A DNA stretch of 53,454 nt from a bacterium (GTDB lineage: Bacteria > JAHJDO01), in assembly GCA_030652805.1 (NCBI GenBank), contig JAUSPT010000026.1, positions 1-53,454 of the forward strand, given 5' to 3'. This document shows, piece after piece, positions 1 through 53,454 of this stretch. Under the pieces are notes generated by a model. That model ran no database searches. It was not told the DNA's origin and saw nothing but the letters and a program-made list of their open reading frames with translations. A program made the position numbers and the translations under genes. Positions within the stretch are counted from its first letter, which is position 1. Each line of letters starts with the position of its first letter.

Positions 1-9
1 TTGTCAAGA

Positions 10-30
10 CAAATTAAAAATGTCCCCTTT
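10..30. repeat. Inverted repeat, left end of left IS
   Basis: This is the left arm of a 21-bp perfect inverted repeat whose partner is at 1435-1455. It contains the TGTCCCC core seen again in degenerate form about 25 bp further in. It is probably a transposase binding site. Confidence 0.8.
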
Positions 31-121
31 TTAACAAAATCAAAATGTCCCTTTTTGTTTTTTTTGATATATTAAATTAGTAGTAGTAAATTTTTCTTTT
101 TGGTCAAGCTTTTTCTTTTTG

Positions 122-1393
122 TTAATTATGTGCATAATGTGGATAACTCCTTGTCTTGTATTTTCTCCATGGATGATCCTTCGGCGGGATGTAGACTTTT
201 CTCAATTTGAATTCATACGGTTTCTCCTCATCATTAGCTCTCTTTGGTCTGCTTGTTATTTCTCTGTAGTTTAAAGCTTCCCCTTTGTATGTTATTGATA
301 TTCTCCCATCTGTACGCTCGCAGACTACAACTTTCTTTGCTCTTATCCGATTCTCTACCTGATAAAGCTTCTTATCATGGCTTACTGTGAAATCTTTTCT
401 TAACACTCTAACAGTCTTCCTGCAGAGAATATCATCCAAATTTGCGCTTTCAGGAACTGCTCTGTGCATATCTGCTTTCTTTGCCGGCTGAAATCCAAAC
501 CTCTTATTATAGATAGGCAAATATTCATCCAGAAACTTGTTGGCTTCTTCTTTTGTCTTAATTCCCCTAAGTCTCATTTCCTTTATTAGTCTATCCTGAA
601 ATGTCTTAAAAAGTCTCTCTATTCTTCCTTTTGCCTGCGGAGAATCTGCATGTATTACATCTACTCCTAACTCCTCACATGCTCTCTCAAATTGACTCAG
701 CGGCTTTCTATTGTTTAACTCCTCTTCTATTGTTGGTTTCCCGTTGGATTTATATGTTGTGTGCTTGTCTAAATATATGCTGTTTGGAATGCCATTTTTA
801 TTTATATACTTCTTGAAACTATCCATCGCCGGCATTGTCCCTTCATAATCATAAAATCCAGCTGATACATCATTCGTTGCATCGTCTATGTATCCCATCA
901 AAACTAGCTTAGGCCCTCTTCCTTCTAGCCAATCGTGATGCGATCCATCCATCTGCACCATCTCCCCAAAACACTCCCTTCGCTCCCGCCATTGGCGGTG
1001 TGCCCTCGCTTTACGCTGCCATTCCCGTTTTCTATCAGCTATGAGCCATAACCTCAGTGTCTCGTGGTTCACAGTAATATCATCAAGTTCGTGAAGTTTC
1101 TCACTGGCAAAGCTTGGTCCAAAATCCCAGTACTTTTTGTCGTAGAGCCCCAGCACTTTAGCTCTCATCTCATCATCAATTCTTCTGTGACCTGGCTTGC
1201 CTCTTGACTTGTGTATAATCCCTGTGTCTCCTTCTTGCCTAACTCTTGCTACAATCCTTTTTGTTTGCCTATAGGATAAACCTATCAACCTAGCAGTCTC
1301 CTTCTGAGTCATCACTTTCTCTATAGCTCTATTTATTACGCTTACTCTTCTTAATTCCTTCGCAGTCATTGTGATAACGCCCTTTCTCTCCAT
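122..1393 (-). CDS. IS transposase with HTH and DDE integrase core (ISNCY-like)
   Basis: This transposase of 423 residues should cut and join the ends of the surrounding element. An N-terminal Helix-turn-helix region (about residues 10-60 of the chosen protein) binds DNA. An RNase H-like rve core follows, with the candidate triad in MDGSHHDW (first Asp), YLDKHTT (second Asp) and KGRIERLF (Glu). The C-terminus is basic and ends KTRSYPHYAHN. I chose the ATG at 1393 because a GGAGGAGG ribosome-binding site precedes it and the start then matches the second copy exactly; a longer frame to 1423 has no such support. The frame is intact. It is close to the protein at 52092-53363, with long identical blocks in the catalytic core and more divergence at both ends. 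Confidence 0.9.
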   Translation of the reverse strand: MERKGVITMTAKELRRVSVINRAIEKVMTQKETARLIGLSYRQTKRIVARVRQEGDTGIIHKSRGKPGHRRIDDEMRAKVLGLYDKKYWDFGPSFASEKLHELDDITVNHETLRLWLIADRKREWQRKARAHRQWRERRECFGEMVQMDGSHHDWLEGRGPKLVLMGYIDDATNDVSAGFYDYEGTMPAMDSFKKYINKNGIPNSIYLDKHTTYKSNGKPTIEEELNNRKPLSQFERACEELGVDVIHADSPQAKGRIERLFKTFQDRLIKEMRLRGIKTKEEANKFLDEYLPIYNKRFGFQPAKKADMHRAVPESANLDDILCRKTVRVLRKDFTVSHDKKLYQVENRIRAKKVVVCERTDGRISITYKGEALNYREITSRPKRANDEEKPYEFKLRKVYIPPKDHPWRKYKTRSYPHYAHN

Positions 1394-1434
1394 AATGTCC
1401 TCCTCCTTCCTTCTGGAGAACATTGTAACCCCTC

Positions 1435-1455
1435 AAAGGGGACATTTTTAATTTG
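1435..1455. repeat. Inverted repeat, right end of left IS
   Basis: This is the right arm of the 21-bp perfect inverted repeat paired with 10-30. It sits upstream of the transposase start, so it may also overlap the transposase promoter. Confidence 0.8.
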
Positions 1456-1487
1456 CTAGAAAGGGACTTATCATTTTGGTATTACAG

Positions 1488-2894
1488 CTATTTTTTTATG
1501 CTCTTCCACGCACCTTTTTTAAACCATCCAGCCATCACTACTCCTTGAACCACATTTGAGATAGCAATTGCCAGCCATATGCCATTGGTATTCATATTTA
1601 AATTTTTTGATAATAAAAATGCCAGTGGTATCTGGAATCCAAAAAGGGAAATACCTGTAATTATAAGCGGCGATAAAGTATCACCTGCACCCATAAATGC
1701 TCTCCCAAGAACTATAGAGGATGCCATAAAGATAAATGCAAAAGATAAAAAGCGTAAATATAAGGCACCTATTCTAATAACTTCGGGATGGGTATTAAAA
1801 ATAGCAATTATTTCCTTAGCAAATATAGTAAATATTATTGTGAATATTATAGCTATAATTCCAAAAAATCCTGTTGACAACCATGCGCTTCTTTCAGCCC
1901 TTTTTGGTCTGTCTGCTCCTAAATTCTGCCCAACCAATGTTGTAGCGCATTGAGCAAATGCAAAGCCAGGCATCATTACCAACATCAATACTCTCATCCC
2001 AATACCATAAGCAGCTACAGCAAAAGTGCCGAATACAGCTACAATGCGCATTAAGATTAAACCTGATATGTTTCTTGCAGCCATCTGCAAGGCAGCGAAA
2101 ATACCTGTACGAATCATCTGAAGCATAGTGGATAGTCTCAATTTTGATTCCCTTATTTTTAAATGGATAATAGAGTGTCCATTAAAAATTGCCCATAGTC
2201 CCCATATCATACCTGCTGCTCTGGCTGTAACAGTGGCCAGAGCAGAACCTTTAACTCCCAAAGCAGGAAACCCAAACATTCCAAATATTAATAATGGATC
2301 TAAAATAATATTCAATCCTGTAGAAAGCAACAAAAATTTCATAGGCAAAAAGGCATCCCCTGCTCCACGAAAGATAGCGCTAATCAAAAATAAAAGAAAC
2401 ATAGTGATTGAACCAAGAGACAATATCTTGATATAAGATTCCCCTAAAGAAATCACCTCTCCGCTTGCGCCAAACAAGATAAGCATAGGTTTCGCCAGAA
2501 AATAGCCGGAAATACCAAAAACAATAGAACCGATAATACCCATAAAAAGTGATTGAACAGCAACATCTTCTGCCTCTTTAATATCCTTTGCCCCAATGGC
2601 TCTGGCTACCATAGCCGTTGTCCCAATAGAGATACCTATTAAAGCAATCATAATTATTCCAAAGAAGATTCCTCCCATAGCTACTGCAGCGATAGCTTCT
2701 GGACCTAATCTGCCAACAAAAATCATGTCCACAATATTAAACGCATTCTGCAATACCACACTAATCATAATAGGAACAGCTAAGTTCCAAATACTCTTAG
2801 AAATACTACCTTCGGTTAAATTGTTCTTTTCTATAATTTTTCTTCTTCTTTCAGCCACTTTTCCCATATTAGTCTTATATATTTTGCAAGACAT
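1488..2894 (-). CDS. MATE family multidrug/cation antiporter
   Basis: This inner-membrane exporter of 468 residues belongs to the multidrug and toxin extrusion family and probably exchanges organic cations or drugs for Na+ or H+. The sequence shows about 12 hydrophobic segments and two related halves. The typical opening WNLAVPIMISVVLQNAFNIVDMIFVGRLG is visible in pieces near residues 37-65, with the usual AMARAIGA-like loop (MVARAIGAKD) and its second-half counterpart (VGQNLGADRPKRAE). Length is normal. The start is uncertain: ATG at 2894 or the in-frame ATG at 2867 (MGKVAERR) are both possible and neither has a strong ribosome-binding site. The stop lies one base from the IS end, so the insertion just missed the gene. 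Substrate cannot be told from sequence. Confidence 0.9.
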   Translation of the reverse strand: MSCKIYKTNMGKVAERRRKIIEKNNLTEGSISKSIWNLAVPIMISVVLQNAFNIVDMIFVGRLGPEAIAAVAMGGIFFGIIMIALIGISIGTTAMVARAIGAKDIKEAEDVAVQSLFMGIIGSIVFGISGYFLAKPMLILFGASGEVISLGESYIKILSLGSITMFLLFLISAIFRGAGDAFLPMKFLLLSTGLNIILDPLLIFGMFGFPALGVKGSALATVTARAAGMIWGLWAIFNGHSIIHLKIRESKLRLSTMLQMIRTGIFAALQMAARNISGLILMRIVAVFGTFAVAAYGIGMRVLMLVMMPGFAFAQCATTLVGQNLGADRPKRAERSAWLSTGFFGIIAIIFTIIFTIFAKEIIAIFNTHPEVIRIGALYLRFLSFAFIFMASSIVLGRAFMGAGDTLSPLIITGISLFGFQIPLAFLLSKNLNMNTNGIWLAIAISNVVQGVVMAGWFKKGAWKSIKK

Positions 2895-2939
2895 TAGCCA
2901 TGAAAAACTAGAGATGTAAGTCGTATGTTGAACCGATCA

Positions 2940-2968
2940 TCTCCAGTGCATCGAAGCAATACTGGAGA
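2940..2968 (-). terminator. Hairpin downstream of trpD
   Basis: A perfect 8-bp stem (2940-2947 with 2961-2968, core CTCCAGT/ACTGGAG) has a 13-nt loop. It lies 7 bp past the trpD stop and before the MATE gene. No T-run follows on the minus strand, so it is a weak terminator or an mRNA 3'-end stabiliser rather than a classic intrinsic terminator. Confidence 0.4.
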
Positions 2969-2974
2969 GTGTTT

Positions 2975-3988
2975 CTACTTATTTGTCTCTTCTCTTAAGG
3001 CATTAAGTTTATTGAGTGCCGCTCCTGAGTCTATAGAGTTTTCAGCTAATGTTATGCCTTCTCTTATATCTTTAGCTTTTCCTGTTGCTACAAAGATATG
3101 AGCAGAATTCAGAACAACGATATCTCTCCTTGCCCCTTTTTCACCCTTTAGTATTTTTATAATGATTTTTGCGTTTTCAGCTGCATCGCCGCCTTTAATA
3201 TCTTCTTTTTTCCCAGTGGATAGACCAAAATCGCGAGGTTCTACAAAATATGTTTTTATCTCTCCATTTTTAAGCTCGCTGATTCTTGTTTTTCCTGTAA
3301 TGCTTATCTCGTCAAAACCGCCTTCTCCATATGCAACAAAAGCTCTTTTTGACCCCATATTCTTAAGAACATTTGCTAATTTATCTGTTAAATTCGGATC
3401 ATATACTCCCAAAATCTGAGATGTAGCATTAGCCGGATTAGTGAGCGGACCCAGAATATTGAAAATTGTTCTTATGCCTATTTCTCTTCTGGGACCAATT
3501 GCATATTTCATAGCTTTATGAAAGAGTGGTGCAAACAAGAATCCGATGCCTATTCTATTGATACATTCCTCAACCTTTTTTGGATGAATATCTATGTTTA
3601 TTCCCAACTCTTTCATTACATCCGCACTTCCGCATTTACTGGATACAGATCTGTTGCCGTGTTTTGCAACAACAACTCCGCCTCCTGAAGCTACGATTGC
3701 TGTTGCTGTAGAAACATTAAATGTGTCAGCCTTGTCTCCACCTGTGCCGCATGTATCAACTACATCTAACTCATGTTTGATATGAATTCTTTCCGCCTTC
3801 TCTCTCATCACCTTTGCGCAGCCAGTAATTTCATCCACAGTCTCACCTTTTATTCTGAGGGCTGTTATAAAAGACGCGATTTGAGAAGCAGTCGCTTTAC
3901 CGTCCATAATTTCTTCCATCGTTCCTCGCGCTTCGTCTTCTGTAAGATTCCCACCCTCTACAATCTTTTGAATTATTTCTTTAATCAC
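2975..3988 (-). CDS. trpD: Anthranilate phosphoribosyltransferase
   Basis: It transfers the phosphoribosyl group of PRPP to anthranilate, the second step of tryptophan synthesis. The 337-residue length is typical. Visible signatures are the PRPP-binding GTGGDKADTFNVST near residues 80-93, the NRSVSSKCGSADVMKELG segment and the GIGFLFAP / GPRREIG stretches. The start is GTG at 3988, with GGAG six bases upstream. It follows trpG by 9 bp and is the last gene of a psd-pssA-trpE-trpG-trpD transcription unit. No trpC, trpF, trpB or trpA follows, so the later steps must be encoded elsewhere. Confidence 0.96.
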   Translation of the reverse strand: MIKEIIQKIVEGGNLTEDEARGTMEEIMDGKATASQIASFITALRIKGETVDEITGCAKVMREKAERIHIKHELDVVDTCGTGGDKADTFNVSTATAIVASGGGVVVAKHGNRSVSSKCGSADVMKELGINIDIHPKKVEECINRIGIGFLFAPLFHKAMKYAIGPRREIGIRTIFNILGPLTNPANATSQILGVYDPNLTDKLANVLKNMGSKRAFVAYGEGGFDEISITGKTRISELKNGEIKTYFVEPRDFGLSTGKKEDIKGGDAAENAKIIIKILKGEKGARRDIVVLNSAHIFVATGKAKDIREGITLAENSIDSGAALNKLNALREETNK

Positions 3989-3997
3989 AATAGTCTC

Positions 3998-4567
3998 CTA
4001 TTTCAGCTTTAAAAAGTTTTCAAGTATTTTTTTACCTTCTTTAGTGAGGATTGATTCCGGATGGAATTGGACACCTTCAATCGGGTATTTATTGTGCCTG
4101 ATTCCCATTATTTCATTCTGCTCAGTCCATGCTGAAATTGTGAAACACTCAGGCAGAGATTTTCTCTCTACTTCAAGAGAGTGATATCGCGTAGCTTCAA
4201 ATGGATTATTGATGCCTTTAAATATTGTGTTGCTGTCATGATAAATCATAGAAGTTTTTCCATGCATAAGTCTTTTAGCTCTGACTATTTTCGCTTCAAA
4301 GACTTCCCCAATGCACTGGTGCCCCAAACATACACCGAGTATTGGAATTTTCTCGTAAAATGATTTTATAACATCTTTAGAAATGCCTGCTTCTTTTGGT
4401 GTGCATGGACCTGGAGAGATGACGATTTTTTTCAGGTTTTTTTTGTTCTTTATTTGATCTAATGTTATTTTGTCATTTCTGTAAATCTCCATTTCAGCAC
4501 CAAGCTCGCCGAAATACTGAACTAGATTAAACGTAAAGGAGTCGTAATTATCTATTATAAGAATCAA
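3998..4567 (-). CDS. trpG: Anthranilate synthase glutamine amidotransferase subunit
   Basis: This 189-residue class I glutamine amidotransferase supplies ammonia to TrpE; the same family can also serve 4-amino-4-deoxychorismate synthase (PabA). The catalytic triad is visible: Cys80 in GVCLGHQ, and His169 and Glu171 in FHPESIL. The oxyanion segment SPGPCTP lies near residue 51. The N-terminus has the family start IIDNYDSFTFNLVQYF. The start codon overlaps the trpE stop by 4 bp, which implies translational coupling and roughly equal subunit amounts. Pairing with trpE and trpD supports the tryptophan role; an additional folate role cannot be excluded. Confidence 0.95.
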   Translation of the reverse strand: MILIIDNYDSFTFNLVQYFGELGAEMEIYRNDKITLDQIKNKKNLKKIVISPGPCTPKEAGISKDVIKSFYEKIPILGVCLGHQCIGEVFEAKIVRAKRLMHGKTSMIYHDSNTIFKGINNPFEATRYHSLEVERKSLPECFTISAWTEQNEIMGIRHNKYPIEGVQFHPESILTKEGKKILENFLKLK

Positions 4568-6045
4568 ATTAAACCCTCCTCAGCAAGCTTTATTGCTTTT
4601 ATAAGCACTTTCGCCTTATTTAATGTTTCATTATATTCTTTCTCTGGTACTGAATCTGCAACAATACCTGCTCCAGCCTGAAGATAAGCTGTATTGTTTT
4701 TAATAATTGCTGTTCTTATTGTTATGCATGTGTCTAGATTTCCTGAAAAACTCAAATACCCAACTGCTCCTGCATAAGGACCACGTCTGGTAGGCTCAAG
4801 CTCCTCAATAAGTTCCATAGCTCTTATCTTTGGAGCGCCGGAGACTGTCCCTGCAGGGAAGCAAGCCTTGAGAACATCTATGCTGTCTAAATCAGGTTTA
4901 ATTTTCCCTTGAACATCTGAGACTATATGCATGACATGAGAGTACTTTTCTATACTCATCAGTTCTCCAACTTTGACTGTGCCGTATTTGCAAACGCGGC
5001 CAATATCGTTTCGTGAAAGGTCAACAAGCATTATGTGCTCTGCGAGTTCTTTTGGATCAGATAGCAATTCCTTTACAAGTTCATTATCTTCAATCTCTGT
5101 TTTCCCTCTGGGTCTTGTACCAGCTATTGGACGTTCTTTTACAGTTTTATTTTCTACCTTAACCAAAGTCTCAGGAGATGATCCTGCTATTTCAAAACTG
5201 TCAAGCTTTAGATAATACATGTATGGAGACGGATTTATTAGTCGAAGAGCTCGATATATATCAAATGAGTCCACATTTATTCTAGTTTCCAGCCGTTGTG
5301 AAAGCACGGTCTGAATGATATCGCCTGCTTTAATATATTCCTTGGCTTTCTTTACAATTTTTGTGAATTGATTCTTTGTAAGATTAGACTTTAGCTTATA
5401 TTTTATCTTTTGTTTTTTATTTCTGTATTTCTGCATAGGTGTATTTAATTTATCTATTAGCTTATCAATCTTTCGTATAGCTTGATCGTATGCCTTAGCC
5501 GGATCAAGCTTATCATTTAAGTGTACATTTGAGACTATCTTCATCTTATGCAGAAGATGATCGAAAATTATTATAGTGTCCGTGAACATTAGCACACAAT
5601 CCGGAAGATTGAGATCATCGGCTGTATGCATTGGTAGTTTCTCTATGAATTTAATAACATCATAGCTAAAATACCCCACTGCTCCGCCGCAAAATGGAGG
5701 GAGGGAATCATCGGTTACAAATCGGTATTTATCCATCATGTGCCTGAGAAATGGTAATGGGCCGCCTGAAAGAGAAACTTGTTTTTCTTTATGCTTAGTC
5801 AGTAGGCTTCCCTTATTATTTTTGAATTGAAAGACTGTTTCGGGATCGGTGCCAATAAATGAATATCTGCCAAATTGTTCTCCTCTTTCAACACTTTCAA
5901 GAATAAATGAAAATTTATCTCCATGCGCAACTTGTTTATATGCTGATACAGGAGTTTGTGTATCAGCTATGATCTCTTTGTAAACAGGAATGAGATTCCC
6001 GCGTTTTGTTTTTTTAATAAACTCTTTTTTTGTTGGATGATACAT
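4564..6045 (-). CDS. trpE: Anthranilate synthase component I
   Basis: It makes anthranilate from chorismate with ammonia from TrpG, the committed step of tryptophan synthesis. It has 493 residues, the usual size. The N-terminal domain carries the ILESVERGEQFGRYSFIG segment, matching the LLES region that binds tryptophan for feedback inhibition, so allosteric control looks intact. The C-terminal chorismate-binding domain shows SPYMYYL, IAGSSPETLVK, RPIAGTRPRG, LVDLSRNDIGRV, FPAGTVSGAPKIRAMELI and YAGAVGYL. It lies 20 bp behind pssA with no room for its own leader or attenuator, so it is probably transcribed from the psd promoter. Confidence 0.96.
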   Translation of the reverse strand: MYHPTKKEFIKKTKRGNLIPVYKEIIADTQTPVSAYKQVAHGDKFSFILESVERGEQFGRYSFIGTDPETVFQFKNNKGSLLTKHKEKQVSLSGGPLPFLRHMMDKYRFVTDDSLPPFCGGAVGYFSYDVIKFIEKLPMHTADDLNLPDCVLMFTDTIIIFDHLLHKMKIVSNVHLNDKLDPAKAYDQAIRKIDKLIDKLNTPMQKYRNKKQKIKYKLKSNLTKNQFTKIVKKAKEYIKAGDIIQTVLSQRLETRINVDSFDIYRALRLINPSPYMYYLKLDSFEIAGSSPETLVKVENKTVKERPIAGTRPRGKTEIEDNELVKELLSDPKELAEHIMLVDLSRNDIGRVCKYGTVKVGELMSIEKYSHVMHIVSDVQGKIKPDLDSIDVLKACFPAGTVSGAPKIRAMELIEELEPTRRGPYAGAVGYLSFSGNLDTCITIRTAIIKNNTAYLQAGAGIVADSVPEKEYNETLNKAKVLIKAIKLAEEGLI

Positions 6046-6065
6046 AAGTTTTGCCGCAGGCGAAA

Positions 6066-6788
6066 TCAGGGGGATGTTCTCCCAGCTTGGTCTTTGAGTA
6101 CGAATAATTTTCTTAAAGGCTTGATCATTCTTGTAAGTCCTGAAAGTACGTAAGCAAATGTTATTGCAAACATAAAAAAATCCGAACGCACAACTATTAA
6201 AGCAAGAATTAAGAGTATAGCAACCAGATAGTGAAATGGTCTTTTTCTCTCAATTTCCTTTAGACTGGGATATCTAACTTTGCTTACCATCAGGTATGCA
6301 ATAACAACCATGAATATTGGAAAGAATCTGAGTACAGGGAATTGAATAATGTAGTCATGAAAGGCTACTGTAGAGGTTGTGATTATTGCAGCAGCAGCAG
6401 GAATAGGAAGTCCTACAAAAAATTTATCCTTTGTTTTTACTATTTGAACATTAAATCTGGCTAGTCTCAATGCCCCACAAACTACGTACAATGTAATAAG
6501 GGATAACGCTAGACGCGTAGGAATTCCATGAAAAGATTTATACACAAGCACTGCCGGAGCAACAGCAAAAGATATGAGATCAGCAAGGGAGTCATATTGC
6601 AATCCGAACGTGCTGCTTGTTTTTGTTAGACGCGAAACCTCGCCATCAAGCGCGTCAAATATAATGGCAACAATAATTAACCATCCTGCGATAATAAAAT
6701 TTTCTTGTATGGAAAAAATTATTGACAAAAATCCGCACACTAGATTGGCGGTTGTTAGAAGATTTGGCAGTAACTGAATTTTTCTCAT
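6066..6788 (-). CDS. pssA: CDP-diacylglycerol-serine O-phosphatidyltransferase
   Basis: This inner-membrane enzyme condenses CDP-diacylglycerol with L-serine to give phosphatidylserine. It has 240 residues and about six to eight membrane segments. The CDP-alcohol phosphotransferase signature DG-x2-(A)R-x8-G-x3-D-x3-D is at Asp48-Gly49, Arg53, Gly62, Asp66 and Asp70; Ser52 replaces the usual Ala, a mild change. The length and opening (RKIQLLPNLLTTANLVCGF) match the Bacillus-type enzyme. Its start overlaps the psd stop by 4 bp, so the two successive steps of phosphatidylethanolamine synthesis are coupled. Confidence 0.93.
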   Translation of the reverse strand: MRKIQLLPNLLTTANLVCGFLSIIFSIQENFIIAGWLIIVAIIFDALDGEVSRLTKTSSTFGLQYDSLADLISFAVAPAVLVYKSFHGIPTRLALSLITLYVVCGALRLARFNVQIVKTKDKFFVGLPIPAAAAIITTSTVAFHDYIIQFPVLRFFPIFMVVIAYLMVSKVRYPSLKEIERKRPFHYLVAILLILALIVVRSDFFMFAITFAYVLSGLTRMIKPLRKLFVLKDQAGRTSP

Positions 6789-7414
6789 ATAATTTTCCCC
6801 ATAATAGTTATTCCCGCCTTAACTATATCGCCAATTTTTGCGTTTATCTTTACGTTCACAGGAAGAAACAGATCTGTTCTTGAACCAAATTTTATCATTC
6901 CTATGCATTCACCAATTTTTATTTTATCACCTTTTTTGCATTTACATACAACGCGACGCGCAATTTTCCCTGCTATTTGCCTTAAGGCAATCTTATTCCC
7001 TTTATGCGAAAGCACCATAAAATTATTCTCATTTACTTCTGATGCCTTTGGATTTCTAGCGTCAAGGAACCTTCCTCTTGAATATTTAAGATACACTATC
7101 TCTCCATCAACTGGCGCGCGATTGATATGCACGTCAAAAATCGAGAGAAAGATAGAGATTCTATTAACTGGTTCATCGGATATTTTGCTGTCCTGAATCT
7201 GTTCGATCGCCACTACTTTGCCATCAGCTGGCGCAAGGACTATATTTTCTCCTTTTGTAATCTCTCTTTCAGGATCTCTAAAGAAAAAAACACAAAAACT
7301 AAGTAAGATGAGAAAAATAACACTGACGTATATATGCAGAAAAGCGCTGAGGATTGTAAGTAATACAAAAAAACCTATTATTGGCAAACCATCTTTTGCT
7401 ATTTTAAATTTCAT
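6785..7414 (-). CDS. psd: Phosphatidylserine decarboxylase, short form
   Basis: It decarboxylates phosphatidylserine to phosphatidylethanolamine. This 209-residue protein is the short (archaetidylserine-decarboxylase-like) type. Two hydrophobic stretches lie near residues 8-46. The self-cleavage site is Gly177-Ser178 in KFGSRTDLFLP, where Ser becomes the pyruvoyl group. FRDPER near residue 45 and SIFDVHINRAPVDG near residues 91-104 are family hallmarks. It is the first gene of the phospholipid-trp operon, 26 bp downstream of the predicted transcription start. The ribosome-binding site is weak. Confidence 0.94.
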   Translation of the reverse strand: MKFKIAKDGLPIIGFFVLLTILSAFLHIYVSVIFLILLSFCVFFFRDPEREITKGENIVLAPADGKVVAIEQIQDSKISDEPVNRISIFLSIFDVHINRAPVDGEIVYLKYSRGRFLDARNPKASEVNENNFMVLSHKGNKIALRQIAGKIARRVVCKCKKGDKIKIGECIGMIKFGSRTDLFLPVNVKINAKIGDIVKAGITIMGKII

Positions 7415-7446
7415 TTTCCAATACGTTTCTTTTTGTCATTTAAGTT

Positions 7447-7475
7447 AGTATAGTTAAAACTAATTTACTTGTAAA
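7447..7475 (-). promoter_or_regulatory. Sigma70-type promoter of the psd-pssA-trpEGD operon
   Basis: On the minus strand a -35 box TTTACA (7470-7475) and a -10 box TATACT (7447-7452) are separated by 17 bp. Each matches consensus at 5 of 6 positions. Transcription would start near 7440. No attenuator or T-box-like leader is visible between here and psd. Confidence 0.65.
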
Positions 7476-7539
7476 TGACATTTTCAAATGCGCTCAGCCG
7501 TGAATGAGAATAGATAGCCACATTTACTCCTGAAAAGAG

Positions 7540-7947
7540 CTATTTTAATCTTGAGACAACCCAAGTATAAAATCTCTCTGTAAGTTTTAATATTTCCAGA
7601 GCTTCTTTCTTGGTAAAATCTCTATTTTCGTATTCAATTATATTCTTTTTAGCTAAAATCTTTCTTAAAGTCTCACATTTAGATTTAACTTCCGGCAGGT
7701 TCACAGAATTGGATAATAAATCAATTACTGAACGATGGTCAGCACTCATTGAGCGAATGCCTGCATAAAACACAAGCATTGCATCAGCAGAGGATATTGC
7801 GCAATGCACAGCATTTAAACCAACTGCGTTTGCCATTCCTCTCTTTTCAGACTGAAGCATTGTGTCATAGAATTCACTGGCCTTTTTAAGATAGGTTTTA
7901 TATTCGCTTCTTTGTATTCCTTTTGTGTTTATCTTCTTGGCTGACAT
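7540..7947 (-). CDS. HEPN domain protein, probable HepT-like toxin
   Basis: This 135-residue, mostly helical protein fits the small HEPN family, of which HepT ribonuclease or tRNA-targeting toxins are members. The candidate active-site motif R-x(4-6)-H is at Arg65 and His71 (RSMSADH). The tyrosine two residues after His in the classic HepT RX4HXY motif, which is the AMPylation target of MntA, is absent here (HRSV). It starts directly after the stop codon of the nucleotidyltransferase gene with no spacer, so translation is surely coupled. Context makes it the toxin half of a type VII-like pair. A purely structural or nucleotide-binding role for HEPN is also possible. Confidence 0.75.
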   Translation of the reverse strand: MSAKKINTKGIQRSEYKTYLKKASEFYDTMLQSEKRGMANAVGLNAVHCAISSADAMLVFYAGIRSMSADHRSVIDLLSNSVNLPEVKSKCETLRKILAKKNIIEYENRDFTKKEALEILKLTERFYTWVVSRLK

Positions 7948-8571
7948 TTACAATAATTCCTCTAATGATCTGCCAAAGAGTAAATTATGAGACTTTAATA
8001 TATTCTTTATCAAAGAAACTTTCTTTTTATATTTTGACTTAAATTCTTCAACAGTCTGTAGGTAGGCAGAGACCGTGTTGCCAAATTTGTTCATAACCTT
8101 CTCATTTACCTTTTCAAAGTCTTTTTCAACCTCTTTTTTGTTTTCTGGATTCTTTACCACTATTAAAAGATCTATGTCACTGGTAGGTCGCTCTTTTTTT
8201 CTCTTTACACTGCCAAAAACGGCTATAGAAACTATGTCCTTTATTACAAGAGAGGAGATATTTTTTACTATAGATTCATATATCTCCTCAGGAATTTTGC
8301 TTTCTTTTTCATATAAAGGTTTAAGTAAGTCTGAAATAATAAAAATTTTTTCATTTAAACTGTATAGATAACTCTTCCCTATACTTCTTAGCAAAAGCAC
8401 TCTTTCATTATTTAGCTCCCGAAGAGATTTATGACAGGCTGCAGGACTTACTTTTATTTCTTGAGCAATCTGCCGTCCACTCCACTCCGCCTCTGTCTTG
8501 CAGAGAAAACGCAAGATCTTAACCTTTATCTCATTATTTAAAATCTTATCTAATGGGTTGTGCACTCTCAT
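7948..8571 (-). CDS. HTH-nucleotidyltransferase fusion, probable MntA-like antitoxin
   Basis: It has 207 residues in two parts. Residues about 13-72 form a winged helix-turn-helix like the ArsR/MarR folds (ILRFLCKTEAEWSGRQIAQEI, with VSPAACHKSLRELNNE as recognition region). Residues about 110-175 form a minimal nucleotidyltransferase with the signature Gly120-Ser121 and Asp132-x-Asp134 (FGSVKRKKERPTSDIDLL). In the HepT/MntA family the enzyme neutralises the HEPN toxin by adding AMP. Having the DNA-binding domain on the antitoxin suggests that it represses its own promoter, where palindromes are present. The next gene begins immediately at its stop codon. Confidence 0.8.
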   Translation of the reverse strand: MRVHNPLDKILNNEIKVKILRFLCKTEAEWSGRQIAQEIKVSPAACHKSLRELNNERVLLLRSIGKSYLYSLNEKIFIISDLLKPLYEKESKIPEEIYESIVKNISSLVIKDIVSIAVFGSVKRKKERPTSDIDLLIVVKNPENKKEVEKDFEKVNEKVMNKFGNTVSAYLQTVEEFKSKYKKKVSLIKNILKSHNLLFGRSLEELL

Positions 8572-8601
8572 AAACTTATTTCTCTTCTATGTTTTTCAAT
8601 A

Positions 8602-8653
8602 TAAACACATGTTTACAAATCTAAACATAATATATTATGTAGGCTGATGTCAA
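8602..8653 (-). promoter_or_regulatory. Promoter and palindromic operators of the HEPN/MNT pair
   Basis: On the minus strand a perfect TTGACA (8648-8653) is followed by TATTAT (8627-8632) with a short 15-bp spacer. The -10 lies in a perfect 16-bp palindrome at 8625-8640. Just downstream, TGTTTA (8610-8615) and TAAACA (8622-8627) form a 6-6-6 inverted repeat, and TAAAC/GTTTA (8602-8606, 8611-8615) adds an overlapping half-site. The arrangement fits autorepression by the winged-HTH antitoxin. This is an inference from position. Confidence 0.55.
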
Positions 8654-8679
8654 GAATTAAAACTAGAAATCCCTCCACA

Positions 8680-8830
8680 ACCAGTGGAAATACCCTTCTG
8701 TCGTTGCGAACAAAGTGAAGCAATCTTGCTTTTTGATTGTCCTCTCCGTCGCAACCGCCTGTTTTAGCTGGCGGTTATTGTAGGGGCAGCTCTTGCAGCT
8801 GCCCGTTTGCCATTCTTTGAATTGATCTGG
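8680..8830. repeat. REP-like hairpin cluster between res and the HEPN/MNT pair
   Basis: The 289-bp gap between the HTH-nucleotidyltransferase and res holds no gene. Two tight hairpins stand out: a 7-bp stem AACCGCC/GGCGGTT (8753-8759, 8770-8776) and an 8-bp stem GGGCAGCT/AGCTGCCC (8784-8791, 8797-8804). The segment before them (GTCGTTGCGAACAAAGTGAAG, part at 8699-8719) resembles short interspersed elements known from other genomes. The block is richer in GC than its surroundings and may end transcription of res. Confidence 0.45.
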
Positions 8831-8860
8831 GAATCCGGATGGTTGAAGATTTGACCCCGT

Positions 8861-11473
8861 TTAACTTAATTGAACAGTGGGGTTATTTATTTTTTGCATT
8901 AAAGTTGATTTCCAGTCCTTATATCGTTCATCTTTAATAGCTTGGAAGAATTCTGTAATATCTTCAGGTGACAAAAAGTAAAAATAATATTTCCATTCAA
9001 TTTGATTTTCTACTAATTTTTCATTTAAAACCTTAAAATGTTCTCTTCCGTCTCTGTGTTTGGCTCTGTTTTTCTGATTTGTGTCTCCATCTGCTTTCAT
9101 TTCAACAACGAGTATCTCGTTCTTTGATTGCATTTTAAGAAAAAAGTCTGGATTGAAATTTTCACGTTTGACGTGTGTACTGGCTTTTCCATCAGGCTTG
9201 TAGGAATATGGAAACCAGTATAAACCCTTATCTGGTGATTTGATAACCGAATCAAACAGGTCAATGTTATTAAAGACGGAGCGTGTAAATTTGCGTTCAG
9301 GTTCATACGAAACATAAAATAGATTTAAGGGGGTTTTGAATTTGTCTTTTTCTATCTCAATCAAATTATTTTTAAGAAACCTGATTTCGCTTTCACTACC
9401 TCCGTATTTTTCGACCTTTTCCTTTACTTCGGAATAATTATTTTTGTCTTTGATAAATTCATACAGCATAGCTTGCTGCTCTTTAGGCAGAGAATCAGGC
9501 GAATTTTTACCATAAAACAGATAACCGTTGCTCTTTAATGAACTCTCACTGAAAAACTGTGGCGTCATTTCACTTATTTTCTTGAGACAAACATTATCCG
9601 GCTTCATTTTCATTCTTGGCGTTTTTTTGCCAAGTTCCCTCAGCATTGGACCGAATGACTGCTTGGCTTTTGATAAATTCTCATTGCTTAAGAATGTAGT
9701 GTCATAACCATCTTTTTTCAGATTTTTGACAATGAAGTCCTTTATTTTTTCAATAGACCATCTTTTTGATATGGAAATATCCTTATCCTTAAGAAAAAGT
9801 TTTATTTCTCTTGCCGCTTGTTCTATAGGGACAACATCTTTTGGCTCCACAGTAAAACGGAAAGAGCCCGTTTCGGAATACAAACTCGTTTCTTCATGCT
9901 TTTTGCTTTGAGGAGAAAAATTCACCTCTTTCGGTTCTTCGGCGGGTTTTTCTTTGCTTTCTATAGTATCCTGAACAGAGGAATATTCTAAATTGTATAA
10001 TGGAAATGCAAATTCGGATTTGTTTTCATCATATCCCCATGAAATTCTATTCTCAATTTCCAATACTTCGTTATAGAGGTTAATAATGTTTGGTGTCCAT
10101 TTTTCATGGTTATTAATCTTTACAAAGATCGGATCCTTCAACCCGTACGGGATGCGAAGTCCGCGTCCAAGCACCTGCGCTATAAGAAGTTTTGAATTAA
10201 ATGCCTTTTGCTCATGCGGAACAATTTGAAATACGTTTTTTACATCCCACCCTTCCGTAAGCATACTCACCGAAACAATCCACTCAGCCGGATTTTCCGG
10301 GTCATCAACAGTTTTTAGAAGCGAAAGATTATCTTTTCTTGTTTTTTCAGGCTGTTCTAATATGGACTCAATAACCGTCCTTTCTTTTTTTGCAGAGGGG
10401 ATGCCGGATGTTACCCAGATTGCCTTTTTTGCCGCCTGTTCGTAAGAAATTGATTCTTTTTCTGAAATATATCTGACAAGATTATCCCAGACCTGAATAC
10501 AGGTAACAATTCTGTCTGTTATAATAATTGTTATCGGTTTCAGTTTACCCGCATATTTATTCTGATTCTCAAGATGGTTCTGGTATGTTTCGTCAAACCC
10601 TTTGTCTTTTGTGGATTCTTCCTCAACTTTATAGTCTATTTTTTTTATTATGCCGTCTTCCATTGCTTGTTTAATGCTGTACCTGTATATAACATCATAA
10701 AAATATTCATCACCGATATACGGAGTGCCTGATAACCCGAGCAGATACTGAAACCCATATTCTTTATCTGTGAGAAATCCGAACCATTTTTTCACGTCCG
10801 CGTCAGCCTGGCTGTAAATATGATGCGCCTCATCGCTTATCACAAGAACGCGCTGCCACTTGCCTTTGAAGCTGTCTTCTATTGATGAACCTGTTCTTTG
10901 ATAGGCGGCATGTATGTTTTCCACGCAGATATCGCCATTCAGAATAGGAACATTCGCACTTTTAATGGCCGGCGCCGGATATGCTGCGCCTAGTTCTTCT
11001 AGTATTTTTGTTAAAACAGCATCCCCGCTAAATCGCTCGAATTTCTTTTTCAGTTCCCCTTCAATTGTCAGGGACGGACAGAGAACCAGTACCTTATCCA
11101 CATAGCCTTCTGACATCATTATCTGTGCAACGCCATATATAACCCAGCTTTTGCCTGTTCCTGTGGCAAGATCAATGCTGAAAGATTTTTTGTCTTTTAT
11201 CCGTATATGCCCAAGAAACTCATTTAAGCCTTTATATTTTTTCTTGAGCTTTTCGCTGTGATTAAACGTATAAATTGCCGCCTGCTCGGTATCGGCATAT
11301 TTGTCTGTAATAAAAAAAGCAATTGCTTTTTTTATTGCTTCCCGCACATGACTGAACTCGGCTGTTGTCAAGGCATCAAGAAAAGCGTCATATTTATTGA
11401 CTATTGACAGGGTCTTTTCAGAGGAATCATCAAGCCTTAAAACGAAATCGCTGTTTTTATACTCTATGCTCAT
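8861..11473 (-). CDS. res: Type III restriction enzyme, helicase-endonuclease subunit
   Basis: This 870-residue subunit uses ATP to move or switch on DNA and cuts when two unmodified sites meet. Residues about 95-480 form a superfamily 2 helicase: Walker A TGTGKS at 104-109, DEAHH in VISDEAHH near 212-219, SGTPYIGDE near 248, and LGRGLRIP near 435. The C-terminal region has a PD-(D/E)xK nuclease: NPDFF followed by VVEMKADGD near residues 778-797. The start ATG overlaps the mod stop by 4 bp, so the subunits are made together. All key motifs are intact, so it should be active. Confidence 0.93.
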
Positions 11474-13761
11474 TTGAAATCCTTTTTCGTTTTAACGACT
11501 TTCAGCTCATTGCCGTATTTATCAATGAATATTGCCATCATCTTTTTCCCGGCAAAATCATCTTCCTGTATCCTGATAACTGCTTTCGTTTTTTCCTCAT
11601 TCAGAACATCATTTGCCCAGAAAACTTTATCAAGATTGAAAAAATCATTATTGTAATCCGTGTCAATAAGCGCCATAGAAAAAGTTTCAAAATTTTCAAA
11701 ATCTTCAGGATCGTAAACAAGCGTATTTGACTTGAATTCTAATATTTCTATGGAAAAATCCTTCTTCCCTGCATTGAACAGATTGCTGTCTTTCGGATTT
11801 CTGCGTTTACAGGCGACTTTAACTTGCGGCTGTGAAATAAAATCAAACCCGACAGCGTCAATCACTTCATTGACGTCCGCTTCGCTGACAGGCTGTTTTA
11901 TGCTTCCCGGCTCTCCTTTTTCAATCAGAGCCTTTAAGACTGAAAGCGGAACTTTTAGAAAAACGTATGTTGTTTTGCTAATTACAATTTCATCTTCCAT
12001 AAACGCCATGCCGGTTATCGGCGCAACAACATAGAATTTACTGCCAGCTCTGCCGCCCAGAACATTGTGCAGGGTCTTGACATATCCCTGATCAAGAACA
12101 AGATTTTTCTGATTGGGATAATCCCAGATAAAAGCTGGATGCACACCAATATACCCGTCCGCTTCAAAACCGTGAATTTTGTGAGACTCGGCGCGCACCC
12201 CGAACAACTGCATAACAAAGGGCTTGTACCTGTCCCACGGCAAATCAAGTATTTTCTTATTGTCGTAAATTCCAGCGTTATAAAGAGTAAACTCCTTTGC
12301 CTTGAGCGATTTTTCCTTTTCGGTTTTTTCCTTTGGCTGAATAAAAGAAATAAGAAAACGCACCTTGCCGACGTCAATAATTTTTTCGCCCGCCTTGCTG
12401 TTTTCCACTTTAATCGGTTTTATTTTGTAAAGCTGTAATTTGTCTTCCGGACAGACAATGGAAAACTCCTCTTTTTTATTGTCTGACAGATTATCGGAAA
12501 TAAATTCGGCAAGATTTTTCAGAAAAGAGTCGGTAATCACAATGCCACCTTTACGCGCCTTTTCATAGATAAAAAACAAGCCCTTTGAATTGTTTTTCAA
12601 GTGCTCATCAAAATCAGCTACCCGCTCGTAATCTTTTCTTTCGTCTTTTTTTATTGACCCGATTTTAGTCGTCAGATTAAGCATTCGTTTCTGGATGGTA
12701 TAAACAGCTAATTTGCCGCAATCCATCCCGATCCAGCGGCGGCCAAGTTTTTCTGCCACGGCGAGCGTTGTGCCCGAACCCGCAAAAGCGTCAAGGATAA
12801 TGTCGTTTGGGTTGGAGGAGGCTTTGACTATTCGTTCAAGAAGGTTTTCCGGCTTTTTGGTTGGATATTCAATTGAGTTTTCTAAATTCGATCTTGGAAC
12901 TGGGATATTCCATACTGTATCTGCATATTTTCCCTCTGCCATATAAATTTTTTCCTGTTTCCCATCTCTAAGTGCACTAATTTTATACCGCTTTATAGTG
13001 CCATCTTTCAGTACCTCTATATGATTATATCTCTTTAACGTTAATTGAGAAAATTCTTCTGTTATTTTTCCTGGATAAATAATAGGACTTTCAGTTTTTG
13101 AATATAAAAGTATATTATCATGTTTTTTTGGGAAACATTTTACTGGTTTTGAATTTCCTTTATAATGCCAAATAACCTCATTCATGAAATTATGTTCTCC
13201 GAACACCTCATCCATAATTGCTTTGATATAATGGCCTTTTTTCCAGTCAAGGTGGACATAGATGGAGCCGTCATCCGCAAGAATTTCGCGCATCAGGATC
13301 AGTCGTTTCCGTAAAAACTCAATAAACTGCGCGCCGATGATTTTATCCCGGTACGCTTTTTCGCGGTCTTTCATGAAATCCTGTTTTGTGGCAAAAGGTG
13401 GGTCAATATAGATGAGTTTGATTTTATTCTTTGTCTTATAAAAATTCGGTCCCTGCTGGTCTTCATACAGGGTTTTCAGCACCAGCAGATTATCGCCGAA
13501 AATCAACATATTCTGCCAGTCATCCTCAAAAGAGTTACTGGTATTAAAAGACCTTATTTTCTGAAAAGGCGCGGCAGGCGTTTGGGCGATAATATTCTCT
13601 TTCCTTGCCTTCCCTTTATAGACAAGCCTGTAATCCTTAGTCGCCTCAATAAACTCAGAATCATCCTTATCAAACAGTCTGGGCCTATAAACTGCCGGCA
13701 GAGTCTTCCCCGCTTCAATCAGTTCAATTATTTTCTTCTTTTCCTGTTCAGTCAGTTTCAC
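11470..13761 (-). CDS. mod: Type III DNA methyltransferase, modification subunit
   Basis: It methylates adenine in its recognition site and gives the restriction complex its specificity. The motif order is beta-class: DPPF (residues 137-140 counted from the longer frame, in LIYIDPPF), then the target-recognition region about 205-325, then the SAM-binding FAGSG at 343-347. I prefer the GTG at 13761, which has AAGGA six bases upstream and lies downstream of the predicted promoter; the longer frame begins with TTG at 13812, apparently upstream of the transcription start. With GTG the protein has 763 residues. The target-recognition segment (12840-13200) is much richer in AT than the flanks. It overlaps res by 4 bp. 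Confidence 0.92.
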
Positions 13762-13800
13762 GTTCAGTCCTTTATCCGTCGTCTGAATGCCATTTATATT

Positions 13801-13829
13801 ACAATAGCTCAAATTGCCTAAAATCTCAA
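13801..13829 (-). promoter_or_regulatory. Candidate promoter of mod-res
   Basis: On the minus strand TTGAGA (13824-13829) and TATTGT (13801-13806) are 17 bp apart, at 5/6 and 4/6 to consensus. Transcription would start near 13794, leaving about 33 nt to the GTG start of mod. A 7-bp inverted repeat TTGCCTA/TAGGCAA (13814-13820, 13837-13843) surrounds the -35 box and could be an operator. Confidence 0.4.
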
Positions 13830-13939
13830 TAAAAAATAGGCAAAAAATGGAGGAATAGATGTGATTTCGTTTTGCGTTCTTATTTCAGTTCTATCAATTG
13901 CACTAATTATAATATTTATTAGATTGGAAGGGATATGTT

Positions 13940-16453
13940 TTATTTCTTTTTCTTCTTGGCGCCTTTACCCGTTTTAGGTTTTTTTGATACCTTTTTGTTC
14001 TTCACTTCTTTTTCTTCGTTTTCCTCTTCCTCAACAGCAACCTTTGCAATACTTACTACACGGTCTCCTTTGTCAAGACGGATCAGCTTAGTGCCTTTTG
14101 TATTGCGCTTGATAACCCTTATTTCCCTAACAGGCTGGCGTATTATTACACCTTTAGCTGTAATAACTATCAATTCATCAGCATCTGCAACTGTTCTTAA
14201 TCCTTCAACCAGTCCATTTCTTGAATCAGTCTGAATACTAATAACTCCGATACCCCCGCGTCCCTGGGACCTGTACTCTGAGAAGCGCGTGCGTTTCCCA
14301 TATCCATTAGCTGTAACAACAACAACTGTTGACTCATCCTCAACAACTTCCATTCCAATAATAATATCTCCTTTCTTCAATCTTATGCCCCGAACACCTC
14401 TTGAGACCCTTCCAACAGTTCTTATTGCTTTTTCCATGAATCTAATTGCTTTACCATCTCTTGTTGCTAAGAGAACATCCTTTTCTCCGTCAGTGAGACT
14501 TACTGAAATTAACCTATCTCCTTTGTCCAGCCTTATGCCCTTTATTCCACCTGCTCTTGGATGGCTATAAGCAATGAGATTAGTTTTCTTCGTAATACCC
14601 CTCTCTGTTGCCATTATCAAATTATGTTTATCATCAAACTCTCTAACTCTGATAAAAGCTGTAACTTTCTCATCAGGAGCAATACGCAAAAGATTAACAA
14701 TAGCCTTACCTCTTGAGAGCCTGCCTGCCTGCGGTATTTGATAAACCTTTACCCAGTGAATTTGTCCTCTGTCTGTAAAGAAAAGTATATAGTCATGCGT
14801 GGATGCTACAAATACATATTCTATAAAATCCTCCTCCTTTGTTCCTGCTCCCATAATACCCCTGCCGCCTCTATGCTGTCTTCTGTATGTTGTTAAAGGC
14901 AGCCTTTTTATATATCCAGCGTGGCTTATTGTTATAACCATGTCTTCTTCTGCTATCAAGTCTTCCATACCCAGTTCTGTTGTTTGTTCAACAATCCGGG
15001 TTCTCCTCGGATTTGCGTACTTTCCCTTAATTTCAAGCATTTCCTTTTTGATTATATCCATAATTTTCTTATCACTTGCCAGAATCTCTTCAAGTTGATT
15101 TATTAACTTTATTGTATCCAGATACTCCTGATGGATCTTGTCTCTTTCCAATCCTGTTAATCGCTGCAGACGCATATCAAGTATAGCTCGTACCTGCAGG
15201 TCAGAAAGCTTGAACTCTTGCATTAAGCTCTCACGCGCGGAATCTGCATCTTTGGAGGATTTTATTATTTTTATAACCTTATCAAGATGTTCAATCGCAA
15301 CCTTTAATCCCTCCAGAATATGTGCCTTAGCTTTTGCTTTTTTTAAATCAAATTGCGTTCTTCTGCGCACAACTTCCTGTCTATGCTGAAGAAACTTATC
15401 TAACATCTCCCGTAGATTAAAAATCCTGGGCCTGTTTTCATCTATAGCAAGAAGTATAGCACCATATGTGGTCTGCATCTGAGTATGTTTATAAAGCTGA
15501 TTAATTATTATCTGCGCAATTTCTCCCTTCTTTAATTCAACAACAACCCTTAGTCCATCTTTATCGGATTCATCTCTCAGGTCGGATATTCCTTCTATCT
15601 TATGATCTCTCACAAGATTCGCTATTGTTGTAATTAGATTTGCTTTATTCACCTGATATGGAATTTCTGTTATGACTATTTGTTCCCTATCAGTTCCTTT
15701 TATATTCTCAATTTCTACTTTTGCCCGAACCTGAATTAGTCCTCTTCCTGTATGATAGGCATCTCTAATAGCTTTCCTTCCATATATAGTGGCACCTGTT
15801 GGAAAATCAGGACCTTTAATGATAAGCATAAGTTCATCAATTGTGACGTCTGGATTATCAATTACGTTTACAACCCCATCTATAATCTCTCCAAGGTTAT
15901 GTGGAGGAATATCTGTGGCCATACCAACAGCAATGCCTTGTGAGCCATTTACCAGCAAATTTGGCACATTAGCAGGAAGTACTACAGGTTCCTGAAGGGA
16001 TTCATCGAAATTCGGCACAAAATCCACCGTTTCTTTTTCAATATCCGTAAGAAGCTCCTCGCTTATTCGGGACATTCTTACTTCTGTATATCTCATAGCA
16101 GCCGCTGAATCACCATCTATGGAGCCGAAATTACCCTGTCCATCTATTAATGGTTCTCTGGATGAGAAAACCTGCACCATTCTGGTTATTGTGTCATACA
16201 CAGCTGTATCACCGTGCGGATGGTATTTTCCTAGAACTTCACCAACAATTCTGGCAGACTTTTTATAGGATTTATTACTTGAAATACCCAGATCATGCAT
16301 TGCGTATAGAATTCTTCTATGAACAGGTTTTAGTCCATCCCTGATATCAGGTAAAGCGCGTCCGATAATGACACTCATAGCGTAGTCTATATAAGACCTT
16401 TGCATTTCATCTTCTATATGTACTAAGTCTATCTTCCCTTCTGTTGTATCCAT
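13940..16453 (-). CDS. gyrA: DNA gyrase subunit A
   Basis: It breaks and rejoins DNA to introduce negative supercoils, together with GyrB. It has 837 residues. The catalytic tyrosine is Tyr122 in [12 protein letters not shown]. The quinolone-determining stretch reads [11 protein letters not shown], with Thr83 where E. coli has Ser83, while Asp87 is kept. The C-terminal beta-pinwheel repeats occupy about residues 500-810. The GyrA box is present as QHRGGRG near residue 536 instead of the usual QRRGGKG, which favours gyrase over topoisomerase IV. A lysine-rich tail follows (about residues 812-837). The ribosome-binding site GAGGAG lies just before ATG. gyrB is not next to it. Confidence 0.95.
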
Positions 16454-16485
16454 TGCTTCTCCTCTAGTTCAATATTCAGACTCGG

Positions 16486-16515
16486 AGTATAACATGTTTA
16501 GTCGCCTTACTCCAA
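16486..16515 (-). promoter_or_regulatory. Candidate gyrA promoter
   Basis: On the minus strand TTGGAG (16510-16515) and TATACT (16486-16491) are 18 bp apart. The -10 box matches 5 of 6 positions. It is back to back with the rightward promoter at 16541-16569. Confidence 0.45.
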
Positions 16516-16540
16516 ATAATTTTTTTTGCCAAAGTGGAAC

Positions 16541-16569
16541 TTGACAAGACTAAAGAAAAGTATAATAAT
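16541..16569 (+). promoter_or_regulatory. Sigma70-type promoter of the rightward recG operon
   Basis: A perfect TTGACA (16541-16546) and AATAAT (16564-16569, 5 of 6) are separated by exactly 17 bp. Transcription would start near 16576, about 50 nt before the first start codon. Confidence 0.6.
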
Positions 16570-16625
16570 TTATACGGTAAAATTAAATTCTTTTGCATGT
16601 ACATAGTTAAATCATAGGACGAAAG

Positions 16626-17918
16626 ATGAATGTATTAATGATAATACCCGACGCTTTGAAGGCTGATAATTTGCATTGTTATGGCTATCCGAAGGAAACA
16701 AGTCCTTTTCTTGACAAGCTGGCCAGCGAAGGAGTGCTTTTCAAAAACACAATAAGCACTTCCTCTCATACTCTACCTGGTATAGCTTCTATTCTTACAG
16801 GATTGACTCCTTTTACTCATGGGCTTGATGGACCACCAACCTGGGAGAGATGGAGAGAGCTGTGGAAACCGTGGAAGACGCCTTTTAATATTCTTGGAGA
16901 AAAAGGATATAAAATAGCTGGATACGACGCATGGTTCTATGGAAGACTCGGATACGATAAGGAAATAAAAGACCTGAATAAAGCTATTGAAGAGCATAAA
17001 AACAAGAAGTTTTTTCTGTGGTATGTTCCTTATCAGACTCATCTTCCATACAATCCAAAGATACCTTACGATACCATGTTTATGCCGAGTGATTACCAGA
17101 TAAGTGAATCCACAAAACAAAAACTTAAAGTTGTCAAGTCAACAATGATTATACATAAACCTGGCCTTTTAAGCAGGCATGAACGGGAACAATCAGTTTC
17201 AGGAAAGGACAAGGCAACTCATGGGAGGAGTGCAGGGGTGTTGACTCTCTCAGAAGAGGATATACCTGCTATTATAGCTTTATATGATGGGGAAATAAGA
17301 TCTCAGGATGAGGAAATAGAGGGTTATGTGAAGAAACTGGAGGATTTGAATCTTCTGGATGATACAATAGTTGTTATAACCTCGGATCATGGAGAAGAAA
17401 TAGGTGAGAGAGGCTCTGTAGGACATGCATCGTGCTCGCTTGCTGGCACTTTGCATGAGGAAGTTGTAAGAGTTCCTCTAATAATAAGATATCCCAAAGC
17501 ACTTCCAAAAGGGAAGGTAGTTGAAACACAGGTTTCCTTGATTGATGTCATGCCTACACTGTTTGATATTATGGGATTTGAGATGCCCAAAGAGACAGAA
17601 GGACATTCACTTATGCCTTTTATAAAAGGGGAACATGTGGACTTTAAGGAAGAGGCATATCTGGAAACACGGCCATGCGGCTGGCAGATTCTGAAAAGTG
17701 ATGAAAGAAAAGTATATGCTATAAGAACGCCTGAGTGGAAGTTTATATATAATAGAGATCCCAATAATAAAGATAAATGCAGCTATGAATTGTATAATTT
17801 GAAGGATGATCCTGGCGAAAAGCATAACCTGGTCAGCGAAGCAAAAGATACAACAGACCAGTTTAAGAAAAAACTGCATAACCTGATGGACAAGCCATCG
17901 TTTCTTTTAAATAAATAA
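16626..17918 (+). CDS. Alkaline-phosphatase-superfamily hydrolase, sulfatase-like
   Basis: This 430-residue protein has the sulfatase/phosphodiesterase fold. Metal ligands are visible: Asp9 in IIPDALKADN and Asp-His in VITSDHGEEIGERG near residues 250-262. The nucleophile segment reads SSHTLPGIASILTG, with Thr49 at the position where true type I sulfatases have the Cys or Ser that becomes formylglycine (C/S-x-P-x-R). The Arg is Ile here too. A Thr nucleophile is typical of phosphodiesterase and phosphotransferase branches, so a sulfate-ester substrate is unlikely. There is no signal peptide, so it is probably cytoplasmic. It is first in an operon with DUF1844, recG and rsmD. The substrate is unknown. 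Confidence 0.8.
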   Translation: MNVLMIIPDALKADNLHCYGYPKETSPFLDKLASEGVLFKNTISTSSHTLPGIASILTGLTPFTHGLDGPPTWERWRELWKPWKTPFNILGEKGYKIAGYDAWFYGRLGYDKEIKDLNKAIEEHKNKKFFLWYVPYQTHLPYNPKIPYDTMFMPSDYQISESTKQKLKVVKSTMIIHKPGLLSRHEREQSVSGKDKATHGRSAGVLTLSEEDIPAIIALYDGEIRSQDEEIEGYVKKLEDLNLLDDTIVVITSDHGEEIGERGSVGHASCSLAGTLHEEVVRVPLIIRYPKALPKGKVVETQVSLIDVMPTLFDIMGFEMPKETEGHSLMPFIKGEHVDFKEEAYLETRPCGWQILKSDERKVYAIRTPEWKFIYNRDPNNKDKCSYELYNLKDDPGEKHNLVSEAKDTTDQFKKKLHNLMDKPSFLLNK

Positions 17919-17935
17919 TATAATTGGAGGATGCT

Positions 17936-18307
17936 ATGGGCAAAGAAAAGAAAAAGAAAGATATAAAATTCAATATCAAAAAGGAAGATAAAGATTGGAA
18001 GGAAAAGGTAGTAGAGGATAAAAAGAAAGAAGAATTTAAGATGCCTCCATTAGAGGTAAATTTTATGATGTTTATAACCAGTCTCAGCATGCAGGCAATG
18101 ATGAGTCTGGGGCTCTATCCAAATCCCATTACAAAGAAAGAAGAAAAGAATTTAGGCGTCTCTAAGTACACAATAGATACTATAACAATGATCCAAGAAA
18201 AGACAAAAGGCAATCTTACCAGTGAGGAATCCAGATTAATAGACAATATTCTATACGACTTGCGAATGAAGTACATAGAGACAAGTAAAGAACCTGTCAA
18301 AACATGA
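17936..18307 (+). CDS. DUF1844 family protein
   Basis: A 123-residue protein of unknown function. The first 45 residues are strongly charged and lysine-rich. The rest matches the DUF1844 pattern: FMMFITSLSMQAMMSLGLYPNP, then an IDTITMIQEKTKGNLTSEE helix and the ending LYDLRMKYIE. I chose ATG 17936 because GGAGG lies five bases before it; an in-frame TTG at 17924 would overlap that site. The family occurs widely in Gram-negative and candidate-phylum bacteria, often beside housekeeping genes. It lies 17 bp after the hydrolase and 10 bp before recG. Confidence 0.85.
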   Translation: MGKEKKKKDIKFNIKKEDKDWKEKVVEDKKKEEFKMPPLEVNFMMFITSLSMQAMMSLGLYPNPITKKEEKNLGVSKYTIDTITMIQEKTKGNLTSEESRLIDNILYDLRMKYIETSKEPVKT

Positions 18308-18317
18308 TTGTATCCTA

Positions 18318-20405
18318 ATGCTTAAACTGGATACTTCTATCCAATATATGAAAGGCGTTGGTCCGAAAAGAGTTGCGCTTTTTGAACGTCTTGGTATCCA
18401 AACAGTCAAAGACCTTCTTTATTATATCCCTCGGAGATATGAAGATAGGCGTAATTTTTCTCCTATTTCAAAGCTCGGTATTGGGGCGCAACACACAGTT
18501 ATGGGGAAAGTTCTGACAAGCGGAGTACAGAAATTAAAGAAAAATCTAAGCATACTCAAGGTGGCCATTGATGACGGCACAGGCATAATATATGCTGTAT
18601 GGTTTAATCAGCCGTTTTTAGAAGAACAGTTTAAGATCGGCACAAAGGTTGTTGTAAGCGGTAAGGTTCAGATATACGGCAGAGAGTTACAAATATCCAG
18701 CCAGTCTTATGAAATTTTACGTTCCGAAGACAAAGAGAACGAAACAGAAGAACTAATTCATACAGGAAGAATTGTCCCTTTTTATCCGCTGACCCAAAAC
18801 ATATCCCAGCGCAGAATAAGAAGAATGATTAAAAATGCTCTGGATAACTGCCTGGATCAGATAAATGGCATGCTTCCGCAGGACGTTAAAGCAAGGCACA
18901 AGCTGATAGATACTAGGTGCGCTCTTTTAAACATCCACTTCCCCAAGACGTGGAGGGATAAGGACTTGGCTTACAGAAGAATTGTTTTTGATGAATTTCT
19001 GTTGTTGCAATTAGGAATTCTTTTAAAAAGGGCCTCCATTTCAGAACCTCAGCTTGGTATAAAACATCAAAATAAAGGAAGACTGCTGGAGCAATTTCTC
19101 AAGACCTTGCCGTTCAAGCTGACTGATGCGCAGCATAGAGTTATAGATGAAATAAATCGGGATATGACATCTGAAAAACAAATGAACAGACTAATCCAGG
19201 GCGAAGTTGGATCAGGAAAAACTATTGTTGCAATTGCTGCTTTGCTGATTAGTATTGAAAATGGTTATCAGGGAGCCATAATGGTGCCGACAGAAATACT
19301 GGCAGAACAACATTACATTTATATGGCAGAGGCGTTGGCTCCAATCGGTATAAAAATTGATTTACTGATTGGCAGCACCACTCAGAAATCACGTACGGAG
19401 ATTACAGAAAATATACGCAATGGAATTACTGATATTATTATTGGAACACATACATTGGTTCAAGAGAACATTGAATTCAAAAGGCTTGGACTTGTAGTAA
19501 TTGATGAACAACATCGTTTTGGCGTGCTGCAACGTAACATGTTAAGAAAGAAGGGGCTTAATCCTGATGTTCTGGTGATGACTGCTACACCTATACCCAG
19601 AACTCTTGCACTTACTGTATATGGAGATTTGGATATTTCTACGATCAGGGAACTTCCTCCTGGGAGAGGCACTGTATCAACATATTGGGTATCAAAGTCA
19701 CAGCTCCAGGGAGTGCATGAGTTTATTGAGGAAGAGATAAAAAGAGGGCGGCAGGCATATGTTGTCTCTCCACTAATCGAGGAGTCGCATATAATAGAGG
19801 CTGTTGCGGCTACTCAACTCTTTGAACATTTTAAGAAGAAAGTATTTTTGAATCTAAGAATAGGACTTTTGCATGGGCAAATGAAAAGCGAAGATAAAGA
19901 AAAGGTAATGCAGGAGTTTCGCGAAAACAAGATTAATATACTGGTGTCTACAACGGTTATTGAAGTTGGTATAGATATTCCTAATGCTACTATAATGTTG
20001 ATAGAGAATGCTGAGCGATTTGGCCTGTCACAGCTTCATCAGCTTAGGGGCAGAATTGGCAGGGGCAAAGACCAATCATATTGTATATTGCATGGTATGC
20101 CAAGAACTCCTGAAGCGCAGAAGCGCTTGACAGTTATGACGCAAACACAGGATGGTTTTAGGATTGCGCAGGAGGATTTGGAACTTAGAGGTCCTGGAGA
20201 ATTCTTTGGAACAAAACAACATGGTCTGCCTGAATTAAAAATCGGCAATATAATTTTAGATCTAGATATAATGGAGATTGCAAGAGAAGAGGCAGTAAAT
20301 ATAATTAAGTCTGATCCTGAACTCTCAGCCAAAGAGAATTATCTTATTAAGAGAAATTTTCTGCAGAGCTTCAAACACAGGATTGATCTGGCAAAAGTAG
20401 GATAA
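18318..20405 (+). CDS. recG: ATP-dependent DNA helicase RecG
   Basis: It remodels stalled replication forks and branched DNA. It has 695 residues, the normal size. An N-terminal wedge domain with OB fold (about residues 55-150) opens with the helix-hairpin segment QYMKGVGPKRVALFERLGI. Helicase motifs follow: Walker A GEVGSGKT near 295-302, DEQHRFG near 396, TATPIPRTLA near 421, and QLRGRIGRG near 575, the motif VI arginine finger. The C-terminus ends with the usual short domain. The frame is intact. rsmD lies 147 bp downstream, with a dispersed repeat in between. Confidence 0.96.
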   Translation: MLKLDTSIQYMKGVGPKRVALFERLGIQTVKDLLYYIPRRYEDRRNFSPISKLGIGAQHTVMGKVLTSGVQKLKKNLSILKVAIDDGTGIIYAVWFNQPFLEEQFKIGTKVVVSGKVQIYGRELQISSQSYEILRSEDKENETEELIHTGRIVPFYPLTQNISQRRIRRMIKNALDNCLDQINGMLPQDVKARHKLIDTRCALLNIHFPKTWRDKDLAYRRIVFDEFLLLQLGILLKRASISEPQLGIKHQNKGRLLEQFLKTLPFKLTDAQHRVIDEINRDMTSEKQMNRLIQGEVGSGKTIVAIAALLISIENGYQGAIMVPTEILAEQHYIYMAEALAPIGIKIDLLIGSTTQKSRTEITENIRNGITDIIIGTHTLVQENIEFKRLGLVVIDEQHRFGVLQRNMLRKKGLNPDVLVMTATPIPRTLALTVYGDLDISTIRELPPGRGTVSTYWVSKSQLQGVHEFIEEEIKRGRQAYVVSPLIEESHIIEAVAATQLFEHFKKKVFLNLRIGLLHGQMKSEDKEKVMQEFRENKINILVSTTVIEVGIDIPNATIMLIENAERFGLSQLHQLRGRIGRGKDQSYCILHGMPRTPEAQKRLTVMTQTQDGFRIAQEDLELRGPGEFFGTKQHGLPELKIGNIILDLDIMEIAREEAVNIIKSDPELSAKENYLIKRNFLQSFKHRIDLAKVG

Positions 20406-20409
20406 TGGT

Positions 20410-20545
20410 TAAATTCGAAGCACGAAGCACTAAATACGAAACAATATCAAATGACCAAAATACAAATGATCAAAACAATGTTTAGAATTTTGAAAATTAG
20501 GATTTTGGATTTGTTTAGGATTTCGATATTCGGATTTCGGATTTA
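20410..20545 (+). repeat. 136-bp dispersed repeat, copy 1, with micro-ORF
   Basis: This repeat fills the recG-rsmD gap and is about 95% identical (about 7 differences) to 27460-27595 on the other strand. It contains an open frame from ATG 20451 or ATG 20466 to a TAG at 20544-20546. The shorter product is 26 residues, beginning MIKTMFRILKIR. The stop is six bases before the rsmD start codon. No other strong ribosome-binding site for rsmD is visible, so the repeat may act as a translational leader. It resembles interspersed repeats of candidate-phylum genomes, by memory only. Confidence 0.85.
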
Positions 20546-20552
20546 GAAAAAG

Positions 20553-21110
20553 ATGCGTATAATTGCAGGAAATAACAGGGGGCTCATATTAGAAACAATA
20601 CCTAACAGAAAAACACGTCCTACGTTAGGCAGAGTTAGAGAAGCGTTGTTTAGTATGCTGGGGGATCAGATTATTGATGCAGAAGTACTTGATCTTTTTG
20701 CTGGCTCAGGCAGTCTTGGAATAGAGGCGCTCAGCAGAGGAGCAAAGAACGTTGTGTTTATAGATAACAATCCAGAATGTGTACGCGTTATCCGTAAAAA
20801 TTTGAATAAGTTTGGGTTGGACATCAAAGGTTCTGCATATGTGAGAGATGCATGCAAAACTATAAACTTTCTTGCCAATCAAAATAAAAAATTTGACATT
20901 GTTTTAATGGATCCTCCGTATGACACAGAAGAGCTTGAGAAGATTATGAACAATCCGCATCTTAAAGATATACTGAATAGCGGAGCTGTCTTAGTTATTG
21001 AACATTCCAAAAGAAACACACCGCCTTGCCCGAACATTAAAGAATTATGCCATGTTAAATCAAAAAGATATGGGGATACAGTTTTGGCTATTTACGAATT
21101 CCATTCATAG
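20553..21110 (+). CDS. rsmD: 16S rRNA (guanine966-N2)-methyltransferase
   Basis: It methylates G966 of 16S rRNA during assembly of the small subunit. It has 185 residues. The opening MRIIAGNNRGLILE and TRPTLGRVREALFSML are family hallmarks. The SAM site is DLFAGSGSLGIEALSRGA near residue 47, and the catalytic motif is MDPPY near 119-123. It lies just behind a dispersed repeat whose micro-ORF ends six bases upstream. Its 3' end overlaps the 3' end of the convergent pilT gene by 6 bp. Confidence 0.94.
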   Translation: MRIIAGNNRGLILETIPNRKTRPTLGRVREALFSMLGDQIIDAEVLDLFAGSGSLGIEALSRGAKNVVFIDNNPECVRVIRKNLNKFGLDIKGSAYVRDACKTINFLANQNKKFDIVLMDPPYDTEELEKIMNNPHLKDILNSGAVLVIEHSKRNTPPCPNIKELCHVKSKRYGDTVLAIYEFHS

Positions 21111-22151
21111 TTTTTTGAATTCGGACTGATTCTTGACTTTTGCAATAGCTGATTCGTAAGAAATAGCACCTCGCTCATACAATTCCTTAATGGATTTATC
21201 CATGGTATGCATACCGAATTTGCCGCCAGTTTGAAGTATTGTAGAAATCTGTTCTGTCTTTTGTTCTCTTATTACATTTCTCACAGCAGGAGTTGCAACA
21301 AGAATTTCTGTTGCGACTATTCTTCCGGTTCTATCTGTCCTGGGAAAAAGCTGCTGAGAAACTATTCCTTGAATACTTCCTGCAAGCTGGATTCTGACCT
21401 GTTGCTGCTGGTGAGGGGGAAAAACATCTATAATTCTATCCACTGTTTGCTCAACATCCGGCGTATGCAAGGTTGTTAAAACCAAATGACCTGTCTCTGC
21501 GGCTGTTAGAGCTGTAGATATAGTTTCTAAATCACGCATCTCACCTACACATATTATATCCGGATCCTGGCGCAAAACGTGCCTTAATGCATTTGCAAAA
21601 GACTTGGTGTCAGAATGTACTTCGCGTTGTTTTATTATGCTTTTTTTATGGTTATGAATATACTCAATAGGATCCTCCACTGTAATAATCAAAGAAGCTC
21701 TCTCGCTATTTATCAAATCAATCATTGCAGCAAGCGTTGTGGTTTTTCCAACGCCAGTTGGCCCAGTAATCAAAACCAGCCCGTTTGGTTTGCGTGAAAG
21801 CTCTGTAACAACAGAAGGCATCTCAAGGTCTTTGAGTGTTCTAATATTTAATGATATACTTCTAAAGGCTGCTTCAACATTCCCTTTTTCAAGATGAACA
21901 TTTACCCTGAAACGACCTAAGGCAGGTATGGCAAAAGAAAAATCAAGTTCCCAGTTTTCCTCAAATTCAACCTTCTGCTCATCTGTTAGTATGTTATATA
22001 TCATGTTCTTAGTGTCATCCCCGCTTAAAGGACTGTAGTCCGTAGAAACAAGTTTGCCGTCTGTACGCAAGATAGGAGGAGCGCCTTCTGTTATGTGTAA
22101 ATCCGATGCTCCTTTTTCCATTGTCAATTTCAATAAATCTTGAATATCCAT
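21105..22151 (-). CDS. pilT: Type IV pilus retraction ATPase PilT
   Basis: This hexameric cytoplasmic ATPase depolymerises pili and powers twitching. From the chosen start it has 348 residues. Visible features are ASDLHI near the N-terminus, Walker A GPTGVGKT at about 130-137, the Walker B/Asp-box ICVGEMRD, the His-box HLVLTTLHT, and VRNVIREQK, which matches the AIRNLIRE retraction motif. I chose ATG 22151, with GGAG six bases upstream; an in-frame ATG at 22178 would overlap the previous gene. It is the last gene of the pilus cluster and its stop overlaps the convergent rsmD. Confidence 0.95.
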   Translation of the reverse strand: MDIQDLLKLTMEKGASDLHITEGAPPILRTDGKLVSTDYSPLSGDDTKNMIYNILTDEQKVEFEENWELDFSFAIPALGRFRVNVHLEKGNVEAAFRSISLNIRTLKDLEMPSVVTELSRKPNGLVLITGPTGVGKTTTLAAMIDLINSERASLIITVEDPIEYIHNHKKSIIKQREVHSDTKSFANALRHVLRQDPDIICVGEMRDLETISTALTAAETGHLVLTTLHTPDVEQTVDRIIDVFPPHQQQQVRIQLAGSIQGIVSQQLFPRTDRTGRIVATEILVATPAVRNVIREQKTEQISTILQTGGKFGMHTMDKSIKELYERGAISYESAIAKVKNQSEFKKL

Positions 22152-22170
22152 AGTAATCTCCTTTTTGTTT

Positions 22171-23262
22171 TTAGACATCTTTAAGCGTTCTACTGGTAGA
22201 GAATATGCCTTTTGTCCTTAATCTGAATTCTGACTGACTATCTGATGCAGAAAGCGCATCTTCATATGATACTAACCTATCCTTATAAAACTTTTCAACA
22301 CACTGATTAAATGTCTGCATACCAAAATCCTTACTGTTTTTTATTGTGTCATAGATTTTTCCTGTTTGCCCTTCCAGTATGAGTTTTCTGATAGTAGGAC
22401 TTGCAAGCATTATTTCCAAAGCTGGTATTCTTCCCTCTCCAGAAACTAATGGCAAAAGCCGCATAGATATAACTCCTTTAAGTATAAATGAAAGCTGCAT
22501 TCTAATCTGGCTGTGCTGGTGTGGAGGAAAGAAATTTATAATCCTTTCCACTGTCTGAATTGTGTCAATAGTATGAAGTGTGCTTAAAACAAGATGTCCT
22601 GTCTCAGCAGCCATTATTGCAGTTTCCATAGTTTCAGTATCTCTTATCTCACCTACTAATATGACATCAGGACTCTGCCTGACAACATATCTCAAGGCGC
22701 TTTTAAACCCTTTTGTATCAATGCCTACTTCGCGTTGTTCAATTATGCTCTTATTATCCTCATGAATAAACTCTATGGGATCTTCAATTGTTATAATATG
22801 GGCTCTTCTATTAGCACTCATATACTCAATCATTGCTGCAAGTGTGGTTGATTTCCCGCTACCGGCATTACCTGTAACAAGGATCAACCCACGTTTTTCC
22901 ATTGATAGTTTTTGCATGATGTCAACAGGTAAATTTAGCTCCTTAAAACCCAGAATCTCTGTCTTTAATGAACGAATCACGATACCAGTATATCCTCTCT
23001 GAGTGAAGATATTAACTCTAAATCTTCCTAATTCAGGCACAGTATAACTCGTATCTATCTCATCCTTCTCAGCAATGCCTGCCCTTTTTTGACTTGCAAG
23101 AATGATATTGGCAGCTTTATCCATATCTTTAGACGAAATAGACTCCTTTCCAACAGGCTGAAGTTCTCCATTAACTCTTATATATGGAACATTCCCCACC
23201 TTAAAATAAAGGTCAGAAGCTTTCTTATTCACCATAATCTTAAGAAACTTGTTAATATCCAT
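22171..23262 (-). CDS. pilU: PilT/PilU-family pilus retraction ATPase
   Basis: It is a second ATPase of the PilT family, with 363 residues. It differs from its neighbour at the start (ASDLYFKVGNVPYIRVNGEL) and in Walker A (GNAGSGKS near residues 137-144). It keeps VGEIRDTETM, the HLVLSTLHTIDT box and an RKLILEG segment in place of AIRNLIRE. Those traits fit PilU, the accessory retraction motor that works through PilT. The assignment as PilU and not a second PilT is an inference from order and motif changes. It ends 20 bp before the chosen pilT start. Confidence 0.85.
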   Translation of the reverse strand: MDINKFLKIMVNKKASDLYFKVGNVPYIRVNGELQPVGKESISSKDMDKAANIILASQKRAGIAEKDEIDTSYTVPELGRFRVNIFTQRGYTGIVIRSLKTEILGFKELNLPVDIMQKLSMEKRGLILVTGNAGSGKSTTLAAMIEYMSANRRAHIITIEDPIEFIHEDNKSIIEQREVGIDTKGFKSALRYVVRQSPDVILVGEIRDTETMETAIMAAETGHLVLSTLHTIDTIQTVERIINFFPPHQHSQIRMQLSFILKGVISMRLLPLVSGEGRIPALEIMLASPTIRKLILEGQTGKIYDTIKNSKDFGMQTFNQCVEKFYKDRLVSYEDALSASDSQSEFRLRTKGIFSTSRTLKDV

Positions 23263-23271
23263 AGCTTGATT

Positions 23272-24636
23272 CTACTCAATTATTCTATATTTTTTCAACT
23301 TATATTGCAGGTTTTGTCTGGAGACTTTCAGCTTTTTCGCTGTTTGATACTGATTTCCTGCACATTCTTTGAACGCTTTAAGTATTATATTTCTTTCTGT
23401 TTGTTCAACAGTGTTTTTTAATCCTTCTGCAATAAGACGATCTTCGTCTATTTCTATTTCCTGCTCTCGCAGTTTATCAGGAAGACTTTCTATAGAAATT
23501 GTATCTCCCTCTTCGAGAATAACAGCTCTTTCTATTACATTTTCCAGTTCTCTTATGTTTCCAGGCCAGTTATATTTCATTAAGATCTGCACAACTTCTG
23601 GTAATATCTTTTTGCTTTTACTGCCAGCTTTCCGGGTATATTTTTTTAAGAAGTGGCTTACTAGCAAAGGAATATCGTCTCTTCTTTCCCGCAGCGGAGG
23701 TAGCACTATTGGAATAACACTCAGTCTGTAAAACAAGTCTTCTCTAAATTTGCCGTCCTTTATCTGTTGTTCTAAATCTGTATTAGTAGCAGCTATTACC
23801 CTTACATCCACTTTAATACTTTTGTTTCCTCCAACCCGCTTTATTTCGTGTTCCTGCAAAACCCTCAGAAGCTTAGTCTGTATCTGAGGAGAAGCCACTC
23901 CAACTTCATCAAGAAAAATTGTTCCTCCATCTGCTGCTTCAAATAATCCCTTTTTATGTTCTATCGCTCCTGTAAATGCACCCTTTACATGCCCGAAGAG
24001 TTCAGACTCAAGTAATGTTTCAGTCAATGCTCCGCAATCAATTGATATAAAAGGGTTGCTTTTTCTAGGACTGTTATAATGTATTGCCCTGGCAAAAAGC
24101 TCTTTCCCAGCACCAGTTTCTCCATAGAGAAGAACTGTTGCGTCTGTGTGCGAGATTTTTCTCACCTTATCAAAAACATCTCTAATAGGAAGGCTGTTGC
24201 CTATTATATTTTTAAAATCATACTCAGACTTTAACTGTTTTTTTAGATTTATGTTTTCATCAAGCAATTCCCTTTGCTGAAGAGCTTTTCTAATAACAAC
24301 CCTGATCCTTTCTATCTTAAATGGCTTTGCAATATAATCAAAAGCGCCTAGTTTCATCGCTTCAATCGCTGTATCCACTGAAGCATACGCAGTAATCATC
24401 AGAACAACAGCGCTAGTGTCATAACTTCTTATAGATTTCAATACATCTATACCACTAATTTCCGGCATTTTTATATCAACGATCACAAGGTCAAAATGAG
24501 TATTTTTAAACATATTTATGCCTTCTTTCCCCCTGTCTGAACTAGCAACACTAAAACCGTCTTTTGTAAGCATTATTGAAAGAAACTCAAGCATGCTCTT
24601 CTCATCGTCAATTACAAGTATTTTATTCTTAGGCAT
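23272..24636 (-). CDS. pilR: Sigma54-dependent response regulator, PilR-like
   Basis: This 454-residue NtrC-type activator has three domains. The receiver (about 1-120) has phosphoacceptor Asp54 in VIVDIKMPE and Lys104. The AAA+ ATPase (about 140-375) has Walker A GETGAGKE at 172-179 and the sigma54-contacting GAFTGA loop at 219-224. A Fis-type HTH ends the protein ([21 protein letters not shown]). All residues for phosphorylation and for sigma54 contact are intact. It overlaps the kinase gene by 8 bp. The obvious target is the sigma54 promoter before the first pilin gene of this cluster. Confidence 0.93.
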
Positions 24637-26227
24637 TGTCGTTTTTCTCAGCTACAGGAAGTTTAACTATAAAACTACTACCTTTCCCTTTTTTACTAAT
24701 AACCTCTATTTGTCCGTTATGAGCATCTATTATTTCCCTGACAATACTTAACCCCAGACCTGTCCCCTTCTCACTTGTTGTTGAAAATGGGTCAAAAAGA
24801 CTTTTCTTCTCATCAGCAGACAATCCTTTTCCAGTATCAGTAAATCTAACCTCTATCATTTCATCTCTCGTATCTGCCTCTATTGCGAGAGTTCCACCTT
24901 CAGGCATTGCCTGGAGTGCATTAAGACATAGATTCAAAAACATCTGTTCTATTTGTTCTGCATCTACAAGAGAAAATAGCTTATTGCTATTTACATTATA
25001 TTCTATATTGATTTCAGGATTAACATCACCCCGACTTCTTAGTAAAACCAAAACATTTTTAATTATTGCATGTATGTTGCATCTTTTTAACCTGGGTTTT
25101 GCTGGTTTTGACAGATTAAGAAAGCCTGTAACTCTTTCATTGATCTTATCAGATTCACGGATAATTAGTTCCAGTAACTTTCTGCTGCTATGACTAATTT
25201 TATCATCTTCCTTCAGCATCTCAGCAGAACCTCTCAAGGAAGCGAGAGGATTCCTGACTTCGTGCGCTATTTTTGCTGACATCTTTCCCATAAGGACTAA
25301 TCTGTCATTCTGGCTTAATTTGCGTTCTAGTTCTTTGATCACGCTTAAATCTCTAAAAATAAATATTATCCCTTCAAACTCTCCATCATTAGTTTTTAAC
25401 GGCGAAATATTGAAACCGATTAACAGCAGATCGCCATTTTTTCTTCGAATATTAGATTCAAATTGCAAAGAAGAGCGTCCTTCTAAATCAAAATTCTTAT
25501 TGACGTAATTCTCCATCTTAATCCTGCTATCAGGAAACAGCGCTTTCCATGCAGTTCCCACAGCTTCTTCTCTTTGATATCCGAGGATGTCTGAGGCAGC
25601 CTGGTTAAAATATGATATCATTCCGTTGGAGTCAACAGTTATGAGCCCGCTAGCCATGTTTTGCAATATGTTATCTGTGAAATTCTGTAATTCTCTCAGT
25701 TGTTTGGTCCTGTGCTTAAGGGTTTTTGCCAGTGTTCCGCTTAATATTGATACGAGGTAAAATATTATTGCCCGAAAACAGGTAATGTATATAACCACGC
25801 TCTTAGGTAAAAAATCAGGATTATACTGCAGAATGATAATTGCAAAATAAGTTATTACTGCAAACGAAGTTAACACTAATCCCTCTCCAAGAGGGAGTAA
25901 CAGACTGCCTGCAATTATAGAAATAACATATAAAAATGTAAAGATACTGTCTATTCCGCCGGAGTAATAGACCAATATACCAATCCATATCACATCTGCA
26001 ATAATTTGAACACGTATTAAGGTATCTAAGTACGTCCTTTTTATTAAAAGAATGCTGTATGCTATGGTCAAAAGAAACATTACAGATATTAACCAGTAAA
26101 AGGGGATATTCTCTGCCCGAAACACAAAAGTTCCTATACCAAGCATAGCTGTTACTATGAGAAGTCTTGCGATCATTAATGCTTTAAGTCGGGAGACTTT
26201 TTCCTGGATGGATTCAGAGAGTTGCAT
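24629..26227 (-). CDS. pilS: Membrane sensor histidine kinase, PilS-like
   Basis: This 532-residue kinase should phosphorylate the adjacent PilR-like regulator. About six membrane segments occupy residues 15-168, the PilS layout in which the membrane part senses the pilin pool. A PAS domain covers about 180-300. The H-box is KIAHEVRNPLASLRGSAEML with His322; the N-box is FLNLCLNALQAMPEGG; the G-boxes are FTDTGKGL and GTGLGLSIV. It lies 4 bp after pilC and overlaps pilR by 8 bp. Sensing of pilin is inferred from family and context. Confidence 0.9.
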   Translation of the reverse strand: MQLSESIQEKVSRLKALMIARLLIVTAMLGIGTFVFRAENIPFYWLISVMFLLTIAYSILLIKRTYLDTLIRVQIIADVIWIGILVYYSGGIDSIFTFLYVISIIAGSLLLPLGEGLVLTSFAVITYFAIIILQYNPDFLPKSVVIYITCFRAIIFYLVSILSGTLAKTLKHRTKQLRELQNFTDNILQNMASGLITVDSNGMISYFNQAASDILGYQREEAVGTAWKALFPDSRIKMENYVNKNFDLEGRSSLQFESNIRRKNGDLLLIGFNISPLKTNDGEFEGIIFIFRDLSVIKELERKLSQNDRLVLMGKMSAKIAHEVRNPLASLRGSAEMLKEDDKISHSSRKLLELIIRESDKINERVTGFLNLSKPAKPRLKRCNIHAIIKNVLVLLRSRGDVNPEINIEYNVNSNKLFSLVDAEQIEQMFLNLCLNALQAMPEGGTLAIEADTRDEMIEVRFTDTGKGLSADEKKSLFDPFSTTSEKGTGLGLSIVREIIDAHNGQIEVISKKGKGSSFIVKLPVAEKNDNA

Positions 26228-26231
26228 CTTT

Positions 26232-27443
26232 TTAGAAACCCTCTGTTACCAGAGTACTCATCTTGAGTATTGGCAGGAACATGGCAATAACAATACCACC
26301 TATTATTATACCCAAAAAACAGATTAAAACAGGTTCTATCACAGAGGTTAATCCGTCTACTGCAGCATCAACTTCGGATTCGTAAAAATCAGCGATCTTT
26401 GTCAACATATCTTCCAGAGCGCCTGTTGCTTCACCAACCGATATCATCCTGACAACCATTGCTGGGAAAAATTTACTTTTACTAAGCGGCTCTGCAATGC
26501 TTTTCCCCTCTTTAACACCTATTCCAACACTGCTAAGAGTTTTCTCTAACACCTTATTCCCTGAAGTAGCTCCAACTATTTCAAGCGCCTTAAGAATAGG
26601 AACACTGCTCTTTATCAGTGTACACAGTGTTCTTGCAAACTTTGCCAGAGCTACCTTCTTCATGAGAGCGCCGAAAATAATTATACGAAGTTTCAATCCG
26701 TCAAACTGAAGTCTTCCTTTTTCAGTCTGCACATATTTACGTAATAAGAAGAAAGCAACAGCTAAGATTCCTGCTACAATCAGAAAATAATCTTTGAGAA
26801 TCTCGCTCGTTCCTATAAGTACTCTTGTCGGAAGAGGAAGAGTTCCGCCAAAAGCATCAAAAATATTTTTAAACGTTGGAACTACTTTCAATATTAAAAC
26901 CATAACTATAAGAATAGACATACCAGTAACCACTGCTGGATACACCATGGCAGATTTTACCTTTCTGGCAAGTTTGGCGGAGTTCTCAAGATATGTTGCA
27001 AGACGGTTAAGGATTTCATCCAATGTACCACTTTCTTCCCCTGCCCTTACCATGCTTACATAAAATTCCGAGAACACTTTTTGGTGTTTTAAGAGAGCCT
27101 GAGAAAAGCTTTCTCCCCCCTCCACATCATTTTCCAGTTTTCTAACAAGTGTTTTTAAAGAAGGATTTTCCATTTGGTCAGCAAGTGTATCCAGCCCCTG
27201 AACCAGAGGCAATCCCGCATTAACCATTGTAGCCAACTGTCTGCTAAAGAGAATTAAATCATTGGACTTTATTTTAGTACTCTTCTTAAATATAAATGCT
27301 CTTTTTTTTTGTTCAGTTATAGAGACTATTGTTAATTGGTTAGCTCTGAGAGTGCTAACGAGATTTTTTTCGCTTTCAGCAGAATGAAGAGCCTCTATTC
27401 TCTTTCCATCTTTATCAATCGCAATATACTTATATGTCGGCAT
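26232..27443 (-). CDS. pilC: Type IV pilus inner-membrane platform protein PilC
   Basis: This polytopic inner-membrane protein of 403 residues couples PilB and PilT to pilin movement. It shows two T2SSF domains (about 65-190 and 270-390). Typical segments are FSRQLATMVNAGLPLVQGLDTL, GGESFSQAL, MVRAGEESGTLDEIL, and the second copy FARTLCTLIKSSVPILKALEI with MISVGEATGALEDML. The start is ATG 27443, with AGAGG six bases upstream. That ribosome-binding site overlaps the stop codon region of a micro-ORF in the preceding repeat. Confidence 0.95.
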   Translation of the reverse strand: MPTYKYIAIDKDGKRIEALHSAESEKNLVSTLRANQLTIVSITEQKKRAFIFKKSTKIKSNDLILFSRQLATMVNAGLPLVQGLDTLADQMENPSLKTLVRKLENDVEGGESFSQALLKHQKVFSEFYVSMVRAGEESGTLDEILNRLATYLENSAKLARKVKSAMVYPAVVTGMSILIVMVLILKVVPTFKNIFDAFGGTLPLPTRVLIGTSEILKDYFLIVAGILAVAFFLLRKYVQTEKGRLQFDGLKLRIIIFGALMKKVALAKFARTLCTLIKSSVPILKALEIVGATSGNKVLEKTLSSVGIGVKEGKSIAEPLSKSKFFPAMVVRMISVGEATGALEDMLTKIADFYESEVDAAVDGLTSVIEPVLICFLGIIIGGIVIAMFLPILKMSTLVTEGF

Positions 27444-27459
27444 GACTTACCTCTTTAAT

Positions 27460-27595
27460 AAAATCCGAAATCCGAATATCGAAATCCGAAACAAATCTAA
27501 AACTCTAATTTTCAAAATCCTAAACATTGTTTTGAACATTTGTATTTTGGTCATTTGATATTGTTTCGTATTTAGTGTTTCGTGCTTCGAATTTA
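27460..27595 (-). repeat. 136-bp dispersed repeat, copy 2, with micro-ORF
   Basis: It fills the 159-bp pilB-pilC gap, the largest gap in the pilus cluster after the first pilin. It is about 95% identical to 20410-20545 and has the same orientation relative to the downstream gene. Its micro-ORF starts at 27554 or 27539 (30 residues from 27539, beginning MFKTMFRILKIR) and stops at 27447, three bases before pilC. The last codons run through the pilC ribosome-binding site. Ends were set by the limit of similarity. Confidence 0.85.
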
Positions 27596-27602
27596 GTCTT
27601 TT

Positions 27603-29309
27603 CTATTCCGCTGTTACGCGCAAAACTTCTTCTATGGTAGTCGTGCCCTTTTTGATTAGATCTATACCGCTTTCCTGCAATGTTATCATTCCGCCTTTTA
27701 CAGCAGCTTCCTTAATCTCACCTGAAGTGGCCTTGTTCATAATTAGTTGCTTGATCTCATCATCTATCTTTAGTATTTCAACAACAGCAACTCTGCCTTT
27801 GTATCCAGTGTCATTACAAAGCTCGCAGCCCTTTCCTTTATATATTGTTAAATCTGATATTTTGGAAATTGGCTGTTGCAGAATATGGGCAAAATTCTCT
27901 TTTGCCTTTTCCTGCAGATCAATTTTTTCTTTGCAGTTTTCGCATATTTTTCGCATGAGTCTCTGCGCAGCAACCATTATTACAGAAGATGAGAGAAGAA
28001 ACGGCTCAATCCCCATATCTATCAACCTTGTAATTGCTCCGGGAGCATCATTTGTGTGTAACGTGCTGAAGACCAAATGACCTGTCAGAGCGGATTTTAT
28101 CGCAATATCAGCAGTTTCAAAATCCCTTATCTCTCCAACCATTATAATATCAGGATCCTGCCTTAATATAGATCGTAAGCCGCCGGCAAATGTCAGACCT
28201 ATATCTGAGTGAGCTTGCACCTGATTGATTCCCTTTAGTTGATATTCTACAGGATCCTCAACTGTAATAATATTCTTAGTTGGTGTATTTATTTTGCTTA
28301 ACGCAGAATAAAGCGTTGTGGTTTTACCACTACCTGTTGGTCCAGTTAGAAGGATCATTCCATGTGGTCTGGAAATAGATTCTGTAAATATTTCCAGCTC
28401 TTTTTCTCCAAATCCTAATTTCTCCAGATTCAGTGTTAAACTACTCTTATCCAGAATACGCAATACCACCTTTTCCCCAAAAATTATTGGTAGAATTGAT
28501 ACGCGAAAGTCTATTTCCTTATTATTTAATACAATCCTCATACGGCCATCCTGCGGAAGCCTTCGTTCTGCTATATCCAGATTGGACATAATCTTTATTC
28601 TGGAGATTAGTGCAGCCTGAAGTTTTTTAGGTGGAGACAACCTCTCGTAAAGAACACCGTCAATACGATAGCGGATGCGCAATGCCTTATCCTCCGGTTC
28701 AATATGAATATCGCTTGCTTTCTCCTTAATTGCTTGAGCGAGAATAAAATTAACCATTTTTACAACTGGAGCTTCCTCAGTTTCCCTTAAGAGTTTTTCT
28801 AAATCTAGTTCTTCCCTTTTCTCAGCAGGTTCCTTAATATCAATGTCCCTTAAAATCTCTTTCATATCAAAAGATACTTCATAATACTGGTCAATAGCAT
28901 TGAGAATATCCTTTTCTGTGGCTATTACAGGATCTATCTCGTATCCAGTAGTGCTTTTTAAATCGTCTATAGCAAACACATTAAGAGGATCCAGCATGGC
29001 AATCGTAAGGGTTTTTCCTATCTTAGAGATTGGAACAATGGAATACTTTTTGGCAATTGTCTTCGGTATTGTTTCTATAACCTCTTTTGAAATTTTAAAT
29101 TTTGAAAGATTTATCGGAGGGATATTTAATTGTTCGCTTAAGCACGCCATAAGGGTCTTCTCATCAGCAAAGCCTTTTTTATAAATAATCCGGCTTAAAC
29201 TGCCGCCTTTTTCCCTCTGATCATGGAGTGCCTCTTTTAACTGTTCCTCTGTAATTATTCCTCCATCAAGTAGAATTCTTGATAGGTTGTCCTTTAAAGA
29301 CATAATCAT
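27603..29309 (-). CDS. pilB: Type IV pilus assembly ATPase PilB
   Basis: This hexameric ATPase drives pilus extension. It has 568 residues. The N-terminal MshEN region (about 1-140) has lost several glycines of the cyclic-di-GMP motif (GSLSRIIYKKG in place of LGxxL). The ATPase core has Walker A GPTGSGKT at 323-330, DIIMVGEIRD near 387-396 and HLVFSTLHTND near 411. A four-cysteine zinc site is present (Cys456, Cys459, Cys495, Cys498). The start ATG overlaps the preceding MshEN gene by 4 bp; a second in-frame ATG is two codons on. Confidence 0.96.
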   Translation of the reverse strand: MIMSLKDNLSRILLDGGIITEEQLKEALHDQREKGGSLSRIIYKKGFADEKTLMACLSEQLNIPPINLSKFKISKEVIETIPKTIAKKYSIVPISKIGKTLTIAMLDPLNVFAIDDLKSTTGYEIDPVIATEKDILNAIDQYYEVSFDMKEILRDIDIKEPAEKREELDLEKLLRETEEAPVVKMVNFILAQAIKEKASDIHIEPEDKALRIRYRIDGVLYERLSPPKKLQAALISRIKIMSNLDIAERRLPQDGRMRIVLNNKEIDFRVSILPIIFGEKVVLRILDKSSLTLNLEKLGFGEKELEIFTESISRPHGMILLTGPTGSGKTTTLYSALSKINTPTKNIITVEDPVEYQLKGINQVQAHSDIGLTFAGGLRSILRQDPDIIMVGEIRDFETADIAIKSALTGHLVFSTLHTNDAPGAITRLIDMGIEPFLLSSSVIMVAAQRLMRKICENCKEKIDLQEKAKENFAHILQQPISKISDLTIYKGKGCELCNDTGYKGRVAVVEILKIDDEIKQLIMNKATSGEIKEAAVKGGMITLQESGIDLIKKGTTTIEEVLRVTAE

Positions 29310-29839
29310 AATTTTTCTTTATTTCCCTTCTCTCTTACCAACTGCTTAAAGTCAACATCTGTCATATATTCTTCTGTTGTTCTGGTAATTTTTTTACGCT
29401 TCCCCGGGCCAAAATAACGAGTAATAATATCTTCAATATCCTCTCCTCCACTGACAAAGATTCTCACATTGGAGTTAGTGGCAATCTTTACATCCTCAAT
29501 TGCAGCATCGTTTAGCGGGTCAGCCATGGCTAATACTATGATATTATCCATTTTATCTATAGGAATTAGGTGATAATGCCTTATGATTGATTCCGGAATT
29601 AACTTGAGTATATCCTGATCAATCTCATAGTTTTTCAAAGGAAGATATGGGAATCCAAACTGAGAAGTAAGGGCGTTAACCACCTGTTCCTCAGTCGCAG
29701 ATCCCAGACTGACTAAAATCTGACCCAGAAAACCACCCTTTAGCTCCTGAATTTTCAATGCTTCATCCAGTTGTCGTTCCGTAATAACATCCCTCTCTAT
29801 AAGTATCTTTCCGAGTCGTTTTCTAATGGTTCTTGACAT
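29306..29839 (-). CDS. Free-standing MshEN domain protein, possible c-di-GMP receptor
   Basis: This 177-residue soluble protein is made up of one MshEN domain and a short tail. The two tandem motifs that bind cyclic di-GMP in the MshE family are well kept: RLGKILIERDVITERQLDEAL from Arg8, and FLGQILVSLGSATEEQVVNAL from Phe37. It is similar to the N-terminal part of PilB (both continue with a DP-LN-(D/N)AIEDVK-like segment), so it probably arose by duplication of that region. The tail (about 145-177) is charged. It has no ATPase domain. Its start is 4 bp after the GGDEF-like gene and it overlaps pilB by 4 bp. A role as regulatory partner of PilB is an inference. Confidence 0.8.
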   Translation of the reverse strand: MSRTIRKRLGKILIERDVITERQLDEALKIQELKGGFLGQILVSLGSATEEQVVNALTSQFGFPYLPLKNYEIDQDILKLIPESIIRHYHLIPIDKMDNIIVLAMADPLNDAAIEDVKIATNSNVRIFVSGGEDIEDIITRYFGPGKRKKITRTTEEYMTDVDFKQLVREKGNKEKL

Positions 29840-29843
29840 AATA

Positions 29844-30779
29844 TTATCCTGGAAACATAATCACTTTGTTCCCTTTTCCTTTCTTAGCCTGCTCCATTGC
29901 GCGATATAATTTATTATTTAATTCTTCTGCAACGTCGCCATCAATGGGGTTGGCAACTATACCTGCGCTTACGGTAATCTTTGTATCTTTTATTATGCTT
30001 TCTGCATCTGGGATAGATTCATTGGCAACCGCTTTTCTTACTTTTTCAGCAAGAGCATAAGCTTCCTTTTTATTGATCTCAGGGAGAATAATGCAGAATA
30101 TGGTATCCTTGTAACGAGCTACCTTGTCAATATCTCTTGCATTCTCTCTCAGGATACCTGCAATCTTCTTTAGAATCTTATTCTTAATATTTCCACCAAG
30201 CTTTTTCAAATATACATCCAGATTGTCAACATCAAACCCAATTATAGAACATGGACGCTCATACATAGCCGCCCGTTTTAACTCTTCGTTCAAATATTCT
30301 TCGTAATATTTCAAGTTGTATAAGCCCGTTAATTTGTCTGTAATGGTTAAGGAATTGGTTTTTTCAAGCAATCTATTGATTTCATAGCTGAGACCGCTTA
30401 TTTTTGCCTCAGTTTGATAAAGATCAGACATATCCCCCCTAAGCTTTTTTGTAATTTTATCCAATGAGACACTTAATTCGTCTATTCCCACTTCTTTTAA
30501 TTCCGGGTCATCTGCTGGGTCATCTGCTATTTTAGCTTTTGCCATCATCTTCACTATATTTGTATTAATTTTTTTAATCAGAAACATTAAGAACGCTATA
30601 ACACCAAGCAGAATAGCTATGCTGACATAAAGCACAACCTGATCCCAGGATAATGCGTATGTGCCTAAAAAAACAAATGCTCCTATCAATATCAGCATAA
30701 TAATTACAAGAGCAATGTTTATAAAAATATTACGACGGGCATGTGCCTTCGTTATCGACATATCTTCGCTTCTCTTCAT
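29844..30779 (-). CDS. Membrane protein with degenerate GGDEF domain
   Basis: This 311-residue protein has two membrane helices (about 20-40 and 49-68), a linker with coiled-coil character (about 100-142) and a GGDEF-fold domain (about 143-309). The catalytic GGDEF signature is replaced by KDTIF at 224-228 (RYKDTIFCIILPE), and the metal-binding FD-x-D segment is FDVDNLD at 182-188. The C-terminal SAGIVANP is kept. It is therefore probably not an active cyclase. It could be a structural or GTP/c-di-GMP sensing element. The ATG at 30779 has GGAG eight bases upstream. It sits between pilQ and the MshEN gene. Confidence 0.85.
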   Translation of the reverse strand: MKRSEDMSITKAHARRNIFINIALVIIMLILIGAFVFLGTYALSWDQVVLYVSIAILLGVIAFLMFLIKKINTNIVKMMAKAKIADDPADDPELKEVGIDELSVSLDKITKKLRGDMSDLYQTEAKISGLSYEINRLLEKTNSLTITDKLTGLYNLKYYEEYLNEELKRAAMYERPCSIIGFDVDNLDVYLKKLGGNIKNKILKKIAGILRENARDIDKVARYKDTIFCIILPEINKKEAYALAEKVRKAVANESIPDAESIIKDTKITVSAGIVANPIDGDVAEELNNKLYRAMEQAKKGKGNKVIMFPG

Positions 30780-30794
30780 AGTGATAGCTCCTTA

Positions 30795-32210
30795 TTATCT
30801 TGATATTTTATCAATATTTAGATTTATATCAGTCCCTCTCCATATTTTTGTCGGTAGTTTTTTATCAGGATTTGTTTTCTCCCATGTTTCATCCATTTTC
30901 TGAACACTTGCTTTTTCGTCTTCAGTCAACTCAGTCTCCTCTGTTACAATGGTAGGAGTGATAAGAATAATTAATTCCATCCTTGTTTTCTCAGTCGTAT
31001 TCTTCTTAAAAAGATAACCAAGTAATGGAATATCTCCGAGTATTGGCACCTTATACACAGTAATCGTGTTATAATTTCGCCTGAGCCCGCCAACTATAAC
31101 CATACGGCCGTCCTTGGTCAACAGGCTCGTTTCTAACGAGCGAGAGTCTATTATGGGTTCAGAACTATATTCACCTACTGAAAAACTATGTTTTGGCTTA
31201 ACAAGCATGGAGACAAACCCGTCATTTGTTATGTGAGGCTTTACAGTAAGATATGTTCCCACCTCTTTAAAGTCAGTTGTTGACGTCTGTGTTCCATCGG
31301 CATTAGTTGTAATTTTTGTATATGGAATACTCTCTGTTATTTCTATATTCGCTTCCTGATTATCAAGAACTAAGAGCCTGGGTCGGGCAAGTATTTTCAC
31401 ATCTGCGTTATATCTTAACCATTGAAGAGTTGCTCCGATATTCCACTGACCAATATTATAGTTGGTAATGGCATGCTGGAGACCTCCTGTAGTTGTAGTT
31501 AGACCCTGAGAGAACCAGCCCTCAGTCTTTGCTGTTCCCATCTTTATGTTTGTTCCTCCAGTAACTTTTTCTAAATCCCAGTCAATACCGTACTTGGTCT
31601 GTCCCGTTATTTTTACATCTATAATAGCTGCCTCAATAAGAACTTGAGGAGTTCTAATATCCAATCTTTGCGCAATTTCTGCTATTTGGTCAATATTCTC
31701 CTGAATATCAGTAACTATCAAAGTATTCGTGCGCGAATCGCTCTCAATTTTTCCTCTTGATGAGAGCATTTTTGTAACTGATTTCTGGAGCTTTTCAACA
31801 TCTGCAAAATTTAGAGAGAAAATTCTTGTTACCAACTCTGCCTCTGCCTTTGTAGTTTCCTTAATGGCAAGCTGTTCCCCTTTTATTTTTTTCATCTTCT
31901 CTGCAGTCATAACCTTTATCAAATTTCCTTTTCGCTCGTAAGCATACCCGCTGACATCAAGAATTGTCTGTAACGCTTGTTCCCAACCTACATTTTGCAA
32001 AAGAAGCGAAATTGTTCCTTTCACCTCTTCTCCTGCAACTATATTGACATTACCCTTATGGGAAAGCATTCTTATAACATTGCGTATATCAGCGTCTTTA
32101 AGGTCTAATGTGATCTTTTCGCCTTCTAGCTGATTACCCGCATATGAGACAGAACTAAAAACCAGACCAACACACATTGCAAGTACTAAAAAAACATGTA
32201 ATTTCCTCAT
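30795..32210 (-). CDS. pilQ: Type IV pilus secretin PilQ
   Basis: This outer-membrane channel, through which the pilus exits, has 471 residues, shorter than proteobacterial PilQ because there is no AMIN region. A signal peptide covers about 1-24. An STN/N0 domain (KITLDLKDADIRNVIRMLSH onward) and an N1 domain (LNFADVEKLQKSV) follow. The secretin domain (about 185-430) has VLIEAAIIDV and the typical end VPILGDIPLLGYLF with LIILITPTIV. It shows that the cell has an outer membrane. It overlaps pilP by 4 bp. Confidence 0.95.
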   Translation of the reverse strand: MRKLHVFLVLAMCVGLVFSSVSYAGNQLEGEKITLDLKDADIRNVIRMLSHKGNVNIVAGEEVKGTISLLLQNVGWEQALQTILDVSGYAYERKGNLIKVMTAEKMKKIKGEQLAIKETTKAEAELVTRIFSLNFADVEKLQKSVTKMLSSRGKIESDSRTNTLIVTDIQENIDQIAEIAQRLDIRTPQVLIEAAIIDVKITGQTKYGIDWDLEKVTGGTNIKMGTAKTEGWFSQGLTTTTGGLQHAITNYNIGQWNIGATLQWLRYNADVKILARPRLLVLDNQEANIEITESIPYTKITTNADGTQTSTTDFKEVGTYLTVKPHITNDGFVSMLVKPKHSFSVGEYSSEPIIDSRSLETSLLTKDGRMVIVGGLRRNYNTITVYKVPILGDIPLLGYLFKKNTTEKTRMELIILITPTIVTEETELTEDEKASVQKMDETWEKTNPDKKLPTKIWRGTDINLNIDKISR

Positions 32211-32662
32211 AATTTATCTCCACTCATTTTTACACTATATTCCTTATTCATATATCTGATCACTATTTCTTCTCTGGTTATTGATACAATTTTGCAGTTG
32301 CTGATATTATCTCCTGCCGCAACAATCTTATCGTTTATAATGGCAAGAGGTTTGGTATTATCAAATAGAACTCCTTCTATTTTCATCTCGGGCAATTTTG
32401 AACTTATAAAACTCCAGCCAGTCGGGGCCATAACGGTCTTATTCTCTGATATAAGAGGGATAAATGGGTCTCTTCTTCCATGAGTGTTATACACAAAAAC
32501 AGGTTCTCTATTCTTAGGTTCTGAGATTTTTTTCGTTGAAATATTAACCTTCTTTTGTCTTGATAAACTCACATTATCCTGCGCAGGCTTTGAACAGCCG
32601 GAAGACAAGAGAAGGCACAAAGTGGCAAAACAAAGAAAAATCCGAAACATTGTTTTGGTCAT
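32207..32662 (-). CDS. pilP: Pilus assembly lipoprotein PilP
   Basis: This 151-residue periplasmic lipoprotein should link the PilN-PilO frame to the secretin. The signal peptide ends in a lipobox LSSGC with Cys23. The HGRRDPFIPL segment and the C-terminal GDNISNCKIVSITREEIVIRY part fit PilP. The first 26 nt of the gene resemble the core of the 136-bp dispersed repeat (3 differences), so the start of the signal peptide may derive from repeat sequence. It overlaps pilO and pilQ by 4 bp each. Confidence 0.88.
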   Translation of the reverse strand: MTKTMFRIFLCFATLCLLLSSGCSKPAQDNVSLSRQKKVNISTKKISEPKNREPVFVYNTHGRRDPFIPLISENKTVMAPTGWSFISSKLPEMKIEGVLFDNTKPLAIINDKIVAAGDNISNCKIVSITREEIVIRYMNKEYSVKMSGDKL

Positions 32663-33207
32663 TTAGATTTTGTCTCCTGAAAAATGAATATACTCAGATA
32701 AATATCCGCAGTATGTTTTAACTCATCCTTTTTATCTGAGATAATACTTATATGATTTATCTTAACGAACCTTTCCAGATTTTCCAGTTTGTTCACGAAT
32801 CTGGCTATTTGGTGATAGCCACCTTTAATACCGAGCGCCATCGGGTATTCAGTATATATACTGGCTTTACCTGATGTCTTTAACTTGCCTGGATCAATAG
32901 ACATTAATTTAACTTTATATTCATTAGCAATATCTGTCAGCGAGGATAGAAAGTCAGGAATTTTATCCTCTCCAGGCATGCGTTTCTGGTATTCTTTTAT
33001 TAGTTTTTGCACTGTCTGAAATTCACGTTCTAATTGAGGTTTTTTAGAAACCATAATCTTTGCTTTTTGTATTTCAGCTTTTTTCTGTGTTATGTTTTTT
33101 CTCAAGAGAGAAATCCGTGCAATCTGGGGTGTTAATAAATAATAATAACCTATAAGAATTCCCAAAGCTACAATAACAAATAAGATAATTCGTTCATTCT
33201 TTTTCAT
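32659..33207 (-). CDS. pilO: Pilus assembly protein PilO
   Basis: This 182-residue inner-membrane protein forms the periplasmic alignment frame with PilN. One membrane helix covers about residues 7-25, followed by a coiled coil (about 28-78). The periplasmic ferredoxin-like fold includes the typical YPMALGIKGGYHQIARFVNKLENLERFV segment, visible at about 121-148. It overlaps pilN and pilP by 4 bp each, within an M-N-O-P-Q set in canonical order. Confidence 0.9.
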   Translation of the reverse strand: MKKNERIILFVIVALGILIGYYYLLTPQIARISLLRKNITQKKAEIQKAKIMVSKKPQLEREFQTVQKLIKEYQKRMPGEDKIPDFLSSLTDIANEYKVKLMSIDPGKLKTSGKASIYTEYPMALGIKGGYHQIARFVNKLENLERFVKINHISIISDKKDELKHTADIYLSIFIFQETKSK

Positions 33208-33875
33208 TGCTTAAATCTACATCCTATTTTAAATGACATAATATCTACATCTGCTACACTAACCCGACAGGTAGATACAAGGCTGACACTGGAGAAGTCG
33301 CTTAAAAAAATACTATCCTCCCTGACTTTTTTAATTAAGTCTCCAATGCGTCTTGTCATATCTTCGTTTTCTCTTGACAGAGCCATGCCCTCCAGAATAA
33401 AGACATTGTAGCTCTTCTTAACCTTTTTACCTGCGTCAGGGCTCGCTTTCGTTGAGATACCTGCCTTTCCATGACCATCAGGTGTTACAGAAACCATTTC
33501 AGTTCTTTTTTCAACAGCCATCTTTGTGAGCCACGTTTGAGTAGGCAGTATATCGCCTAACTGGTTTAATCTCTTTGCCCATATAATTCGGGAATGAATA
33601 AGTCCTCCAAGAAGAGCAATTTTTTTATCAATAGATTTTTTTGCGCCTTCCAACTTTTCCGCCTCACGCATTATTGGTTCTAATTTAGAATATTCAGCGA
33701 CCAGTTTGTTATGCGTCCATCCCATGAACTTCGCGCTGGAAAAACTGATAAGATAAATAATAACCATTACAACAACCAGTATAATGCCCCCTGTTATGAA
33801 GATTTCCATCCCGGGTAGTTTCAAACCTCTTCTAGCTTTTCTTAACCCAGTGGGGAGCAGGTTTATCGTAATCAT
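33204..33875 (-). CDS. pilN: Pilus assembly protein PilN
   Basis: This 223-residue inner-membrane protein has the short N-terminal motif MITINLLPTGLRKAR, which docks into PilM. One membrane helix (about 24-46) and a periplasmic domain follow. It overlaps pilO by 4 bp and pilM by 1 bp. The INLLP peptide is the most telling sequence feature. Confidence 0.92.
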   Translation of the reverse strand: MITINLLPTGLRKARRGLKLPGMEIFITGGIILVVVMVIIYLISFSSAKFMGWTHNKLVAEYSKLEPIMREAEKLEGAKKSIDKKIALLGGLIHSRIIWAKRLNQLGDILPTQTWLTKMAVEKRTEMVSVTPDGHGKAGISTKASPDAGKKVKKSYNVFILEGMALSRENEDMTRRIGDLIKKVREDSIFLSDFSSVSLVSTCRVSVADVDIMSFKIGCRFKQ

Positions 33876-34930
33876 TATTTATTTAGACTCCTCAGAGCAA
33901 GCCCAACAGCAACTGTTAGAAATGGATAAAGTCTTTTTATTCTCTCTGCACTGATTTCGTCTGATATTTTCAGGTTATTGGTTGTATTCCAAATGTGCGT
34001 TTCTACTCCAATTTTTTCATGCATGATATCGCCTATTATGGAAATCTGTGAACTGCCTCCGCTTAAGTATATATCTGCGATATTCTTATCAGGAACTTGG
34101 CTTTCATAGTAATCAAACGACATGTGTATCTCATTAACGAGATTACTCGTAATATGTTTTATCGTTTCTGTTACTTCCTTGGATCTGCTTTTTGCCTTTT
34201 TTGTCTCTTCAGCTTTTTTAATATCAATACCTAGGTCCTCACTAATAGCCCTGCTATAATCCGCGCCCGCAATATTTACATCCCTTGTGAGCCTTGAAGT
34301 GCCATTATCAAGTATGCTTATATTCGTCATCTGAGCGCCAATATTTATAAGCGAAATTACATTATCCTTTTTCTTAAAGACAGGGCTGAGCGCATGTTCA
34401 AAGGCATTTATAGTGGCAAAAGAATCAACATCAATAATAACCGGCTCCAGATCACAGGCTTTTAACAGCTCCAATCGTTGATTGATTAAGTCTTTCTTAA
34501 CAGCGACAAGCATTACTTCTATCATGTTTGTCTCGCTTGCTACGTTATCCAAAACTTGAAAGTCAAATTCCACTTCATTCATATCAAAAGGAATGTGTTT
34601 TGCAGCTTCATACTTCAAAGAAGCGCTTAAGTCTTCTTCTGACATCTTTGGAACACGAATATATCTTACAATTACCGATTGTCCCGACACTCCTATACTA
34701 ACCCTAGTGGTTGCGATATGCGCTTCTGCGAAAGCCTTCTTAATAGCAGTAACTACACTGTCCTTATTATCTCCAATTATTTCAGCTACACCAACTTTAC
34801 TCAAGCATAAGGTATCTCCATTTACAGTAAGCTCGACAATCTTGACAGCGCTGCTTCCTATATCTAATCCTAAACTGGTTCTAGATTTAGGTTTTGTGCT
34901 GAAAAGTTTTGTAATTGATTTAGGTATCAT
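33875..34930 (-). CDS. pilM: Pilus assembly actin-like ATPase PilM
   Basis: This cytoplasmic actin-fold protein anchors the PilN-PilO frame. From the chosen start it has 351 residues, the family norm. GLDIGSSAVKIVEL near the N-terminus is the phosphate-1 loop; YIRVPKMSEEDL and AAKHIPFDMNEVEFD follow; IYLSGGSSQI near the C-terminus is the adenosine motif. I chose ATG 34930 (MIPKSITKLF), which is 38 bp after the preceding stop. A longer in-frame start at 35005 would overlap the previous gene and add an unrelated-looking extension. The ribosome-binding site is weak. Confidence 0.93.
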   Translation of the reverse strand: MIPKSITKLFSTKPKSRTSLGLDIGSSAVKIVELTVNGDTLCLSKVGVAEIIGDNKDSVVTAIKKAFAEAHIATTRVSIGVSGQSVIVRYIRVPKMSEEDLSASLKYEAAKHIPFDMNEVEFDFQVLDNVASETNMIEVMLVAVKKDLINQRLELLKACDLEPVIIDVDSFATINAFEHALSPVFKKKDNVISLINIGAQMTNISILDNGTSRLTRDVNIAGADYSRAISEDLGIDIKKAEETKKAKSRSKEVTETIKHITSNLVNEIHMSFDYYESQVPDKNIADIYLSGGSSQISIIGDIMHEKIGVETHIWNTTNNLKISDEISAERIKRLYPFLTVAVGLALRSLNK

Positions 34931-34968
34931 AAGCCTGATTCTACTATTATGAGATGTTGCTGTCAAAT

Positions 34969-35979
34969 TTAATACTCCTGCCAGGAACCGCTTACTATAC
35001 GCCACGGCAGGTTGTTGGCAAAAGCATTTGCTACATTGACGGAATTATAGACCACTAATGGCCTTCCCGTAGATATTGTTGCAGATGTATCAGCTTGAGT
35101 CTGCACAAGGACTGATCCGGAAATCTCGGGATTTCCACTTATTGTCAGATTGCCAAATACATACATTATACCGTCAAATGTGCCGCCTGCTACATCAAGA
35201 TCACCGTCTACTATAAGGATTCCGCTTCCATACCATCCTGTCGTTGTAACCTTAAACGATGAATTATCCTGAAATTTAACCCAGGTAATTCCATCCACGT
35301 CTGAATTATTCGGAGGGTCAGTATAGTTTCTTGTTGATATGCCTTCCATTTCTTCTTTCGTCAGGCCAAATATATCTTCAATTGATGGAAAAGCAGCATT
35401 ACTTACCGGCGGACTGCCTGTTATTTCCCCAGAGCCAGCTGTAGTGGCTGTAAAACCCGCCGGAATTGTTACGCCCGTACTGGTATCTCCGTCTATCAGT
35501 CCGTTTCCACTAACTAGAACATTACCTCCTGCCTGAAGCGCAGAATTAACAACTCCCGGATTTCCCATTCGTTCTGCATCAACTTTCACTGTCCTTTCTA
35601 CCTTGTCTATATTTGTCATGTTCGGAGCATATCCGGTTGCTGTGATAGTTGCACTTGCTGATGTTAAGTTTGATACGCTTATTATATAATCGCCTATAAC
35701 CTTTCCGCCTTGAGTCTGAAAAGAGAGAACAGTCTTTGTGTAAACTGCTCCTGAAGTGTCCCAGCCAACCCATGAACCCTGGCCAAATCCCAACTCCCAT
35801 AATGCTGCTTGAATCCCTGATTCTGCAAGATTCCTTGCTGCAGATAGACGATAGGACCTGATTGTAAGCTTTTTTTGGAAAACGACCGTGGAAAGATATG
35901 CTCCTGCTATAATGGCAACAATAAGCATTACTATAGCTGAAATAACCAATACGCTTCCGCGTCTGTTTCTATACATCAA
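34969..35979 (-). CDS. PilX-like pilus assembly protein with predicted beta-rich C-terminus
   Basis: This 336-residue protein has a PilX-type start: a short basic stretch (RNRRGSVLVISAIVMLIVAIIAG) that makes one membrane helix, then SYRLSAARNLAESGIQAALWEL. The rest is rich in Gly, Ser, Thr, Val and Asn with short repeated strands (GGNVLVSGNGLIDG, LDVAGGTFDGIMYVFGNLTISGNPEISGSV, visible in parts), like beta-helix proteins. It has no prepilin peptidase motif of the GFTLxE type. It is a paralogue of its neighbour, which it overlaps by 4 bp. It may be a pilus tip or minor component. The surface adhesin idea is an inference. Confidence 0.75.
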   Translation of the reverse strand: MMYRNRRGSVLVISAIVMLIVAIIAGAYLSTVVFQKKLTIRSYRLSAARNLAESGIQAALWELGFGQGSWVGWDTSGAVYTKTVLSFQTQGGKVIGDYIISVSNLTSASATITATGYAPNMTNIDKVERTVKVDAERMGNPGVVNSALQAGGNVLVSGNGLIDGDTSTGVTIPAGFTATTAGSGEITGSPPVSNAAFPSIEDIFGLTKEEMEGISTRNYTDPPNNSDVDGITWVKFQDNSSFKVTTTGWYGSGILIVDGDLDVAGGTFDGIMYVFGNLTISGNPEISGSVLVQTQADTSATISTGRPLVVYNSVNVANAFANNLPWRIVSGSWQEY

Positions 35980-37136
35980 TCATACCATTGAGTAACCGTA
36001 ACAGTTCCTGGAAAGCCGCCAGGATTTACATTCGCCAGGGCTTCATCATAATGAATGTTACCATTTCCTGAGATTTTTACTGTATCCCCTACAAATGCGC
36101 CGAAGAGGTCTCCATTACCTGTGACCTTCAACTCAGCTTCCGGGGCGTATATCGCTCCTGCAAAATCCCCATTACCCGTAAATTTCACACTTGTGCAGGT
36201 ATCTGTTCCATAAAGCAGACAATCAGATGGGGTGCCAGGATTTGAGATACCATTACCAGTTACATGACAAGTTCCCGAAACGTAAATAGTAACCTCGCCG
36301 CTAATTACTAATGTTGCATTTCCTGTAATCTGTATTGATGTAAACCAATATGTTCCGGATGTAAGGGTCTGGGTATTATTTCCTGATATTGATAAACCAC
36401 CACTACTACTTACACCAGCTGGGACAGTGACTGACGGCATTGGAAACAGAGTGGATGCAGCTGTTTTTTGCCCATTCAATACAGCGTTTCCAGAAGCGTT
36501 TATTGCAGTGCTTACGTCCCCACCAGGACCAATCTGAGCATTTCCATTAACTATAGCATTTCCACTTAAAGAGACGGCTCCGGATGATGTTGCATTAGTG
36601 CCCACAGAACCGTTGCTACCGGGTGACTGACTGGCATATGTTCCATTGTCAGAGTTATAGCTATCAGTCGCACCGTTACCTGAAAGAGTCACGCCTTGAT
36701 CTCCAAATATTCCTTGTGTAAATGGTGAACCACTTACCTGAAGATTAGCATTTATTAACTTGGAAAACCTGTTTATGTCAGTTACATTGGGAGCTGTTCC
36801 TGTAGCTGTAACTGTGGGAGTACCTGTAGCTGAGTTGGTAACTGTAACCGTAACACTTCCTACTGTTCTGCCGCCTGCGTCTGATAGAGTAATGGTTTGA
36901 GCAGGATCTCCGTTTGCATCAACTGCCCAGGTGGTAATATCGCCATATGCATATTCATAAATTGCTCTTTCTATGCCTGCTTCTGCAAGATTGACCGCAG
37001 CTGTATGCCGATATGACCTATTTGTCATTCTATTCTCAAAAACAATTCTCGAGAGATAGGTACCCGCTATGACAAATAAGGATGTAGAAACCAAAGCAGT
37101 TAGTACCAGAATGCTACCTTTTCTGTTCAGTTTCAA
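35976..37136 (-). CDS. PilX-like pilus assembly protein with SGNG repeats
   Basis: This 386-residue protein has the same N-terminal plan as its neighbour: NRKGSILVLTALVSTSLFVIAG and SYRHTAAVNLAEAGIERAIYE. Its C-terminal half repeats SGNG, TGNG and SGNA at intervals (SLSGNAIVNGNAQIG, IQITGNATLVISGEV, CHVTGNG, VKFTGNG, LKVTGNG, VKISGNG), which suggests a stacked beta-helix. The end, AIYAPEAELKVTGNGDLFGAFVGD with HYDEAL, matches a domain often found at the C-terminus of PilX-like proteins (DUF7305, from memory). It lies 15 bp after the PilW-like gene. Confidence 0.75.
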   Translation of the reverse strand: MKLNRKGSILVLTALVSTSLFVIAGTYLSRIVFENRMTNRSYRHTAAVNLAEAGIERAIYEYAYGDITTWAVDANGDPAQTITLSDAGGRTVGSVTVTVTNSATGTPTVTATGTAPNVTDINRFSKLINANLQVSGSPFTQGIFGDQGVTLSGNGATDSYNSDNGTYASQSPGSNGSVGTNATSSGAVSLSGNAIVNGNAQIGPGGDVSTAINASGNAVLNGQKTAASTLFPMPSVTVPAGVSSSGGLSISGNNTQTLTSGTYWFTSIQITGNATLVISGEVTIYVSGTCHVTGNGISNPGTPSDCLLYGTDTCTSVKFTGNGDFAGAIYAPEAELKVTGNGDLFGAFVGDTVKISGNGNIHYDEALANVNPGGFPGTVTVTQWYD

Positions 37137-37151
37137 ATAACATCACCTCCA

Positions 37152-37706
37152 TTATTTATTCCTTAATTTTACAGACGTATTTAAAGTTTTTGTATGTGTT
37201 TTATTCATAACAGTTGCTGTGCTTGTAATTGATATTGTTATGCGAGTAGCGCCAGCAAGAGTTGGAAGATAGCCAAATGCCAGGTTAGATATATTTGAAC
37301 TTATATTCTTGGTTCCTGAGGTTCTTGTGCTTCCAACTGCTGCCCAGGTTGTTTTCTCTAAGTTAGTGCCATTTAATGCGTACCTAAAATAATCATTAGA
37401 TCCGGTTATGGGATTTCCACTGGCATCGATTGAAGAGACCTCCAGGACCAACTGCTGGAGCGTACTTGCAGGCACACTTCCTATTGCAATACTCACTACA
37501 TCTCCTGCACGCCTTGTATCCTGACTTATATTGTCCAGAACTAATCTCGCATTTTTTTGTGTATCAAGATAACGAGAGTCAAAAACAAACATTTGATTGC
37601 CTCTTATAAATAGAAATAAAACAGCACTCAATATCACTATTCCGATTGAAGCAGCAACAATAACTTCCATGATCGTAAACCCGCCTGAAAGCCGCTTCTT
37701 TTTCAT
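37152..37706 (-). CDS. Type IV prepilin-like protein, PilW type
   Basis: A 184-residue minor prepilin. The prepilin peptidase site is GG/FTIMEV, with Gly9 before the cut and Glu14 at mature position 5, followed by a hydrophobic helix to about residue 31. The rest has the Ala/Thr/Ser-rich beta character of PilW/PilJ minor pilins (QKNARLVLDNISQDTRRAGDVV). I chose ATG 37706, with GGAGG eight bases upstream and one base after the previous stop; an in-frame ATG at 37721 would place that site inside the gene. It is probably part of the initiating tip complex. Confidence 0.85.
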   Translation of the reverse strand: MKKKRLSGGFTIMEVIVAASIGIVILSAVLFLFIRGNQMFVFDSRYLDTQKNARLVLDNISQDTRRAGDVVSIAIGSVPASTLQQLVLEVSSIDASGNPITGSNDYFRYALNGTNLEKTTWAAVGSTRTSGTKNISSNISNLAFGYLPTLAGATRITISITSTATVMNKTHTKTLNTSVKLRNK

Positions 37707-37707
37707 T

Positions 37708-38148
37708 CTAGATGCCTCCATTAGTCACAAGCGTAGTAATGCTTCTACTGAATGTTTGTCCCTGCGCCCCTGCCCACTGAACTGTTATACTGACCTGTTT
37801 TATATTACTATCAATAAAATCAGAAATTGAAAGCAATACCACTCCGCTATTAAGATTTGCAAGTCCCTGTGTAGCATTTCCTGTGATAGCAGTAAAATCC
37901 TGATTGCTGAATGTTCCCCAACCAGTTATTGTTGCAAATGAACTGTCGCGTATTATTTCCATTGCGTCCTGCGCTATCTTTGTAGCAGTAGAGATTTCAG
38001 CTGTTCTTCTAATCGTTGCAGGTCCATTGGAAAACGCAGTAAAAAGCCCAATTAAACCAACACTCAGAATCAAAATGGCTATCATGGTTTCTATTAACGT
38101 AAACCCACGATTTAATTTAACTATCCGTATGTCTTTGCGCTTTTTCAT
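37708..38148 (-). CDS. Type IV prepilin-like protein, PilV type
   Basis: A 146-residue minor prepilin. The cleavage motif is RG/FTLIETMIAILILSVGLIGLF, with Gly15 and Glu20. The helix is followed by TEISTATKIAQDAMEIIRDS, typical of PilV. It is 24 bp downstream of the second pilin gene. The downstream PilW-like gene starts one base after its stop. Confidence 0.85.
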   Translation of the reverse strand: MKKRKDIRIVKLNRGFTLIETMIAILILSVGLIGLFTAFSNGPATIRRTAEISTATKIAQDAMEIIRDSSFATITGWGTFSNQDFTAITGNATQGLANLNSGVVLLSISDFIDSNIKQVSITVQWAGAQGQTFSRSITTLVTNGGI

Positions 38149-38172
38149 TTGTCATCTCCAAAACTAGTCCTA

Positions 38173-38622
38173 TCATAGTGAGAATGACTGTGCTGCAACA
38201 AAAGCTGCTCCATGTCCTCTGCCAGCTGCTCCGTTCGGACACGTAATCTGGATTTTTCCAACGGGAGTTGAACCTGCCATATATCCAGCACCGGCTCCTA
38301 TGGGACAGGTGGGGATGGTCTTTAGGTATCCTGTGGCAGCCACTAGTCCCCATGTTCCTGTTGCAGGAGCTGCGTTCCACAAAATTGCCCCAGCTGCAAA
38401 TCCAGCGCCGCCATTAGTCGCATCAAGATTTTCCTCTATACACACCTGTTCAAGCCCGGATGCAATCTGTTTCATGTTGTTTGTACATACAACATCTCTG
38501 GATATCGTTCTATTCTTCAGAAAATTAGGTACGGCTATAGTCAATAAAAGCGCTATGATCGCAACAACAATCATAATCTCAACAAGCGTAAAACCTCTGC
38601 CCCTTCTCCGAATAACTACCAT
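38173..38622 (-). CDS. Type IV pilin, second tandem copy
   Basis: A 149-residue prepilin with the site RG/FTLVEIMIVVAII (Gly10, Glu15). It is clearly a paralogue of the upstream pilin: the block QIAS-LEQVC-EENLDATNGGAGFAAGAI is nearly identical, and all four cysteines (46, 61, 106, 128) are kept, which suggests two disulfides. The C-terminal tail beyond about residue 128 differs. An AAAGGGG ribosome-binding site precedes the start. A strong hairpin separates it from the first copy, so its expression is probably lower. Confidence 0.9.
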   Translation of the reverse strand: MVVIRRRGRGFTLVEIMIVVAIIALLLTIAVPNFLKNRTISRDVVCTNNMKQIASGLEQVCIEENLDATNGGAGFAAGAILWNAAPATGTWGLVAATGYLKTIPTCPIGAGAGYMAGSTPVGKIQITCPNGAAGRGHGAAFVAAQSFSL

Positions 38623-38646
38623 CCAATACCCCTTTCTAAATACAAC

Positions 38647-38672
38647 AGCGGCGGGAGAAAACTCCCGCCGCT
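38647..38672 (-). terminator. Strong hairpin between the two pilin genes
   Basis: A perfect 11-bp GC-rich stem (38647-38657 with 38662-38672) has a 4-base loop, 36 bp after the first pilin stop. No T-run follows on the minus strand, so it is more likely a partial terminator or an mRNA stabiliser that keeps the first pilin message abundant, with some read-through into the rest of the cluster. Confidence 0.7.
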
Positions 38673-38707
38673 ATTATACATCTTTTCAAGCCTTCCAGCA
38701 AGTAGCT

Positions 38708-39151
38708 TTATTGCAGTGTATATGGATTATTAGTAGCCTGAAAATTTGGTCCATGGCTTGTCAGACTTGGACAAGTAATCTGAAATACCCCAACTGTTGA
38801 TGAGCCTGCTGTATAAGCACCAGCTGCTATAGGACATGCAGGAGCTGTCTTTAGGTACGCCGTACTACCTACTATTCCCCATGCTCCTGTCACAGGAAGT
38901 GCGTCCCATACAATTGCTCCAGCTGCAAATCCAGCGCCACCATTCGTAGCATCGAGATTTTCTTCCATGCACACCTGCTCAAGGGCTGATGCAATCTGTT
39001 TCATGCCATTTACACATACAGCGTCTCTAGATCTGCTTCTGGACTTGATGAAGTTAGGAATAGCTATGGCTGCTAAAAGCCCAATAATCGCTACAACAAT
39101 CATAATTTCAACAAGCGTGAAACCTCTTTTACTTTTCAGTAATTTAATCAT
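38708..39151 (-). CDS. Type IV pilin, probable major subunit
   Basis: A 147-residue prepilin, probably the main pilus subunit because it lies first behind the sigma54 promoter and before a strong hairpin. The leader MIKLLKSKRG is followed by FTLVEIMIVVAIIGLLAAIAIP, with cleavage after Gly10 and Glu15 kept. Four cysteines (46, 61, 106, 127) match the second pilin. ATG 39151 has GGAGGTG six bases upstream, by far the best site; the frame is open to 39331 but that extension would cross the promoter. It also resembles GspG-like pseudopilins, but the surrounding genes are of type IV pilus type. Confidence 0.92.
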   Translation of the reverse strand: MIKLLKSKRGFTLVEIMIVVAIIGLLAAIAIPNFIKSRSRSRDAVCVNGMKQIASALEQVCMEENLDATNGGAGFAAGAIVWDALPVTGAWGIVGSTAYLKTAPACPIAAGAYTAGSSTVGVFQITCPSLTSHGPNFQATNNPYTLQ

Positions 39152-39451
39152 TTCTTTCACCTCCTCCCAATTAGAATTTTTCTTTCGCTTTATATAACAA
39201 GCATTTTTCATGCCAAGAATGCTATTTGACCACAGACCATAGACGATAGACCACGGTTTTTGTCCCAAAATTCTTCGGGACTGAATCTGATTATTAAGCA
39301 AAATATTTTGACATATTTGAAAAATAAGCAAAAAAATTTGCGCATATAAGAATAAAAACTCACCCTACCCCTCCCTTGAGAATAGAGGGAAGTAAGGAAT
39401 ATAGAGGCATAAGCTTCTTGCAAATTCCCCAAAAAAGTTCTAACATCATTC
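39152..39451. other. 300-bp control region between the pilin genes and the FHA kinase
   Basis: No gene. It holds the sigma54 promoter of the pilus cluster (39199-39216). A small tandem repeat of GACCAtaGAC-like units lies at about 39228-39255. An inverted repeat GTCCC/GGGAC (39262-39266, 39277-39281) sits 50-70 bp upstream of the -24 element, a plausible activator site. A degenerate short repeat (CTCCCTTGAGAATAGAGGGAA, core at 39373-39391) lies near 39360-39395. I see no clear sigma70 promoter for the rightward kinase. Confidence 0.6.
39199..39216 (-). promoter_or_regulatory. Sigma54 (-24/-12) promoter of the pilus cluster
   Basis: On the minus strand the sequence TTGGCATGAAAAATGCTT has GG (39213-39214) and GC (39201-39202) exactly 10 bp apart, as sigma54 requires. 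It differs from TGGCACG-N4-TTGC at two positions. Transcription would start near 39189, 38 nt before the pilin start and upstream of its ribosome-binding site. The cluster encodes a PilR-like sigma54 activator. Confidence 0.75.
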
Positions 39452-39478
39452 ATGATGGAGAATCAAAAGGAAACCAAA

Positions 39479-41056
39479 ATGATCATTTTGACAATTTTTG
39501 ATGAAGAATGTGGAGCTCGGGAATTTCCTTTGGAGAAAAAGCTTATTACTATTGGAAGGCTGAAAGGTAATGATATTATAATTTCGGACAAGAGCATATC
39601 AGGGAAACATCTTAAACTAACTTTTTTGCATAATGACTGGACATTGGAAGATCTGCATTCTACAAACGGCACCTCTGTAAATGGGAATTTCGTTGAAGAA
39701 AAGAAGTTGGACGACGGCGACGAGATAGTTATAGGCAAAACAAGAATTCTCTTCGGAGAAAAATCTTCTTTCCCGCATCCAAAAGAGAGCTCTTTTACTA
39801 TTATAAAGGCTGTAATGCCCAGTGCTGTTATTCCCACCTCTTATGAAACTGCAAGTAACGAGGAGTTAAAGAGAACTCATAAAATATTAGCTACCCTTTA
39901 TAAAGCTAGCGAACTTCTTAGTTCTGCGCTTAAATTAGAAGACGTCCTGAATAAAATTCTGGATTTGATTTTTCAACACATTAGTGCTGACCGGGTTCTT
40001 ATTATACTCAAGGATGAATTAACGGGTAAACTTGTTCCTAAAGCAGTGAAAAAAAGAGACGAAAAAGATAGGGCAGAATTAACCGTAAGCCACAGTATTA
40101 TGAGTAAGGTTTTAGATGAAGGTAAATCGGTAATCTGTTCGGATGCTTTAGAAGACAAAAGGTTTAAAGAACAAATGAGTATTATCCAGCATCAAATTCA
40201 TTCAGCAATGTGTGTCCCCCTAAAAACAAAAGACAGAGCCTTGGGCGTAATTTATGCTGATACACTCATGATTAAAGGGGCTTTTAACACCGAAGATTTA
40301 AACTTGCTTACTGCATTAGGCAACGAAGCTGCGCTGGCTATAGATAATGTGCGTTTATACGAAAAAAATCTTGAGGCAGAACGATTAGCTGGTATAGGAC
40401 AGGCCATAACCGGCATGGCACACTACGTCAAGAATATTCTTGTGGGGATGGATGGTGGTGGCATCTTAGTAGATATGGGAATAAAACAAAAAAACAGTAT
40501 ATTGATGAATAAAGGATGGAAGTTAGTTAAGGCCTCTATAAATAAAGTAAGGGATGTGGTTATGGATATGCTTACCTATTCTAAGGAAAGAAAACCACAG
40601 CTGCAGCCATGTAATCTGAATGATGTCGTAGATGAAATTATAGAGCTAATGAGTAAAAAGGCTGAAGATGTGGGTATTAAACTGCATGCTCATCTTGACA
40701 AAAACATTGGACAGTTCTTATTAGATCCTCAAGTCATCCATCGTTCCCTGCTTAACTTGATAAATAATGCTTTTGATGCGATGGAGAAGGATGGGAAAAT
40801 TACAATTGCTACAGAGTATATAGTTGAGGGGGATCAGCTTAAATTGTCTGTGTCTGATACAGGATCTGGAATACCTGAAGATGTATTAACAACTCTTTTT
40901 ACACCTTTTTATTCAAGCAAGGGATTGAAGGGAACAGGTCTCGGATTAGCAGTGACACATAAGATAATTAAAGAACATGGCGGAAGAATAGATGTGAATT
41001 CTGAGGTCGGTAAAGGGACTACCTTCAATATATTTTTACCTGCAAGAAAAGAATAA
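39479..41056 (+). CDS. FHA-GAF sensor histidine kinase
   Basis: This cytoplasmic kinase has no membrane segment. Counting from the longer frame at 39452, the FHA domain (about 12-102) has the phosphothreonine-binding residues in GRLKGNDIIISDKSISGKHLKL and STNGTSVNG. A GAF domain (about 145-300) is followed by the kinase: H-box GMAHYVKNIL with His324, N-box LLNLINNAFDAME, G-boxes VSDTGSGIPED and GTGLGLAVTHKII. The ATG at 39479 is preferred because AAAGGA lies seven bases before it; it gives 525 residues. FHA on a histidine kinase implies input from a Ser/Thr kinase, and one is encoded nearby. It is convergent with a response regulator. Confidence 0.9.
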   Translation: MIILTIFDEECGAREFPLEKKLITIGRLKGNDIIISDKSISGKHLKLTFLHNDWTLEDLHSTNGTSVNGNFVEEKKLDDGDEIVIGKTRILFGEKSSFPHPKESSFTIIKAVMPSAVIPTSYETASNEELKRTHKILATLYKASELLSSALKLEDVLNKILDLIFQHISADRVLIILKDELTGKLVPKAVKKRDEKDRAELTVSHSIMSKVLDEGKSVICSDALEDKRFKEQMSIIQHQIHSAMCVPLKTKDRALGVIYADTLMIKGAFNTEDLNLLTALGNEAALAIDNVRLYEKNLEAERLAGIGQAITGMAHYVKNILVGMDGGGILVDMGIKQKNSILMNKGWKLVKASINKVRDVVMDMLTYSKERKPQLQPCNLNDVVDEIIELMSKKAEDVGIKLHAHLDKNIGQFLLDPQVIHRSLLNLINNAFDAMEKDGKITIATEYIVEGDQLKLSVSDTGSGIPEDVLTTLFTPFYSSKGLKGTGLGLAVTHKIIKEHGGRIDVNSEVGKGTTFNIFLPARKE

Positions 41057-41072
41057 TTTTTACAGAATAGCT

Positions 41073-41456
41073 TTAATCTAAGAATTCTTTTAGAAGCTCT
41101 ACAATTTTTGCAATACTTCCAGTTTGCTTGCCAAACTCTTTGTGAACATAATGTGCGCCTTCAAGAACTTTATTATCAAACTGTTCCTTTGTAAGACCAG
41201 TATGAAAAATTATTGGTATTTGTTCATATTGAGGATTTTCCTTAAGATAGTCTCTTACAGTGCCACCATGCCCTACCATAACCATATCCAGTATGGCAGC
41301 ATCAATATGTGGCTTCTTGGTGCTAAGCAATGCTATGGCATTTTTACCATTAGAAGCATCAAACACCTCATAACCACAGCCAGCTTCCAGTATTGCCTTT
41401 AATGCCTCCCTAAGCTCATTATCGTCCTCTACTATCAAAATAGTTTTCTTGTCCAT
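41073..41456 (-). CDS. Single-domain response regulator
   Basis: This 127-residue receiver domain has no output domain. The acidic pocket is EDDNE (Asp11, Asp12), the phosphoacceptor is Asp57 in ILDMVMVGHGG, Thr86 lies in FHTG, and Lys106 in HKEFG. It is CheY- or Spo0F-like, so it acts by protein contact or passes phosphate on. It lies 16 bp from the 3' end of the FHA kinase in convergent orientation, which makes that kinase a candidate partner. AGGAGGG precedes the start by nine bases. Confidence 0.9.
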   Translation of the reverse strand: MDKKTILIVEDDNELREALKAILEAGCGYEVFDASNGKNAIALLSTKKPHIDAAILDMVMVGHGGTVRDYLKENPQYEQIPIIFHTGLTKEQFDNKVLEGAHYVHKEFGKQTGSIAKIVELLKEFLD

Positions 41457-41540
41457 CGTCTCGTCCCTCCTATCGCTCTTCTATCTCTTTCTCTTAATAA
41501 AATTCTACTACATTATCTTGCGTGCTGTCAAATTCGTGTC

Positions 41541-43454
41541 CTAAGGTCTTCTGCGATAGTCCTCTCTGGGCCGGGGCTGGTCACGTCTGTCAGAAGGCCC
41601 CATACACATCTCTTTGGCCAGATGGGCGGCAAATTCCTGTGCTCCTAAACCCATCATTTTGCCAATTCTTTTCATATCGTTATAATGATTTTTCAGAAGA
41701 TAATTCTCTAATAGTTTGCGATCGCCTTTCATAGCTAACCCCATTAGCCTCATATCCGCTTCCATTAATTTCTCTATTTCTCCTTTAATTTTTCTTCCGG
41801 CTTTAAACATTGGCCCTTCTTCAATTACATCAGGACGTCTTCCGTCTCTACTTGGAGGAGGTCCAAACTCATCCATCATTATTCTAGCGCATATACCAGT
41901 AAACTCCATTGCTTCTAAACCTACGATTTTGCTGATTCTCTTCATCTCTTCATAATGATTTTGCCGAAGATAGTTTTCTAAAAGCAGGGGATCACCCTTC
42001 ATAGTCAGACCCATTAACTTCATATCCTTCTCCATCAATTTCTCCAGTTCCATCACAATCTTCTTCTCCGGACCGGTAAGAGGTTCCTCGCTTATTCCCC
42101 TTACCCCTTTCCCTGTCTTCTCAAACTCTTCAATCCTCTTGATGGCCTCCTTAGCCAGTTTTGCACATTTAGTATCAGGATACTTAATCACAATCTCCTG
42201 ATAGCCTGATATGGCTTTTATTATTTCACCCTTGTTCTCCATGTCCTGCGCGCAGTTAAATAAGGTTTCTATTTTCTCTTCATCGATTTTCTTTTTAACA
42301 TATGTAATCTTTGTCCTGGCATTATCTGCGGCAAGAGTTACAGGATAGTTATCGATAATCTTCTGATAATACATCATGGACTGGCTGTATTGTTTCTCCT
42401 TGGCTAATCTATCCCCTTTGGAGAAGAGCTGTTCAATTTCATCCTGTTCTTTGGCCTGATAGCTTAAGGCAGAAGAAGGAGAAATGGAAGGTTTCAATGT
42501 CTGCCTTGAAAACCTTTTGCCTAAGATAACACCAACTATGGCAATTATTATCACCGAAAATACAATGATAAGTAATTTACGTCTTCCTTTTTTCTGAGTC
42601 GACACTTCAGAGGAAGTACTAATAGGACTGGGATGAAAAGCACCCACTCGATATTTGTTTATATCTTCAAGTATTTCAGTGGCTGTTTGATATCTGTAGT
42701 TTAGATCCTTTATCAAGCATTTTCTAACAATAAATTCTACTTCCCATGGGAGGTCAGGATTTACCTCCGGTACAGGCTTAGCCTCTACATTTATATGCTG
42801 ATGCATAACTCCGTACGGGGTCTCCGCCTTGAAAGGAACCTCTCCTGTCAACATCTCATAAAGAACTATACCAAGAGAGTAAATGTCGGAGCGGGAATCT
42901 ATTTTCTCTCCTTTAGCCTGCTCCGGAGACATATACTCCGGCGTACCCATAATGGTTCCTGTAAGTGTGATGCTCTCAGATTCCACAGCTTTAGCTATGC
43001 CAAAATCAGTTACTTTCACATGACCATTGTTATCTATCATTATATTTCCCGATTTTATATCGCGATGAATTACCCTCTCTTTGTGAGCACATTCCAAAGC
43101 CTCAGCAACCTGAAAAGTGATGCTTAAAGCATCCTCACAGGAAAGCGCTCCCCGTTGTTTTATAATCTCGGTCAAAGTCTGTCCCTTGATAAGTTCCATG
43201 GCAAAGTAATACATTCCCTTGTGCTCACCAATGTCGTAGATTTGAACAATCCGGGCATGATTTAATTTTGCTACTGCTTTAGCCTCGCGCTGGAACCTCT
43301 CCACAAGGTCTTTGTCTTTAGACAAATGAAATGGAAGAATTTTTATAGCTACATGCCTGTTGAGAGACTCTTGATAGGCTTCATAGACAGTGCCCATCCC
43401 TCCGCTTCCTAATTCTCTGATTATCTTGTATTGTCCGATTTTTTGCCCGATCAT
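41541..43454 (-). CDS. Membrane Ser/Thr protein kinase with duplicated C-terminal domain
   Basis: This 637-residue protein has four parts. The kinase domain (about 8-268) is complete: GSGGMGTVYEA loop, Lys38 in VAIKIL, HRDIKSGN with Asp132, DFG at 150-152 and the activation-loop end GTPEYMSPEQ. One membrane helix covers about 293-312. Two TPR-like repeats follow (about 340-380 and 393-432). Then two copies of a module I do not recognise, about 66 residues long with a period near 90, lie at about 464-530 and 554-619; shared core ENYL-x-NHY-x-MKRI. The tail is Arg/Pro-rich. The outer part would be outside the cytoplasm. It may feed the nearby FHA kinase. Confidence 0.9.
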   Translation of the reverse strand: MIGQKIGQYKIIRELGSGGMGTVYEAYQESLNRHVAIKILPFHLSKDKDLVERFQREAKAVAKLNHARIVQIYDIGEHKGMYYFAMELIKGQTLTEIIKQRGALSCEDALSITFQVAEALECAHKERVIHRDIKSGNIMIDNNGHVKVTDFGIAKAVESESITLTGTIMGTPEYMSPEQAKGEKIDSRSDIYSLGIVLYEMLTGEVPFKAETPYGVMHQHINVEAKPVPEVNPDLPWEVEFIVRKCLIKDLNYRYQTATEILEDINKYRVGAFHPSPISTSSEVSTQKKGRRKLLIIVFSVIIIAIVGVILGKRFSRQTLKPSISPSSALSYQAKEQDEIEQLFSKGDRLAKEKQYSQSMMYYQKIIDNYPVTLAADNARTKITYVKKKIDEEKIETLFNCAQDMENKGEIIKAISGYQEIVIKYPDTKCAKLAKEAIKRIEEFEKTGKGVRGISEEPLTGPEKKIVMELEKLMEKDMKLMGLTMKGDPLLLENYLRQNHYEEMKRISKIVGLEAMEFTGICARIMMDEFGPPPSRDGRRPDVIEEGPMFKAGRKIKGEIEKLMEADMRLMGLAMKGDRKLLENYLLKNHYNDMKRIGKMMGLGAQEFAAHLAKEMCMGPSDRRDQPRPREDYRRRP

Positions 43455-43523
43455 ACTCCCAGTCCCTCCGTCAAAAAGAATTCTTTACTTTTTCAAGCTG
43501 TCTTACATTTCAATTCCTAGAAT

Positions 43524-43552
43524 ATGATAGATTGTCTCTCACTAAAAATCAA
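43524..43552 (-). promoter_or_regulatory. Candidate promoter of the Ser/Thr kinase gene
   Basis: On the minus strand TTGATT (43547-43552) and TATCAT (43524-43529) are 17 bp apart. It lies just after the tRNA-Ser gene, so read-through from the tRNA is also possible. Confidence 0.4.
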
Positions 43553-43558
43553 GTAAGG

Positions 43559-43649
43559 CGGAGAGGGAGGGATTCGAACCCCCGGTCCCGAAAAATCAGG
43601 ACAACAGATTTCGAGTCTGCCGCTTTCAACCGGACTCAGCCACCTCTCC
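43559..43649 (-). tRNA. tRNA-Ser(CGA)
   Basis: A full 91-nt type II tRNA cloverleaf. The 7-bp acceptor stem is GGAGAGG/CCTCTCC with discriminator G. The anticodon loop CTCGAAA gives anticodon CGA, which reads UCG. The long variable arm GTCCTG...CGGGAC and the T-arm GGGGGTTCGAATCCC are clear. The 3' CCA is not encoded and must be added by the CCA enzyme. Confidence 0.96.
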
Positions 43650-43744
43650 AGGATAAATACTGATAGCTTGTAACTGTCAGCTATTAGCTATTTAACACAA
43701 CTTTATTAAAAATAGCCATCAAAAAAAATCTAATTTGTGATTTC

Positions 43745-43774
43745 TTGACTTAACTCACTATCTCATGCTAAGAT
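43745..43774 (+). promoter_or_regulatory. Candidate promoter of the phosphatase-rpiB-glyA operon
   Basis: TTGACT (43745-43750, 5 of 6) and TAAGAT (43769-43774, 4 of 6) are 18 bp apart. Transcription would start about at the ATG at 43782, so the message could be leaderless. No ribosome-binding site precedes that ATG. Confidence 0.45.
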
Positions 43775-43781
43775 TTAACGT

Positions 43782-44249
43782 ATGCAAAAGACTATTCTTT
43801 TCGTTTGTACAGGGAACAGCTGCCGTAGTATTATGGCTGAGGGACTACTTAAAAAGATGCTTTCTGAAAAAGGAGTTGAAGAATACAGTAAGTATAAAAT
43901 TATCTCTGCTGGAACTCATACAGTTGAAGGATTCCCTCCAGTTCACCTGACACAGAAGATTATGACTGAGCGAGACATAGATGTATCTTCATACAGGTCA
44001 AATAGACTAACTGAGGAAACAGTAAATAAAGCTGACCTTGTTCTGGTAATGACTCAGAAACATAAAGACGAGGTATTTCATACCTATTCAGAAAAGACAG
44101 GGAAGATATTTCTACTAAAAGAATTTGCAGAAATAGAGGATAAGAATCCAGATATAGCAGATCCTATCGGATTATCCTACGATGCATATAAATACTGTAT
44201 GGAAGAAATAGAGAAATGTTTAATAAAGGTTATAAAAAAGATTGAATAA
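43782..44249 (+). CDS. Low-molecular-weight phosphatase (protein tyrosine or arginine type)
   Basis: A 155-residue phosphatase. The P-loop C-x5-R is at Cys9-Arg15 in VCTGNSCRS, and the general-acid Asp is in ADPIG near residue 128. In Bacillus YwlE, a phosphoarginine phosphatase, the loop is CTGNTCRS and the Thr gives specificity; tyrosine phosphatases have Ile there. Ser here is polar and closer to YwlE. The gene order phosphatase-rpiB-glyA also matches the ywlE-ywlF-glyA neighbourhood of Firmicutes. Substrate remains open; arsenate reductase-like annotation is common but less likely. No ribosome-binding site is seen. Confidence 0.85.
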   Translation: MQKTILFVCTGNSCRSIMAEGLLKKMLSEKGVEEYSKYKIISAGTHTVEGFPPVHLTQKIMTERDIDVSSYRSNRLTEETVNKADLVLVMTQKHKDEVFHTYSEKTGKIFLLKEFAEIEDKNPDIADPIGLSYDAYKYCMEEIEKCLIKVIKKIE

Positions 44250-44718
44250 CAAGGATAAGGTCGCAATAGCTGCTGATCACGGTGGATGGCACTTAAAAGA
44301 AATACTCAAGCCCTTTTTGGAAGGTTTGGGTTATAAGTATGCTGATTTTGGCACATCGTCTGAAAAAGCCGTTGACTATCCGGATTTTGCATTAGTGCTG
44401 GCTGAAGCGGTGAGAGCAGGTAAATATAAAAAGGGTATATTGATATGTGGAACTGGTTTGGGCATGTCTATGTCAGCTAATAAGATTCCGGGAATCAGGG
44501 CAGCTCTATGTAATGATACATTTACTGCAAGGATGAGCAGGGAGCATAATGACGCAAATATTTTAACAATTGGGGGACGAGTGGTTAAAGAAAATTTAGC
44601 AAAAGAAATAGTTAAAGTATGGCTCCAGACAAAATTCAGTAATGCTCCTCGTCATAAGCAAAGAATAAAAAAAATCAAAGAAATTGAAAGCAAATACATG
44701 AGGATTTCAAAAAAGTAA
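44242..44718 (+). CDS. rpiB: Ribose-5-phosphate isomerase B
   Basis: It interconverts ribose 5-phosphate and ribulose 5-phosphate in the pentose phosphate pathway; some relatives act on other sugar phosphates. The 158-residue sequence has the opening [30 protein letters not shown] and the catalytic loop [17 protein letters not shown], with Cys as base, followed by [13 protein letters not shown]. The only upstream start in frame is TTG at 44242, overlapping the phosphatase gene by 8 bp, so translation is coupled. glyA starts one base after its stop. Confidence 0.94.
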
Positions 44719-44719
44719 T

Positions 44720-45964
44720 ATGAGTAATTTAAAAACAACTGATCCAGAAGTAGCAAAAGCAATCTATGATGAAACAAAAAGAGAATCTTCAAACCTTGAG
44801 CTTATTGCATCAGAGAATTTCGTGAGCGATGCTGTGCTTGAGGCTCAGGGCTCAATAATGACCAATAAATACGCAGAAGGCTATCCTCATAAAAGATACT
44901 ATGGCGGATGCGAATTTGTTGATGTTGTTGAGAATTTGGCTATAAAAAGAGCAAAAGAGATTTTTGGAGCTGACCATGCAAACGTGCAGCCGCATTCCGG
45001 TTCACAGGCAAATATGGCGGTTTATTTTTCCATGTTGGATATGGGAGATACAATTCTAGGTATGGACTTAAGCCATGGTGGACATTTAACACACGGTAGT
45101 CCGGTAAACTTTTCAGGAAAATATTTTAATATTATCTCTTACGGAGTGAGTAAGAAAACAGAAACAATAGACTATGAATATGTAGAAAAATTGGCACTTG
45201 AAGAGAAACCTAAATTGATAATTGCAGGCGCTAGTGCTTATCCTCGCATAATAGATTTCGCAGCATTCAGAAAGATTGCAGATAAAGTAAATGCGTATCT
45301 TATGGTGGATATGGCTCATTTTGCAGGACTTGTTGCAGCAAAAATTTATCCAAGCCCTATTCCATACGCTGATTTTGTTACCACCACTACACATAAAACA
45401 TTAAGAGGTCCACGCGGAGGTATGATTTTATGCAAGGGAAAATATGCAAAGCAAATAGACAAAATGATTTTTCCTGGTATTCAGGGGGGCCCCCTGATGC
45501 ATGTCATAGCTGCTAAAGCTGTTGCATTCAAGGAAGCCATGGCAGAAGGATTTAATGACTATCAGAAACAGATCGTAAGAAATGCCAAGGCACTTGCCTC
45601 AGAACTGAATAAAAGAGACTTTCGGCTTGTTTCCGGTGGAACAGATACTCATCTTATACTACTGGATTTAACTAATAAATGTATCTCAGGCAAGGACGCA
45701 GAGAAGGCATTAGATGTTGCCGGAATAACAGTAAATAAAAATGCTATTCCATTTGATAAGCAAAGCCCATTTATTACGAGTGGAATAAGAATAGGAACTC
45801 CTGCTGTAACTACAAGAGGTATGAAAGAGCCCGAAATGAAGTTCATTGCAGAAATGATAACAAAGGTGCTTACGAATATTAATGATATAGATAATCTTAA
45901 ACAGACCTTATCAATAGTGACCAGTCTCTGCAATCAATTCCCTTTGTATGCCAACAAACTCTAA
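44720..45964 (+). CDS. glyA: Serine hydroxymethyltransferase
   Basis: This PLP enzyme converts serine to glycine and loads tetrahydrofolate with a one-carbon unit. It has 414 residues. Family blocks are clear: [51 protein letters not shown], and the PLP lysine in [13 protein letters not shown] near residue 226. The 3' end overlaps the next gene by 17 bp. Confidence 0.97.
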
Positions 45965-47465
45965 AAAGTTAAAATTCCTGACACTTACCTCAGCAATTAG
46001 TATCATATTCATGGTTCTTGTAATTTTAAATATTCTTCCATTGGGTATTAAGCACGAATGGGCTTGGAAATATTCACATCCAGAGAATTTTGATGGGCTC
46101 TGGTTTTCAGTGCTTATTTCCTCTGTTTTTCTTCTGCTGTCTTATAAGTCGATCGGTTATAAAAAATTAGCAGGTTCCAAACCCCCAATAGAATTTCTCT
46201 CTATAGTCCTTATATGTCTTTTCAGCTACCTTTTTAACATTGCCATTTGTTACTTAAGCCCAGCAGGCTTCTATAATCTAATTTTGACTATTATAAGTCC
46301 ATGGGCAACCAGCTATTTCAATGTTGCTGTTGGGATTAGAGATATTAGTTATTGGTTAAGCAATTTTCATACTTTTATTGAATATGCTCCCTTACATGCC
46401 AGAGTACATCCTCCAGGAAATATATTGTTTTTCTGGTGGATAATTCACATATTTAATAATTTATCCATCCTAACAGATTCTTTTCTAAGTATGGTAAAGA
46501 GCACCACTCTAGATCCATTACCTGTGTTTTCAATTATTGGGAATACTTTCCGTCATTCCTTCAACAATGCTGAAAAAGCCGCATCAGTATTTCTGTCGTT
46601 ATTTTTGCCATTTCTTAAGTGTGTTGTGATTATTCCTATATATTATTTAGGGAAACTTATATATGATAAAAAAACATCTTTAATTGCAGTATGTTTTTAC
46701 GCAGCTATTCCTGCACTTAATTTATTTACACCTGGAATGGACCAGACATATACTCTGGTTTCTGTCTTGTCTTTTTATTTATTTTGTTTCTCTATTAAAA
46801 AAAACAATATTTGGTTTGCTATTCTTTCTGGACTGGTTTTATCAATAGGCATTATGCTGAGTTTCTGTTTTCTGGTTATCTTGGGTTTGATAATTTGTTA
46901 TGGGCTAATATGGCTTTGGATAAATAAAACACATTTAAATTACATATTAAAGAGTTTTTCAGTATTGTTTGTAGCTTTGACAGCTCTCCCTTTGTTGTTT
47001 TATCTTTTATATGACTTTAATATTATAAAATTTTTCGTGAGTATTAATGTGTTTTCAGAAAATGCGCGATTAGACATCGTTGGCAGTGAGGTCGCACGCC
47101 GAACATACTGGAAATGGCTATTATATAATCCTGTAGATTTTTCCCTGTTTATTGGTATCCCAATTTCAATGCTTTCTTTCAGAAGTATTTATAACATTAT
47201 AAGGTCAAGAAAAATAAGCCCAGCCAATGTCTTCTCTGTGTCTTTTTTTATCATACTATTTTTACTTCTATTCTCTGGAATAAATCGCTCTGAGGTGGCA
47301 AGATTATGGATGTTTCTCATGCCCTTTCCTGTATTAATAGCTGCCTCGCAAATCGCACAAATAAAGATAAAAACTAGTTCTGCCTTCTTAATACTACTTT
47401 CCCTGCAGATCCTTCAAACAATAATTTTTAAGTTATTTGTAAATGTATACGGGGTAATTAGCTAA
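45948..47465 (+). CDS. Multi-spanning membrane protein, possible GT-C glycosyltransferase
   Basis: This 505-residue inner-membrane protein has about 10 to 12 hydrophobic helices. The loop ending in [13 protein letters not shown] (about 155-168) resembles the HPPG segment of lipid-carrier-dependent glycosyltransferases, and an acidic residue lies earlier (VGIRDISYW). A second part, [19 protein letters not shown], is also typical of this group. It overlaps glyA by 17 bp, which suggests co-transcription but not shared function. Donor and acceptor cannot be judged, and the family assignment is tentative. Confidence 0.6.
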
Positions 47466-47489
47466 ATATTTGTTTCTTCTACTCAATAT

Positions 47490-48425
47490 GTGTATATTGT
47501 GGGCATCATGAAAAAATCAAAATCTAATACTACCAAAAAACAAGTAATGGATTTTGTAGATAAAGAATTCTCTTTTACAACATCGATAACCAGAGGTAAA
47601 TCATCTAACAGGTCAGGAGAGTCGCATTATCATATTTTTGAAATAGAATTACAATATGTAAGATACGGAAGCGGAGCCTATTTTGTAAAAGACAGAAAAT
47701 ACCCGCTTAAAGAGGATTCTATTTTAATAATTCATAAAGGAGAAGTTCATAACTATATTAAAGGAGACTCGTTAGCTCCTATGGACAGGGTATATCTTGC
47801 TTTTAATCCATCTATATTTAGAAATACACAATACACATATAAAAAACTAATCTCCCATATTACTGAATGCAAAAAAAACTTCTCTCATCAAGTATCATTC
47901 CCTCCTGAGGAAAGTCAAAGAGCAGATTTGATTATTTCCAATATAACCTCTGAATGGGAAAACAAAAAACTGCATTACAGAGAAGCAATAGTAAACCTGC
48001 TTCTGGAGCTTTTTATAATTATACATAGATCCTTTTCTTTTAGTGCTTCTGGAACCAGCACACATAAAAAAATTGAATCAACTGTACAAGACAAGCTTAT
48101 AAGCAAAGTGATTTCTTACATAGATAAAAATTATCGAAACCCTTTGCATCTGGCAACTCTGAGCAGGCATGTCTTCCGTTCTTCATACCATCTTAGCCAT
48201 ATTTTTAAGGATGTTACAGGATTTAATTTTAAAGAATATCTAATAAATAAACGCATTATGAAAGCCAAGAATCTTCTTGAGTCAGAATCAGATATAAAAG
48301 TAATATCTGTAGCTGAGGATGTTGGATTCTCTAATCTCAGCACCTTTAACAGGGATTTCAAACGCCTTACAGGAATCAATCCATCAGAATACCGCAAGTT
48401 TTGCACACATTTCCGCAAAAAATGA
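47490..48425 (+). CDS. AraC family transcriptional regulator
   Basis: A 311-residue regulator. The N-terminal part (about 25-150) is a cupin-like sensor (HYHIFEIELQYVRYGSGAYFVKD, with IIHKGEVHNYI). The C-terminal part (about 200-305) has two helix-turn-helix units: LATLSRHVFRSSYHLSHIFK and IKVISVAEDVGFSNLSTFNRDFKRLTGINPSEYRK, the second being the AraC hallmark. The frame opens with GTG at 47490; the ATG at 47508 is a likely alternative and neither has a good ribosome-binding site. It precedes an amidohydrolase and two aminotransferases, which it probably controls in response to a small molecule. Confidence 0.9.
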   Translation: MYIVGIMKKSKSNTTKKQVMDFVDKEFSFTTSITRGKSSNRSGESHYHIFEIELQYVRYGSGAYFVKDRKYPLKEDSILIIHKGEVHNYIKGDSLAPMDRVYLAFNPSIFRNTQYTYKKLISHITECKKNFSHQVSFPPEESQRADLIISNITSEWENKKLHYREAIVNLLLELFIIIHRSFSFSASGTSTHKKIESTVQDKLISKVISYIDKNYRNPLHLATLSRHVFRSSYHLSHIFKDVTGFNFKEYLINKRIMKAKNLLESESDIKVISVAEDVGFSNLSTFNRDFKRLTGINPSEYRKFCTHFRKK

Positions 48426-48501
48426 GTAGAAAAGATTTTTTTTTTGCGTAGACTGAATAAAAAACAAATCTATAACAAGTTTATAACTGAAAGGTGTCGA
48501 A

Positions 48502-49395
48502 ATGATAATTGATGTACATGCACACATAACCTACCACAGGTTTCCTGAGTTCGTTCAGAAACTTAACAGGAAAGAATTCACTGCTGAAATTCTACTTAAA
48601 AGAATGGATATGGAGAGGATCGACAAGTCTGTTATCCTTCCATTAAGTAATCCAGAAAATGCTGACCAATTTGGCGTAAGCAATATCTTTGAAGCGCTTG
48701 AAGCTGCAAGAAAATATCCTGACAGATTAATCGCTTTTTGTAATGTTGATCCCAGAGCAATGATGAATTCTCCTGAAGCTGATTTGTCAAAGGTTCTAAC
48801 GGTTTATAAGGAAATGGGATGTAAAGGGGTGGGAGAAGTCTGTTCTAATATTTATTTTGATGATAAGAGAGCCATGAATCTCTTTTATCATTGTGGAGAA
48901 TGCAAAATGCCTATTATTTTTCATATGGCAGATAGAATAGGCGGTGTTTATGGATTGGTGGACGATATTTACATACCAAGATTAGAGAAGGTACTCAAGG
49001 AATTTCCAAAAACTATTTTTATAGGTCATGCACCGGCATTCTGGGCAGAGATAGATGGAAATGTAGATATTGAGACTCGTGGACACTATCCAAAAGGTAA
49101 AATAAAAAAACCAGGGAGATTGCAGGAGCTCTTAAAAAAATATCCTAATCTTTACGGCGACCTTTCTGCCGGAAGCGGATATAATGCTATTTCGAGAGAT
49201 CCTGATTTTGGATACAAATTTCTTGAGGAATTTAATAACAAACTTCTTTTTGGAACAGATAGATTCACATCCGCTGACGAACCAATACCCGATATCATAC
49301 CCTTTATCAAAAATGCCTTTGAAGAAAATAAAATTTCTAAAGGAGCTTATGATAATATAACCCATAAAAACGCTCAAAAAATCATTGGAGAATAA
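48502..49395 (+). CDS. TIM-barrel amidohydrolase (amidohydrolase 2 type)
   Basis: A 297-residue metal-dependent hydrolase or decarboxylase. The metal ligands of the superfamily are visible: HAH near residues 6-8 (IIDVHAHIT), His in PIIFHMAD near 141, His in FIGHAPAFW near 175, and Asp in LLFGTDRFT near 253. GVGEVCSNIYFDD supplies a further acidic residue. It belongs to the branch with aminocarboxymuconate-semialdehyde decarboxylase and related enzymes; the substrate is unknown. AAAGGTG precedes the start. The next gene starts one base after its stop, so it acts with the aminotransferases. Confidence 0.88.
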   Translation: MIIDVHAHITYHRFPEFVQKLNRKEFTAEILLKRMDMERIDKSVILPLSNPENADQFGVSNIFEALEAARKYPDRLIAFCNVDPRAMMNSPEADLSKVLTVYKEMGCKGVGEVCSNIYFDDKRAMNLFYHCGECKMPIIFHMADRIGGVYGLVDDIYIPRLEKVLKEFPKTIFIGHAPAFWAEIDGNVDIETRGHYPKGKIKKPGRLQELLKKYPNLYGDLSAGSGYNAISRDPDFGYKFLEEFNNKLLFGTDRFTSADEPIPDIIPFIKNAFEENKISKGAYDNITHKNAQKIIGE

Positions 49396-49396
49396 G

Positions 49397-50614
49397 ATGG
49401 CTAAATTAGCAATTGATGGCGGCAAACCAGTTCGTACAGATCCCATGCCAAAACGTCGGCTCTTTGGCGAAGAAGAAAAAAAAGCTGCTACGGCGGTGTT
49501 TGATGAAGCGATTGCCTCAGGAGAAGCATTTGGTTACAATGGACCCCATGAGAAGGAATATGAAAAATCCTTTTGCGATTATATGGGTGGTGGATTTGCA
49601 GACGGTGTTAACTCAGGTACATCAGCTGTTTTCGTCGCACTTGGAGCATTACAGCTTGATCGGGGAAGCGAGGTAATTGTTCCCCCAATTACAGACCCGG
49701 GCGGAGTAATGCCTGTTGTTATGTTAAACTGTATTCCTGTTATTGCAGATTCAGACCATCGCTCATATAATGTAGGACCAGAACAAATTTCCGCTGTCAT
49801 AACAGAGAATACAAAAGCCATTATTGTTGCGCATATTGCCGGAGATGCTGTTGATATGGATCCTATTATGGAGATTGCACGTTCAAAAAATATTTTAGTC
49901 ATAGAGGATTGCGCTCAGGCACATGGAGCAAAATATAAAGGAAAACTTGTTGGTACAATTGGCGATATTGCAGCGTTTTCAACTATGTTTGGCAAACTTC
50001 ATGCAACAGGAGGACAGGGTGGAGTTGTCTATAGTAAAAATGAAGAGCTTTTCTGGAATGCTAAGCGATTTGCTGACAGAGGCAAACCTTTTAATTTGCC
50101 TGATGCTAAAGGTAATGTTGCAGCAGGATTAAATCTTAATCTTAATGAGCTTTCAGCTGCTATTGGCGTAACACAAATTAAAAAGTTAAACTCCATAATA
50201 TCCAGACGTAGAAAAGTTGCTGAAGCTATAAAAGAAAGACTCAATAAGGAATCAGAGATTGTATCTATGGGATGGCAGGTGCCTGAAACAGAGTCGGTAT
50301 ACTGGTTTATGCGCATACATGTTAAAACAGACATGCTTAAAGTTGATAAAATGAGTTTTGTTGAGGCTCTAAAGACAGAGGGAATTTCTGTGACTCCCTC
50401 TTACCGTCATATCCCATCAGAATCTCCATGGTGGGAAAATACTGGTCCATGGGAATTTTGCAGACAGGAATATAATAAAGATTTTCAATGTCCTAATGCA
50501 ATATCTGCAACAGATAGTCATTTCAATATCTCATTGAATGAAAATTATGGTAAAAAAGAAATAGACGATATAGTTAATGCGCTTAAAAAAGTAGAACAAG
50601 CTTATAAAAAATAG
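49397..50614 (+). CDS. DegT/DnrJ/EryC1 family PLP aminotransferase, copy 1
   Basis: This PLP enzyme of 405 residues belongs to the family that aminates keto-sugars and keto-cyclitols. The opening LAIDGGKPVRTDPMPKRRLFGEEE is typical. The PLP Asp is in IEDCAQAHGA, and the lysine that binds PLP is in FGKLHATGGQGG (about residue 200). I chose ATG 49397, with GGAG six bases upstream and one base after the previous stop. It is a distant paralogue of the next gene. The opening and gene context resemble the StrS/AHBA-synthase branch, but the substrate is not known. Confidence 0.88.
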   Translation: MAKLAIDGGKPVRTDPMPKRRLFGEEEKKAATAVFDEAIASGEAFGYNGPHEKEYEKSFCDYMGGGFADGVNSGTSAVFVALGALQLDRGSEVIVPPITDPGGVMPVVMLNCIPVIADSDHRSYNVGPEQISAVITENTKAIIVAHIAGDAVDMDPIMEIARSKNILVIEDCAQAHGAKYKGKLVGTIGDIAAFSTMFGKLHATGGQGGVVYSKNEELFWNAKRFADRGKPFNLPDAKGNVAAGLNLNLNELSAAIGVTQIKKLNSIISRRRKVAEAIKERLNKESEIVSMGWQVPETESVYWFMRIHVKTDMLKVDKMSFVEALKTEGISVTPSYRHIPSESPWWENTGPWEFCRQEYNKDFQCPNAISATDSHFNISLNENYGKKEIDDIVNALKKVEQAYKK

Positions 50615-50625
50615 GAAAACGCAAT

Positions 50626-51948
50626 ATGGAAAAGCTAGCGCTTTTAGGCGGACCAAAAGCAGTTAAAGCCGACCCAGAGGATATGTTCAATTGGCCAATT
50701 ATTACCAAAGAGATGGAAGACGGGGTTTTGAAAGTACTCAGGGAAGGTAAGATGTCTCATAATGATGTTACCAAAGAATTTGAGAGAGAATATGCAAAAT
50801 GGCATGGCATGAAATATGCACTTGGTCATTCCACAGGAACAGGGGCTTTGCATGGTGCAATGTTTGGTTTAGGCATAGGACATGGGGATGAAATAATCTG
50901 CCCGAGCATAACCTATTGGGCATCAGCTCTGCCTGTATACTCTCTTGGTGGTACTGTTGTATTTTGCGACATTGATAAAGACACATTAAATATTGATCCA
51001 AATGATATTGAACACAGAATCACTGAACGAACAAAAGCTATTGTAGTGGTTCATTACGCAGGTATGCCTGCTGATATGTATCCTATAATGGAGATTGCTC
51101 GCAAACATAACATCAAGGTCATTGAGGACGTTTCTCATGCACATGGGGCATTGTACAGGGGAAAGCTTACGGGAACATTTGGAGATGTTTCAGCTTTTTC
51201 ATTAATGAGCGGCAAATCTTTTGCAACAGGCGAGGCAGGCATTATGCTTACAAACGACCAGAGAGTTCATGAACGCGCGCTTCTTTTTGGTCATTATGCG
51301 CGCCATAATGAGGTGCAATTAGAAGATCTTAAGCCATTGACAGGCCTTCCTTGGGGCGGTTACAAATACAGAATGCATCAACTTAGTTCAGTTGTGGGAC
51401 TTGTACAGATTAAGAATTATCCAAAGCAGATGAAAGAAATAGATAAAGCAATGAATTATTTTGCTGATCTTTTAGAAGGAGCACCAGGTATTAAGGTCCG
51501 CCGTCCTGAAAAGGATTCAGGAACTACAATGGGCGGCTGGTATGCAGCCAGAGGATTATATCGGCCTGAAGAACTTGGAGGACTCTCAATTAAACGATTC
51601 TGTGAAGCGATAAAGGCTGAAGGGGGTAGATGCAGCCCTGGAGGCAATAAACCATTACACTTACATCCTGTCTTTAATGACATTGATGTATATAATCAGG
51701 GAAAGCCTACACGCATCGCAAATTCCCCAGAGGATATAGATGTAAGACAACCTGTTGGCAGTCTGCCGGTTTCCGAAAATATACATAAATATACTTTTGG
51801 TATTCCATGGTTCAAGCACTACAGACCCAACATAATAGAGGAACATGCAAATGCAATTAAGAAAGTGGTTGAAAATTACAGGGAACTCCTGCCTGGAGAT
51901 ACAAAAGAAGAGGATGCTGGAGGATTCGGTTTAACTGCAAGACAGTAG
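50626..51948 (+). CDS. DegT/DnrJ/EryC1 family PLP aminotransferase, copy 2
   Basis: A 440-residue PLP aminotransferase 11 bp after copy 1. It shares the opening LALLGGPKAV, the PLP Asp168 in IEDVSHAHGA and the lysine Lys197 in MSGKSFATGEAG. It differs most in the substrate region and has a longer C-terminus (about residues 345-440, with VRQPVGSLPVSENIHKYTFGIPWFKHY). Tandem copies with an amidohydrolase suggest either two amination steps or a heterodimer. It is followed at once by the right IS. Confidence 0.88.
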   Translation: MEKLALLGGPKAVKADPEDMFNWPIITKEMEDGVLKVLREGKMSHNDVTKEFEREYAKWHGMKYALGHSTGTGALHGAMFGLGIGHGDEIICPSITYWASALPVYSLGGTVVFCDIDKDTLNIDPNDIEHRITERTKAIVVVHYAGMPADMYPIMEIARKHNIKVIEDVSHAHGALYRGKLTGTFGDVSAFSLMSGKSFATGEAGIMLTNDQRVHERALLFGHYARHNEVQLEDLKPLTGLPWGGYKYRMHQLSSVVGLVQIKNYPKQMKEIDKAMNYFADLLEGAPGIKVRRPEKDSGTTMGGWYAARGLYRPEELGGLSIKRFCEAIKAEGGRCSPGGNKPLHLHPVFNDIDVYNQGKPTRIANSPEDIDVRQPVGSLPVSENIHKYTFGIPWFKHYRPNIIEEHANAIKKVVENYRELLPGDTKEEDAGGFGLTARQ

Positions 51949-51992
51949 GCAGTATAAGCCCTCAATATCAGCTGAGTTGCTTACTGTCAACC

Positions 51993-52033
51993 ACATTTAG
52001 AAATGTCCGCTTTTAAAACATTTAGAAATGTCC
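51993..52033. repeat. Doubled inner repeat at the left end of the right IS
   Basis: Two direct copies of a 16-bp sequence (51993-52008 and 52018-52033) lie 25 bp apart, and both are inverted with respect to 53407-53422. They are probably paired transposase binding sites. Confidence 0.75.
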
Positions 52034-52091
52034 TATTTTGTTAAGATTAGTAGTAGTAAATTTTTCTTTTTGATCAAACTTTTTCTTTTTG

Positions 52092-53363
52092 TTAATTATG
52101 TGCATATTGTGGATAACTCCTTGTCTTGTATTTTCTCCATGGATGGTCTTTTGGCGGTATGTAGACTTTTCTTATTTTAAATTCATATGGGTTTTTCCCA
52201 TCATTAGCCTTCTTTGGTCTCTTTGTTATTTCTCTGTGGTTTAAAGTTTCCCCTTTGTATTGTATTGATATTCTCTCATCTATATGCTCGCAGACTAAAA
52301 CTTTCTTTGCTCTTATCAGATTCTCTACCTGATAAAGCTTATTATCATGGCTTATTGTAAAATCATTTTTTAATACCCTCTTTGTCTTCCGGCAGAGAAT
52401 ATCATCCAGATTTGTACCTTCAGGGACTGTTCTATGTAAATCTGTTTTCTTTGCCGGCTCAACACTGAACCTCTCGTCATAGATTGGTAAATATTCCTCC
52501 AGAAACTTGTTGCCGTCTTCTTTTGTCTTAACTTCCTTAAGTCTCATTTCCTTTATTAGTCTATCCTGAAACGTCTTAAAAAGTCTTTCTATCCTTCCTT
52601 TTGCCTGCGGAGAGTCCGCATGTATTACATCTACTCCTAGCTCCTCACACGCTCTCTCAAATTGACTTAACGGCTTTCTATTATTTAATTCATCTTCTTT
52701 TGTCGGTTTCCCGTTAGATTTGTATGTTGTATGCTTGTCCAAATATATGCTGTTTGGAATACCGTTTTTTTCTATATACTTCTTGAAACTATCCATCGCA
52801 GGCATTGTTCCTTCATGATCATAAAACTTTCCAAATGTCTTGCTTGTTGCATCGTCTATGTATCCCATTAAAACCAGCTTAGGACCTCTCCCTTCCAGCC
52901 AATCATGATGCGATCCATCCATCTGTACCATTTCTCCAAAGCATTGCTTTCTTTCCCGCCATTGACAATGCTCTTTGTTACCGCGGCTTACTTTCCATTC
53001 TCCTTCTACTATGAGCCAGTTACGCAAAGTCTGAGTGCCTATCTCTATCTTATCTATTTCCAAAAGTTTTTCATTAGCAAGTAGTGGCCCAAATCCCTTG
53101 TATTTCTCTTTGTACAGACCTATGACCATGGACTTTATCTTCTTGGATATTGCTGCGTTTGATGGCTTCCCTCGTGATTTATGAACTATCCCTTTATCTC
53201 CTTCTCTACGAACTGTTTTTACTATTCTCCTTATCTGCCTCTCGCTCAAATTTAAAACATCCTTTGCTTCAACCTGTTTTAATTCTTTATCCAGTACCTT
53301 GCGAATTACATGTAACCGCTTTAGCTCTCTTTGACTTGCCATGATAATATCCCTTTCTGCCAT
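52092..53363 (-). CDS. IS transposase with HTH and DDE integrase core (ISNCY-like)
   Basis: A 423-residue transposase, the same length as the left copy once that start is corrected. The HTH region reads LNLSERQIRRIVKTVRREGDKGIVHKSRGKPS in part. The catalytic Asp-Asp-Glu lie in MDGSHHDW, YLDKHTT and KGRIERLF. AGGAGGG precedes the ATG. The core is nearly identical to the left copy. The N-terminal third and several C-terminal stretches differ, so the two are related elements and not a recent duplication. The frame is intact. Confidence 0.9.
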   Translation of the reverse strand: MAERDIIMASQRELKRLHVIRKVLDKELKQVEAKDVLNLSERQIRRIVKTVRREGDKGIVHKSRGKPSNAAISKKIKSMVIGLYKEKYKGFGPLLANEKLLEIDKIEIGTQTLRNWLIVEGEWKVSRGNKEHCQWRERKQCFGEMVQMDGSHHDWLEGRGPKLVLMGYIDDATSKTFGKFYDHEGTMPAMDSFKKYIEKNGIPNSIYLDKHTTYKSNGKPTKEDELNNRKPLSQFERACEELGVDVIHADSPQAKGRIERLFKTFQDRLIKEMRLKEVKTKEDGNKFLEEYLPIYDERFSVEPAKKTDLHRTVPEGTNLDDILCRKTKRVLKNDFTISHDNKLYQVENLIRAKKVLVCEHIDERISIQYKGETLNHREITKRPKKANDGKNPYEFKIRKVYIPPKDHPWRKYKTRSYPQYAHN

Positions 53364-53406
53364 AATACCCTCCTATTAAATCGGGTATTATAGCCTCTTT
53401 AAATTA

Positions 53407-53422
53407 GGACATTTCTAAATGT
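53407..53422. repeat. Inverted repeat, right end of the right IS
   Basis: This 16-bp arm is the reverse complement of 51993-52008 and 52018-52033. It lies 44 bp upstream of the transposase start and may overlap its promoter. Confidence 0.75.
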
Positions 53423-53454
53423 GCCAAATAGGACATTATCATTTGTGTATTACA

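Follow-up and report, generated by a model that had tools for sequence, protein, structure and literature searches.

What is a repeat of 136 bp doing directly upstream of two unrelated genes of the same bacterium? In the 53,454-nt stretch of DNA analyzed here (hereafter the window), two copies precede rsmD and pilC, names that, like those of recG and pilB, we take from recognition of the translated sequences and not from a family search. Both copies are real, with 95% identity over 135 nt, far above chance (blastn, E = 2e-56), and each is oriented toward its downstream gene (Table 1). The sequence-only reading had held that each copy keeps a conserved micro-ORF ending 3-6 nt before the next ATG, and that the repeat is a mobile translational leader coupling ribosomes from the micro-ORF to the next gene. 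The spacing is as described: the stop codon ends 6 nt before the ATG of rsmD and 3 nt before that of pilC. The pilC ribosome-binding site, which had been placed in the last codons of the second micro-ORF, does fall inside the extended frame, but it lies just outside the repeat, within a 17-nt tail.

Table 1. Repeat-related features of the window (IVP, intervening-sequence protein; L numbers denote individual loci)
Feature	Position	Strand	Description	Evidence
Copy 1, miniature hairpin element	20410..20545	+	Between recG (18318-20405) and rsmD (20553-21110)	
Copy 1 left arm	20411..20476	+	7-nt repeats GAAGCAC/GAAATAC; putative relic IVP start codon inside	Pairing, lag-7 self-match 0.62
Copy 1 right arm	20480..20544	+	7-nt repeats GGATTTC/GATATTC	Pairing, lag-7 self-match 0.59
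Copy 1 "micro-ORF"	20451..20546	+	Putative IVP gene relic start (MTKIQ..K), then right-arm read-through; ATG 20451, stop ends 20546, rsmD ATG 20553	
Copy 2, miniature element	27461..27595	-	Between pilB-like gene (27603-29309) and pilC (26232-27443)	
Copy 2 "micro-ORF"	27447..27554	-	Extends through the 17-nt tail; ATG 27554 (-), stop ends 27447, pilC ATG 27443	
Copy 2 tail, 17 nt	27444..27460	-	Ribosome-binding site AAAGAGG; missing from sister-genome empty sites (L002 vs L240, L248)	
Third, partial copy	32637..32672	-	36 nt, 86%	blastn

Two other internal similarities were seen in the window. The two contig ends (76-994 and 52046-52964) resemble each other at 87-90% identity in segments of 119-300 nt that fall within two ORFs (434 and 424 codons), a similarity that may be a limit on the assembly. 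A 300-nt direct repeat (38287-38586 and 38816-39115, 77% identical) lies in two adjoining short genes and is probably a tandem gene duplication.

Searching the genome and its relatives, as the sequence-only reading had proposed, yielded 37 blastn matches in the 2.0-Mb genome itself, ~20 of them near full length (about 30-37 copies), together with 40 and 29 matches in the sister genomes G002 and G004. After orthologous sites were merged, 70 near-full-length copies represented 56 independent loci. The copies examined sit between protein-coding genes, and none lies in a 16S or 23S rRNA stem. For a 24-base pattern taken from the right arm, the matches listed included Deltaproteobacteria, Aminicenantes, several Patescibacteria, Phycisphaerae and other Planctomycetota, Omnitrophota, Acidobacteriota, WOR-3, Verrucomicrobia, and others; the elements in other phyla are mostly hairpins of the same kind with variable loops. 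Plasmid and phage collections gave no match to the repeat, viral contigs none to the right-arm pattern, and Rfam no relevant family, its one weak match (Ysr141) lying elsewhere in the locus and far below the cut-off. In a literature search by sequence string and by concept, with incomplete journal coverage, we found no description of the repeat, of mobile intervening-sequence (IVS) copies or miniature swarms in protein operons, or of a general heptad-arm architecture.

The whole repeat is one long imperfect hairpin (z = -2.2; 51 pairs in the consensus), and the window element has complementary terminal arms able to form a single long stem. Both arms are built of degenerate heptads, GAAGCAC-GAAGCAC-GAAATAC on the left and GGATTTC-GATATTC-GGATTTC on the right, with self-matches at lag 7 (Table 1) above those at other lags (0.12-0.47). 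The same arms flank complete IVP genes at three loci (L126, L160, and L171). Such a full-length element spans ~470-490 bp and consists of two long complementary heptad arms around one gene for a 121-aa IVP, a four-helix-bundle "23S rRNA intervening-sequence protein", whose start codon lies within the left arm. The proteins of these loci match PF05635 (E = 4e-13 to 7e-10) and TIGR02436 (E = 3e-19), and their genes start as ATGACCAAA, ATGACCGAA or ATGACAGAA, which is the position and sequence of the micro-ORF.

Remnants of the gene were found between these two states. A 212-nt locus (L186) encodes MTKIPNPKQFDLDDRTLAFTKRVKAFVKKLRKTE, ending in a stop codon, in which the IVP N-terminus is joined to the last IVP residues (tblastn, E = 4e-10; best reversed-query control, 0.019), and it is an intermediate with a clear internal deletion of the IVP gene. 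A shorter relic, MTKTQNPKRYDLEG followed by a stop, is kept at L097, and L055 keeps TATGATTTA past the left arm. Together with the matching start position and sequence, these relics identify the micro-ORF, as far as sequence comparison can tell, as about nine initial codons of a deleted IVP gene, after which the frame reads through the right arm. The window copies hold a 31-aa relic with no Pfam match and no S23p/IVP ORF between the arms, whereas full-length relatives with the same arms do have the gene, and the copies are therefore classed as derivatives and not as full members. Moreover, IVPs with this arm family share 60-80% identity with each other and at most 45% with IVPs that have other arms, so arms and protein are inherited together. 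The 136-bp repeat is thus very probably a miniature derivative of an IVS-like element, its derivation from IVP elements being well supported at the sequence level. No intact element with exactly these arms is visible in this genome, where an IVP gene of the same subfamily lies directly behind one miniature (L016) and runs into an assembly gap. The junction occupied by L016, a miniature of the window-repeat family (C36:17289-17422 of this genome), appears to be the one that in G002 (C11:6726-7013) holds L283, a full-length IVP element whose arms are different and AT-rich; these appear to be independent insertions at one site.

Insertion is proven by empty sites in the sister genomes. Among four of these, searched with joined flanks, we found empty alleles for ~9 of the copies in this genome, and occupancy differs between sister species, which bears out the description of the repeat as mobile. 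The insertions are located at operon stop/start junctions; targeting of such junctions need not be invoked, since tandem arrangement is already the rule in the window (35 of 41 gene junctions). Comparison of empty and filled alleles revealed extra flanking bases and no consistent or clean target-site duplication. At the pilC site, one sister allele reads GAATAGAAAGCATG, to which the filled allele adds the hairpin and the 17-nt tail with AAAGAGG. At a racemase-like gene (L014), the element lies in the first codons, leaving the native ATG upstream, and its tail AACGGAGTTCAGTGAATATTTAC provides a new ribosome-binding site and a GTG start. This tail recurs at L018, L211, L213, and L221 (the orthologue of L014) and is therefore part of the mobile unit in a subfamily; the recurrent 3' sequence at these five loci is TTTAAAGGAGTTCAGTGAATATTTAC, with a Shine-Dalgarno motif and the GTG start. 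Short AGGT-type ribosome-binding-site segments were also seen between element and next start at L007 (CCCGAACGAAGTGAGGTAGGT) and L024 (GCTCAAGCAAAGCGAGAGGT), and may be further small repeats. Fusion in frame to the downstream gene occurs at seven loci (L004, L009, L052, L072, L073, L192, and L231), with the entire element at L009 read as part of a pilin-like leader. Several of these fusions fall just before pilin-like or signal-peptide-like segments.

The shared orientation of the two window copies proved to be non-random. Among independent loci with co-directional neighbors, 43 elements lie with transcription and six against it (p = 6e-8). IVP genes are likewise co-oriented with their neighbors (17:1, and about 6:2 in a further set of loci), which would be expected of genes dependent on the host transcript. 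In other phyla, the miniatures have no orientation bias (12 co-directional and 10 opposed, with orientation set by the relic start and genes from a cruder gene caller), which rules out the bias as a universal property of miniatures; it may therefore depend on the host.

The micro-ORF, in contrast to what had been claimed, is not a conserved trait of the family. The family consensus is interrupted in this frame by stops at codons 12, 17, and 19, and premature stops were found in 38 of the 56 independent loci. Substitution rates at the three codon positions (0.147, 0.100, and 0.128) reveal no avoidance of the first two, and the 443 non-synonymous, 153 synonymous, and 48 nonsense changes are near the neutral expectation (0.76, 0.20, and 0.04). 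A frame that is not kept and has no coding constraint differs from a conserved leader-peptide uORF, and for many downstream genes the element is followed by a ribosome-binding site that belongs to the gene itself. These results make it improbable that the element is retained as a mobile translational leader, with ribosomes loaded at its micro-ORF and passed on to the gene downstream, even though the strong sense orientation, the seven in-frame fusions, the new ribosome-binding sites brought by tails, and ~5 loci with a micro-ORF stop at most 7 nt from the next start all speak for such a role. Of the two patterns that the sequence-only reading had set against its own proposal, frequent stops were observed and random orientation was not. 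Fused or abutting arrangements are found in 10 of 13 copies with an open frame vs 10 of 25 with a closed one, an excess that hints weakly at exaptation of a minority of copies, both window copies among them. A leader function could be no more than a secondary use for some of the copies and is plausible for that minority only; it does not hold for the family.

We also considered that the repeat might be of ordinary MITE or REP-like type and mobilized by a DNA transposase, with the IVP gene as a passenger that once jumped into the hairpin. The window element resembles MITEs in being a non-autonomous, multicopy palindrome with terminal inverted repeats, and shares with MITEs and enterobacterial RU-type sequences (PMC2759123) its short length, mostly intergenic location, and occasional in-frame fusion to host genes. 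REP/BIME sequences with RAYT transposases (PMC2817692, PMC3733652) are likewise palindromic repeats interspersed outside genes, but have another length and build. Two Y1_Tnp proteins are encoded in this genome; their genes lack a flanking element and are not associated with the repeat, which rules out a RAYT link. Unlike in MITEs, only IVP and no known transposase was found between these arms, and the strong sense bias in this genus sets the elements apart from both MITEs and RU-type sequences; the lack of a clean target-site duplication at empty sites may be a further difference and would speak against a transposase. The co-inheritance of arms and IVP subfamily also argues against a passenger, as do the arms of unrelated IVP genes, which a chance passenger would not explain: period-7 repeats adjoin the gene in 20 of 24 IVP loci and period-8 repeats in 3 more, and the mean lag-7 self-match is 0.67 in IVP loci vs 0.43 in control stretches. 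Inverted arms, with sequences quite unlike these, are also common at the IVP genes of unrelated genomes; many IVP loci score higher for inverted repeats than any of their 40 shuffles, and some have no inverted arms above their shuffles. On balance, transposase-driven movement with a passenger gene seems unlikely. In one genome (G058), four near-identical full-length IVP elements (L299, L306, L312, and L314) occupy different sites, all in sense orientation; they have a left boundary (TTAAGCGCAATG in three) and a right tail (GTATTCACGAAGGAACGCC in three) in common, and they would be a good system for locating element ends and targets.

Once inserted, the hairpin decays as if neutral. Pairing is 87.3% among 50 independent copies, the same as with shuffled columns; with no gain over the shuffles within the genus, there is no sign that the inserted hairpin functions at the RNA level. 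Folding is stronger for the sense than for the antisense strand (-26.1 vs -21.5 kcal/mol; 31 of 34 copies), an edge largely made of G-U pairs fixed in the consensus, and elements in other phyla have no folding difference between strands. No ATG occurs on the antisense strand of the window copy. An intercistronic RNA hairpin selected in one orientation at operon junctions, as an RNase III site, mRNA stabilizer or insulator, would fit this folding edge, the location and orientation bias of the copies, and the RNase III cleavage of rRNA IVSs (PMC4990558), but it is very improbable given the absence of covariation beyond shuffled columns, the differing site occupancy of sister species, and the equal folding of both strands in other phyla.

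We favor derivation from an IVP element, as follows. The ancestor would have been a mobile IVS-type element with heptad arms around an IVP gene; loss of the gene by internal deletion would have left a hairpin of 130-210 bp that kept the relic ATGACCAAA start, seen in the window as the micro-ORF. Copies have inserted at operon stop/start junctions within the history of the genus, mostly in sense, and have then evolved without detectable coding or pairing constraint. IVP supplied by an intact relative, host enzymes, or both would recognize the arms and move the hairpin, and the transcribed hairpin may, by analogy with rRNA IVSs, be a target of RNase III. As the cause of the orientation bias, we lean to survivorship in tight operons over strand-specific insertion, a choice that we regard as close to evenly balanced: sense copies may survive in tight junctions, where they would end the upstream gene and offer ATGs or a tail ribosome-binding site to the downstream one. 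In a minority of copies, the element would supply the real start of the next gene.

A broader reading is tentative, and we consider it somewhat less likely than its opposite. The "four helix bundle protein" genes that are so ubiquitous in uncultured bacteria could constitute a phylum-wide class of heptad-arm mobile elements that move without a known transposase, possibly onto transcribed DNA or via RNA (hence the sense orientation), and that shed miniatures which colonize operon junctions and become host-gene starts; the rRNA IVS would then be a special case that landed in rRNA.

To our knowledge, neither a function nor a mobility mechanism is known for S23p/IVP proteins or rRNA intervening sequences. 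The elements described here share with the 23S rRNA IVSs of Leptospira and Coxiella (PMC4990558) complementary arms forming a long stem, an S23p/IVP ORF in the sense of the host transcript, heptamers just before that ORF, a sporadic distribution, and an already suspected mobility. In the Coxiella IVS, complementary ends and tandem GACAGAT heptamers are followed by the S23p ORF in transcript sense, and the IVS is excised by RNase III (PMC4990558); mobility had been no more than a hypothesis (Ralph and McClelland 1993, as cited in PMC4990558). Insertions in CPR rRNA genes occasionally encode an IVP domain (PMC11270868). Unlike the rRNA IVSs, the elements here are multicopy, occupy sites between the protein genes of operons and include gene-less miniatures, and their insertion is shown by empty sites, whereas RNase III excision would apply to them by analogy only.

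What is new here is the existence of miniature, gene-less IVS-type derivatives that are mobile outside rRNA genes. They offer mobile IVS-type copies with empty sites and a heptad arm architecture that travels with the protein subfamily, and the miniatures provide substrates on which IVP may act in trans, so that IVP as a mobility protein recognizing heptad arms becomes a directly testable question. The finding further accounts for a class of low-complexity hairpin repeats present in many uncultured phyla, and provides a case of an insertion element surviving inside tight operons and donating N-termini to host genes.
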